Part shown: in pieces, positions 1-64,000 of the stretch
Position numbering within the stretch: the stretch's first letter is position 1
Layout: every line of letters begins with the position of its first letter
Assembly (NCBI GenBank): GCA_003971905.1
Contig: RSEE01000038.1
Span: 248,001 to 312,000 of the forward strand
Length of the DNA stretch: 64,000 nucleotides
Direction: 5' to 3'
Source: Moniliella sp. 'wahieum'
Lineage: Eukaryota > Basidiomycota > Moniliellomycetes > Moniliellales > Moniliellaceae
Translations under genes and position numbers: made by a program
The notes under the pieces: model-generated
The model's database searches: none
Seen by the model: only the letters and a program-made list of their open reading frames with translations
What the model was told of the DNA's origin: nothing

Positions 1-71
1 GCCTGAGCGCCTTTTAGGGCAGCGCTCAGCCAGCCACTCAGCTCTATTATAGGTAACGTTTTTGCCATATA

Positions 72-92
72 TCATGCACATCATGCATCATG
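72..92. repeat. Heptamer array, TGCA core
   Basis: Two TCATGCA units and a variant lie in phase. The unit is the palindrome ATGCAT plus one spacer base. This is the first member of the heptamer family found across the gene-free parts of the window. Confidence 0.7.
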
Positions 93-604
93 GCAGTAGT
101 GGCGCCACTAACACCTCCCATAGCTTATCCGGTTCCCAAAACACGATATTATTTCCACCGATTCTCAGCCCGAGCAGACACGGCTCACACCACAGCAGCA
201 TCCCGGTCGCCAATTAGTAAAGACGCGCCGCAGTCAGCAAAACTGCGTCATTATAAAAGCGCTACCACACACTGTTGGCCCCAGCCGGGGAGGCCCTCCA
301 GCTCGACTATCTGTTCGATCACCTCTGCCCGCGCCGAGTTCTGTACCGTTGCCACCATTGAGTTGAGTCCACCTCATTTTTGGAGGGAAGTTAGTACTTA
401 GTGCCTGCAGCACGAGTGGGCCGTATGCAACTCATCATCTTTTGAGTGCTGCTTCCGAAGGGCCAACCCTAGTTGACGACTATAAATCTGACACGGGAAG
501 GACAGCTTACGTCAGTCGCCCTTTCCGCCCCTGCGGGGGGACAGCGACGCGATGTCGTTAAAATCGATGACCGTATCTCCCTTCCTCCATCTGTCCTGCA
601 CAGA

Positions 605-1482
605 ATGGCGTCACATCTACTCCGCCAGGCGGTTGCGTCGCCTGCCAGCCGCTTGCCGGTCCACATGCACATCCGTTTGGCCCACGGGTCGGCTCGGATG
701 CTGGCCGCCTACTCTTTCCCCTCCTCCACAGCCCCTGCTGCATCCTCCCCCAGCAGCCGAGCCAAATCCGCCGCCGTCACCACCGCCAGTCAGGCAGGTC
801 CTTCGGGTACCCAGCCACCTGTGTCCCACGCCCAAGGGCCTGAGTGGGTTGCCAATGACTTTTCCGGCATGTCTCAGCAACCCTTTCCGCGCGAAACGGC
901 CGATGTGCTGATGGCGCCACTCGATTCTAAGGATGTTGAGATCACGCCCGGTACGTTGCCCGCCGTGTCTTGTCCTACTCAGCTCTGCCTTGCCCAAAGC
1001 TAACCCTTTGCTGGTGGTGGAACTGCGTCCTGTGCCATACAGACGGCCTGCTGTACCTACCGGAGATCAAGTACCGCCGCATCCTCAACCGCGCTTTCGG
1101 TCCGGGTGGCTGGGGCTTGGCCCCGCGCGGTCAGAGCGTGGTGTCGGCCAAGGTGGTAAGTCGGGAATGGGCAATGCTCTGCCTCGGGCGTCTGGTTGCT
1201 GTGGCCCGTGGGGAACAGAATTACTTTGACCCGGATGGGATTCCTACCGCGGCAGAGGGAGCCAAGTCGAACGCGCTGATGCGCTGTTGCAAAGACTTGG
1301 GCATTGCGTCAGAACTGTGGGACCCACGCTTCATTCGTACCTTTAAGGGGGCCATGCGGTCCAGGTCTGGACCGAGAGCCGCGACGGTAAAAAGAACTAC
1401 TGTGGCGGCGTAAAGATAGCCCCCGTTTACTTACCCGTGGCGGGAACAGTGGTTGAGTTTGTACGCCATTACATGCCATTGA
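605..1482 (+). CDS. MGM101: Mitochondrial genome maintenance protein Mgm101
   Basis: Mgm101 is a mitochondrial-nucleoid single-strand annealing protein (Rad52-like) needed for mtDNA repair and upkeep. The start at 605 gives a presequence-like N-terminus ([12 protein letters not shown]). Exon 1 ends at 950 after the conserved block containing DFSGM and [13 protein letters not shown]. The intron is 951..1042 (GTACGT donor, CTAAC branch, ACAG acceptor), and splicing restores [14 protein letters not shown]. Exon 2 carries the family core [20 protein letters not shown] and [14 protein letters not shown]. The C-terminus is read in three successive frames (HAVQVW, then LLWRRKD, then PFTYPWRE). The frame changes sit at a G-run near 1348, an A-run near 1390 and a C-run near 1421, and one extra base would cure each. 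About 263 codons, close to the 269 of yeast. Sequencing undercalls are likelier than decay. Convergent with the next gene. Confidence 0.88.
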
Positions 1483-2049
1483 CTACCACCGCTCTACTCG
1501 CCTTTTCTGGACAGCAGTTCGAACCACACTCTCCATGCGAAAGGCTATAGTGTCGCCAGATAGAGCAATGTAAGGAGGTTTGCGGAGCCTGCCGCCCGAC
1601 ACCGACTGAATGTCGACGGGTCGGCCTACTGGGGATGGACATTCTGTAGGGCTCAAGCCGCCTATTAGCCCTATGTTTTAACACGGATAAGAAACAATCT
1701 TGGTGACGTGGGGCACGCAGCACTGATGAAGCCAAGGAAGAGATGTACTAACATGGACCTGAGATTAACTGTCTTGATCCCACCAAAAGATGTTCGTAAT
1801 ACGCTCTCAATACATTTTGAGATGGGCAATCCTGCCGCAACTTATACACATCATCACACCAGGTCGGTTGGCTTCACTGGATCGGAAGCAGAAATCGCGT
1901 GAGATAAACGTAATGCAGGATTAAACGTTCCAGTGATGCATCCAAAAGAAAGGTCAATCTTGGTGGAATCTCGTTGCAGAGAGAGAGTGGAATACGCCCG
2001 TGGGGGAAGGGGTATAAACTCAGTGAAGGGGCCGCATCCTCAGATCGCC
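1483..2049. other. Convergent intergenic spacer
   Basis: This lies between the 3' ends of MGM101 and the UNC93-like gene. Small open frames here show no recognisable protein, and I see no RNA gene. It presumably holds both 3' UTRs. Confidence 0.5.
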
Positions 2050-3787
2050 TCAGGCCACTACAAGTGCGGCTCGTCTGCCCAGGCCTTCCTTGGTAACCTG
2101 GTCGCCCTTCTCGTCTGCTGCGGCTTGTGGCACCCCGCGGGCAATGAGTTCTTCCCTCTGTTTGTCCGAAGCGTACATGGCAAACTCGTGAATCTTCTCC
2201 CCTGACGGCTTGACGCCAAGCTTGTGTACCACCGCATAGCAAAACGGCAAACTGGCTCCCAACAAGGCCATGTTGAGCCCTGCCACACCATCGAGTCGGA
2301 AACCCGTCGAGTTGAGCCCGTACGATACAGCCTGTCCTGCAGACTCGACACCGCGAATGATGGCAGTGAGCCGGATCAGATCAGCTGGGTTGTCCGACAA
2401 GCCTGAGGCAATCCAATAGTTCACTGTCGTTGGGTCAGTATTTGGTTGTTTCAGGCACAACGTGAAGAGGGGAAAACATACTCTCATACATGGTTGAAAA
2501 GATGATTTCCAACATGAGGTAGACACCGAACCCTTTGCCCCAGATCGAGCTGCCATCAACCCAATCGTAGTGCGGTGCATGGTTTTGTGGAACTGGTTCA
2601 TGACTACAATGGCGTAGATCCAGTATCCCATGGCGCACCCATACACCAAGGCAAAGCCAGCTTTGGCGCGGCGGTTGATTGTCCACTTGCTGTAATCGAG
2701 CAACACACCCAGCAGCAGGTTTGAAATCATGGATACAATCGCCCCATGAGGGATGCAAGCGCACGGCTGCGCACGGTAAAGTAGGTGGCGTTGAACGTGC
2801 CGCATACGACTCGGAAAAGGTTGATGTCCAAATCATGGGCAAGAGAAGGAGGACCTTGGGCTGAAGCAGCGTCTTGGCCATCAATTTATCTCTACCAAAG
2901 GATGCTGCGTCGTAGTGAGCTCGACGGGGGTCCCATCTTTGCGCTGTACTTTCTTTGGCATGGAGAGAAGGCATCCCGCCAAGGGTCCTGCTGCTGCAGG
3001 CAATGAAGACCTTGTATGTGGTGAAGGAGATGGCACCGCCACCAGACGATTGTGAGTTGTGGTTCAGGCCCAGTGAGATGAGCCCAGCGAGTACTTGGCC
3101 CGCTACACGGTAGCACAGCCAATACGATAAGTACCGACCTTGCTTCTTCCGTTCCGGGTAGCCCATCACCAACGCCCCCTCGGTCGCCCAAAACGTACCT
3201 GCCGTGATACCAAAGGGTGGCACCAAGGAGCACGAGCCAGTTCTTGTTATACTTGGAAAGAACGTAGAGACCAGCCGCATACGGAGCGTACCCGCATGTA
3301 CCAAAGATAAGAGCAAACTTGATGTTCGTAATCTTGACCAGCGCGGGCTGCAGGAAACAGGTGACGACCATCAAACAAAACCTATTAGGCCCATCAAGCA
3401 TTGAGGTTGGTCAGTTTCACAGGTGGGGGGGACATCACGTTTCACAAGAGGATGAGAGAACGTACGTGATGGAGTTGGATGCATTGACTGTACTAATATC
3501 CATTCCTCCTCCTGCACCGAGGAGGGAAAGGCCCGCCCCAGAGACCTGGGGCCAAAAAGAGCAAATGCCAAGAACGGTAATGTTCCAAAAGACCGAACGG
3601 TAAAAAAGTGACGCGGTATGTGCCGTCGGGCTTGAGACGGCTTAGCGCCCGATCGGGCTCAATGGCCCCCGGTGCCCGCAAGCGAGGCAACATCGGGCGA
3701 CGTGGTGGCCAACTTTTCGTCTGAATCGGGCTGCGGAGCCGTTGGCCCAGAGTCGGAGGGAGGGTTGGACCAAGGAAGCTTCACCAT
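2050..3787 (-). CDS. UNC93-like major facilitator membrane protein
   Basis: Polytopic membrane protein of the fungal UNC93-like branch of the major facilitator superfamily; substrate unknown. The start at 3787 (MVKLPWSNPPSD) is followed by a polar cytosolic N-terminus. Family blocks then appear in order: WNITVLGICSFWPQ and the glycine-rich LSLLGAGGGM near 3480-3600, the segment with FGTCGYAPYAAGLYVL near 3240-3310, FWATEGALVMGYPE near 3160-3210, GRYLSYWLCYRVAGQVLAG near 3080-3150, VLLLLPMIW near 2850, and a late helix with NLLLGVLLDY near 2690-2730. The tail is charged and ends at 2050. A probable intron lies near 3385-3465 (GTACGT donor). Several frame changes occur, so exon limits are approximate. 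The family assignment is firm; transport direction and substrate cannot be inferred. Confidence 0.8.
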
Positions 3788-5915
3788 GCCACAGTATGTG
3801 TCGTGACTGTTGTAGGTTGGAAGGGCAGAAGGTTGAGAAGAAGGGGAAGAAGGACAGAAGAAGATGGATGCGAAGGAAAAGGAGAGCACGCGGCGCCAGA
3901 GGTGGATCTTCCAGTTAAATATGCACTTGTGCTTTTGTATATGGCGACAGGAGAGGAATTCGTTCTGAAACAAGAAGCCCCTCGCTCCACGGTTTGCCCA
4001 TAGCCGACGGAGAGGAGAGTGTCTCTCAATGGGCATCCGATGGGCGCAAGGGTTGGTTATCTGTTTTGAGACTGTTCCTGGGGATCATATATCCTAGCTG
4101 CTCGTTTTGCATCAGTACTCTGTTGGCTGTGCGTGCTCGGCGGCGAAGATGGTGATGCCGGTGCGCCAGCCAAGCTTCAAGCTTCAGGCCTCAGGCCTCA
4201 GGACCAATGTCCGTGACGGGAGAAGGGGGCGCAGTGGGCAGTGGAGAAGAGATTGAATAGCGAAACGAGACTGGGCTGGTGGCGCCGGTGGCGCCCCGAG
4301 GCGGGATTTGCCCCACATTTTTGTCCTCCCGACGCAATTGCGCAACCGGCTGACATGTGACACTTTTTAATCTCAAGCTCGTCATTGGCGTGATGATCGA
4401 TGATTCAGGCGAACCCCCCGCCCGCCCGCCATCAAGTTAGGCTCATCGCTGAGGAAATGCAATTGCCCGTACTTCCAATGGCACACAGTGAGTACTCAGT
4501 CTGAGTTGCAGCAAGCCTCCCTAATTAACCTATTGACGGTCTGAGTGGGCGACACGGGCAGTGTGGAGGAGGGGTCATCCGGTCATCGTGATCGATGACC
4601 TCAATGACCCGGCGCTTGACAGCACGTCCTCTTTTTTATTCACACAAGCACGTCTTTTCATCTCTCAACACAGAGAACCTCTCTCTGGTGTGTGTGGCAT
4701 CCGTCGGGACCTGACGCTTGCGTCCGGCATCTGGGTATAGGCGCTCGATTCACGTGCGGATGCTGACCAAACGCTGGATTGGAGAGGGTGGTGCAGAGCG
4801 GCCACCTCTTCGACTCGGGGGGGGGGCGGGTTGCTGTTGCGCCACCCGACAGGCACAACCATACGGAAGCTGGCGCCTGGCCAGTGTGGGAGGAGGGACT
4901 TCTCCTTCCCGGCACCATGCCTCGGTCACTCCGTAGCTCGGATAACGCCTCCCCCGTACTCAGGTACTCGCTGACGGCAAAAACAGTGCAATATAAACAC
5001 AACCCGCTTTCTCCACTTTCTTCGCCCGCTGTTGGGTGTTTTCTTCTTTTGTACCTCCCCCTCTGCTCCTTCCAGATGCGATGCTGGCCCACAGAGTGTA
5101 CAGTATATCTATACTGTTCTCCTTGTGCCTGCCCACATATGCGGCATTCGCCCCCTCATCTATCGTCCTCGACCTGCTATTTTTGGCCTGTTTTGCCTCC
5201 ACTACTACCTGCTTTTGCTTGCGTGCTTTTGGCGCGTGCTGCGTGGTCCTCTGATACATGCCAATGCATGACCAACCATTGGATGTCCCTGCTGAGAAGC
5301 TGAGGGCCTCAGTCTAAGGCTGAGAGTGTGTGACTGAATAGACAGATAGATAGATAATACGAGAGAGAGAGAGCCTCGAGATTCAAGCCCCTCTCGAAAG
5401 TCCACCTCCTACGCGTTCTCCGTTCTTCCTTCCCACAGTTCGTACGTTGCAGGGGCCGAGATCACAGAGATGGGCCCTCTGTACATCTGCATCAACGGAC
5501 GAACGGAAGGACGAATGAAAGATGATGGGAGGACATGTGGCACATGGTAAGGCAAAAACTCCTGAAAGCAAAAACATATAGCATATATACTTCTAGGACA
5601 ACGAACGTTGGGGTTGCAAATAAGCCGTCCCGAACAAGGGAACGTAGGTGATGAGGTAGGGAAGTCGCGGAAGTAGGAGAGGTAAGGGAGGTACTAGGTA
5701 GGAGAGAAAAATAGGTAGGGAACCATGGGAGAAAAAAAGAAAAAGAGGTCCAAGGCGGCACCTAGCACGAGCAAAAGAGCAAGAGCAAGAGCAAGAACGA
5801 CGGAGGGTATCCGCGGTCCTTGTTGTTTTGTTGTACTTTCGTTTGGGTTCCCGGAGGAGGTTACAACGCCGACGCATCATTCTGCGCTTCCGCCGACGGG
5901 TATAGGCACTCTGCA
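3788..5915. other. Upstream and intergenic region, no supported gene
   Basis: This holds the promoter side of the UNC93-like gene and the 3' side of the GAF-domain gene. It contains the heptamer array at 4171..4204, palindromic TGATCGATGA motifs near 4392 and 4590, a pyrimidine-rich stretch at 4990-5070 and short GATA and GA microsatellites near 5341-5372. No open frame resembles a known protein. Confidence 0.5.
4171..4204. repeat. Heptamer array that switches core AGCT to GGCC in phase
   Basis: Four 7-base units are followed by a partial fifth. The first two contain AAGCTT and the next two AGGCCT, each joined by a single C. The 7-base phase continues across the change, so a palindromic hexamer was exchanged for another palindromic hexamer. 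Confidence 0.85.
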
Positions 5916-8900
5916 TCATCTTGGCTGCGCCAGCCCCAACATGGCTTCTTCCTGCCGCGTTCGCGCCGCCGCCGGCGCAAATACCGCTGCCGCTGCCGCC
6001 GCTGCATCGGGGGTGGCTGGGAAGGGAACGAAGGTGGGCTGCCTGACCCTGCCAGGGGAAAATTCGAGTTTGGAGGGTGCATGGGCGAGGTGGTGAGGTG
6101 GTTGGACCAAGTAGTTGCGGGGGTTGGGGAGGTTGGGAGCGCTGGGAGCGCTGGGAGCGTTGTGATCGAACCGATCGCGCGGCGAGGCACGCACCGACGA
6201 TCGAGGGTGGAGGCGGCGGAAGCGTCGTCGGTCGTTCGCCCTGGTTCTCCCAAGTGCGGAGGTGGGGTGTCGAGGCCGTCGGCTTGACGGAGCCAAGTCG
6301 TCGGAGGCGAGGTGGCGAGAAAGGCAAGGAAGGCTTGTTCGGACGCGGAAAGCAGATGTGCTCGACTGAAATACAGCGACCAAAGTGAATTGCGACAAGG
6401 TGGTAGGCGTGGTTTTGATAATAACTGTTGACCATTGCCCCAGCTCGGAACAGCCGGTCAGAGCCGGGGGGAACGGCCCACGGGACTGTTGGAGTCCCCC
6501 CGCGGCGGGCGGGAAGGTGGTAAAAGAACGCAGGAGGCCTCGGTGGTCCGAGAGGTCGTGCGCTTCTGCGTTAAGGGGCAGAGTGGTAAGCAGGTCACTT
6601 CCCATGGCGGGCGATGGACCCCAGGTATGCGCCACCATGGTCCAGGGCGTGTCGGTGGGGAGCAAGTGAGGGCCACGCCGAGAGACGGGTTTACGGGCAA
6701 GGTAGACCAGGTCGGCACCCAGGCCGTGGCAGAGCGCACGGGTAAGAAGTGTACCCACTTGGTTCAGCGCGGGCGCAGGTTGAGGGACCGTTGGGCTCCT
6801 CCCTGGGACCCCACCCGTTCTTGAAAGGCGGAGCGAACGTGTTCCTGCTCCAACTCGGCTTCCACTTCCTCGTCCAGGCCAGCGGGGACACCATCGAGGG
6901 GAGACGCCAGCCGGACCACAGACCGGCGTACGCCTGAGGCCAACAAGGGCGCATCGTGCATGAACCCCAACGAGCTGATCCCGGCTTGGAGACGGATGGA
7001 TTCTACGAGCAGCAAAGTAACGCACAGGCCACAGACGTGGTTTGGGACGTGTCAATAGAATTCCCAGGCCAAACATTGGGAAAGAGGACAAGGATGGGGA
7101 CGTACGGTCTAGCATCCGTTGCTTGGTCAACTGGGCCCAACTCAGATCCGCATGCTCCAGTACAGTCGACACGTCCGTCGCTGCCTTGGCCAGCGCCGTG
7201 ACGTGGTCCGCGGACCACCACATTGGGCCACTGTTGCTTTGGCTTACCCAGGGTTGGGTCCCCGTCACGCATACCATCGCCACTACTTCGCCCGACGAAG
7301 CCAAAATAGGCAGAGACGCAAAGAAACGTGCCTCTTCCACGCCAGAACCGCCGCTTCCTTCTTCCTTCCCAGCGGAAGGATGTGCAAAGCGGCAGTCCGA
7401 CCTGAGATCCGGCACCACCAAGCCGGCCTCCTGATTGAGCAGCGTATGCGCCTCGGGACTGAAGAGCCGAGAACGGCGAGTGCTTGCCAGGGTCGAGGCG
7501 GGACCAAGCCCAGAGACAAGCGGAACAGCTTGACGGTCATCCACCACAGCCAGATAGGCCGTCCCTTGTGCCGCTGGCCAATGGGTCTCTAGCCGAGCCA
7601 ATATCGTTTGGAGCGTTGAGTATACAGTTTCGGTGGCAGATTTGAGTTGGGAAAGGCGAGGGGAGGGGGAAGGGGCAGAGGCAGAGGCATGGTCGTACAA
7701 TGCGCGCAGGGGGCGATGGAGGTGCATCTGAGCCACACGCCGTCGTTCCCATCTGAGCAGAAAAAAAGATGGTAAAAAGTCAGTCGCCTGTGATGGCCAG
7801 CGCAAACAGAACCAAAAGAGTCGTGCGTACATTAAGAGCGGCGCCGGGATTCTAGGATCCGGGAGGGAGGCCAGCTCTCGTATTAGTTCAATGTGTGTCC
7901 GGAACACGGTACTGGCCGTTGCGTCCTCCAGCGCATCAGCAAACGATTCAGTGTCATCAAGGGGCGTGTCAATCGAAGAAGCAAGACGTGTGCTGGGTCC
8001 TGCTTGAGAGCCAAATTCGGACCCAGCTTGCGAAGCTGCACTGCGCGTACCGTCCCGCTCGCGTCGAGGCGTGGCGTTTGAAACGTCCCACGGGCCATCA
8101 TGAACTTTTCTACCACGGAGGCAGCTGCCACCTCGAGGAGAGTACTGGCGTACTCGGTTGGGTGGGGCATGCCTTCATCCCCATTGTTGGCTGGGAGGGG
8201 AGTCCCTTCCTCTGGAAAGGGGGGCAAATCATTGGCATCCAAGACGCCGAGACTATAGAGAAAAAAGCTCTGCTTTGCTCAGTTGGCATAGAAACTGCCT
8301 CCCTGGGCCTGCGGGGGTGTAGGGTAGGGTGTGGGCACGTAGGGGGTGCGTTGGGGTTGAGGGTGAGGCAGAGGTGAAGGTTGGGGTGGAACCAGGATCA
8401 GTCGGCTCCACTGGGTTCAACGCATGAAAGCGGTTGTGGATGCTGGCTAGGTGAGCCCAGGAAGGGGCTGCTTTGGTCCGCGCTGCTTCCATGTCAAACA
8501 CAAATGTCGAACCGGTCGAACCGGTTTTGCGGTTGGGCGGGAAGGCAGCAGTCGTAGTTGGCTGGGGGGGTAGGACGAGGGGGGGTGGGGAAGGGTGGTC
8601 CGCTTGGGATGGGGTGGGGAGGCGCTCACGGCAGAAGCGGCAGAAACAGCGCCGGCGGCGCCAGAGTGAAGAGGCTGTTGGCCGAGAGGAGGCGGTGGTA
8701 ATGCCGGTCGGTACACTGGAGCCGGTACTTGGAGGTATGAGGAAGTGGGAGTGATGGGGGAAGAAGGCAGCTTGGCATCCGTCGCGGGCGACGTCTTGGA
8801 CTTGTCCGTCTGTGGGGCGCGGGGGGAATGATGGGAGAAGAGAGGCGGGCTTTTTGCGGCCAAAAAAGCGACGGGCCGACGAAGAGGTGTCAGGGTGGGA

Positions 8901-9338
8901 CGAAGGGGGTGGCTCGCTGATGCCCAGCATGCGTCTCCAACCGCCACGAGATTTGGGCTGATTGGCAGCTCGGTCGGGAGCGGGAGCGGTGGGCTTCGAA
9001 GGAGGCGAGGTTGAGTGGGGGATGGGGCAGCTTTTGAGTGGCGGGACGAAGGTGTGGGTGTGGGTGCAGGCGTGGGCGTGGCCGTGGGCCGCGGGGGACA
9101 TTCGTACCGTGGGAGCGGCGGGAGGGCGGAGCCAAGGGTGCGCCAGTCGGCTGCCTGGTCTGTCGCGAGGGTGGGTACGGTGCTAGCCACGTCGAGGAGG
9201 GGGGCGAGCTGGATGTCGTGGAGCAGGGCGGGGGGGCGCTCGGGCGGGGGGGGGGAGAAGAGCGGCGATTACCTCGGAGGGCTGGGGGGCGAAGTAGGTG
9301 GCGAGCAGCCGCTCGGCAGCGGCGTCGGCAGCGGCCAT
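5916..9338 (-). CDS. GAF-domain protein with long low-complexity N-terminus
   Basis: About 1000 residues in several frames. The likely start is 9338 (MAAADAAAERLLATYFAPQ), followed by a possible intron and then a Pro/Ser/Thr-rich region (9190-8000). The conserved part begins near 7970 (LEDATASTVFRTHIELIREL). An intron at 7753..7830 (GTACGC donor, CTCAG acceptor) precedes WERRRVAQMHLHRPLRALYD. A GAF-like domain follows at about 7590-7130: YLAVVDDR, LVVPDLRSDCRFAH, FFASLPILASSGEVVAMVCV. A second intron starts at 7105. A second, weaker GAF-like segment spans about 6760-6360 (GLGADLVYLARK, TPWTMVAHTWG, FTLVAVFQSSTSAF). GAF domains bind small ligands or mediate dimerisation; no kinase or cyclase domain is visible. 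The 3' end is uncertain because the last 100 codons are low complexity. The role is unknown to me. Confidence 0.6.
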
Positions 9339-12300
9339 GGGGAGGAGGCGGCGGTAGCGGCGGAGGTGGTGGAGGGGGGGTTACCGGTTACCCCCAGCAA
9401 AGGCAAAGGCAGCCCACGACAGGCCCTCGCCCAGCGCCGCCCGGCAGACGCTCCCCAGCGCTTGGATGCCGCCGAAGCTGCAATACAATTAATACCCGCA
9501 GCAGCGCCCCCCCGCAGCACCCGGCGCGGCACGGCGCAGGTGTGGGTGGGCGCCCGTTTGTTTGTTTACCCCGGCTGCGGGTGGCCAGGTGGCTTGGCGC
9601 AGCACACACCGGCGCTGTGCCGGCGGCGCCTGGGCCTGCGGGGACGCTCGCGCACGCACTGGGCAGGCAGGCGACGCCGCAGGACCCTACACGCCCAGAT
9701 CCAGATGAGGCCCAGCAGCCGGCAGTACGTACCCGTTGGCCCACTCGCTTCCTGCATGCTGGGCGCTGGCTGGCACGCCCACCTTCAACGTCAACGTTCA
9801 ACTCAACGTTCAACGCAGCCTTCGGCGCCGAGGCAGCCGAGCGCTCCTGCTATCAAAGCATCAACATACCTGGCTTTCCATATACGCAGCAACCGGTGAG
9901 CATGCTGCACAGCCGGTGACCGGTGACTGCCTCGCCGAAATGTCCCTGGCAGTAGGCTGTGTGCATCTGCGCGTTTTAGGCGCCCAGTACGTACCCAAGG
10001 TTACCAGCTTATCTTTAAGCTTAGGTTTTTTGTGGGCAATCATGCATCCGATTAAAGCCGTTGAGGTTTGTCCAACGCCCAATAAAAATCGGATGAATAG
10101 TGGCCCAAAACAGCTGTCCCAGGGGGAAGAGCATAGCGGGCGAAGAAGTTGGAAGCTTGAAGGCGGGGTTATTAAACGTTAATCTTAATCATTTTCACCC
10201 CCTCGTCCCGCCAAACAGACCAAAGCTCGGCCTTGCTCGGGCAGACAGCAGCATTATATTGCTGCAGTTTGTGGGCAATAAGGCAAAACACATCCATCAG
10301 CACCACAGCAATTAAGCACAGGTCTGGAACAAGCCAAAAGGACTGGACAAGAAGAGCGAAAAAGACGTGCGATTTTATATGAGCGCAGGCCTGAGAGTGT
10401 GGTACTTCTACTTCTATATATGCTGTGCTTGTAATACGGATCGTCTGCAGTAGCTCCCATCCCGATCGCCCCATAGTACGCGTTGTGTACGCGTCTCTCT
10501 GACCAATAAAAGCTAATCCTGCGATCCGTTCGATTTTTCAACTCCCATTCGAACCATTTCGGTCCCCATCCCCCTTCCCCTCAATACTCAGTGGATACAG
10601 CAGCAGCCTCTCCTACGGCGCGCAGGTACCTCTCCAGATATGATTAATCAAAAGTAGTGCCCCCTCACCCCCTGCCCCCCGATGAGAGATGATGGCATGA
10701 TCGCAACTCCATCCCTGGCTGCCACCTGTCGTGCTCATCCGGCGTAGGAAAAGGTGGAACCCCCCCTCCTTATTGTGGATCGGGAGGGGATATATCGAAA
10801 CTCTTGGACGGCTAGCCGGAGCAAGTCAAGGACGGTATTATATCACCGGCTGACGGTGCCCTTGTATCTCCATCGGAATGCGCTGCGTAAAGTGCCTGCC
10901 GCTAGTTGCAGTGTTACAAGAGTCGTCTTATATTCGCAAGGCAAAGGGCACAGAGAATGCGAGGGTGAAGAAGACAGTGAAATACTAGTATGACCAATTC
11001 GTTTACCAGGGTTGGTCGGTAGGAAACAAAAGATGGTGGACAAAACCCACATGTAATATAGCCATGACAGTATAAGAGTCCCATATATCATACCTATTAG
11101 ACCACGCAGGTAATACCATAACCTAGCTCGGACAAGTAGCAACACAGATGAGGTATAGGAGCTCTGCAGAGAGTAGTTAGACCCAAAAATCCCGATCCCG
11201 CGATGGGTGGCGGCGGTGGTTATGCAGCATCTAAAGAGGTGTTACCTCTGTGGTAAGAGACCACACGCAGGAGGTGCCATGCCGGGAGCATTGCCAAAGA
11301 AGATGTTTGAGTACGGAAAAAAACGAGAGAACAGCGAGGTTGGTTGTTGGAGAGGGTTCTATATAGTCACTTACCAGTCTACCACTACGGCCGTCAGTAT
11401 AGCACACCCTCTCGTCCCCTACAGTCTGTTTGGAAAGTAATGGCTTGAGCCGGAGAGGGCCCTACCACCGCTGACGACACCATTAGCTTCATCCGACTAT
11501 GGGCGGGCATGAACAATTTTGGTTTTCGTGAGCGAGCCTGGAAGGTGCATCTTCGACAAAGCGACCGAGAATAGTGCAGCGCATCTGTGCCCAACATGTG
11601 CCCTGTCATTTTATAAAAACTCTTCTTATACTTCAGTCTGAACTACTACGTAGCAAAAACAGGCGGTCTACACAGAGTATATGTATAGTCAGTAGATTAA
11701 CAACGTTACACTTCACCAGCTTCCCCTCAATCCCGGACCGAACCAGCTTTTGAGGGCTGAGTCTCGTAACCGAGCTCGGGGACTAATATATATGACGGCT
11801 GGCATATGGCTAATGTCAGAGAGTAGCTCACGAGACGGGGCCCGCGTCCTGCTTCTCTGATACTAATGTCATTGTCGTATGGCCCTGTAGTACCCCAACT
11901 GTCCTTTCTCCTCTCCCCCCCTTTGGATCGGAGTCCCTACTAACCTGGGCTGCGGATTTTCCCTTCTCCGCACAAAGTTACACTCTCCTCCTTGTCTTCT
12001 CATCGGTCCCTTCGACTCTTAGCTGATCCTACATCAACTCTTTTGCCAAACATTCACGACAGTTATCGCGGGTCTATAGCTAGCGATGCTGGCCATGGGG
12101 AATGGAGATTGTATTCCAGAGAGGTAAGGAGAGCTAGACCTATGGGCCGTGCGAGGCTCCGGGCTCGGAGGCCAGTGGAAGCATATGTGGAAGGACCTGG
12201 ACCCACCCCCGGTGTACTGTGTGCATTGCATCGGGCCACGTGTCACATGTCACTGAAGGTCGATGGGCTCTAGACCACTGGTGGTCAACAACAGTTTTCT

Positions 12301-12776
12301 CTGACGCACCTCTGCTGTGGAGAGTGCAGTAGCCCCCTCATCTTTTGTGAGCAAAAAAGGCTATTTATACAGGCACTATAGTAACTAGTGACGCGAGTGA
12401 CGCTCGTATTAGGCAGCACCAATTAAGTTTAAGGAAATCCGGTCTCAGGCCGAGCTGTGGGATACTGAGTACTGAGGACACGTGGCCACATATTAGGATC
12501 GTAGGTACCTTTCGTTTGAGCCACTGCGCGGTCTTGTGCATCAGAAGATGCAGCAAAACCGTGTCTACCATACGAACCACTGAGATCTGAGACCAGAGGA
12601 AATGTTATGCGCCTCTCCGAAGCACATCGTTTTCGCCCGCCGCACCCCCCCCCCCCCCCGCGTGGCGCCACTGCCAAGCTGGAGGCTTCAATAAGTGAAA
12701 AGCTTCCACTTTATCCATGTGTCGATCACTTCATCAACAACATGGACGAAATGCGTCTATTGAGAGGTACGTCTGG

Positions 12777-12862
12777 CCTCCTCAGGCCTGAGCCTCAGGG
12801 TTAGGGTTAGGCCTCAGGGGCCTCAAGCTTCAAGCCGCCTCAGAGGGCCTCAGGCCTAGTCT
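12777..12862. repeat. AGGCCT/AAGCTT repeat patch with interstitial telomere motif
   Basis: A run of AGGCCT and AAGCTT palindromes joined by short spacers surrounds GGGTTAGGGTTAGG (12798..12811), two units of the TTAGGG telomere repeat. The patch lies inside heptamer-family DNA, not at a contig end. Confidence 0.75.
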
Positions 12863-13125
12863 TGTGGCAATATTCTGTAGGAGACATCCGTTTTTCATTC
12901 GCGTTTGAAAGAGAGACCCCTGGGATACGCGCTACGCGCAGGTGGGATCCTGAGGCTGAGGCTCAGGCTCAGGCCTGTGAGGGACTTGAACTGCTTCCAA
13001 CGACAGTAATAGTGATCGATGGGTCGATGCGTGACGCGCGTGATGATCGCCGCCGCACATCCGGAGGTGCATAGCAGCCCATCCTGTGAGTTTCTGCCAC
13101 CGTCCCAGATCTCACTGTGGCAGTG

Positions 13126-13164
13126 TTGAACGTTCGTTGAACGTTCATTAATGATTAATGATTG
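13126..13164. repeat. Heptamer array, ACGT and TTAA cores
   Basis: Units with AACGTT pass into units with ATTAAT. TGAACGTTCA at 13138..13147 is a 10-base perfect palindrome and overlaps TCATTAATGA at 13145..13154. Confidence 0.75.
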
Positions 13165-13614
13165 TTATTTAATGATTCGCAGGGAGGTGTGCGTCTGCGA
13201 TGGCCCGATTGAATACATCAAGGGGCCGGTGGCAAGGAGAGGGACGATGGCCGCTGGGCGCTGGCCGTTGAAAGAAAGTATCACCCGTCGTTGCGCTGAT
13301 CTCGGGTTGCCAGAGTGTCAGCTTCTCAAAGGCAGCCGCAATTTAAGTGAGAATCTCGTTCCACCCCAGGGGGTCATGACCCAACCCGCCACACTGCCCC
13401 CATGCCGCGCTGGCCGGCATCGCCCCATAGCAGCCAGCCGCGCATTTGATGCATGATAGACAGGGCCAGGTGGAGCAATTATTGCCTCTTCTGCCTTGGG
13501 GCGCCGACGAGCACTTTCTACCGCCTCTTCGCCTCTTGCATCTTCCTCTTCTTGGCCTTTGGGTCAAAACTCCGTCGCTTCCCTCCCTCCCACCACCCCC
13601 ACCACCCCACCGCC

Positions 13615-15516
13615 ATGACCGACTACCTCGACGACCCGCAAGCTAACCCTGACTTCCCCATCCCGGCCGTTCCTAGCGGCCAAATCAGCCCTTCCACTGG
13701 CCACCCACCTGCAGTGGCCGCCTCGGACCTCGCCAGCACCCACTTTGACATTGCCATCGTAGGAGCTGGTGTGGTTGGTGCTTCGCTCGCCTACGCACTC
13801 GGCCGTAGCGGTCGCACCGTGGCCGTGGTCGAACGGGACTGGAGCGAGCCCGATCGGATTGTAGGGGAGCTGTTGCAACCCGGGGGCGTGCGCGCACTCG
13901 CGTGCCTCGATTTGCTGGACACCATGGAAGGAATCGAAGCTGTTCCCGTCACCGGATACCAAGTGTTCAATGGCGAGGAGAGCGTCCATATCCCGTACCC
14001 TTCCGCTGACGCCGTCGCGAACCTCAAGCCCCACACGCGTGGGTTGGTCGGAAAGGATGGTCGATTGGAAGGCCGTGCGTTCCACCACGGTCGGTTCATC
14101 CAGAAACTCCGCGCTAAGGCATTGGCTCAAGAGAACGTCACGTGTATCGAGGCTACTGTGCGCGACTTGGAAGAGGACCCGGCGTTGGGCCATGTGACAG
14201 GGCTGAATGCGGTGCGCAAGACCGGCCCTTCCAAGACGGAAGAACAGCTGGCCATCCGGGCCGATATGACCATCGTGGCCGATGGCATCTTTAGCAAGTT
14301 CCGCGGGGCCTATGGTACCACCATCAAACCTCAATTGCGCAGCCACTTTGTCGGGCTCGAGTTGGACCACGCGCCCATGCCTCAACCGCACCACGGCCAC
14401 GTCGTTCTGGCGCCCAGTGGACCCGTTCTGCTCTATCAAATCGCCGAATCCAAGCCTGCCGCCGATGGCACCATCGCTGTCCACTCCACTCGAATCTTGA
14501 TCGATTTCCCGGGCGACCAAAAGCCCAGTGCGACCAAGGGCGATTTGCCCCAGTACATTCGTCATCACGTCGCGCCCTACCTACCTACCGGTCTCGACCA
14601 AGCTCTGCTCAAAGAACTCGATCTGATCGAGCAGGGTAAAGGATCCAATCGGCTGCGCACCATGCCCAACTCTTTCCTTCCCCCGAGCGTGCAAGGTCAG
14701 TCCCGTTTCCGCCGTGGCTGCGTCGTGGTAGGGGATGCGATGAACATGCGCCACCCCTTGACCGGTGGCGGTATGACTGTCGCATTCTGGGACGTGGTGC
14801 TGCTCACCAACATTCTCAATGGCGGCGCCTGGTACCCCGGCAAGGGCAGCCCACTCGAGCGCAAACCCGGTAAGCTGGATCTTCGCCGTTGGGATCCTCA
14901 AGTCCGCCCGGCTTTGCTCCAGTGGCACTGGGACCGTAAAAATTTGGCCAGCGTGATCAACGTACTGGCTATCGCGCTCTACAGTCTCTTTGGCGCGGCC
15001 GACGATAACTTGCGCGTCCTGCGCGAAGGCTGCTTCAGGTACTTTGAGCGGGGGGGTAGCTACGTTGACGGTCCGGTCCGTCTCTTGTCGGGCACCACGC
15101 CTTCGCCTGCACTGCTCTTTTACCATTTCTTCAACGTGGCTCTCTACAGCATCTATGCCCTCTTCTTCCTCCCGCACCGGCACGTGGAACGGGGCAAGAC
15201 GGTGGTGCGCAAAGCTACCTTGGCTGAGTACCCTGCCTTATTCCTGCGCAGCATCATGGTTCTCTACACGGCTACCACCGTCTTTTTGCCCATTGTCTTT
15301 ACCGAGCTCAGAATGAACCGACCCGACTTTTCGCATACCCCGCGCAAGTCGGGTGGGTTTGTTCCTAAAGACGCTACGGGTCCCTGCACCTTTGCTCGGT
15401 TCTTGATCTTGGTCTGCTTGGCTATCATTACCTCGGCCTGGACCATCTTTAACCCCGATCGTCGTCCTGAGCTCTTTGCTTCCTCCCGCCTTAACATAAC
15501 GGTGGCCAGCGCATAA
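13615..15516 (+). CDS. ERG1: Squalene epoxidase (squalene monooxygenase)
   Basis: FAD-dependent monooxygenase of the ER that converts squalene to 2,3-oxidosqualene in ergosterol synthesis; it is the allylamine antifungal target. The single intact exon encodes 633 residues, longer than the roughly 500 of yeast. The start at 13615 follows a CCACC-rich leader; an in-frame upstream ATG at 13453 would add 54 poorly conserved residues and is not preferred. Visible motifs: the dinucleotide-binding GAGVVG (residues 50-55), RIVGELLQPGG (81-91), the ADGIFSKFR loop near 225, and the FAD-contact GDAMNMRHPLTGGG (373-386). Hydrophobic segments near the C-terminus (YSIYALFFL, TTVFLPIVF, FLILVCLAIITSAW) fit ER membrane anchoring. 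No frame errors occur over 1.9 kb, in contrast with many neighbours. Confidence 0.97.
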   Translation: MTDYLDDPQANPDFPIPAVPSGQISPSTGHPPAVAASDLASTHFDIAIVGAGVVGASLAYALGRSGRTVAVVERDWSEPDRIVGELLQPGGVRALACLDLLDTMEGIEAVPVTGYQVFNGEESVHIPYPSADAVANLKPHTRGLVGKDGRLEGRAFHHGRFIQKLRAKALAQENVTCIEATVRDLEEDPALGHVTGLNAVRKTGPSKTEEQLAIRADMTIVADGIFSKFRGAYGTTIKPQLRSHFVGLELDHAPMPQPHHGHVVLAPSGPVLLYQIAESKPAADGTIAVHSTRILIDFPGDQKPSATKGDLPQYIRHHVAPYLPTGLDQALLKELDLIEQGKGSNRLRTMPNSFLPPSVQGQSRFRRGCVVVGDAMNMRHPLTGGGMTVAFWDVVLLTNILNGGAWYPGKGSPLERKPGKLDLRRWDPQVRPALLQWHWDRKNLASVINVLAIALYSLFGAADDNLRVLREGCFRYFERGGSYVDGPVRLLSGTTPSPALLFYHFFNVALYSIYALFFLPHRHVERGKTVVRKATLAEYPALFLRSIMVLYTATTVFLPIVFTELRMNRPDFSHTPRKSGGFVPKDATGPCTFARFLILVCLAIITSAWTIFNPDRRPELFASSRLNITVASA

Positions 15517-16462
15517 CCGGGGGCTATCTTGACCCTGGACAGCCGCCTCAAGGGGCTGGTATTATGTCGGATTTCCGCGCACTGCTGCTCCGCACCCGTA
15601 CAGGTTGATGTTGTGTGTCGCTCTGTGCCCTTGAATCCATTTACGCGTCTCGTTCCCTATGAGAAAAAGAATTAAAGCACGTACGACTCTCATTTCTAAC
15701 ATCATTGGGCGGGCGGGGGAGGGGGTGGAGGGGACGAGTGGTATACCATGGAGTCACGGCCATGTTCGCTTCCCGTTACTTGGATTCATACTGGGGTCGC
15801 AGCAGTCAGTACTCAGTTCTATTTCGTCCCGGTTGTGTGAAAGTGGAGTTGAGATATGAGATCGTCCCATCGTTTTGGAACACCAACACTTGTAGCCAAA
15901 CCCAGCTTGGGTGGCTTGTGCGTGGGTGGTAGAAGGCCTGTTTGATATGCGGCAGTACTGCGTCCACCATATCTGACCGTATGTTCTCGCCACTTGGCAT
16001 CAGATGCGCCTTTGAACGCCTCGATCTGGCTCATCATGCAGTGGTGGTTCAAGCTTTGCTTCGTCGATCATGGCCTAGCGTGAACAAGGATGTCGCGCGG
16101 ACGAGAGAGAGCTCAATAATACTGCTCGTCGAGGGCAGCATGACTTGCAACATCCAATGTGAGGCAAGGCAACTGGCAAGGCAATCAGATGGAGGCTCTG
16201 CCACCTGCAACAACAACTCACCCCTTTTCCCTCTCTGCAGTCTGTGGCACTTGTGTCTCATTTGAATTGGACTCAGTTTACCGAGGGGGCTAGGATGCCA
16301 TCCTTGTTCGGCTCCGAGTCAAGCTGTGGCCGTAACTAGTTGCCGAGTATGCAATAGTGGTGTAGAGAGCCGAAGGGGATATACGACACATTATAGTGGA
16401 AAGAGGAAAGCGACAGACACAGAACGTTCAGTCGTGGGTTGCGAGAGCGGGGAGGAGAGGCC
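15517..16462. other. Intergenic region between ERG1 and JAC1
   Basis: Convergent 3' flanks. Small open frames show no homology I can recognise. A purine-rich G tract lies near 15710-15730. No RNA gene or repeat array is seen. Confidence 0.45.
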
Positions 16463-17149
16463 TTATTCGTCGAATTGACTCAAGCCCTGGCGGGCTTGCT
16501 GGATAATGTTGCCAAAGTATTTGAGGCTAGCGATTTGGCTTTTGATCACCTCCCAATCGGGGCCTCGGCGGCCAGTTGGTCGGCAATGGCCTGTTCCGCC
16601 TCGGCCAAGGGCGGTTGGGCGGTTGCCAAGACATCCTGGAACGCTTCCTTGTCCTCCGCCTCCTCCAGCTGCTCTTGCAACTCGAACACATGCGCCAACA
16701 GCACCGGATCAGTCAGACGCGCTTCTTCGTCAATGTTGGCAGGAGTGTATGTCTCGAGCTAAAAGAGAGCAAAGGAGTTAGGCAATGCGTGATGCGGGGG
16801 GCTGGGGGAAGGGAGAGGGGTGCGTACAAGGTAGGTAGCGCGGGGCAGGGGGTCCCGTAGTGTTTCGTAGCGCGGTTGACAACGGCTGAGCGCTCTGCTG
16901 CAGCCTCCTGTTCGGCAGGGGTGGCGTTGACCATGCGGTCGGGGTGGGTGAGCGCCTGGGCTCGGCGCCAGGCTGCCTTGAGCGCCCCGGGTCCACCGCC
17001 CATTTGGGCGAGCGAGGCGCTGGCGAGGTGGGCGCCAGCAGCTGGTAGTAGGGGGGGAGTCCCGACGCGGGTGTCGCATGCAGCGCGCGCACCAGCGCTA
17101 CACGCGCCTCCAGCGCCAGCGCCGGGCGTGCGAGGCGGAAAGGCAGCAT
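16463..17149 (-). CDS. JAC1: Mitochondrial J-protein co-chaperone Jac1/HscB
   Basis: Jac1 recruits the mitochondrial Hsp70 to the scaffold Isu1 in Fe-S cluster assembly. The start at 17149 gives an arginine- and alanine-rich presequence (MLPFRLARPALALEARV). The J-domain follows: YYQLLAP, LKAAWRRAQALTHPDRMV with the HPD motif at about 16938-16946, then AYETLRDPLPRATYL. An intron at 16759..16827 (GTACGC donor) precedes the HscB C-terminal domain: LLAHVFELQEQLEEAED, WEVIKSQIASLKYF and a final QFDE before the stop at 16463. Frame changes near 17040 and 16868 and at a G-run at 16559-16562 split the protein, and each fits a single-base error. The domain order is complete, so a functional gene is likely. 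Confidence 0.85.
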
Positions 17150-17687
17150 GGCGGGGAGGATGCGGGCCTTGCTGAACGCACCGAGCCTGCGACCGAGGCT
17201 GATGTTGCTCAGCGTAGTCCGAGCCCAAGAAGCCACCACGTGCAATTTGAACGTTCAGTCTCCAGGGTGTGTCACATGTGACATGAGGCATCACATGCAT
17301 TACAACACGACATATCACACTCAAGGGAGAGCTGTCCCAGATCTCATGCATCATCATGCATCATGCATCATGTCCCTTCCGCTCGATTTCAATTTCTCGT
17401 GTCACATGGACATTTCATATTGCACAAGAGGCCCATCGAGCATCGAGGCCAACCATCTCAAACTCCGACGCGAATCGCTGTACCGAGGGGGTCAAAATAC
17501 TACTCCGGCTTTTGCTCTTGCCGCGTAGAGTGACTCCCCATCCATCAGCCATCTCTGGCGTGGAGCGTGGACTAGCCAAACTGTACCGACCTGGTTGCGA
17601 TCAACTACCTACAGTTCGCTCGGTCCATTTCCTGCTGCTGTTTTGGGACGGCGTAGTTGCTGATGGCGTTACAATACACGACTTAAG
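17150..17687. other. Spacer with TCACATG and TCATGCA repeats
   Basis: No gene seen. It holds a TGAACGTTCA palindrome at 17248..17257, a TCACATG cluster at 17272..17300 and a TCATGCA array at 17344..17372. This would be the JAC1 promoter side. Confidence 0.6.
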
Positions 17688-18155
17688 CTATTCCCGTGCC
17701 TTCCGGCGTACACTGGCAGGCGTAAAAACAGCCGCCTCCTTCTGCAGGTCCCGTAGCACTGGTGCCGCCGAGGCAATCACCGCCCTTGCTGGCAGGAGCG
17801 CGGGTGGTTGCAGAGGCGGGAGGGGAGCGGGGGCTGGGGCTGGGGCGGTCGTAGCCGCAGAGGAGGACTCGTTGCCACTCCAATAGGATGGGGGCTCGTC
17901 CTTTTCGGTCCAGCCTTCAATCCTAGCCGAAGGGGGTGCAGGTCCCGGCGGAGCGGAATGGAGCGCAAGTCGAGCTTGGGTAAAGGCCTCGGTGCTGGGC
18001 GGGCGCTGAGGTGGAAGGGAGCGGGTTGCTGCAGGTCCTGCCATTCGCCGCCGCCAGAGGTGGTCAGAGGTTAGAGACGGAAGCACAAATTAAGGAAACG
18101 CATACATACGTGGGTCGTACTCGTACGCCGCCGCGTTGGCCTCCTTGCTGGCCAT
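17688..18155 (-). CDS. Small intact two-exon protein of unknown function
   Basis: 131 residues. Exon 1 (18155..18110) encodes MASKEANAAAYEYDP. The intron is 18038..18109 (72 nt; GTATGT donor, CTAAC branch, CAG acceptor). Exon 2 (18037..17688) joins in frame and ends at TAG. The middle is Pro/Ala-rich and carries GWTEKDEPPSYWSGNES. The C-terminus is basic and ends KEAAVFTPASVRRKARE. The short F-x-P-x-x-V-R-R-K tail resembles tails seen in some small nuclear or splicing-associated fungal proteins, but I do not recognise the family. Intact frame and clean splicing support a real gene. It lies head-to-head with the gene starting at 18873. Confidence 0.65.
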
Positions 18156-18260
18156 GCTTGCCGGCAAGGCGCTCGGTGCGGGGAGGAGGGGTACGGCGGT
18201 TGTGGATGGATGGAAGAAGTGTGGAGAGATGGCAGCTGCAATGGCAGGCATTAGCCGGCC

Positions 18261-18295
18261 TGAATATTGAATGTTGAACGTTGAACATTGAAATA
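18261..18295. repeat. Heptamer array with complementary cores
   Basis: Successive 7-base units begin TGA and carry cores ATAT, ATGT, ACGT and ACAT. ATGT and ACAT are reverse complements placed on either side of the self-complementary ACGT, so the array can still fold on itself around ACGT with one G-G mismatch per unit. Confidence 0.85.
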
Positions 18296-18872
18296 GCCCT
18301 GCGCTCTATTTCTGGCCGTCTGGCCGTAATTTCCCACTGAGACCTAACCGGTCTGAGATCTCGGGATGTGAGCCTCTCAAGTGTAAGTGTGTGTTAGCAT
18401 GTACTAGCCTGACTTGTCACTGTGACAAGCTGACCAGCTGCATGGACAGCTGAGTTCGCGGCAATCGCGATCGAGTAGAGGTCCTTCCTTTCCTCCCGCC
18501 ACCTCACTTTCCTCTCCCATGGCTCTCCACTCGATAGCGGGCGCAAAAAGTTGTCTGCTGCACCCCGTACCCCCAAAAGCGTGGCGGCGACCATGGGGTG
18601 CAGGTCGCAATGGACACCGTGGCGCTATGCCTCCCGCCACACCCCTCCTCGCCCCCCGGACACGCCCGCCTGGCTCTGGTCCCTCGTGGCACCTTCCACA
18701 CCCTCCCTTCCCGCCTTCCGCCGTTCCTCCTGGCCAATTTGCTTTTCACATCCCCGCTCCTGCATACACGACCAGCGGAAATCTCATCAACAGCCAAGCC
18801 TTCTATTGGCGTCCATATCACACCCACGTCCTTCGCCACTTTATCGAACCGTAGGCGCCCACTCTTCCAGCC

Positions 18873-20978
18873 ATGTCTATCCTAACCCCGAGTCAGAGAA
18901 AAATGCCGAGATGGACTCGATAACGGGCGAAGGATGGTTGCGTTCCAGATTTGTCGGCTCCTGGGCTCGCATCTTTGGCGGTCCATTTTGACCAAGCAAG
19001 AGACCGCGTCACACCCGAGATACGCAACGGTGCACTCAATGTACTGTACGACTACTGCGAGAGCTCCTCGCGCTCCGTTCGCTTCATTGGTTACCGCAGC
19101 TTGGTGGAGCTTTCCTTTGCCGATCCGCTTGTGGTGCGACGCAACGTGGATGTACTGATCCAGTTGTTGGTGATACAGCATAAGGGAAGAGCGGTTGATC
19201 AAGGCGGGATTGCGCACTTTGCTCAGCCTTGAACCTGAGAAGACACTGGAAATGCTGCTGGCGCCGAATCGCTTTCATCCCCCAACATACGCAAATCCCT
19301 TCTTTATTTTTCGCAGTGGCAGTGATGCCGTCTCCCGGGAAGGAAACGTCAGATGGCATGCCCGCCACAGAAAAGGACAGCTTTCCTACCCTACTGGCTT
19401 CTAACCAAGAACTTCAGGCAACTCGCCCTTCGTCTCGCCGAGATCTCATCCTTCCATCTCAAGAGGAGAAAGAGGGAGAGTATGGTGGAGTCGTACGTGG
19501 TCACACTTCCCGATCAGAAATGGGACTTGGATATTGTCTCTCGGTTGCTTTTCGGTCATGAGGGGAAAGCGGCCTGACTCACCTCTGGAGCGAAGAGCCC
19601 AGTTCGTATCGCGTCCAAGCGGCTAGGCAAGCGCTGCTCGACTCCCTCCTTTTACGGGGAGCAGAAAATTGGTGATGATGATGCTTTATTTGCGCTCTCT
19701 GCCGCCCAATGCGCGCGTCGGACCAAATCCAGGCGAGACGGAGGCAATATTGGAAGTGTGGAAGGACACACTTCCTCGTCTTAGTAAGAATGAGGACCGC
19801 ACTAATACTGATCATGCGGTGACCATGGACCGTTCGGTTGGGCTCGCACGAGACACAAAAGGGCCATCATACGAGTGCTCCAGTACCTCCGTCAGGAGGA
19901 ACCTTTGTTCCTGTCACGTTCACCCGCCGGGGGCAAGAGGGCGGCCAAAGTGCAAGTTATCTATGAGAGTTTCCGCATTGGTTGCCTTGGGGACGATGGG
20001 GATTCAACACTACAGCTCGTGTCGCCCGGGGTGAAGGTATGCTTGACCAGACTGGCAGCGCTAGCGGCGCTGGCCCGCCGACAGGTTGCTCTACGACACA
20101 TGACCGGCGGAGCTTATGATACGCACCTTGTCCAGCCGTTGTTTGAAGGTTTGATCAGCACCCCCATCCCGTCTGGGGAGGGGGCGCTGAGCATGTACTT
20201 GCGCTCGAGTGCGCGGAGGCGCATTTTGGGGTCTTTCCATGGCTTTACCTTTGGTATGTTATCTCTCTTTGCTTTGATACACACCCTGACTATCATATCC
20301 CTTGCCGATGACTAGCGCTCCCAACAGTCGGTACCCATGGCGTCGGTGACGGATAGCCCTGCGGCACAAGAAGTCTTGCAACGCTGGCTAAAATGGCTGC
20401 GCACGGATCGCCAGTTACACAGGAGGTGGCCAAGAGAGGGCCAGCGAGAAGGTTTACCTCTCAATCTTGCTTCGAACCATTGAAGAGATCAGTTGCCAGT
20501 TACTCCTCCCTGCCTACCAGCGGACCGCACTCGACTTACCACCCGTCTGGATTGGCATCTCGGCGCCCCCTCTCGACCCAAGTGCCCAGCTTCTCAATGG
20601 GCTTTCACTTGATCTACCCAGACGACCATCTCCCCCCTTCGCGACAGCTGCGGTAAGGCCGCTGAACATCCGTGGCATAGCCGGGGCACGAAGCGATCCC
20701 ACGTCGAGGAAAGCGTGCACTTGGTGAATGGAACTCTAACCCCCACAGTGGTATCAATCAAGGGCAGTGCACGTACGATTGCCTCATTGCCCGTGGCCAA
20801 GCCCCCACTCAATCCGCCGCAACCTTCCATCGCCGCTGCGCATTGTGCCCAGCTTCAGCCCGAGGCCCCACCCCAAGGTAAATTGTTGGGCAACGTGGAG
20901 CCAAAGCCCACTGGCCAGAGTTTGATCCAGGAGTGGCCACTAGCCCTCCCCCACGGACGCAAGAAGCAAAGGTGCTAA
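18873..20978 (+). CDS. Unassigned helical (HEAT/ARM-like) protein
   Basis: Long protein-like segments on the plus strand change frame several times. The start at 18873 (MSILTPSQRKMPRW) is tentative. Segments in order: NGALNVLYDYCESSSRSV with RFIGYRSLVELSFADP (near 19025-19130), GLRTLLSLEPEKTLEMLL (near 19200-19260), KWDLDIVSRLLFG (near 19520), IIRVLQYLRQEEPLFL and KVQVIYESFRIGCLGDDG (near 19865-20000), EVLQRWLKWLRTDRQLHRRW (near 20370-20430) and a Pro-rich tail ending GRKKQRC at 20978. Regular amphipathic helices suggest an alpha-solenoid such as a symplekin-type or similar scaffold, but I cannot fix the family. A canonical signature is absent and the exon structure is not resolved. It shares a 0.7 kb divergent promoter with the small gene upstream. 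Confidence 0.5.
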
Positions 20979-21868
20979 AAGTGTTACACGGATTACAGTT
21001 CGGTCGTATTACATGCCGTTATAGTCGTCAACATGAAGAAGGAAGATCTCGAAAGAAATGCACATGTTGCTGCATTCATAGTAGAAGTTTATGAATGGAG
21101 GGGAAAGTGAGACGAAATACAGCAGTGTGATTCTTTTTCCGCGAAAGGAGGCAATGGGGAGGAGGAGGAGGATGAAGAAGGGAAAGGGAAAAAAGGGGAA
21201 GAGGAGACGACATGTCATACCATACTATCGGCCTATCTACTGAGGATGGTGGGAAATAATGCGGCATTATGAATGAGGATGAAGATCCTTTCAGTGTACA
21301 GCAATAGAATGTGACCCACTTGGCCACCTTAATTTCGTAGACCACAGCCATTTTCTTTTCAAGCGGAAGGGGCGGGCGTCGAGCAGCTGGTTTCCTCCTT
21401 GAGAGGGAAAAGGCGGAGAGACAAGGGATGTATGTCCCAACAGATGTGACAGGTTGTTGGACCCGTGGTCCCGTACTTAGGCCAAGGTGCCTCATCACCC
21501 TTCACCCCTGATTTGTCCTCCCAAGCCTCCACGTGATACTCAGGCTTGTTTGAAACCCCTGTCTCTAGGTTGGCACAAGGCTTAGACCCGAACCACACCA
21601 CCATCGCGATTGCATTGCTCTACATCTCCAGAGGTTCTTCACCCAATCCCTTGGGTTCCTCCGGTCTTACACGGGTCAAACGTGACCGTACTGACCTTCA
21701 GCGTATATATCTTTCGTCTTTACTGTTCGATAGCATCCCCTCTCTTCGTGTGCATCTGGACCACCGCACCATCCATCCTCCATTGAGAATATGAGACACA
21801 TGTCGCCGCAGAATATACATACGTGTGTTGTGCACGTTTTCATATCGATTACATTGCTTGCTGCCGGC

Positions 21869-21935
21869 TTGAGCGCTTGAGCGCTCAGGCTGAGCGCCAC
21901 TGAGAGGGCTGAGCCTCAGCTCTGGGGCTCTGGCA
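21869..21935. repeat. GCGC-core heptamer and TGAG palindromes
   Basis: TGAGCGC units run in both orientations, forming TGAGCGCTCA, followed by related GAGGCTGAG-like steps. This is the GCGC member of the heptamer family. Confidence 0.65.
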
Positions 21936-22106
21936 GCTCTCGCCTACACAATAAATCGCATTTGCGTCTCTGCGAGCCGGTCTACTCTCAAAAGTTTTTT
22001 CACCCGGTTGTGGCTCTCTCAGTGTGTTAAACTGCATGAAGCAGGCTGAAGCTTGGGGCTTGTGGAGGTTGTGGAGGTTGGACGCTGGAGCGTTTATTAT
22101 GGCAGG

Positions 22107-22162
22107 TGACCGGTGAAGCTTGAAGCTTGAAGCTTGAAGCTTGGAGCTTGGTACCTGAAAAA
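22107..22162. repeat. Longest phase-perfect heptamer array
   Basis: Eight 7-base units are in perfect register. Cores are CCGG, then AGCT four times, then a TGG-AGCT variant, a TGG-TACC variant and a decayed unit. The exact 7-base phase through three different core types is the clearest single example of the family. Confidence 0.9.
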
Positions 22163-23187
22163 CGTTGCTGAGATGTCGACGCTAAAAGAGTCAATTAGGT
22201 ATCGGCTATTATATATGCATCTCAGGGACTATCTTACGGCAAACAAGACTGTTGAATGTATGATGTGGAACAAGGCAGACAGAGTGTGACATGTGACTAC
22301 GCCAGGAAAGACATCATCGGTGATCGATAAGGCCCAAGCCCCCTGCCCCACCCCCCTAAGGCGTAACCCGTAAGACCTAAGGAAAGGGACAAATCAGAGA
22401 AACAGCGACGAGAACGGTCATGACACGGAGCGAAGACCTGGTGGGTCAGTCTGGAGGGCGTCCGGTCGCTCCGTGCGGCATTGATGGTTACGGTCACCGA
22501 CGGTCATCGGTCATATCGAAGTCTATAGTCAGCACGGCGGAGGACGATGGAGTAACTAGTAAGGCGAATGACTCTTGTGCATGACCCTCCGACCCCTAGT
22601 TCCTCAGGCCTGCGACATCTGAGATGAGCAGAGATCCTCGAAGTCGAGAGGGAGTGCGCACAGCGCGCGAGTGTGGAGCCTATTACGTATGCGAATTAAG
22701 CGAGCGTCACCGGCTCACCGACTCACCGAACAACCTGAAGTCTGTGCGGGGGAATCTGACAGCACTATCTCCAAGCCCAGGCTTGCTGTGGCTGGCGATA
22801 ATTGATAAGGCTTGGCGCTGGCGTGCGCTTGCCGGACGTGTTTGAGTACGTACGTACTGTGTTCCTTGGTATACTTTAAGCGGGCTTGCCAAGACGCACG
22901 TCTCAACTACATCGATCATGCATCAGGTCGATCAGGGCTCCAGCGCGCTCCAGCCCCAGGAGGCCCCAGGGCTTCAGGTTCCTCAGCGCCTCAGCGTCCA
23001 GCCTCAGGGCATCGTTGTGCCGAGTGCGTCCTCGTGCGCGGCGGGGCAGACGGCGGAAATGGACGTCCGGATTTGCCGAACGGCGTTTGCACCGCGTGAC
23101 AAAATTTTTATGCCGGCACCGGGCCAGTGCATAACCCGCGGCCTCATGTATCGGCGCACTATCAGCCAGGCACCGATCCAACGGAGA

Positions 23188-23228
23188 TTGAACGTTTGAA
23201 CGTTGACATTGAACATTGAAGATTGATT
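23188..23228. repeat. Heptamer array, ACGT and ACAT cores
   Basis: TTGAACGT units (8-base spacing) pass into TGAACAT-like units just upstream of the amino-acid transporter gene. Confidence 0.7.
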
Positions 23229-23350
23229 ACGATTATCGCCTTCGTATCACCTCACACTCGCCTGTGGGGAGCGCCGGAGCGGAGCACCTTCCGTTACCCC
23301 TACCTTCTCCATCACCCATCACCCTCCATCACCCTCATCCCCCCATCAGC

Positions 23351-24925
23351 ATGGACGCCGTCCAGAAGACCCGCACCCTAAAGGACGACGGCGACCTCGA
23401 CGTTGAAGTCGTCGAGAAAGATATTACTGATCCCGCCTCCTCCTCGGCCGCCTCGTTCAGCACCGGTGCCAAGGGCTTGGGCCTCTTCGCCACCATCGGT
23501 CTTCTGTTTGGCGAGATATACCTCTTGCCATCCTTGCTGAACCGTGGAGCTATGCACAATTGGGCTTTGTGGGTGGCGTGCTGGCTAATGTACTGGTCGG
23601 TGCACTCAATCTGATCACTTCCCTTACCCTCTGGCGCTACTTGCCTCGCTCATCCATCCCAGCGTGGCGTACCCGACATTGGTGCTCACCTCTTCTCCTG
23701 GAATGGCAATCCAAGTCGGTTTGGATGGTATTTGGGCATGTTTCTGCTCATTGTCAACAACGTTTTTATCATGGGCTTTCACACCCTCACTGGTGCTGAA
23801 ATTCTCAACACGTTTGCCTACCACCCGGGCAATGCTTGGTGCACCGTCGCCCTCGCCTCCTTCATCGCCCTTGTCTCCTTCCTGGGCAGCTTGCCCCGAC
23901 GATTCGAACACATTGGGGCGATGGGTATCTGTTCCTCCAGTATGTCTTCTTTTCCGGACCCTGCACAGTCTCTTGTAGACTGTACTAACACCTCATCTCA
24001 GTTTGCATGTGCATCTGCGTTCTCCTCACCCTCATTTTTGTCGGGCGGCAGCACCAACATCCTGCCACGCTCGCTGCCGGGATGCTCCCGTACATTTGAC
24101 AGCCATCGCCCCCCGCGGGCACATCATTTGTTAATGGCAACAATGCTATGCTCAGCATCATCTTCCTCTTGTGGGGCAGATTGTCTACCCTTCCTTTCTG
24201 GCTGAAATGGAGAATCCGCGACGGGACTTCCCTATTGCCGTTGTGGCCCTTACCATTTTCGAATTGGTTGTCTTCTCGGGCGTGGGCGCGTTCATATATG
24301 CCTTCTCGGGCCAGTACACCCAAGCGCCTGCCGTTGCGATTATCAAGAACGAAACCCTGAAGAAGATTGCCTTCTCCTTTGCGATGGTACCAACGGTCGT
24401 AATTGGTTGTATCTACGCCTCGGCCACGGCCCGTGCGCTGTTTGCGGCTATCATGGGCGGTAGGCCAATGGACCACAAGTCGCACCGTGCGTACGCTGTG
24501 TGGGTAAGCATCCTTGTGGTACTTTGGGTCGTCGCTTGGGTCCTGGGCAATGCCATTCCTTCCTTTGGAGACATCGGTGCGTCTCTCTTTCACCTCTGTT
24601 TTTCACTTCCTCTCCCCTCCTTCTTTCGGAACTGTGCACTGACCCTTTTCGCTTTAATTTGCCCAGTCTCTCTCACTTCAGCGCTGTGCGACTCCAGCAT
24701 GGGATTTATTTCTGGGGTCTCGCTTACCTCCAACTCCACCGGGGCCAACTGTGGGTCGGGCAAGGCTGGTTCCGTCGGACTTGCACGGTGTTCAATGCGA
24801 TGCTGATCCCTTGTGGCCTCTACATCCTTGGCCCTGGTATCTATACCTCGGTGCAACAGATCGTCGACGACTACAACACTGGTTCCAAACACCACCCGTT
24901 CACCTGCAAACCAAACAACATTTAG
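23351..24925 (+). CDS. Amino-acid/auxin permease family transporter (Aa_trans)
   Basis: Polytopic membrane transporter of the AAAP family, which moves amino acids across plasma or vacuolar membranes. The start at 23351 (MDAVQKTRTLKDDGD) is followed by an acidic cytosolic N-terminus. Helical segments include LGLFATIGLLFGE, GFVGGVLANVLVGALNLITS, MFLLIVNNVFIMGFHTLTG with AEILNTFAYHPGN, NNAMLSIIFLLWGQIVYPSF, AVVALTIFELVVFSGVGAF and WVSILVVLWVVAWVLG. The family C-terminus reads GLYILGPGIYTSVQQIVDDY. Introns are 23940..24001 (GTATGT, CTAAC branch) and 24577..24666 (GTGCGT). Frame changes occur near 23580-23700, near 24080, and at a T-run at 24709-24711 where one extra T restores the conserved FIFWGLAY. 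Substrate is unknown. Confidence 0.82.
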
Positions 24926-26204
24926 CCTCGCTTCCCTCATCCTGGCTCCCTGTTGATCCTCTTGGCGCAATGAGGACTGCCCCCGTCCTTTTTTTCGGTG
25001 AAAGTGCTTACCCTGCCGTCTACTTCTGCTTCTCCCTTTTCTGCTTCTTCTGCCTTCTCCCCTGCCTACCCCATCTCCTTCGGCCATCCTCGCGACTTCT
25101 GCCGTGAATAATCCGGCTATTTATGTGTTGCCTTTACTCTCCCGCGGGGTACGATCGTGTGGGGTTAGTACCTGCGCCACACATACTACGTAGGCCTACC
25201 TTGGTTCCATAGCCCAGCATGCTCGGTCGCAGCGTCGCCAGTGAATTCCAAAAGGGCACAGGAGATGGCTTCTGAGGACTGTATGCCATTGAGAAGAAAG
25301 ATGGACTGGCGGGTTTTGTATGGCTGTCACCTCGTATTTCGAGAGGGGGGGGGGGCGTGATCGCGGACAGACAGAGGTCGGTCTGAGTGTCAACAACTGA
25401 CATCCAACAGCTCAGGGGACGCGGGTACCATGCGCCCAGTAGGCATCAACCAAGTCGTTACTTTGTATGGGCAATGACGTATGGGATGCACCGCATATGA
25501 AGCGGCTGTGTGTAGTGGGATGAACGTTGAGGTCAAGGAGAGGAGCCTGCAGGTTTGTTTAAACCATTCGGGATGACTCAAATGTTGAACGCTGATGTGC
25601 GCTACGTCGACGCACCGCCCCAAAGAATGGTTACGAACTACTAGTACGATACAATCGGAGAGAAAGCTTGTGTGTCCCAGGCCAGTTCAATCCGTGTTTC
25701 AGCCAGCGGAGCTTTCAGCGTATAACCAGGGATTCTAAAGGGTACTGAAGGGGAAGAAGGGTGGTGCATAACAGGGATAGCTAGGGATGAGGATATCATT
25801 GGAAAAGGAACCATATGGAGATCCCAGTCAAGAGGGGGATCCTGTGTGCCATAGTAAAGGCAATCGGTATGAGTAGTAGCTTCCTGGAAGGAGGGAAGAA
25901 GAGGAAGGCAGATCAAGGAAACCAGGGATGAAACAGAAAAGACAAGGAAGGTGAGGGTGAATGAAAACGAAGGCAGGGATGAGACAAGGGGGGGTGAGTG
26001 GATGGATGAAACGGGAGAAGAACATAATCGGGATGAGGATGCGGAAGATGAGGATGGAGAAAGCCCAAAGCATGGTGAAAAAGCCCAAAAGCCAAACCAA
26101 GTAAAAAAAGATATGATGAACTGAGCAAGCACACGAACGAGACAAGTGCATGTTATACTGTGAAGGAGGGGTGGGGTGCACTGCTCATGGGGACATGGGT
26201 ACCC
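24926..26204. other. Convergent spacer, purine-rich plus strand
   Basis: This lies between the 3' ends of the transporter and the kinase. The stretch 25640-26130 is purine-rich on the plus strand; its minus-strand open frames are Ser/Phe/Pro-rich and look like base bias, not protein. No gene or RNA is supported. Confidence 0.5.
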
Positions 26205-29200
26205 TTAAGATACACAGAGCAGAGGCGATTGGCGACTTTGCGCTGAACGGCGAACGGCGCACGGCGAACGGCGCACCGCAAACGATGTTAGGTGTGGAAA
26301 CAAAATGTTGAGCGCTATCCCCGGCACTTCAACCCCGACGGCGTACGGGAGGGAGGAGGGAGACGTGCGCACACCCAGGACCGAGGACACAGGACCCGTC
26401 GAAGGCGACAGCTCGGTCCCGAGCGCGTGATGATCCCATCCTGGCCCCATCCCCGAAGCAAGGGTATGACATGGCGAGCGGGAGTAGGAGCCCGTGGTAG
26501 TGGTGGCGGTGAGGCAAGTCGACTGGGACACACCCGAGCCCAACAGCGGGGTCGACCGCAGGCTGCCACCCGAGACCGATCCCGAGGCCGATCCCGGGGC
26601 CGACCCTAATCCCAATAACGTAGATCCCAACGTTGAGCTTAGCCCGAGCCCAGACCCCGACAGCGACCCGCAGGCCGACGCCGACGGAAGAGAAGCCGCC
26701 GACCCTTCGGGCGACAAAGCCCGAGCGCGACGGCGGAACAAAGAAGCCGGATGCGCACGGAAACTGAACCCGGCCACATAGTTCCGTAGTTGTTATACTC
26801 GGGTCTTCGTCCGCATCGGCAAACTGACTCTCTCGGTCCTCCGACCTACGTTGGCCGTATTCCTCTGCATCGTCAAACGCGCCACTGTCCAGAGGCGGGG
26901 GCGAAGCTGGGGCGTACCACCGCCCCGTAGGCGATATGTAGGATCGAGGTGGGAATGGGATCGTAGCCGGAGGGGTGGATGTACGTGTAGGTGAGAGTGC
27001 GGGTTGGGTCGTGGTGATGTCGAACAGGGGAGGCGAGCCAGAAGCAGGTTCCCACACGGGCAATGGTGATGTCAGTGCTGGGGATGGCGGAGCAGAGCAG
27101 GGGTCAGGACGAGAAGCAGAGGACTCCAGGGAGCGGCGTGAAGTTTCTCCCTGATCTGGCACAGGCGTAGCGCATGAGGCCTTGAGTGAACGAGGCGTGG
27201 TGTGGAGGGGGTTGCAGTAGGCAGCAGCTCTTGGGCATCCTGCGTCTTCTCGGGGAAAGGTCGCAACGAGCGGGCCGAGTGGACATGGCGCATAATGTGC
27301 AATTTGCGCCTCCGACCACCCTTTTCCACCAGAGGGGGATCCTGGGTCGTGGTCGGATCTCCAATATGGCCGTGGAAGGAAGACTTGGGCGACGGCTGAG
27401 CGGGCGTGTCGACCGACGTTCGACGTACGCGCCCAGCAAGCCGAAGAGACGAGTTGGAGTTGGGTCGAGTTAACTGTCGGAGACGTGCAGGAATCAAAGA
27501 GGCAAGGGACCGCTTGGGATCGTTCTTGCTGTCGGAATGGGATGAACTGGTGATGGAACAGGGGGTGGTGGTGATCGCACTTTCATCCGAGAGAGACGAG
27601 GCGGAACTTGGGTCGGAGCCGATGGGGGCGGTTTCCAACTGGGCGAAGGTTGTGTGGAGGGTTGTGTAGATGCGGTGGAAGAGTGGTACAGTTACCATCA
27701 GGTGAGAGAGAGAGCGGCAGTCATCGCGTTGGGAAGACAAAGGCAGTAGTGGGGACGGACTAGAAGTACGAATGGGGTCGGGGAAAAGGGACTGGAGAGC
27801 CGGTCGTCCCCCTTTCCCACGCGAAGGAAGCGACTCGAATGGTCGTGAAGAAGTGGTGTCATTGCCGGAGACTGCTGTACCCAAAGAGATGGTATTCGGC
27901 TCGTCTACCGTGAGCGTGGTGGCAGTGCGTCTAGCACCTGGGTCGCATCTGCTGGTCCCACTGATGCGGACGTAGCAGAACGTCCTTTACTGTACGACCG
28001 CATCCGGACCAGTTGGCTCTTGACCAACGTGCCCAACTGAATGGACCCTTGTGATTCCGCCCGGGAGCGTGAGCCGGTTGGAATGTCCATGTTTTTCCAA
28101 GCCGGGCTGGAGTTCAAGCCCAAAGATAGGGTAGGACGGTGGTTTGACCATTGAAGCTCAACGCGCGCAGCTTGCTTGTCGACACGCTCTTTTTCCCAAT
28201 CCGCAGAGAAGGGTGGGCCGCCTTGATCGCCTGGTGGGGGGCGGCGCGTCGGAGGTGTAAATGGGTACATACGGATCAAGTCCCGGGTCGGTGGCGTCGA
28301 GCCAAATGGTAGGATTGGCCATACCAGAAGTAATCCAAGGATGGGATTTGATCTGGTCAAGTGGCATGCGAGCGTCCGGATCCTTTTCCAGCAACCCATC
28401 AAGCAGGGTCCAAAGCGCACGCGCATCTTGACCCAATCTCCCTGGTCCACATCCTCCTCCTCATTCTCCAACGCTTGCATCACCGTTGGCGACGGAGGGA
28501 AGCCCCAGGGTCGGTCCTGTAGTTGCGCGTAGCGGCTGATGCTGATGGAGGACACGCGTTCTTGTTCTTCAACGGCCGATTGGACCCGGCTCGCATCCCA
28601 TCTGCGTGCGCGGGGCCCCACAAGTACCTGATCGGCTCCCATGGTGGCAGGAATGGCATAATCGTACCATGGAATCACTGAAAACAGCGCAAACTCACTG
28701 GCCGAGTCAAAGGGGAGGGTAGCAAAGAGCAAGCAGTACAACGTCACGCCCAAGGCCCAAATATCGATCGCCTCGCTGATTCGAGGCGGCTGTTCCCGGC
28801 AGCTTGGCCTGGGTTCGGACTCGGGAGGAGCAAGGGCACCCAAAGCATGGCACTGTTGCGTGCTCAATGGACACGCATCAGTCAAGCACAGTTCCGGTGC
28901 CAAAAATGCAGGCGTGCCCGCGGTGCGCGACAATTCTTGCTGGTCAGCCGCATCGAGATCGGCTGTGTGTGTTGACACTGGGTTGCTCACCAAAAGAGGC
29001 TCGGCCATCTCGTCGTACTCTAGTGACTGCCCACCGCGCTGAAACAGGGGCGCACTAAAGTGACTCACACCAAAGTCAGAGATCTTGACGTGAGTACGAC
29101 GGGCGTCGGTCCAGAGTAGATTGGCTGGCTTGAGGTCCCGGTGGATGATACCGTTGTAATGCAGGTACTGCAGCCCACACACCACATCCCTCCCGATCTG

Positions 29201-29889
29201 CCGCACCGTTTCCACTGGCAAAAGGGGGTGGCCAGTCGTCTCACGCCAGCACACTTCGCCGCCCGATAAGTATTCCATCACTTTTTTCAGTAGTGGTATT
29301 GTTGAACGAAAAGGAAGATGTTACGTTGCAACAACGGTCAGTACTTCTTCAATTGAAACCCACCCTAGGAAGGGGACACGTACCCATGAAGATTTTCTTG
29401 CTCTGGGGATCGTCCATCACTTCGAGTAGACGGACGATGAATTGGCTGGAACACTTGCGAAGAATAGCTAGTTCGCGAAGGACTTTATCGTCCGTCGCGC
29501 GAGGAGCAGGGGCAGGGGTGGGCAGAGCAGGCAGCGGAGAGGGGCCCCGGGCGTACGGCTGACGGGGAGACGACGTAGGACGTGGTCGCTGCCAAGACGG
29601 CGGGGGGAGGAACGGTTGACAATCTTGATGGCAGCGGTTGTGCCGGTGGTGGTGTCGCGGGCCATGCGGACGCGACCATGGACGCCCCGCCCAGTTCGGA
29701 GAGAAGGAGGTACTGGTTGACCATCCGATGGCCCGATGTCGGATGGGACCCCATGGCAATCGACGAGGTCTCCCGCACGCGGGCCGGGGGAGGGGAGGGG
29801 GCGCGCTCAGGCGGAGCGACATGGGCCGATTGAGGCGTACGGAGGAGATGCTGCGGGAGGAGGTGGACGGGCAGAAGGAGGGGAATCAA
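26205..29889 (-). CDS. SAK1/CaMKK-type protein kinase (Snf1-activating family)
   Basis: Ser/Thr kinase related to fungal Sak1/Tos3/Elm1 and Ssp1, which phosphorylate the activation loop of Snf1/AMPK. From the start at 29889, VNQYLLLSELG opens the kinase fold near 29720. AAIKIVNR holds the ATP-binding Lys, then VLRELAILRKCSSQFIVRLL and DDPQSKKIFM. Next come VMEYLSGGEVCW (near 29280), the catalytic HRDLKPANLLW (29112-29146), SDFGVSHFS (near 29065-29090), TAGTPAFLAPELC (near 28890-28930) and IDIWALGVTLYCLLFA (near 28720-28765). The substrate-side lobe ends near 28310 (SHPWIT). A long Ser/Pro/Thr-rich tail continues in changing frames to about 26205, more than half of the protein. Splicing and frame errors break the 5' half and the tail, so the tail's end is uncertain. 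Confidence 0.83.
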
Positions 29890-30490
29890 ATGCGGCTTGG
29901 GGCCAGGCCCACTGCGTGGGGCAGACCGTGCACGGTCTCTTGCACGGTGTGTGGGTTGGCGTTGAGCAGTCTAGCTGACCAGTGAAAAAGATCAAGACGT
30001 GCGAGCTGAGCGGCAGAGCGCTGCTGCGCTGATCGCAGCATGCCATGCATATGCCACAGACATCACCGCTGGGCCTGACAAAGCCGAGCCGCAGAACACA
30101 AAAGCGCCAGGGCACTCCTGTGCCTGGGCAAGGGGAGCCGGGGCAGCAGCCTGGACGCTATAGTACGTTGGATGTTGGACGGGAGGCAGCCGACGCATGA
30201 TGCAGAATGCATGATGCAAGGTGCTGCCTCAGACTCAGATGTGAGTACTGAGTCTCAGACCGCAGCCCCCCCCCCGCAGGCCGCAGAGCACAGTGGGCGG
30301 GGCGGGCGCCAGGGCTGCTGCGCCAGTCGGCACAAGCGCCATGCAGCGTGCCGCCTGCAGGCCACCCAGCGTCCAACGCACCCCATGCCCCACACTGCCG
30401 GCACGCGCCCTCGGCCGACGTTCACACCCTCCCACGCCCCTGGCCCGAGGCGCTGGCCTGAGCGCCTGAGTGCCTCAACTCCCCGACATG

Positions 30491-30546
30491 CTGACATGTC
30501 ACATGTCACTGTCACATGTCACCGGTCACCGGTCACCGCCGCAGAT
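30491..30546. repeat. Heptamer array, CATG then CCGG cores
   Basis: TCACATG units change to TCACCGG units in 7-base register apart from one 6-base unit. TGACATGTCA at 30492 is a perfect 10-base palindrome. Confidence 0.85.
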
Positions 30547-30649
30547 CTCACCCCTGCCTGAAACCCCGCCAGGGCGCGGGTGGGTGCGCCACCACTTCCA
30601 AATTAGCGCCAGACCACACCGCCCTCCTCCAGTCCCGCCGAGAGCGACT

Positions 30650-30692
30650 TGAGGCCTGACGCCTGACGCCTGACGCGTGACGCGTGGCGTAT
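30650..30692. repeat. Heptamer array, GGCC to CGCC to CGCG
   Basis: Six units start at 30650 with cores GGCC, CGCC, CGCC, CGCG and CGCG, then TGG-CGTA. The non-palindromic CGCC sits between two palindromic cores and looks like a one-step intermediate. Confidence 0.85.
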
Positions 30693-31190
30693 GCAATGAT
30701 CGAGACAGGCGACAGGCGACCCTTGACGATCGCGTGACCGTGCGCGTGACTAGTGACTACTGGGCAACCCCACCAGCAAAGCGTTGGCCTGCGCTAGCTC
30801 TGTGCCTCTGTTTACACGTTACCAATGTTTACCGGATAGACTAAGGCAACTAGGGTCCACACTGCTTACATATCGATCGCCCCCCCTTCGCTCGTTTCTT
30901 TTCAGCCGCGCAAGAATCCCCAGATCCCCCCCCATCGACCATCGACCATCCTTTTGACCAACCAACCCGTTTCCCTATCGCTGGGCTTACAAGCCCACAG
31001 CAATACCTCTTTTGGGCCTCTTCACATGTCACATGTCGCCCCCCCCTTATTCCTTTCCCACAACAAGCCAGCAAAACCAGGCTACTCCCTCAAGGGGGTT
31101 TGGTAAGTCCTAAAGTCGTAACTGAGTACTACGGCCCGCCCCTCAAGCTCCTTAAGCAAGGTGCCGCCACCGAGGACCATAATTTTCTTA

Positions 31191-31215
31191 GTAACTAGTA
31201 ACTAGTAACTAGTAG
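31191..31215. repeat. ACTAGT heptamers with A spacer
   Basis: Three GTAACTA units: the palindrome ACTAGT joined by a single A instead of the usual G or C. The palindrome is kept while the spacer differs. Confidence 0.75.
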
Positions 31216-31276
31216 TTCATCATGCAGCGTATGCATAACGAGAAGACCACCGGGCCTACGGCCCGGTCTGCTGTGT

Positions 31277-31357
31277 CGCCACCTTAGCCACCGTTCCCCC
31301 GTCGCCACCTTAGCCACGTTCCCCTGGCCCATCATCGCCACCGTAGCCACCGTTCCA
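31277..31357. repeat. GCCACC/TTAGCCAC minisatellite
   Basis: Three imperfect copies of a unit of about 22-26 bases built from CGCCACC, TTAGCCAC and GTTCC, starting at 31277, 31303 and 31336. It is followed by GGTGGC-rich simple sequence to about 31450. Confidence 0.7.
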
Positions 31358-31621
31358 AGCTGGAACCCATCCACGCTGGAAAACAATACCACCGATACGT
31401 GCTGGCTGGCGTGGCTGGCGGCGCCCCCGGTGGCTGCGCCACCGGTGGCTTACGCAATGCTGATGTAAAACAGTGGTGCACACCCCGTTCGGGATTCTAA
31501 TATAACATTGAGATGGTAAGGGGCAGCGGAGGTGCGGTCTGGTGTGGTGGTGTGGTGGCGGGCATGTTTTGTTTGGTGTCACATGGCAGGTCTAAGTCGA
31601 CCTGATGCCCTTACCAGTAGA

Positions 31622-31910
31622 CCCTGAGGCTCAGGCTGGGGGGGGGTGACGCGGAAGCGCTGAGGGGAACCGGTGACCTGGGACACCTTTGCCTGTGGAT
31701 CATCGACAGTCATAGCCCCTGAGGCCTGAGGCCCCGATTACAGATCTGAGAGGGCCTAAGAATCCTGCCGGCCTGAGGTCTGCCTGAGGTGAGTGACTAG
31801 TATAGTGACTAATAGTGACTAGCCTGATGCTCAGGCCCAGGCCTGAGGCCTGACTAGCTGACTAGTGAGACCGGTGACCTGGCCTGGAAGCGCGCGCTCC
31901 CCGTGATCGC
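31622..31910. repeat. Mixed heptamer cluster (GGCC, CTAG, CCGG)
   Basis: Within 290 bases, AGGCCT, ACTAGT, ACCGGT and AGATCT palindromes recur with one-base G or C spacers, including TGACTAGTGA at 31859..31868. No coding potential. Confidence 0.75.
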
Positions 31911-32819
31911 GTGACCGGTCCCGGTCCTGCCCTTAGAACTCCCATCCTTTTTGTCGGTTTGTCTGCAGCTGCAGACTAGCTAGCTGATATATATTTTTGG
32001 TAAAAGACTTCAAGCTTCACTACCTTACCGATCACATTTCCGAGTTAGTTGATGTCATTTTTTGTCTTTGTGTGTATACGGGTGTGGGTGGGGTTTTTTT
32101 TGGCAAAGCGCCTCGTTTCGCGAATATACTTGCGGTGTCATGCATGTCAGCCCGACTTGTTACGCTCTACGGTGGACCCCAGATGGTCCATTCAAGCGAA
32201 GGCCCGCCGGCTCCGCACATGCCCAGTAGAGCGTGCTCCGCAGGCCAACCAAGGGTGATGATGGTTGGTTAAATTAGGTACGGTGGCCCGAAGGGCCACA
32301 TATGCATCCGCGCGAGACAATAGTCGCCCCCCACCTAAGTCCAAGTCGGCTGGCCAAACTAGGCCACGGAGCTTCCAGTGTCTTTGCGACGACTGTCGCA
32401 TCTGTCCCCGTTTCTCCTTTTCCTTTCTCGGTCGCGCCTGCGGCGACCAACCCCTCTTTTGACGTGTCTTCCTTTCTACACACCTCTCTTGTATCCGTTT
32501 CCCTTTTGATCTTGCCTGTACCACTGGTTGATCGGGATCATTTCCCCGACCTTCCATTCTCTCATCATCTACCGTCTCCACGGTCACCCCCTCCCGCTAT
32601 ACTGTCCGACTACTCCTGTCCGTTTTCCAGCCAATTGATCCAGTACAGGCGGCCTCCTCTCCTCTTAGCTCCCGCCTCCTCTGCCGACCTCGTCCTCCAG
32701 CACTCCATCAGTCCAGGGCGCGAGCCCTCCTTCAGCCGCGTCTCGATTTCCAGTCTCTGTCCGGTCTCAGTTAAGGCAGTGTTTGACCGCCACTGCCTCC
32801 TTTCGTCCCTAAGTCCCGG

Positions 32820-33230
32820 AGGCTTCAGACACGTTACTACACACAGCCAAGCCGGTGCAGACGCAGCCTTGTCATAAAAGTGCAGCCGCCCTACCAAGAC
32901 CTCTCTTCGTCCCTATAGCTCCGCTCGAATCCACCAACTATAGCTCAAGCCCGAAACTACCGTGAGTCAACCTACCGTCTCCCAAGGGACGTACCCCCAA
33001 ACCCCAGGAGAGCCCCCTGGCGGGGCCCGCCCCGTAACATGGCTACTGCCCTCAAGGGCTGAACCTCGGATCGGACGAAGCTTGTGCGACTGAATCACCC
33101 AGAAGACTCGTGCGAAGACTGGTGCGATCAGCGCCGTGAAGGCAGGAAAGAGCTGGTGACTCAGGATCAGCACGTCCCTATAGGATAGTTGTCAAAACCA
33201 TTGTAGTTCTTGACCATCTCGATCATCAGA
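32820..33230 (+). mobile_element. Relict dispersed element, family 1, copy A
   Basis: It shares three collinear blocks with 48960-49370: GGCTTCAGACACG near 32820, CTACCGTGAGTC near 32957 with a C-rich stretch after it, and TTGTAGTTCTT near 33201. Spacings between blocks are about 132 and 249 bases here against 128 and 245 in the other copy. It is well diverged and broken, so old. The class cannot be told from these remnants. Confidence 0.55.
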
Positions 33231-33779
33231 TAACCCACCACTCTACCCATATCCCGCTGACCTTCCCTAGACCATCCCACCCTCCTGAGAATTTTTCAGA
33301 CTATAGCCTCGATCTTGGACCCTTATCAGGCGCTCAGGCATCCGTCCAAGTCACAGTAGAGACCTCCTCTGACGATCAGACCTCAGCGAGGCCTTCTTAT
33401 AGGCTGAGAGCTGAGGAACCCTGCTAAACCACTTTTACACTGCGCGGTATAGTATCATAGGCAGTTCATCGCGTGAATCCAAAACGTCCCTTCGGTAGGC
33501 CTTGTTCAGAGTCGATTAATCCGTCCTTAATCCAGGAGATCTGCAATCTTATTGGAGAGTTCTATTCGGAGATCAGCTTCTGGGTTACTTGATTCGAAGG
33601 CGCGGCAAGTGTGTGGGGCCCATTGATCCTGTTGAACCGTTTGAAACTGTAACGTTGGTGTCCACATGTAAGTGTTGATGGCGTCGTAGGAGAATGGAGA
33701 ATGTGGTTCTAGGGGAAGGTGCAAGAGGCTCTACATAAGCGGTATGGTCTAATGTGGCCTAAGAGAATACGAACAATGA

Positions 33780-33960
33780 GGTATAATCTCTATATTGTAA
33801 CCATGTCATTGACAGTGTTTACTAAAGCTGGGACAAAGTAAACCGACCTACTCATCCGGAGCGTGTGTTGCTTTTTGTTGTTGGCGCCAAAAAACCGTTT
33901 AGAGAACCAGGGAATTCGCCAGCAGATCATGGATGCGGGCGCAAAGGAACCGACGGAGAA
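33780..33960 (-). mobile_element. Relict dispersed element, family 2, copy A
   Basis: Read on the minus strand it matches 49660-49860 in order: a GATCT-GCTGGCGA block, TTTGGCGCCAACAAC, a CCGGATGAG block, TTTGTCCCA and a TGGTTACAA block. The TGGCGCCAAC motif recalls primer-binding sites of LTR elements, but no reverse transcriptase or LTR pair was seen, so the family is not fixed. It is an old, broken fossil. Confidence 0.55.
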
Positions 33961-35221
33961 GAAATGGATGTAATAGCGCACAGGTAGAGAGAAATAAGAG
34001 GCCACAAATAAGTCAAAAAGTAGAAGTGACTGGCCTTTAGCCCCCCCCTTCCCATAAGGAAAGTGGCGGAAGGAACTTGTTGCGATATGCACGGGCCATT
34101 ACACGGTGTGGTCTTCATGATATTATACAGAGAGAGACGTTGATGGTCGCACTACAGTATGGAGAAAGAGACAGTAGATGGGAGGGCTTTTTGCTCGGAA
34201 AACAGGAGTATAGCATTATACGAAAATGGCGGATATGAAAAGGATCCACAGCAGGCGCTCGTTGGTGTTCAACTCCCCCGCACGTATCGATTCGTTTGCG
34301 AAGTGTTGACTGTGATCCTCCGGCTCCCAGCCGGTAGACCAAGTTCGCTTCGGTTCCATCGGCTTCCACGCTGCAGGTGTCCCAGCATGTCACTGTCCCT
34401 TGCCCAGCATTCTATACTGTCCTCTGTTTGAACTGGCCCTGTGCCTAGTCCGGCCTCCCATATAGATGCCCCTGTACCCAGACCCAACTCTAGTTCTAAT
34501 CCATCGCCTTCTCCTCATCCTTCTACCCGTCCGGCTCCCTATAGACTAACAAGAAGCCCTCATTTTTCCTCCATTTCTGGGTCATACTATATTACCAAAA
34601 CTTACCGCTGAGTGTTGTCATTTATTGTTTCTTTAGTGAGCTACTGTACAGAGTTCCTCTGAGCTTTCCCTCTCCCCCGTCAGATCGATCCCGTCTCTTC
34701 TTTTCCTTTGTTCTCTTCTCCACCGTATATCGCACCTACTATATATTTTTGAAGAATTGACAATTGGCTCGTTTTAGTTCTCTACAAAAAAGGTGATGCC
34801 GTCTAATTGTGATACTAAAAGGAGACCTCCTTCTCCCGACACCCACCGCTTTCTTCATCTCTACCAAGTTCTTCATTCTTCCGAGCCTCCCCGTCCCAGC
34901 GACTTAGTGCCGTGTGCATACTTGCACTTACTCTGCAGAGTGCTATCACACCTATATATGTTTTCTAGTCTCTGCTATGGTACGCTTATCATTCTGGGCC
35001 CGTCTTGATGCCGAAGTGCTGTGTGCGTGAGCCGGGCGGTATCACAGCAAGGATGGGATGTGGACCCATCTTCGTCGGTCTGCTCTGGAGATCTGAAGTG
35101 GCTAGTTACAAGTCACACGGGGACTGTGGTACAGACCCGGGCGGTGGAGGAGGAGAGTGGATGAGAGGTACTTTTCCCCGTTTTCTTCCTCTTGGGAGCT
35201 TGACGCTGGAATGTCTTCTGC

Positions 35222-35280
35222 ACGTGATCGATGACCGACCTGATCGGTGCCCATCGATGATCGATCATCATGCATCACAG
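35222..35280. repeat. TCGA/TGCA palindrome cluster
   Basis: TGATCGA units in both orientations, forming TGATCGATCA, pass into TCATGCA units. Confidence 0.7.
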
Positions 35281-35848
35281 ACCAATGCATGTGGGTCGCG
35301 GGGCGCACGGGCGCACGGGGCACTGTTGATGCGCCACCCGGAATCGCAAGGGAACGCAGCGATAGGCACTGGGCGCTCGGGGGCAGCCACGCCGACGCAC
35401 TGGCGCCCACGCCGAGGGGGCGGTGGCGCGAGGGCGTAGCACGGGGGCAGCGCCCAAGCATGTGGATGCCGTCGAGGCCCGACGCCGCAGGCAGGAGCGC
35501 ATGTGCTGGAGCATGCGTGCTGCGGGCCGTCGAGTGGCATCCGCGTGCCCTGCAGTGCCCGGCCGGGGGTGGGCCAGTGCTGTCCCGTGCAGCCCACGCC
35601 ATCCCACGCCATGCAGCCCATCGGGGCGGGCCTCGGCACCGGCGCGGTGGCGCTGGCTGGGCGCGGGGGCTGCTTGCGACGCCCATCATTAACTACTCGG
35701 AGCTCATGTCACCGGTCACCTCTCCCGCCTCATGCATCATGCCTGCACGTGGCCGGCAGCTGCCTAGGTACGCAGCCCTGCTGCTCCCTCCCTCCCACCA
35801 TCGACTCCAGCTCTCCCTCCCCGGCTCCACCACCCTCTCCGCCGACTG

Positions 35849-35869
35849 CCCCCCCCCCCCCCCCCCCCC
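35849..35869 (+). repeat. 21-base C homopolymer
   Basis: An uninterrupted run of 21 C, eight bases before the start codon of the PH-ArfGAP gene, in its presumed 5' UTR. Similar runs of 15 and 16 C occur at 12645 and 39395. Confidence 0.9.
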
Positions 35870-35876
35870 TCTGCCC

Positions 35877-38800
35877 ATGCACACCCCCTCGGCCTCGGCC
35901 TCGGCCCCCTTCTCTCCCCCCTCGCCCTTACTCACCCCCCGAAGCCACCGAGGTCCTGGCCGACCCTTCCCCCCTTCCTCCACTCCCCCTACCCCCCCGC
36001 CACAACGCACCCGCAAGCTCCCCCCACCTTGGCCTGCCCCGCTCCGGGCCCCATGCCCCCTTGGGGCGCTTTGGCCTCCGCCGCTCCTCCGACACTCCGC
36101 GACCCTCCCCGCCTCTTGTTCCCCAGGCGCCGCGTCCGTTCCGACGGTCTTCCTATGCGTCCCATGCCGATTCCGAGTACGGCACCGCAGCCTCCCTGCG
36201 CTCCGCTTCCCTCGTCAGCCTTCGTCTTTCGGGCTGCCAGCCGTGATGGCCCGTTGGCGCTTCCGCCCTTGGCTCCGGCATCGCTCCCCAGCCCCCGTTG
36301 CCACTGCCACTACCACCGTCGAGTCCCCTCCAACCTCGCGCTCCCTGCCCTGCTCTCACGCGCCCTCCTCCCCGACCCGCTTCTCGCATACTTCGTCGAC
36401 AACCCTCCGACCGGGCCCGCCTACTTTACCTGATCCCCCACCCCCACGTCGTTCCGACTGCCCAGGTCGTCGGCCAAGGTCGCTACCCACATGGTTCCGC
36501 CGCCCTACCCGTCCCCATACTGGGGGCGAAGCGTGGTGTGATGCTCGTCTCGCGCAAGATGAAAATGCCAGTAGGAAATGGACGGATGACTCTTCGCAGC
36601 AACAAGGACTACCCCAGCGAGCTGTTCAAGGCTTCCACCTGGCGGCCCTGCTGGATGGAAGTGGGCGCAGAATCAGTGTTGATCTACACGGGCCTCGATC
36701 GTTCCCCATCGGCCGAGGAAAGGAAAAGCGCGGTGCCCGAACCCAGTGCCCAGGGATCCAAGTCGAATGGTGGGAAAGCGTACAACCCTGGCGCGGAAGC
36801 AGCAGTAATGGTTCATGAGCTCCCCTGATTATGACCACGATCCGGATCCCTGGGGTACCTGCTGGCGCGGCAGGTTCTCAACACAGTTTGACGGCCAACT
36901 TGATGGGCCGAAGCGTTGGTGGTCCAGGTTCAGCAGCCTGGGTACCGTCCCCTCAAATTCTGATTCAACTTCCAACCCAGTTGGTTTGGATTCTGTTTCT
37001 TCCCATCTTCCGACCAACGACACTTCCAACGCCGAAGCCCCTGTTTTCGGCCGGACTGCCGCTGCATCTCCTCCAGCGGTATGTGTACACAACCGGGGAA
37101 AAGAATACCACAGCCACGAAGTTTTTCCCCTTCCTGCGTGGGGCAAGCAGTGGGAACAGCCACCGTGGCCGGGACAATGTGTTTGAGTGGTCTCTCTCAA
37201 CGACCGTCGCTTTGTTACCGCGCGCGATCCGGCAGACCTGGCAGAGTGGGTGCATGCTATCCGAGAAGGCATCGCCGATGCGCTGCTTCACATGCCCTCT
37301 CACACATCGGCCATACCGGACGAGGGTCGTACCGGCTCCTCCGCCGCGCAAGTGGACGTGGACGCCACTACCCAGGCGTCAAGAAGCGCTAGTTTGCGAG
37401 AAGGAAATGCTTCGGCTATCGATCTAGCCAGATCGCCTACCCCGGCAAGTCATTCTATCCTGGCTCGTCCATAACCACCAGCGACCCCTCCTCTCCGGCT
37501 CTGAGCTCCGCCAGCATTGAATACGATGTCTAGCTCTGACCTCCCTCCTACCACCGCAACGGCCGGATCGACGGGAAATGTAATCTCGGCTCCGTCCGAC
37601 ACTATCGCTCCAGGTTCTTACGTGCCACTACCTCTTTTGGTGATGCCCTGCCCGCAGGAGCCGGCCCTAAGCACAAGAATCCTTCTGCCTTGACGAATCC
37701 CGCTGCGGCCCCACCTTCCTTACCCTTCTCTTCCACCGCAGCCGTCCCCAGCTCTACACACCACCACCCCCTTATGTGGCCGAGGTGAGGGCCTTGGCCC
37801 AGTTGCCCGAGAACCGCATGTGTGCGGACTGCCATGCACCCAGTACGTCGTTTCTGACTCGTTGGCCACTATGCTTGTGCGTGACGCACCCATTGCTAAC
37901 TCTTGCATACGTTGGTAGATCCGCGATGGGCATCTTGGTCTTTATTTGAGCAACCTTGCTGTATATTTTTGCATCCAGTGCACTTCTGTCCACCGTGCTT
38001 TGGGCGTGCACGTAAGCAAGGTCAAGAGCATCGACTTTGATACCTGGAACGAGCCCCAAACTGCCGCCGCGCGAGCCTGGGGCAATGCACGAGCCAACGC
38101 CTATTGGGAACACTCGCTTCCGGCAGACTTTGTCCGTCATGCACCGTCACCCCATGCGACCCACGTTGTGGCCCAAGCTATGAGCATCCCATCTCCTCTT
38201 TACCCCCCACGCAGTGCGAGCGTGGCAAGGTCCCAATCCACCGTGGGAGCAGGAACAGATTCGACCCCTGCCTCTGGCCCTATTCTCTCCGCAGGGGGGA
38301 CGACAGCACCCACGTCGGAACCCACTTAACCCACAAATCTTCGCGTTGCAACCAAGCCCTCTCTGCACCACAAACCATGCTACCGCCACATCATCAGCAT
38401 CTCCCTCCGTGCTGCCTCGATCAGCGTGACCAGGACATGTCTGCCCCTCCCCTTGACCGTGGGATGGTAGAGGAAGAGGTTGTGATGCCCCACCGCGGTA
38501 CACCGCTTCTGGATCAGGAAGTGAAACGGACCTTACGCGATCGTCACGGGGGCACATTCTGCCTGTGTACGGTAGTGGCTTTGCGCCGCCGCGTGGCGCG
38601 GGAGCGCGTGAAGGAATACCCACTGAGATCACGCGCGAAGATGGGAATGGAAATGAGGTCCCTTCTCTTCCCGCCCCCCCGCGTTCCCGTCTGTGCGTGG
38701 ACGGACGAGAACGACGTCTCCTGCCCTTCCCCTGGTTTCGACTCGGGGCGGATCGTCGCCTTTGCGCTACCATCCCGAGACAGAGGGACTGGCTACGGCT

Positions 38801-39105
38801 ACGCCCACTGCAACGTCCACTCTATCCACTGGGTCTGTGTCTCCCTCGCGGACCATCTTGCCCGAAACGCGGGAAGCGGATCTATTTTGGATTCACAAGT
38901 ACGTGGAACGACGCTGGGCTGCGCCCGGCTCGTTGGAGACGTATGCCGCGCCCAACCCCGTAGTCGGGGGATCCACCGTCCCTCGCTCTTCTTCCTTCCT
39001 CCCTCCCAGGGCAAGGCGACAACGCGACCCGCCCCCTCCCACTCCGTTGCGGGCAGGAAGAAGTCTGCTCCCTTGGCGAGCGTGGCGGTGTCGACGATGC
39101 AGTAG
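35877..39105 (+). CDS. PH domain plus ArfGAP domain protein
   Basis: GTPase-activating protein for Arf small GTPases, acting in vesicle traffic. The start at 35877 (MHTPSASASAPFSPPSP) opens a Pro/Ser-rich region. A PH-like domain begins near 36535 (VMLVSRKMKMP, TLRSNKDYPSELFKASTW, VLIYTGLD) and ends near 37170-37280 (VFEWSL, then RFVTARDPADLAEWVHAIREG). The ArfGAP zinc finger starts near 37816 (MCADCHAP), is interrupted by an intron near 37842-37919, and resumes DPRWAS and CIQCTSVHRALGVHVSKVKSID, giving the CxxC-CxxC cysteines and the catalytic Arg in HRALG. WGNARANAYWE follows at about 38077-38110. The domain's closing helix (READLFWIHKYVERRW) appears only near 38868-38915, after about 240 low-complexity residues. 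Several frame changes occur. The ArfGAP call is firm; the ends are less so. Confidence 0.78.
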
Positions 39106-39394
39106 TAAACCTTGGCTGTGGCTCTCCATCGTGTCTTGTTCCTGTTTTCTATCTCTACTGTGTCTTTGCCGTCTCATTTTTTTGTTTGTGCTGTCTCTTC
39201 TGTCTGCCGTTTCGGTTGTCCCTTCTCGCCTGGCCCGAGTCCGCTTGGGCCTCAGACTGATCTCCCTCTCTCGATACTGGGAGACATCGCATACCCATAA
39301 CTCTGTTATCGTCGCCCCCACCCCGTCCCTCCCCTTTTGTCCAATGCCACCTCACTTTCGTTTTTGTCTTCCTCCTTTGCCCCTCCCGCGACGT

Positions 39395-39410
39395 CCCCCC
39401 CCCCCCCCCC
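39395..39410 (+). repeat. 16-base C homopolymer
   Basis: An uninterrupted C-run in the 3' flank of the ArfGAP gene. Confidence 0.85.
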
Positions 39411-39764
39411 TGCGCGCGCCCCCAATTGGTGTTCTGTTCATACACGTTTTGCGCCAACTCGATCTAGGCGCTCACGTCCACAGTCACGGCTTCGCCCATT
39501 TACCTCTCTCCATTCTGTGATTGATGCTCCCAATCTGAGAAGTTTCAGATCGAACCCCTTAGGCCTTGACCCTTAACGTTTAACCCCGTTGACTGTAGGT
39601 GGGGTAGGATCGATCGTTTCTGGCAGCTCGATCGTCTTTGTCGTCTCTTCTTCCAACCCTTTCTCTCCCCCACTTCATCCCTCTAGGTTGAACCCTCTGG
39701 CATGTGAGTGTTATCGGTAACTTCCAATAGAATACTGTCGAAAATGGCGAGTGGCATTCAATAT

Positions 39765-40487
39765 TCACGCTCTCGCACCCAACGCAACGGACGTGGCATC
39801 CCCCCGAACCTCGTGCAGGGCCCACCTCCCATCCACCTTAGCCCTCCGATCTGGCAGAAACATCTCACAGTCAGCACCACCCAAATAACGAATCAAAGGA
39901 CCCAGGGATCAGAGAACCAGAGGACCAAAGGACCACAGGACCTAGGCACCAAACAATCGACAGCAACGTACCTTGGGCATATCAAAGTGCTCCGTAAGCG
40001 AAGCAAGGTGATTGTTGAATGCTTCCACCCGATCTTTGTGGGAAAACGTAGCTTCCTTGGCCACCCGCTGTCCCAACCGACGCAATCGAGCTTCTTCAAA
40101 CTTGGCCTCGGACTTGGTGCGGTACCGGCGCCGGTCTTGCCGTTCCTCCCGTTCCTCTTGCTTCTCGCTCGGGGAGGGGGGAGGTGGGAAGAACCAGTGG
40201 GGCTATCGCGCAGAGCTGGTTCATGCTCGGTACCTGTTCCAGCAGCAGGATCGGAGGAACGGTGGGAAGAATGGGAAGACCGGTGGGACTGGTGGGAGCG
40301 GGATCCGTCCTTGGACTTGCGCTCGTCTTCCCCCGCCGCACGGTGGGATCGCTTCTTATGCGACTTGGATGTGGACGTGGCTTGGACTTGGACTTGGATT
40401 TGGACTTGGATGCGCCGCCCTTGATCCGGAGCGAGCCACCAAGAGGCACGTCGTACCGTCTGAGTCGTCAACCGCAGCGGGCGGCAT
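39765..40487 (-). CDS. FAM32A-like nuclear protein
   Basis: Small basic protein of the FAM32A family, found in animals and fungi; the human protein associates with the catalytic spliceosome. From the start at 40487 (MPPAAVDDSDG), a missing base near 40455 leads into the family N-terminus YDVPLGGSLRIKGG. A KSKS-rich basic stretch and a Ser/His/Arg-rich linker follow. The conserved C-terminal helix reads KFEEARLRRLGQRVAKEATF, then HKDRVEAFNNHLASLTEHFD and MPK near 39983. A GTACGT donor follows at about 39975, and a last short exon may end at 39765; that exon is the weakest part. It lies downstream of MTR3 on the same strand. Confidence 0.72.
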
Positions 40488-40889
40488 GGTTGCCACACGG
40501 TGTGGTGGGCCCCGAGACGACGCTTTCGTGCTCAAAGTGCGAACTGCCCCGACCAGGATGGACGTGTGACGGAGTGATGCGTGAAGGAGCACAAGCGGAA
40601 TGATATTCAAGCGGAATAGCGGCATCGGGGCGTGATGAAATGGTGATACCAGAGGCAGGCCGACGTGAACGACAAGTCAAACTCAGGGCCTCCTTGGACG
40701 CAACGCGATCGGTTCGCTCGTCGTAAGCTCATACATCCATCCTTTCTCTGGCTCGATCTATCTGGAGCGACCGATCACCTTTCCCTTCCTGCCTCTTCCC
40801 TTCATCTTCATCTCCCTGGCCTGGCCTGGCCTGCCCCCGCTTCCCTTCGCCTTTCTCTACCCGCCGAGTCAATTGGCACGATTGCATTC
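40488..40889. other. Spacer between FAM32A-like and MTR3
   Basis: Four hundred bases holding the FAM32A-like promoter and the MTR3 3' flank. CT-rich on the plus strand near 40780-40860. No gene seen. Confidence 0.5.
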
Positions 40890-42118
40890 TTATTGGTCAA
40901 AGTGCTTGGCCAAGGCATTGGCCATGACATAATGCACCTCGGTCGCTTTGGCCATCAACGTTTCCACCGCCTACAAAGCAAACACCACAATAAAACAAGA
41001 CAAAAAAGGAACCGGTCAGCCTCCCATCGTCTGCCATGCTCGCGAACAGAACCCTCGAAAGCAAGAAAGCAAGCAAAAAAGGAGGAAGAGGAGTACACAC
41101 CGCATCAATCACTTCGTATTGAGTTCCTTGGCTGATGAGGTGACGAAGGGACGTGACACTGCCCAAAGCCGGCATGGCATTCACCTGCACCGTACCCCGA
41201 ACAAAGGCAGACGTAGCCTCTTGCAACGTAGGATCCACCACCAGGAGCGGTCGAAGCCGCTGCTCATGCGTGCCATCCAGCGCCCCCCGGTCCGGATCCG
41301 AACTGGGGCCCGTCGATGGCCTCAACCAAGAGCCCCGTGACCCCGGCCACCAAGCCATACATCTCGATGCCAGCTTGGGCCAGCGCTGTGCTCGCGGCCG
41401 TAACCGAGGCGGCGACCGTCGTTTCCTCCGGTCCATCGGCCTCGAGAACAGTGATGAAACATCGATGCTCGCTTTGGGCAGCAAGTCCAGTCGCAACGCG
41501 GGCAACAGCGCAGCGTGGACCAGCTCGGACAAGGTGGAAGATTCAGCGTCCTAGCCAGAGGGACAGAAGAAGACAAGGGAGGGCGATTCGGTTAGGACAA
41601 AAGGAAAAAACAATCTACCAGATCATAGGTGCACGTTCCACCCAGGTGAAGGGGAGGGGAGGGGAGGGGGACAAAACTTACCTTTCCTGGCCGTTTTCCT
41701 CCGCATAGAAGCGAATGGAGCATAGCGCACGTCGACATTGAGCTCGCCATGGCCCAAGTACTGTTTTCCGCGAACTTGTCGCGGGCCGTACACAGCGCAG
41801 GCCAACTTGAGTTGCCCAGCTTCGAGGTACGCGCTCCCGCTACCTTGTCCAATGAGACCACATTGAATAACTGCAATGAACATAATGAGTGGTGAGAAGG
41901 GGCCCTGCCAATACCAAACAGGATGAGGGGAGGGGGAGGCGGACATACACATTGGACGCAGAGCATCGGCCTGCCGGCCGTCGGGGCGGGGCAAGGCCGC
42001 GGTGGGTGGGGGCTTGGATACGTCGGCGCTGGGAGCCGATGCATGCGAGACCAGTCGGATGGACTCAGCACCAATGGGGGCATAGACGTCTCGGGCCCGT
42101 TTTACGCCTCCTGTCCAT
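40890..42118 (-). CDS. MTR3: Exosome RNase PH-like subunit Mtr3
   Basis: Mtr3 is one of six catalytically inert RNase PH-fold subunits forming the ring of the RNA exosome (3'-5' RNA decay and rRNA maturation). From the start at 42118 (MDRRRKTGPE), a typical MTR3 N-terminus is followed by low-complexity sequence. The core after an intron at about 41872-41945 reads CGLIGQGSGSAYLEAGQLKL, ACAVYGPRQ, GELNVDVRYAPFA. The intron at about 41553-41681 (GTAAGT) precedes SSTLSELVHAALLPALRLDLLP. After further frame changes come EQRLRPLLVVDPTLQEATSA, VNAMPALGSVTSLRHLI and, past a last intron at about 40977-41100, ATEVHYVMANALAKHFDQ at 40890. It diverges from ZUO1 over 260 bases. Confidence 0.82.
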
Positions 42119-42378
42119 GGCGGCGCTCATATTGACACACGGCAGTTCCTGGTGGGGTGGGAGACGGGAGGCGGCCATGCCCTGCAGTTTACGGAACGCC
42201 CAGACCCAAAAAAAAGCGTGGTCTCGCAACATTGCAAAAACGCACCCACCGGGCATGCTGACCTAATCGGTTTGCCGCCCGCGGAAGAAGGAAGAAAAAA
42301 AAAAAAAGAAACGGGCCAGTTTGGGCCACCCGAATCTTCAGCGTAGTTCGGCGGCTTGCTCTTTCCCTTCCCCCCACC
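42119..42378. promoter_or_regulatory. Bidirectional promoter of MTR3 and ZUO1
   Basis: 260 bases between the two start codons. It contains an A-rich tract at about 42291-42311 and a CT-rich leader ending in CCCCACC before the ZUO1 ATG. It must hold both promoters; no specific site is identifiable. Confidence 0.5.
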
Positions 42379-43746
42379 ATGGCGACGATCCTGACGCTGC
42401 CGTTTGAGCTGGGCGCTGCCCCGGCGGATTTCAAGCCGGGCTCGACCAGCTCCATCTCCAAGGTGGAGCCTGTCGTCCTCTTCCCTGCCGGCCCTTCGTA
42501 CCTTGGCCACGTCCGTCGCAACCTCAACGCTCGTTCCTTTGCCGAGGACGACGAGAAGAATCGGCGCGTGTGGCGGCGGAGCTCGAGGGCGATGAGGAGG
42601 AGGACGACTTGGGTGTGGGCGAAGAGTCCGAGTCGGAGGATCTCTTGTCGTCCGACCCCAAGGAGTGGAAGCACCAGGACCACTACGCTGTGCTTGGTCT
42701 GTCCAAGTTCGCTGACAAGCCACTCCCGATCAGATCAAGATTGCGCATCGCAAAAAGGTCCTGAAGCACCCACCCTGACAAGAAAGCCGGGCGGGTGGTC
42801 TGGCGTCGGACGATGCCTTCTTCAAGTGCATTGCCAAGGCGCATGAGATCCTCTCTACCCCCGAGAAGCGTCGGCAGTTCGATTCGGTCGACCCTGCGTT
42901 TGACCACATCAAGGAACCCACGGGCAAGGAGCCGGCCGAAAAGTTCTTTGAGATCTGGGCACCTGTATTTGAGCTGGAAGCGCGCTTTTCCGAGCCGTCC
43001 AACGGCCCCGTGCCCTCGATCGGCACGGAGGAATCGAGCAAGGAAGATGTGGATGCCTTCTACTCGTTCTGGTACAACTTTGACTCGTGGCGCTCGTTTG
43101 GTACTGGACAAGGACGTCAACGAGGGTTCCGACTCGCGTGATGAGAAGCGCTACATGGAGAAGAAGACCGTGCTGAACGTGCCAAGCGCAAAAAGGAGGA
43201 CAATGCCCGCCTTCGCTCGTTGGTCGACAAGGCGCGGCTACCGACCCGGATTAAGAAGTTCAAAGCCGAGGAGAAGGCAGCACGCGAGGCACGCCGCAAA
43301 GTGCGCGCGCCCCAGCAGCAGCAGCAGGCTGGTCGTGGTGCGGCCGGTGCGCGTCTGACGCCGCAGCAGGCGCTGGCCGCTAAGAAGGCCAAGGCGGAAG
43401 AGGAGAAGAAGGCTAAGGAGCAGGCCGCGCAGGCCGACGCTGCTGGCAAGGCCGAGCGGGAGGCGGCCAAGAAGCAGCGTGAGGCGGCCAAGAAGAAGAT
43501 CAAGAAGGAGAAGAAGGCCATTTCGGCGGTGCTGACCGCGAACAACTACTTCCAGCCCGCTGGTACCGCCGCTTCGGCCGCTGTGATTGAGGCGCAGCTC
43601 AACGGTCTCGACGCGCTGGTTGAGGCGCTCGACCCGACTGAAGTTGCTACTCTGCGCGCTGACGTGGAGAAGGCTGGTGCCGCTGCTAAGGCCGAGCTGA
43701 ACAAAGCTGCCGAGGCCAAGGGGGTGGCTGCTGGTGTGTGGGCTTG
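42379..43746 (+). CDS. ZUO1: Ribosome-associated J-protein zuotin
   Basis: Zuo1 pairs with Ssz1 as the ribosome-associated complex and stimulates Ssb Hsp70 on nascent chains. From the start at 42379 come an N-terminal ubiquitin-like part (GPSYLGHVRRNL), an acidic stretch (ELEGDEEEDDLG), then WKHQDHYAVLGLSKF opening the J-domain. HPDK lies near 42767-42780, IAKAHEILSTPEKRRQFDSV and YSFWYNFDSWRSF follow, then DARLRSLVDKAR-type and TRIKKFKAEEKAA segments. The charged Lys/Ala-rich domain (about 43270-43520) is the ribosome-contacting helical region, followed by the four-helix C-terminus (LNGLDALVEALDP). Frame changes occur near 42560, 42710-42790, 43100 and 43170. From about 43200 the last 175 codons are intact. 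About 455 codons, near the usual 430. Confidence 0.9.
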
Positions 43747-47586
<3,840 letters not shown>

Positions 47587-48029
47587 CGAGGGATTGAGCA
47601 ACTAAGCAAACTGAGGATGCGTATGTGAAGCGTATGGAGCGCCCATCCTCGTTTTCGCTCCGCTCAGGTTTCGTTTCCTCTCTCGGATCTCAGGGGTGAG
47701 GGAGGGGAGAACCGACCAACCAGTATAGGAACTGGCCCTTTCCTTTGAGTGGTTGGGTAGTTGGGATACTCGCTTCCCTTCTCACGCGCAGCCTGGCTAC
47801 CCTGTGATTCCCCCGTGATCCCCTCGTCATCTCGTTTTGGTGCCCCATGCATATTCCCCATCTATCTGCTCTGTACTCTTTTTTATTCTTCTCTGGCCAC
47901 GTTGGGCCGAGGTGTGCGCCGCGAGGTCGACCTGACTCTTGCGCTTCTTCCTGCGCAACCTGCGGGTCACATGTCATACAAGGGCAATGTATACAGTGGT
48001 GTCTCTTCAGATCCCTTAGACCAGAAGTC

Positions 48030-48062
48030 TGAAGCTTCATCTGAAGCTTGAAGCTTGAGCCC
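48030..48062. repeat. AGCT heptamers with TGAAGCTTCA palindrome
   Basis: TGAAGCTTCA at 48030..48039, then two in-phase TGAAGCT units from 48042. Confidence 0.8.
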
Positions 48063-48959
48063 ACTGGACCTTGCGCTCACCCTTGCTCCGTGTTTGTCTA
48101 TAGGGGAGTCGCGCTAGTGTTGGCACTGTGATGAGCGCAGTGAGTCCCCCGGTGATCCGTGTTCTGATACGATACCTATTCCATCGGTTGTATTACACCG
48201 TGGGTTTTTTGTGCTGGTGTGTGCCGGCCCTCCTCTTATGTTATCAACCAATTTGTTTTCTTCCGACCAAACCTAATCAACACCCTAATCGTAGCTGGAC
48301 ATCCCCTTTATTCTTGTCACCCTTACGAATCTACGACTCTCGCGTCGTCGCTTACACTCTCCAAAAAAAGGTGCGGATATAGTACGCTATTCTTTCTGCT
48401 ATATTCTTACAGGCATGTGTCGTCCTGGAGTCATTATAGGACTGAGCGCTGTGAGTCCGCGTGTATTTTCTCCTGGCTTCCCTCTCGGGAACACAGTCTC
48501 CCTTGTGTGGTGACTGTACTCCCAAGTTTTTGCGTGTCCATCCTTCTCCGTTTTACCCTATATAATACCGTGAGTTGTTTCCCTTTTGAACCCTGCCTAC
48601 TACAAGCAATGGTTCGTGGGTCTCCTCCACGTTCCATTGTTGTCTTCACCTTCCATACTTCAATCCATTGGCGGCGCCATCTTCTTCAATCTATACGGTA
48701 CAAACCGAATTTCTTCTCTTTGTTACCTCCCCTGCGCTTCCTTTATTCTTCGCCTCTCTCTTCATGTTTTCCCATCTCTTTTAGCTGCAGCTTTTTCCAG
48801 CTGCTAAGTGTTCGGCTTTTCCCGTATTCAATCCGTGGAGTTTTCAGTCCTTACTTTTTTTCTGCGTCTCAGCTTCAATGTTCCCGGTTCCCGCTCTAGA
48901 CTTCCAGGTTTGGGCAACCTTGTCCTCGGCTGCCACTTTTCCCATGGCCGAGTGGGAAC

Positions 48960-49370
48960 AAAGGCTTCAGACACGGTTCTTACTGCCTCTACGTAGCCTT
49001 GCCGGACAATATGCAGCCCCTTCGGCCATACACTGTTGAGAAACATTTCCTTGTCCTTAGCCCTGCTCGGATTCAGCAGCAAACCCAAGCACGAACCTAC
49101 CGTGAGTCGACCACCCTTGCGGCCTTCAATGTAGGGATGCATCCCCCCAAAACTCCGGGCGGGCCTCAGGCTGCGGTCTGGGTGTGACATGCGACACCTG
49201 ACACAACGCCCACACTAGAGGGATTTCCCTGCGCGCCTCTTCAACCACTCGGTTCCGTCAAGATCTGAAGCCAGATATATACCGTCCGTTCGTCATGATG
49301 CTTGACGGGTCTACCCATCGTGGCATATGACCCTGTTGTAGTTCTTCATTGATGCCTTTGTTGTGTGTGT
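48960..49370 (+). mobile_element. Relict dispersed element, family 1, copy B
   Basis: Partner of 32820-33230 with the same three blocks in order (near 48963, 49096 and 49336) and nearly equal spacing. Old, diverged and broken; class unknown. Confidence 0.55.
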
Positions 49371-49639
49371 CTCATCATGTGTTGTTTACAGTATTGTTTA
49401 CAGTATGACTGCTTTTCTCCTTTTCCTCTGGGGTAGAAGGCACCACATTCCTTGCTGCCTGACTGAATCATCAGCCTCCAAAGCAATCCCCTTCCTCCAC
49501 AGTGGCTTTGTTAGTTGCGGCTGTGACACTTTGACCTCAAGGCGGCGAGCAAAAGATGTTTGGGGTCTGGAAAGAATGAAGTACTGAGTCTCAGTGGAGA
49601 TGGTTCAACGTTCACCGTTCACCCCTCAGATGTCTACCC

Positions 49640-49870
49640 CGTTCATTTTCGTATCCACACGCGCTACCTCAGGTGTGGGAACGGACGGTGTGGGTACCAG
49701 AGGGTCTTGATCTCTGCTGGCGACCCCCGGCCTCGTTCCGTAAAGGGCGGATTTGGCGCCAACAACCACAAAGGCCGGATGAGCAGGCCGGTTTGGGCAC
49801 AGCGTGTCTTTGTCCCACAGCCTTAGCTCTGTCAACGATGTTGGTTACAACATATAAGCATAAATTTTGG
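49640..49870 (+). mobile_element. Relict dispersed element, family 2, copy B
   Basis: Matches the minus strand of 33780-33960 over about 150 bases, centred on TTTGGCGCCAACAAC near 49749. This copy lies in the opposite orientation to copy A. An old fossil, possibly of LTR type. Confidence 0.55.
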
Positions 49871-50260
49871 CGTTTGAGAAGAGTCATTTCCTTTCGGGCT
49901 CGTTTGTCATGGTTTGGCTGACCTCACTCCCATTTCCAATTTCTTCGTCCCGACCGTCTCACCGGTCACCCCTTCCCAGTTCTTCTCCGCTTCGCAACAT
50001 GCCATCTGCTATTGTTCTTTCCCAGGAACGAGGAACGATTCTTATACTGTCCCTTGGCCGAGTCCCCACTCTGGTCTACCTCCTCGCCTTTTCTCCGACT
50101 GTGACACACCCGATCGCACACATTGCACGGTTCTGTAATAGTTGCCACTGCATTATGTAGGAACTAGGCAAAAATAGGTTGTGTCATATGTCGTTCGTGC
50201 AGGTGGATACTACGCCCAACATGGATAGAGCCCGGGGCAAAGGGACAGGGAAAAGAACGA

Positions 50261-50294
50261 TGAGATCGATGAGATCTGAGATCTGAGAGATGAG
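50261..50294. repeat. GATC-core heptamer array
   Basis: A 9-base TGAGATCGA step is followed by two TGAGATC units and two TGAGAGA variants in phase. Confidence 0.85.
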
Positions 50295-50729
50295 AGACGA
50301 GCGGTTCAGAAAAATTGGAAATGGGAGTGAAACTCACCAACTTATGAGATCTATGACAGATTGGATGGCCCGCGGTGGTTTGAGGGACTGAATGGTCCCA
50401 GCAAGAATCATTAATCAGCGCGCTGAGCTGAGGTTCCACGCTCAGCGACTCCCAGGTGCTTAAGTTAGTGAGCCTCTGGCATGGCCCTCGCAGCTAATCA
50501 CCGGGCAAATATTGTCACTTCTCTTTGCTGATCCTGTCTCCTTCTCTCTGCCGGCTACCAGTGTATCCTTTGTTTTCTTGGTGCTTGGCACTTGGTTCTC
50601 ACGTGTATCGCCTGACCCTTACCACTAGTACTCCTCACACTAGTCACTGTCAATGTCACTGCGCAAAAGGTGAAAGCTCAGGCTGTCGAGCGTTGTCGAT
50701 CTCAATGCATAATCGTCGTGGTACCTGGA

Positions 50730-50801
50730 TGAGATCGATGATCGATGAAGTTTGAAGGTTGAAGCTTGAAGGTTGAAGCTTGAAGCTTGAAGGTTGAGAG
50801 G
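50730..50801. repeat. Ten-unit heptamer array, TCGA then AGCT/AGGT
   Basis: After a 9-base step, units at 50739, 50746, 50753, 50760, 50767, 50774, 50781, 50788 and 50795 keep strict 7-base phase. Cores are TCGA, AGTT, AGGT, AGCT, AGGT, AGCT, AGCT, AGGT and a decayed unit. Alternation of AGCT and AGGT suggests slippage of a mixed pair. Confidence 0.9.
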
Positions 50802-51225
50802 CCAGAAGATTATTGAAGCTAATAGAAGCTTGAAGATCCTGCGGGGTATCGAGCTCGTCCAGTCATACAGGGTTTGCTCTTCGGCATCGTTGCAGCAAAC
50901 TGTTTCGGCTTGTCGGCTTTTAGCGCTTAGCGCTTATACCCACACCTGGCTATACAGGCCCGTTTCTCCTGCGTCTGGCCCCACAGAATGTATCAAGTTC
51001 TCTACAAGGAATCGATACTTTTATCGAATTCATCTGTCTTCCGGCATAGGTCTCGGAGTGCCACCGGGATGCACTCGGTTCCGTCTGCCGATCTTTCAGC
51101 TTCTCTCTCGACTCTTTGGCCACCGAGCACCTGGGGGCACCCAGCGCCAGTCCCCTCAAGCCTGAACCAAGCTCAGGTCGATCTCGATCAGGACACTACA
51201 TATTCAAGCTTCATCTGTGCCTCTC

Positions 51226-51262
51226 TGTGCTTCAGGCTGCTTCAAGCTTCAAGCTTCAGGGC
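51226..51262. repeat. AGCT heptamers, TCA orientation
   Basis: TCAAGCT units run in the opposite orientation to 50730-50801, flanked by TCAGG-type steps. Confidence 0.75.
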
Positions 51263-51772
51263 CTAGAATCCTTTGTGACAAATGTCGGCATCTCTATGTT
51301 CCTTGTTCCTCTTGAAGCTTGAACGTCAAACACCCTTCACAAGCTTCACACCACCACGAAATGGATCACCGGCACAGGAACAGCACAAGAGGTGGCCAGT
51401 ACTAGTACCATCCGTGTAGCATCCTTACTTTTGTGACTCTTGTCGGCACATCCTACTCGCGCGTGATGACGATGACATGCGATGCATGATGATGAATATT
51501 TAGAACGTTTCGTGCACCCCAACTTCTACGGAAAACAACCTGTTAAATCATGGCTTCCCGAAGGCTCAACGTACGTTCAACACGTTCAACAAACGTTCAA
51601 CGACTCAGAAGTGCACCAGTCACAGGGTCACCGCGGTCATACTCAGGGCGAAGCAGTGGAGAAGGTCACTACTGTGGTGTGGGAGGGTGGGGTGAAACCG
51701 GAGAAAGGCGATGAAATTGATGAAAGACCGAAGATCCATGATGAATCAGCGATCAGATCTCAGAATACACGA

Positions 51773-51816
51773 TGATTAATGATTAATGATTGATGATTGA
51801 TGATTTCGATGATCGA
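51773..51816. repeat. TTAA to TTGA to TCGA heptamer array
   Basis: Two TGATTAA units, two TGATTGA units, a 9-base step and one TGATCGA unit. TTGA is one substitution from both TTAA and TCGA, an apparent intermediate between two palindromic cores. Confidence 0.88.
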
Positions 51817-51872
51817 CCAATATGATCTTGCCAAGAACGGGTGGATGGGCAGCATATGGTTGCGGAGGCCGT

Positions 51873-51893
51873 GGTTACCGGTTACCGGTTACC
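51873..51893. repeat. GGTTACC triple repeat
   Basis: Three exact 7-base units: the palindrome ACCGGT with a T spacer. Confidence 0.85.
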
Positions 51894-51953
51894 AAGCGAC
51901 GTGTGTAAAATTAGGTTGGAAAAGCTTGAACCCATTGAAGAGCTTGAAGGTGG

Positions 51954-52045
51954 TGACGGTGACCGGTGACCGGTGACTAAGTGACCCCAGTGAGCGCTGA
52001 GCGCTCGCTGAGTACTCAACTGAGTGTACTGAGTATTGAATTGCC
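51954..52045. repeat. Mixed heptamer cluster, CCGG, GCGC and GTAC cores
   Basis: TGACCGG units at 51960 and 51967, then TGAGCGC units, then the 10-base palindrome TGAGTACTCA at 52009..52018 and TGAGTAT-like steps. Three core types occur within 90 bases. Confidence 0.82.
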
Positions 52046-52644
52046 CTTTGGAGGGACCACTGTGATCGAATCAACTGATCGTTGAGCGGGGTTTGGACGT
52101 CGGTGGGAGTAGGCTGGGCGCAGGGAGAGGGCGTAGGTTGGGCGCCCACTATCCAAAATGCAGCGCCGTATACGGTTGGGGCAGCTTCGAAGCCCATGCA
52201 GGCCAGCGGGGCCAATGGGCCCAAGTATTGGCCACATTACACGTATAGATCGGTACATGTTCCACGTCAAACGCAAGGAACCAGCCAATGTCGGAAGGTT
52301 ACGCTTGCGAAGCCACGCGAAAGTGGGGAGAAGTGGGTGCAAGCCACACTAAGGAACAAACCGCGGCCCGGCCAGACTCAGTACTCATCGGAGATGGGAA
52401 GATTGCCGCCGCGTGCTGCTGTTCTGGCTGCACTGAGCATACTGGCACTGGTACACTGAGCGAGCCACAGCGGCTGAGGCTGAGGCGCTGAGGCCTGAGG
52501 CTGCGTGTGAGTGCCCAGATTGAGCACAGCGTCGTGCACTGCGCTGCACTCCCGATGTCCACCAGTATCACCCATCTCATAACGCAGATCCCATGCATCG
52601 TGTTTCATATGTCCGCGCCACCGCCATGCGCCGTGCTTCAAGCT

Positions 52645-52679
52645 TGACGCATGAGACATGACGCGTGACGCGTGACGGC
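52645..52679. repeat. CGCG heptamer array
   Basis: Five units in phase: TGACGCA, TGAGACA, two TGACGCG and TGACGGC. Confidence 0.85.
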
Positions 52680-52690
52680 CGCAGATCCAG

Positions 52691-52720
52691 GTGCAACTGG
52701 GTGCAACTGGGTGCAACTGG
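52691..52720. repeat. Decamer GTGCAACTGG, three copies
   Basis: Three exact tandem copies. Its 10-base period and lack of a palindromic core separate it from the heptamer family. Confidence 0.9.
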
Positions 52721-53562
52721 GCACTGGGGCGCACACTCACGCTCTAGCCCCTTGCCCCGTCTGATGCTCCTGTCACCACACACTCACCCGGTGCTCCCTT
52801 GCTTCACCGTCACGCATCACTTGCTTCTCTAGTCGCCTCGCTTTCCTTTCCAGAAGAAGCTGGCTCCCACTGAAAGCGCAGCACATTATATTACAGCACT
52901 TGGTACGTAGCACTTGGGCCGGTGTGGCTGGTTTGTGGTGCGCCGACAGGCTTACTACGTGTCGTGCTTACTACGCTCGGCGGCACGTTACTGTTTCTAG
53001 GTACTCATCGGCTCGGCACTCAGGCTGAGCTCCAGCCGTTGGTCTTGGGGGACAGGCAAACCCTGGTCACGGCGTTCCGGAGCGCCGGTGGGGCGCGAGG
53101 TCTGGGCCCGAGGCCTGAGGGCGCTGCAGCCATCGCAGCAGAGGCTGATGCGGCTGGTGCACCACAACAGACGCTTCCCTTCATCGCCCCGTCGATCGAC
53201 TGTGCCAAATCACGGTGGCCTCACCAGTCGGCCAGAGCTGAACGAGTCTAAAGCTCTGCGCTCAGCCGCACAGCGCCCTTCCTGCAATTGCCCTAGCGCT
53301 GGCGTGCTGGCGCGCAGACATTCGGGCCAAAGCCAAACGATCGTTCAACGTGAGCCGCCGATCGACCCCAGATCAACCTACCTCTTTAATATTAGCATTA
53401 GCATCACATCCTCCTCCCCTCTTTTTCTCGTCGCTTTGCCTCTCCCTCTTCTTTCCCCCCATCCCCATCTCCAACCTCCTTCCCTCCCGCGTATCTGCAC
53501 AGAGCGGGCTACCTCCTACCTTACCTCCCCTACACACGTTCTTTTCCACACACTCTCTTCTC

Positions 53563-56500
53563 ATGCACCTCACTCCTTTCGTTACCCTCGCCCTGGCTAT
53601 CGCCGCCACGGGCGTGGTCGCGGACCCCAACGCCTCCCGTCTCCGTCGTCACCACGGTGTTCGTCGTGACCTTTCTTTCAGTGCTGCTGCTCGCTGCTGC
53701 CTCGGCTGCCCATCACCTTGAAGTGGGCCAAAGCTTGGACCTGCCCGGTTTGCAGATCGGTGGCGGATTCGACCTTCCGACTCGGAGCAATGGGACGTCA
53801 GCCGCAGCGAGGGTGTTGCTATCGGCAAGAACGGTGCGACGGCTGCTGCTGCGGCGTCCGCTTCGGATTCTTGGAAAGTGGCTGCCAAGTTCTCCGAGTC
53901 GATCATCGTGACCAACCCGTTCGGCGAGTTTGGCATTGTCCTTGGTGGCGGTGGCAACGCCGGCGGCAACGCGGGTTTCTCCGTCTCCGTTCTTCAGGGT
54001 GCAAGCGCTTCGGCGGCCAAGAGCGCCGCAAAGAGTGTGGCGGCTAGCTCCTCGACGGCTAAGAGCGCTGCGAGTAGCACTGCCACGAGCACCGGCACCA
54101 CCACTACTTGGGTCTTTCCCGTAGCTGGTCTACCTCCCTCCCTGACACCCTTCTCACTCCCACCACCGTCACCCTGCTTCGTCGCTGTTTCTCACCCGTC
54201 GCACAAGGGCCACTCTTCGGTCTCCGAGTCGCACAAGGTCCACAAATCGCACAAGGGTCACTCTTCGGTCTCCGAGTCGCACAAGGTTCAAATCGCACTC
54301 GGCCCACTCTCCGTCCAAGCCGCACCATTCTTTCGCCTACCACCTGTCGTCCTCTGTCGGGCACGTCAAGCCGGCTTCCTCTCACGCGGCCCCAGGTGGC
54401 CATGCCAGCGTTTCGCTCGGTGAATCCGCTAGTGCATCGGCCGCGGAATCGGTTGGTGCGTCGTTTGGCGCTGGCGGTAGCAAGTCGGTCGGCTTTGGCG
54501 GTAGCAGTTGTAGGCATTTCGGCTGGCAAGTCGGCCGGTGCCTCGGCCGCCTCTCGGCTGGCAAGTCGGCTGGCTTTCTCGGCTGCAGTCGGCTGGCTTC
54601 TCGGCTGGCAAGTCAGCGGCTATCTCGGCCGCTGGAGGTGCCAAGGCGTCGGCCCGGTTTCTCTGAAGGTGCCCACGGTGGCTTCTCTGTCGGTGCTTCC
54701 GAGGGTTGCGACGGTGCGGTCCTGGCTAGCCTCTCGATGCTGAACAACACGCTGCCAGCGCGCAGCGGCGGCCCAGGCATCCATTTTCGGCTGGCTGCTC
54801 AGTTCGGCGCCAGCCGTGGCGGGGCTTACAAGGCCTCAATCGCCGCTGCCCTCTCTGCTGCGGAGCAGGAAGCGGCCAGCATTGCCCTGGTTTCCACGCT
54901 GCCGCTCGGGTGCGTTGGCTGCCGGTGCGTCGCAGGCGCTCAAGAAGCGGCTAGCTTTGGCTGCCTTCTCTGTCCAGTTGCGTCCGAAGCGCTCACAGGG
55001 CTGCTAGCATCGGTGCCGGGGTGCAGGCCGGCGCCTCGGCTGCAGGTCACCACGCTGCCAGCATTGCCGTTTCGGAAGCTGCCAAGGCCTCCGCCGGGTT
55101 CTCGATTGGTCAACACCATGCCGCTAGCATTGCCGCTTCCGAGGCGGCTCAGGCTTCCGCCGCTCTCTCTGGCGCCGCGAGCGTTGCTGCCAGCTGGAAG
55201 GGTGGCATCTCGGCTGGTGGCCACCAAGCGCTTAGCGTCGCTGCTTCGCAAGCCGCCAAGGCGTCGGCTGGTCTCTCGGGCGGGGCTAGTGTTGGCGCCG
55301 GCATTGGTGCCGGCATCGGTGCTGGCATTGAGGGTGGCGCTGCCACGGCTGCACAACAGGCCGTCAGCATTGCCGCCGGTGCTGCCGCCAAGGCCTCGGC
55401 CTATCTTTCCGGTGCCATCCAGTGGGGCGCGGACCTGGAGGCTGGGTTGAAGGGCGACCTTTCGGCTGCCAAGAAGTACGAGGCGAGCATTGAGGCTGCC
55501 ATTGCTGCCAAGGGATCGGCTGCCGTCTCGGCTGCTGCCAGTTTCCAGGCTGGCGCTGCCACGGCTGCGCAAAAGGCCGTCAGCATTGCTGCTGCTGCTG
55601 TTGCCCAGGCTTCGGCCCATCTTTCCGGTACCATCCAGTGGAGCGCCGATCTCGAGGCTGGGTTTAAGGGCGACCTTTCGGCCGCGAAGAAGTATGCGGC
55701 GAGCATTGAGGCTGCCATTGCCGCCAAGGTATCCGCTAGCGTCTCGGCTGCGCCCATGTCGAGGGTGCCGTTGCTACCGCCGCGCAACAAGCCGTCAGCA
55801 TTGCCGCTGCCGCTGCTGCCAAGGCCTCGGTCTATCTGTCCGGTGCCGTTCAATGGTCCGCTGAACTGGAGGCTGGCCTGAAGGGTGACCTGTCTGCTGC
55901 CAAGAAGTACGCGGCGAGCATTGAGGCTGCCATTGCTGCCAAGGCATCGGCGGGCGTCTCGGCTGCGGCTGGCGTCGGCGCTAGCATTGGTGCTGGCATC
56001 GAGGGTGGTGTTGCGGCGACTGCGCAACAGGCTGTCAGCATTGTTACGATCGCTGCTGCCCAGGCCTCGGCTCATCTTTCCGGTGCCGTTCAATGGTCTG
56101 CTGAACTGGTGGCTGGCCTGAAGGGCGACCTTTCGGCTGCCAAGAAGTATGCCGCGAGCATTGAGGCTGCCATCGCTGCCAACGTATCCGCTAGCATCTC
56201 GGCCGCCGCCAGGTCCAGGGGGCGTTGCTACCGCTGCGCAACAGGCCGTCAGCATCGCCGCTGCCGCCGCTGCCAAGGCCTCGGTCTATCTGTCCGGTGC
56301 TGTCCAATGGTCCGCTGAACTGGAGGCTGGCCTGAAGGGCGACCTGTCTGCTGCCAAGAAGTACGCGGCGAGCGTTGAGGCTGCCATTGCTGCCAAGGCA
56401 TCGGCTGGCGTCTCGGTGGCTGCTGGTGTCGGCGCTGCCATCGAGGGTGGTGCTGCTGCGACTGCGCAACAGGCGGTCAGCATTGTTACGGTCGCTGCTG

Positions 56501-57127
56501 CCCAGGCCTCGGCTCATCTTTCTGGTGCCGTCAAGTGGAGCGCGGACCTGGAGCTGGGTTGAAGGGCGACCTGTCGGCTGCCAAGAAGTACGCGGCGAGC
56601 ATTGAGGCTGCCATTGGTGCGGGCATCAAGGGTGGCGTTGCTACTGTTGCGCAACAGGCTGTCAGCATTGCCACGGCCGCCGCTGCCAAGGCCTCCGCTG
56701 AACTGTCTGGTGAAGTCAAGTGGGGCGCTGAACTGAAGGCTGGCCTGCAGGGCGACCTTGAGGCTGCCAAGAAGTATGCGGCGAGCGTCGAGGCTGCCAT
56801 TGCTGCCAAGGCGTCCGCTGGTGCCTCTGCCGCTGCCAGTGTCGGCGCTGACGTCGAGGGTGGCGTTGCCACGGCGGCGCAACAGGCTGTCAGCATTGCC
56901 GCTGCCGCTGCTTCCAAGGCCTCGGCAAGCCTTTCTGGTGCTGTCAACTGGGGCGCGAACCTTGAGGCCGGGCTGAAGGGCGACCTTGAGGCTGCCAAGA
57001 AGTACGCAGCCAGCGTCGAGGATGCCATTGGTGCTAACGGGTCTGCTAGCGTCTCGGGCACCGCCGGTTGGGGTGTGAGCGGTGAGGCTGGGGCAGCTTT
57101 TTGGGCGCGTTTGGTGCGCAGTGGTAA
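53563..57127 (+). CDS. Secreted Ala/Ser/Gly-rich tandem-repeat protein
   Basis: The start at 53563 gives a clear signal peptide (MHLTPFVTLALAIAATGVVA) followed by dibasic RLRR and VRR sites that could be Kex2-type cleavage points. A glycine-rich segment (FGIVLGGGGNAGGNAG) and Ser/His/Lys-rich repeats (SHKGHSSVSESHKV, near 54200-54290) come next. Then come at least eight long repeats. Each joins GDLSAAKKYAASIEAAIAAK, a Gly-rich spacer, TAAQQAVSIAAAAAAKASA and LSGAVQWSADLEAGLK. GDL positions are 55453, 55669, 55884, 56124, 56338, 56565, 56751 and 56979, so units are 62-80 residues. Several frame changes occur; at the T-run 57098-57102 one extra T would end the protein as AFLGAFGAQW with a stop at 57125. 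I know no family. Amphipathic, cysteine-poor helices suggest a structural or surface-active wall protein (inference). Confidence 0.7.
55453..57000 (+). repeat. Coding tandem repeat, units of 186-240 bp
   Basis: Eight GDL-anchored units spaced 216, 215, 240, 214, 227, 186 and 228 bases apart. Most spacings are multiples of three or one to two bases short, which fits base-call errors in an otherwise in-frame repeat. DNA similarity between neighbours is high, implying recent expansion or gene conversion. Confidence 0.85.
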
Positions 57128-57575
57128 ACTCCTTTACGATTCTTTGCTGCCATTCGCTTCTTTTCTTGTCCTTGTCTCCCCCTCTCTGCCTCCCCGGTCC
57201 CTTTGCCCAATCGTCATCATTCATTTCCCTATCTTACGTGACTGCAATGCCTTTCTCTGACCATTGCCATCTGTCCCCCGTGCTTCGATCCACTTTCTTT
57301 TAAGTCATTGTGTCCTTCGCCAAGCTTCTCATACTTTTGCGCTATAGCCTGCGAATTTCACGGTGAAGTGCCAGGCACATTGACGAAATCCAATTTTCCT
57401 TCTTTTCGCCTCTGTTCTCTCTCGCATTCCCATGGATAGATCCAAACAGTTCCCTATATACGATCCTCTACACTTTCACTGACAACTCAACCACTCAGAT
57501 GTAAGCTCTGGCGTGCATTCAGCAAGCGTTTTGATACCGGTACAACATGGGCCAGGCACTGGAGCGGTATCCTCC
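57128..57575. other. Convergent spacer
   Basis: 3' flanks of the repeat-protein gene and PRT1; CT-rich at 57140-57200. No gene seen. Confidence 0.5.
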
Positions 57576-59955
57576 TTACTCGACCGGCTCGACCGTCTCG
57601 GAGACGACCTCCTCCATCCACTCCTGCAGATCCTCCATCTGCTCCTGCTCGAGCACAACCTGGACAGGAACAAAGGACCAAGGCCACGCTTCTCGCGCTC
57701 CGCGTTGAGGTAGGACAGGTTGCCCTGGCGCCACGCATGCCACTCGCGCAGCTTGCGCTCGTACAATTCCTTGTTGCGCAGCGCAGCGTTCGACTCCTCT
57801 GCCGCATCCTCCTCGTCGAATGCTTGCCCAGGTCGCGCAAGTTGCGACGGACCTCCTTCTGCTCCTCCTTGCTGAGCTGCAAACGAGGACGCGGCCGCCA
57901 GAGAATTTGCTTGAACCGGTCGAGGTGGTGCTGCTGCAGTTGCTTGCCTTTCCAGTCCCAAATGGCGTACCCATGCTCCACCGGCTGCCGCCAAACCGAA
58001 CCCGAGGTAACCACGTACCGACCCGACGGGTCCCACTCCAAATCGGTCATGCCCACGTGCTCTCCCTCGCCAATCTTGCGAACTTCCTCAGCAGGGTCGT
58101 TGGCCGGTTGGCCTTGGCGCGTCTCCAGACCAAGTCGACATCGTACCACTGCAAGTCCGACTTGGACGCGTTGCCCATCGTGGCCGCGACCAAATGGCGG
58201 CCCTTGGGCGACCAGAACAGCGTGTTGGCCGTCGTGTTGTCTAGGACCTTGAGAAGCTTGAAGTCACCCTTCTTCTGGTCAAGGTAGAAGAGCGTGATCT
58301 GCGAACGGACCGCTGCCGTCGACGGCGCGGCACCCTGGGCAGGGTTGTTGGTGGTAATGGCAGCAAAGTGGCTGCCCATCGGTTCCCAAGCAAAGGCCGT
58401 GACGGGTTCCTTGAGCTCAAGCGTGTCCACAGGAAGTTCTTCTCGCGGGTCTTGAACAGCTCGAGGTTGGTAAAGATGCTCTTCTTGGTCTTCGTGTGCC
58501 GGTCGACCTTGACGCACAGGTAGTCGCCCTGCGGGTGCCAGTGCAGCTTGCAGTCCGAAACATTGAACAGGTTCTTCGTCCGCACAATCTGGCGGTCGGG
58601 AATCGACATGACGGCCACACGAGCAGGTTGGTTGTCCACCTCAGGCACCCAGTAGACCAGCATGTTGTCGCGAGGCTTCTTGGCCGTCTTAGCGCGCTGC
58701 AACGCCTTCTCATCAGGGTACTTCTCCCCACGGGCCTTGTACTCGGCCTCGGCCTCGCGTACCCGCTGGGCCTCGTTCCAGGTGTCAATCTGGTCCTTGT
58801 CTTTGTCCCCGAGCGGGCACCACTCGAAGTCGACAACACCCTCAATGTCGATGCTCTTCTTGTCAAGGCGCTGCATGGTGGGCAGTTCGTACACAGTGAT
58901 ACGCTTGCCAGGTTGGATACGCGCGCAGTACTTGCTGTCTCCGCTCCACTTGAGGAAGGGCCAAGGCATGTTCAGGACTGTTCCATTTGCCTTGGCACTC
59001 GCCGGCAGGTCCTCCTTCTCCACAGGGAACGTCGAGAGCAAGTGACCAGTCGACACGTCCCATACCGCCACACGGTTGCCCTCGTCCCGAGGAGCAAAGT
59101 ACTCCGGGCCCTGGAGCATGCCCTCGGGCACGTGGATCGGCTGCGGCGACCAAGTAACCATGTACTTCTCGTCTGGGCTGAAGTCGACAAGGGACACGCC
59201 GGGTGAGCGAAACGCTTGAAGCTAAAGTTGGGACCTGAGAACAGAGCAACACCCTGAATGCGGAACGTGGCGAGGTAGGTGCCCTGGACTCCATTGGAGG
59301 TACGATCGTCCAGCGCTTGCGCTGCTCGATTTCAGTGGGTTGCCAGTGCGGTTGTGCCACATGAGAGTGACAACGTCGTCCTTCATCATGACCAGCTGGT
59401 CGCGGTCTGTGGGTCGGAGAGCCACCAGCGGGCATGCTCCCGGGGCTGGAACTCATCCACCTTGGGCTCCACGTACTCATCCGACAGGGCGGCGAGCTTC
59501 TCAATGTCAGTGAAGCGGTTGACGTGCATCTGGTAGCGCTTGTCGAACATGACGCCATCCATGAGACGGATGGCGGCCGAGGCAGCCTGCTCGTTCTCTG
59601 TCTCAACAAAGACCCAACTGCAAAGGAAACTGCGTTAGCACCAGCCCCTGTTGAGGGCCACGGAGGGGGGGGAGACGTACCCCTTGGACTTGGGCTCTGC
59701 GCCACCCTCCTCAAAGGGCATGTCGAACTTGGCGGGGTCAAGGTCGAGCTTGAAGGCCTTGAAGCGCTTCACAATGGCGCCAAACAGACGATCTTGCTTG
59801 GAGGGGCCGACGACGGGGAGGCCAGAGATGACGATCACGTCGTCCAGGCCAGCGTGCTCGTCCACGGCATAGCGCTGTTCAATGCTGGAGTAGTCGATGT
59901 CGCTGATGTCGATGTCGTCGTCAAGGACGGGGTCGTTGAGGGCAGCGGGGGCCAT
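57576..59955 (-). CDS. PRT1: Translation initiation factor eIF3 subunit b
   Basis: Scaffold subunit of eIF3, bound to the 40S ribosome. The start at 59955 (MAPAALNDPVLDDDIDISD) leads into the RRM: DDVIVISGLP, AIVKRFKAFKLDLDP. The intron is 59619..59680 (GTACGT, CTAAC, GCAG), after which WVFVETENEQAA and AIRLMDGVMFDKR complete the RRM. WD-type blades follow: DFSPDEKYMVTWSP, NRVAVWDVSTGHLLSTFPVE, PFLKWSGDSKYCARIQPG, DFEWCPLGDKDKD, DNMLVYWVPEV, CKLHWHPQGDYLCVKVDRHT, PVTAFAWEPMGSHFAAITT, TLFWSPKGRHLVAATMG and DLEWDPSGRYVVTSGSVW. The C-terminal helix for eIF3i/g contact ends EQMEDLQEWMEEVVSETVEP. About 770 codons, as in yeast (763). Frame changes near 59360-59220, 58440, 58090 and 57820-57660. Confidence 0.95.
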
Positions 59956-60382
59956 GCTGGGCAGCACACAGGAGGCAGGCGATGCGGATGCGGCGTCGAT
60001 GGTTGAGGCAAAAGGAGGCGAGCAGGCGAGCGGACGCCGAGCAGAGAAAGACGAGCGTGGTCGTGGTGCCGAAGATTTTTGCACCACGCACGGCGCCAGT
60101 GTGCGTCGCCCACACTCCAGCGCTGCCCCTCGTGCGCTTCCGCCCATTCCGCCGTTTTTTTTTCTGGGTCCCGGGGCGAAACTTTCAAGCCGAAAGGGCG
60201 CGAAGGGGGTTGCCGTGGCAGGTCGCATGCCCACACTGACATCACGTGCCATTCACCCTATGACGCCCACGGCCTGTAACATGGAACACCTAGGCAAGTC
60301 CCGCGCATCTATAACGCCTTGCACTGCACATCGCTCCCATTGCGTGGCCACCCCATGCGGCTGCTCGTCCCGGCTGCTCCTC
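59956..60382. other. Spacer with the PRT1 promoter
   Basis: 427 bases between the RAD54 stop and the PRT1 start, both genes on the minus strand. A T-run lies near 60156-60164. No gene seen. Confidence 0.5.
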
Positions 60383-62976
60383 TCAGTGGCTGCAGTATTG
60401 GAAGACAAACGACACCTCTGGGTGCTGCATCTCTGCCCGGAGCAGGTCGTCGTGCAGGTGCTTGAACTCGGCCGGCCCAAAGTGGTTCCAGGTACTCGTG
60501 TCGCCATAGAGCATCGCCGGGGCGCGGATGCGCTGCCGGCCGTCACGGCAGCGCTTGCACTTGTACGTGTCGTGGGTCAGAGGAAGTGTGTTCTTTGAAC
60601 GTAAACAGCTCGCGCAGCTCATCCCCCCGGAAATGGCGCTCTGCATCCTGTGCGTCGTCCACCACACACGACGAAAGGGTTTGCTTGTGCGACTGGCTGT
60701 CGTCCACCGGAACCCACCAATACAGAAGAAAAGAGCACAATGTCAGTCCTGTTATACGCACCAGCACAAAAGTCACGTACCGTTGCAAAATCTTCTCTTC
60801 AATCGAACCTGTGCCCACAAACCGATAGACAAAACACGACTTCTTTTGTCCATCACGCCAGACCCGAGCGAGTGCTTGCTGGTCCGAGGCGGGGTTCCAG
60901 TCTGGGTCAAAGAGAACCAGCCGGTTGGCCCCAATCAAGTTGATTCCACAACCACCCGCTTTGGACGACAAGAGAAAGATAAATTCTTTGCCTTCGGGGT
61001 CATTGAATTTGTCCACCAGCTTTTGGCGCTTGGGAACGGCCATGGTGCCATCCAGACGGAAATGACCCCAGCGTTTCGCGCGGCACATGCTCTCAAACAC
61101 GTCGAGCGTTTGGGTATAGTTGGAGATGAGAACAATCTTGTCGTTCGTATTGTTTCGGATGGAGGTGAGAAAGCGCTCCAATACCAACATTTTGCCGCTG
61201 TACTCCGGTTTGCGCCGGTCACGAGGATCGTAATCGGCAGGAAAGCACTTTTCACTTCCTTCAAGCTCGGCGGGTAGATCCAACAAAGCAGGATGGTTGC
61301 ATAGCTTTTTCAGGATCTGAATTGCCTTCAGTGGTTGAGAGCCTTGTCCACGCAGCAAGGTCTTGATCTCGGGGCTGGTGATAAAGTGGCGATAGAGAGC
61401 CAACTGGAAGGGCGACATGCGGCAGAAAACGACGTGCTCGTACTTGACGGGGAGATACTTGCTCAGCAAGTCATTGGTACGACGAATAATAAAGCGCGAG
61501 ACGAGCGTCGAAAGCTCCGCCAACTTTTTATCACCTTCCTCTTTCTCCTTGTCGCTTGCACCAGCGTCGCGGCCCTTGAGGATGGCCAGCTCAAAATTCT
61601 TGCGAAACTCGACGCGAGAACCGAGAAGGTCTGGATTGGCAAAGTTGAGCAAGCTAAAGTACTCGCTTAGATCGTTCTGAATCGGGGTTCCAGAGAGAAT
61701 GACACGCCGCTTGACATTGAGTCGGTCCAACGTGGTTACGGTGAGCGATTCTGAATTCTTGAGGCGGTGGCCCTCATCACACAGAAGCAGTCCCACCTCT
61801 GTTTCCCCAATCGTGTCGGTCAGGTTACGAAGCGTCTCATACGACGCAATCAAAACAGGGGTGGTGACTTGGCGGCCCTTGGCCTGGCACCAACGTCGTA
61901 CACTCGCCACCAGTTCGTCCTGTTTCAATTTACCGTCCAAGGCAAACACGCCGGGGGCCGCCTCGCCCAACCACTTAACCAGCTCGTTGGCCCAGTTGCG
62001 AACGAGCGAGGCAGGACAAGCGATGATCACCTTGTCGATCGTAGGCTTGTTGGGAATCGGGCTTTGACGCAACAACGTCCAAAGCAGAGCAATGCACTGC
62101 AACGTTTTTCCCAGCCCCATCTCATCGGCCATAATGCACCCATACGCATTCTCCACCATCAAGCCGGTGCAGCAACGGTAAAGGAATCGTACCCCTTCCA
62201 CTTGATGGGGCCGCAGAACTTTGCCCAACCTAGGTCAATGACAACAGGCACTTTGACCACTTCCTTCTTGGATTCCCTCTTGATTCCTAGGATGTCGGCC
62301 AGACTCTTGTGGGGTCCTCGTTTGATTGGAACTGGGGCTGGGGGCATATTTTCCTTACTTTCTTCGCCGGCCGCTTGGGCTCGCGCATCTGCCTCGAGCC
62401 TCCGCTTGGCTTCAATCGACTCACGGTCATCGGTCGTAGGGTCAAACAGAACAATGGCATGGGCGCCCATGGGATCGTGCAAAGGACGAGGCGGGATCTC
62501 AATCGCGCGCCGCGTGCCAAGTGCAGCATGCGACAATCGGTTCTCAATCACCTCACCTTTCTTGTTCTTCATCACGGGCATGTGAAAGGAACGGCGGAGC
62601 GCATCAGGATTGGGCTGGTACACGGGCCACTTGCGTGTGTCGGCGTTGGTCGAACGGCCGGTGGCGTCGACACCTTTGTAGCCACTGCAATCGGCGTTCT
62701 TGGGATGTTCTTCTTCAGCGTCTTGGTGCCTTTTCCATCTGCCTCATCCGTCTCAGCTTCTCCGTCGTCTTCCCCATCTCCCATATTGCGATAATCGACG
62801 CGCTTGCGCTTGCGTTTGCCCGGTAGATTGGCACGGGCGAGCGAGGGGGGGCGGAAGGGCTTGACTTCGAACGACGCTTCGAACCCACCGCCGTTGGCGA
62901 GTCCTGAGTGGCCAGGCGAGAGCGGCGCGCCCGCGTCATCTCCCTTCAAGACGGCGGAGATAAAGCTGCGGCGCAT
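60383..62976 (-). CDS. RAD54: DNA repair translocase Rad54
   Basis: Swi2/Snf2-type dsDNA translocase that partners Rad51 in homologous recombination. The start at 62976 (MRRSFISAVLKG) matches the usual Rad54 opening; an upstream in-frame Met at 63033 is less likely. The basic N-terminus (GKRKRKRVDYRN) and the LGIKRESKK segment precede the helicase core: LRPHQVEGVRFLYRC, Walker A DEMGLGKT (near 62110-62130), IIACPASLVRNW, DEGHRLKN (near 61765), LSGTPIQNDLSEYF, IIRRTNDLLSKYLP, LKAIQILKKLCNHP, VLISNYTQTLD, FRLDGTM, LLSSKAGGCGINLIGA and ARVWRDGQKK. The intron is 60697..60780 (GTACGT). The C-terminus has the THDTYKCKRC motif and ends FVFQYCSH. Frame changes near 62630, 62200 and 60590; the 500-residue helicase core is intact. 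Confidence 0.95.
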
Positions 62977-64000
62977 GGGGCTGGAGGAGGAAGAACGAGG
63001 AGCAGGACGTAGTAATGGCGGTGGTGGTGGCAAGGGCCAACGTGCTGCGCCAACGCCCGAAAGCGGCTGTGAACGGCAGGCGAACAGTGATTGGCGATGC
63101 GTGATATCGGTCCTGAAAGCAATTTAAATTGGAGCGCCCGCTGCGCGCCCCGCGTGCCACGAGCCACTGGACACACCACGCGTCGTGTTTTCCTCGCCAC
63201 CAAAAGGAAACGCACAGCAATCGCTTTGCCTTCATTTTTTTCTCGGGCATTGTCGGGATAGCATGGCAGTGACGGCCTCCTACTATACTATGCGCACGCT
63301 TTTCCGTTCAAATGTGTAATGATTTGGAAAATTTGCGTAAAAGATGAGGTGGGGGGGCGTCACAAAACAGAGATCAAGAGCTGCTACTGCCAGTATATCT
63401 TCTTGTGTTGCTGCCTCGTGCGAAACACCTTTTTCCGTCCGGCGCCAAATACTATTCATCCCTCTTTCACGAATCCTTAACTGACCTTCCCATCTGTCCA
63501 CCGCTCCCGTGTAATGCGGCGGAATCGTTTGGATTGTTGACCCTTTGCGCTGGCTGAGAGTTACCCGGAATGTCTCCATTTCTTCCCAACAAGAATATGC
63601 GCCAGAAAAACAAGTAAGCTCAAGCTACTATGCTATTTTGCTGTTCCTTCACCTAAGGCCCCCTTTTGATCGCCTGTTTATATGGGGGGTATTGTCTGTA
63701 AAAGGTAGTGGCTTTTACCCATGATAAGTTATTTTCTGAGATCACAGTCCCCGCGTCGGAGGCGCGGCGTAATTCCACCCGGTTTTGACGGATCTCGTAG
63801 TTGAGAAGATGCGGCGAGGATGGGGGACGACCGATAAGAAGAGAAAGCGAGTAGTGTATTCACGCTGAGAGGTACAAGACTGAGTACCGAGGTGAGAGTC
63901 TGGAATAAAAGCGCGATAGGATCCTGTATATTCACGGTTATGTACATCTCTCCTCCTTCCTTTCGCCGACCCTCGATGTTGGGCTACTTGACATGATTCA
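62977..64000. other. RAD54 upstream region, no supported gene
   Basis: The RAD54 promoter and 900 bases of unassigned DNA. A 98-codon minus-strand open frame (63283-63579) has no recognisable motif. No heptamer array is seen here. Confidence 0.45.

Follow-up and report, generated by a model that had tools for sequence, protein, structure and literature searches.

The Locus and Its Second Copy

The window, i.e., the whole stretch of 64,000 nucleotides analysed here, is part of contig 38 of an assembly which comprises 69.49 Mb in 223 contigs. It contains a squalene epoxidase gene at positions 13453–15516 (Pfam SE). In a protein search the nearest named proteins belonged to Ustilaginomycotina, e.g., Sporisorium and Tilletiaria, with an identity of roughly 51 to 58%, and four proteins of the source 'lgn' showed 64 to 70% identity. 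Besides this gene the window carries many short arrays of 7-bp units, examples of which are collected in Table 1.

With 2 kb of the window as query, a second copy of the region was found on contig 9 at 90% identity. This copy was compared to the window over five adjacent stretches, and 1384 mismatches were found in 43,642 aligned window bases (3.2%). Contig 9 may represent the other haplotype or a homeolog, and the assembly may contain two haplotypes or homeologs. For comparison beyond the locus a sample of twenty 10-kb stretches (L009–L028, 200 kb) was placed blind to repeat content. Eight further loci (L001–L008) were fetched for their AGCT arrays, i.e., they are not random.

Several larger insertions distinguish the two copies. 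Opposite window positions 48554–48565, contig 9 carries a 4.25-kb insertion with CACTA-type inverted ends (CACTACCGACCCC) which the window lacks; its longest open stretch is 182 codons, and its flanks suggest a 3-bp duplication. A 219-bp insertion at window positions 21455–21673 is missing from contig 9 and looks like a solo LTR; its last 173 bp gave 38 further matches at 94–97% among 40 scored genome-wide. A presence/absence difference of 294 bp (33454–33748) is flanked by an exact GCGGTAT direct repeat, which is not centred on a TNA triplet. Related insertions of roughly 275–294 bp are located in opposite copies, one at window positions 31239–31512 and one in contig 9 opposite position 32223. 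Their identity over 173 bp is 76%, and by eye a GC-rich inverted repeat is seen close to one end.

Table 1: Units and arrays of the window and their state in the contig 9 copy. Lower case letters denote flanks or filler.
Position	Feature	Sequence or cores	Contig 9 copy
4175..4202	Mixed array	AGCT then GGCC GGCC; first core templated by flank ct, last by gg	
12387..12402	9-bp class	AGTGACG cg AGTGACG	
12464..12477	Type A (indel 12466)	AC TGA GT AC TGA GG	AC TGA GG
13136..13163	Mixed array (indel 13152)	gt ACGT TTAA TTAA tt	Without one TTAA unit
22105..22159	Array	GG TGA CCGG TGA (AGCT TGA)x3 AGCT TGG AGCT TGG TACC TGA	
22110..22137	28 bp, four 7-bp units		Missing; single site GG TGA AG
22982..22995	8-bp class (6-bp repeat, 2-base inverted filler)	CTCAGC gc CTCAGC	
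30242..30253	Type B	TGA GT AC TGA GT	TGA GT
30510..30537	Mixed array	CATG then CCGG CCGG; first core templated by flank tg, last by cc	
30671..30686	TGACGCG array	CGCG	
31189..31214	TAA-CTAG array, spacer A	CTAG	
32008..32021	Type A (indel 32010), no tandem duplication	CT TCA AG CT TCA CT	CT TCA CT
35266..35279	Type A (indel 35268)	CA TCA TG CA TCA CA	CA TCA CA
39756..39769	Type A (indel 39758)	AT TCA AT AT TCA CG	AT TCA CG
48042..48058	TGAAGCT array		One unit more
50259..50274	9-bp class	GATGAGA tc GATGAGA	Without 9 bp
50746..50797	TGAAGCT array with mutated units		
51751..51764	Type B (indel 51753)	GA TCA GA TC TCA GA	GA TCA GA
51873..51893	TTA-CCGG array		Length differs

Excess of Palindromic Period-7 Repeats

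Runs with an exact period of 7 and a length of 14 bp or more were counted in window and sample, with 20 order-4 Markov shuffles of the window alone as background. The window contains 54 such runs as compared to a shuffle mean of 4.8. In 30 of these the unit is a palindromic hexamer plus one base, for which the shuffle mean is 0.3, and in the sample 59 of 136 runs are of this kind. This confirms the original prediction that such units exceed a proper background. The further expectation that palindromic units would outnumber non-palindromic ones has to be qualified. The palindromic excess holds, but the 24 non-palindromic period-7 runs of the window also exceed the shuffles (about 4.5), and the sample has 77 of them. 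Period 8, counted for comparison, gave 16 window runs, 2 of which had a palindromic hexamer. The outer pair of the hexamer was A..T in all 30 palindromic runs of the window, with 13 of the 16 possible cores represented, and in 84 of the 89 palindromic runs of window and sample together.

Between TGA triplets all 16 cores were found in window and sample. In the same sequences the four enclosed bases were palindromic in 219 of 409 cases of TGA-N4-TGA and 31 of 69 of TAA-N4-TAA, as compared to 32 of 354 for TGG-N4-TGG. The remaining triplets listed yielded 1 to 9%, with the exception of ATG (15%, core CATG in 44 of 57), for which overlap with TGA-TGCA arrays would account. When gaps of 0 to 20 bases between TGA triplets were compared, the palindrome excess occurred at four bases and at eleven (two units, 40/205); gaps of 6 to 9 bases showed a 2- to 4-fold excess, but on 2 to 9 cases. 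A separate observation concerns inverted spacers: in TGA-N4-TCA, where self-complementary sites were scored on both strands, N4 was palindromic in 40 of 122 cases in the window and L009–L028, an arrangement resembling a flipped loop base.

Units Consist of a TNA Triplet and a Core Copied from Its Flanks

The repeats are a genome-wide feature, and they follow a sharper rule: a unit consists of a TNA triplet plus a 4-base core which is copied from the flanks. With primes denoting complements, a site ab-TNA-cd is found as abTNA-b'a'-abTNA-cd (type A) or as ab-TNAcd-d'c'-TNAcd (type B). The core is b'a'ab, taken from the two bases left of the triplet, or cdd'c', taken from the two bases right of it. 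The near-constant outer pair A..T follows from this composition of the unit, and the palindrome is a by-product, since the two bases next to TNA are copied into the core once in inverted and once in direct orientation. The idea that many different heptamers obey one rule is thus correct as to the fixed A..T outer pair; it fails in admitting any palindrome, as the flanks set the core. A literature search turned up no published repeat family following this rule, as had been supposed.

The period continues two bases leftward or two bases rightward of the units. Isolated units with equal spacers matched the left flank only in 53 cases, the right flank only in 63, both in 15 and neither in 28; for TGA alone the respective numbers were 40, 43, 13, and 22. 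Left and right matches are therefore anticorrelated, as the A/B model requires. A 14-bp unit with both 7-mer copies complete was rejected because of this anticorrelation and because exact 14-bp runs are scarce (23, with 105 runs at 10 bp and 72 at 12 bp). Among 306 units the two spacers were identical in 250 and complementary in 31, and on these counts a hAT-like odd-centred hairpin at N was rejected as well. A joint with both flanks inverted was rare: apart from 62 units for which A and B would serve as well, it was seen in 8, versus a shuffle mean of 0.8.

Among 116 isolated one-sided units, 99 had G or C as the base N, as compared to 14806 of 19731 for TNA in general on both strands. Outside TNA the base composition was near flat, as for a weakly specific transposon target. 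The templating pair ab was not neutral: CT (2.1 times), TG, TC, GT, and CA were above expectation, and TT (2 versus 8.0 expected, 0.25 times) and TA (0 versus 5.1 expected) were low.

The influence of the flanks was examined genome-wide with the fixed pattern TC-TGA-....-TGA-AC, which leaves sixteen possible cores and gave 115 matches. Among the 100 of these which were listed, 33 had the left-templated core GATC, 38 the right-templated core ACGT, 18 the plain duplication ACTC, and none the core GAGT, in which both are swapped. The other twelve cores accounted for 11 in all, including the palindromes GCGC (2) and AATT (0). The reversed pattern had 13 matches in all. A similar asymmetry was seen for the 12-mer AGTGACTAGTGA, which occurs 1952 times in the genome, and its reversal, which occurs 17 times.

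In the array at 22105–22159 the first core, CCGG, is templated by the left flank GG and the AGCT cores by the right flank AG. This array is itself polymorphic between the copies: the units which it has in excess of contig 9 are one CCGG (left GG) and three AGCT (right AG). More generally, a site whose flanks are re-used at each event should yield arrays of at most two cores with the left-templated one first. Among 11 all-palindromic mixed arrays with two cores, the first core was as predicted from the left flank in 10, the last core as predicted from the right flank in 7, and both were in 7. Six of these arrays came from window and sample (left 5, right 4) and five from other loci (left 5, right 3); judged by position, two or three contig 9 arrays among them duplicate window arrays, which leaves about eight independent ones. 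Uniform arrays could stem from repeated events or from slippage.

Subtraction of 29 untemplated units from the 250 palindromic ones leaves 221 A/B units in the 264 kb of window and sample. This is about 0.84 per kb and would extrapolate to some 58,000 if the whole assembly were alike. None of the 87 window units lies inside the 5,546 bp of coding sequence in four spans with Pfam matches (7.5 expected; two kinase-like spans without a Pfam match were left out), which is expected of frameshifting insertions.

Unit Differences between the Two Copies

Between the aligned copies there were 13 indels of 5 bp, 15 of 6 bp, 12 of 7 bp, 3 of 8 bp, 12 of 9 bp, and 6 of 10 bp. Nine of the twelve 7-bp indels fit the A/B rule exactly (12466, 13152, 25772, 30242, 32010, 35268, 39758, 48042, and 51753) with a single TNA site in the other allele, although the single site at 13152 is an odd palindrome and 48042 lies inside an array. 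Two more (23200 and 30985) fit with one substitution, and one (33770) does not fit. The 7-bp differences are probably gains rather than losses. Counted by units, of which one locus can hold several, 72 rule-fitting units in the aligned window divide into 24 identical in contig 9, 20 absent from it and the rest diverged, and of 50 such units in contig 9, 24 are identical in the window and 5 absent.

Other small palindromic insertions lie outside the TNA rule, at window position 51403 and in contig 9 opposite position 48554. An example of such a 6-bp palindromic insertion is AGTAC changed to AGTACTAGTAC.

Related Classes of 8 and 9 bp

Rarer classes of 8 and 9 bp have 6 or 7 bp repeated, up to the whole abTNAcd, around a two-base inverted filler. 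In 7-bp direct repeats with a gap of two bases, the two gap bases repeated an end in inverted form in 19 of 29 cases when the repeat was centred on TNA versus 27 of 469 otherwise. For 6-bp repeats with a two-base gap the two possible TNA positions gave 17 of 30 and 7 of 25 versus 33 of 469 and 43 of 474. Fillers of three or four bases in 7-bp repeats showed no such signal (1 of 7 and 1 of 9 TNA-centred cases fit). One-base fillers fit in 12 of 17 cases versus 70 of 277, several of them being also readable as 6-bp repeats with a two-base filler. The near-constant filler of two bases in combination with a repeat of 5, 6 or 7 bp suggests a stagger of 7 bp and hairpins opened two bases in.

A Possible Origin from Hairpin Ends

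On a slight balance of probability we take the heptamers for scars of single templated insertions at TNA sites, i.e., for P-nucleotide footprints of a transposase-type enzyme. An enzyme of the cut-and-paste transposase kind would make cuts staggered by 7 bp in the two strands, with TNA in the middle, and insertion of its element would duplicate the 7-bp site. When the element is excised or aborted, the ends on both flanks would be closed as blunt hairpins, and nicking of these two bases from the tip would leave 4-base self-complementary overhangs (b'a'ab and cdd'c'). End joining might then seal the two overhangs as a mismatched 4-base bubble, from which replication or repair would retain one strand; A and B would thus be about equally frequent, each with exactly 7 bp added. 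If one end is filled in and the other loses one base or none, the product would belong to the 8- or 9-bp class. The element itself would be rare, unrecognised or gone already. Two features of such footprints are present, namely 5 to 7 bp including TNA which are directly repeated and polymorphic with an empty site, and a P-nucleotide-like two-base inverted filler in A and B types and in the 8-bp class.

Several findings count against this origin. The model does not predict the bias of the templating pair, footprints vastly outnumber any element, 7-bp indels are no commoner than those of 5, 6, and 9 bp, and the units absent from the opposite copy are unevenly distributed (20 of 72 for the window, 5 of 50 for contig 9). 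Plain TNA-centred 7-bp duplications, of which a 7-bp-duplicating element should leave some, occurred at 28 positions versus 27.9 expected. A 7-bp target-site duplication alone was rejected for this reason and was dropped as support.

Searches for the element gave little. None of the 12 breaks of more than 45 bp between the aligned copies had an exact 7-bp nnTNAnn duplication. A scan of about 0.34 Mb for inverted repeats had no hits with 12-base ends, and with 8-base ends 14 hits versus 1.9 expected, 12 of which look like arrays, and no convincing element. The two other hits, L026 5901–7433 and the contig 9 string 27626–35704, are stretches bounded by TNA-centred 7-mers with 8-base near-inverted ends and are not arrays; chance alone would give about two. 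The boundaries of repeat families in the sample offered nothing usable. Whole-genome domain searches for hAT (PF05699 and PF14372), KDZ, and piggyBac gave no match, with the control genomes silent too, and those for MULE and DDE_Tnp_4 gave none either. Among seven transposase models only Transposase_21 matched, once over and once below the cut-off, the controls being silent for five of the seven. The 4.25-kb CACTA-type element was considered as the culprit and rejected, its flanks looking by eye like a 3-bp and not a 7-bp duplication. A low-copy element is possible, as the element scans covered about 0.34 Mb of 69.5 Mb.

Other Explanations

The main rival, a real contender though an unlikely one, is a U-turn of a repair or replication polymerase. 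Here a 3' end would stall past TNA, snap back over a 3-base TNA loop, copy two bases, and return, so that no transposon is needed and TNA is a preference for the loop or the pause. The order abTNA b'a' abTNA is exactly what forward, backward and forward copying would give. This explanation also agrees with the failure to find an element by inverted-repeat scans or in the large breaks between the copies, with the lack of enrichment of plain TNA-centred duplications, and with the influence of the identity of the templating pair. Snap-back synthesis, however, normally yields variable lengths, whereas the copied stretch is near-constant, being mostly two bases and hardly three or four (1 of 7 and 1 of 9). 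Other loop sizes would be required for the 8- and 9-bp classes, and a strict T and A amid nearly any flanks is unlike a pause site.

Improbable as the source of the units is slippage expansion of short tandem repeats, helped by palindromic units which fold into hairpins. Long uniform arrays do exist, and three AAGCTT-G units, counted as (GAAGCTT)x3, have 959 matches genome-wide. Some array differences are plain gain or loss of a unit (48042), and slippage may well add to the growth of arrays. The reversal (TTCGAAG)x3, whose unit is built in the same manner from a palindromic hexamer and one base and is equally foldable but has the outer pair T..A, has 0 matches, and the first and last cores of arrays track the two flanks. 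As judged by eye, 5 of the 12 7-bp indels (30242, 32010, 35268, 39758, and 51753) consist of 5 repeated bp and two inverted bases; those at 12466 and 25772 are among the ones also readable as tandem duplications. In a microsatellite a new copy is an exact duplicate of the adjacent unit, which holds neither for these five polymorphic insertions nor for the flank-templated cores.

Finally, a repeat family conserved for its folded structure, as first proposed to account for the very large palindromic excess, is most improbable and disfavoured by untemplated palindromic cores at background level (GCGC 2 and AATT 0 in the 100 of 115 flank-test matches listed), by cores predicted from flanks and not from pairing, and by the single TNA in the other copy at polymorphic sites. 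A cruciform or hairpin function is disfavoured since untemplated palindromes are at background in the pattern examined. The proposed analogy to CNG hairpin arrays likewise found no support, the palindrome arising from the manner in which a unit is born.

Meaning and Comparison to Known Systems

If the heptamers are indeed scars of a transposase-type enzyme, palindromic repeats would become a readable record of DNA breakage and joining, in which each unit gives the position of the cut, the distance from the tip at which the hairpin was opened, and the strand which survived. It is conceivable, though we would rather doubt it than assert it, that a hairpin-forming recombinase not described so far, which cuts with a TNA-centred stagger of 7 bp, is rewriting this fungal nuclear genome, possibly without leaving an element. 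By extrapolation it would have left tens of thousands of scars, sufficient to shape intergenic sequence, and its rate could be read from haplotype differences. Should such an enzyme be found, its target specificity (nnTNAnn, 7 bp) would be without counterpart in the literature search. A caution to be drawn is that palindromic repeat families can emerge without selection on structure.

The RAG/Transib system closes the flanking DNA as blunt hairpins and gives even-centred P nucleotides. Both of these traits resemble the proposed scars; the 5-bp duplication and the specific signal sequences of RAG/Transib are different.

As far as described in the accessible parts of the papers cited below, none of the systems compared matches the combination of features found here. 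The transposon Galileo makes 7-bp target duplications with the symmetric consensus GTANTAC (PMC4168063), so that it and the P superfamily share with our sites a 7-bp duplication with a symmetric target. The centre, however, is ANT there and TNA here, the surrounding composition here is near flat without GTANTAC, and hairpin P-nucleotide footprints are not described in the accessible part of PMC4168063. Very short or palindromic, optional, and intergenic sequences are also known from fungal mitochondria as ultra-short mobile palindromes (MUSE1 of Podospora, double hairpins of Allomyces, and A/T palindromes of Fusarium; PMC7218506). According to what is accessible of that source these carry their own sequence, whereas the insertions of the present genome reproduce bases of their target, and they occur in a 69.5-Mb assembly with ordinary genes and not in a mitochondrial genome.

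The closest likeness in the joint itself is to hAT elements, in which, in the accessible parts of the reports, short inverted copies of the flank at the joint are put down to hairpin-closed ends and end joining. TcBuster leaves hairpin P-nucleotide footprints, and its target nnnTAnnn (8-bp duplication; PMC3499496) is, as given there, likewise centred between T and A. Ac/Ds leaves P-nucleotide excision footprints from hairpin ends in Candida albicans, the palindromes being of variable length, with the complement of the element-bordering base at their centre (PMC5873905). Compared to what these sources give, the joints of the present genome differ in having 7 bp, an even centre between two bases and mostly two copied bases. 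The Ac/Ds footprints were studied in 128 revertants according to the part of PMC5873905 considered here, whereas a single genome of Moniliella seems to hold tens of thousands of natural footprints.
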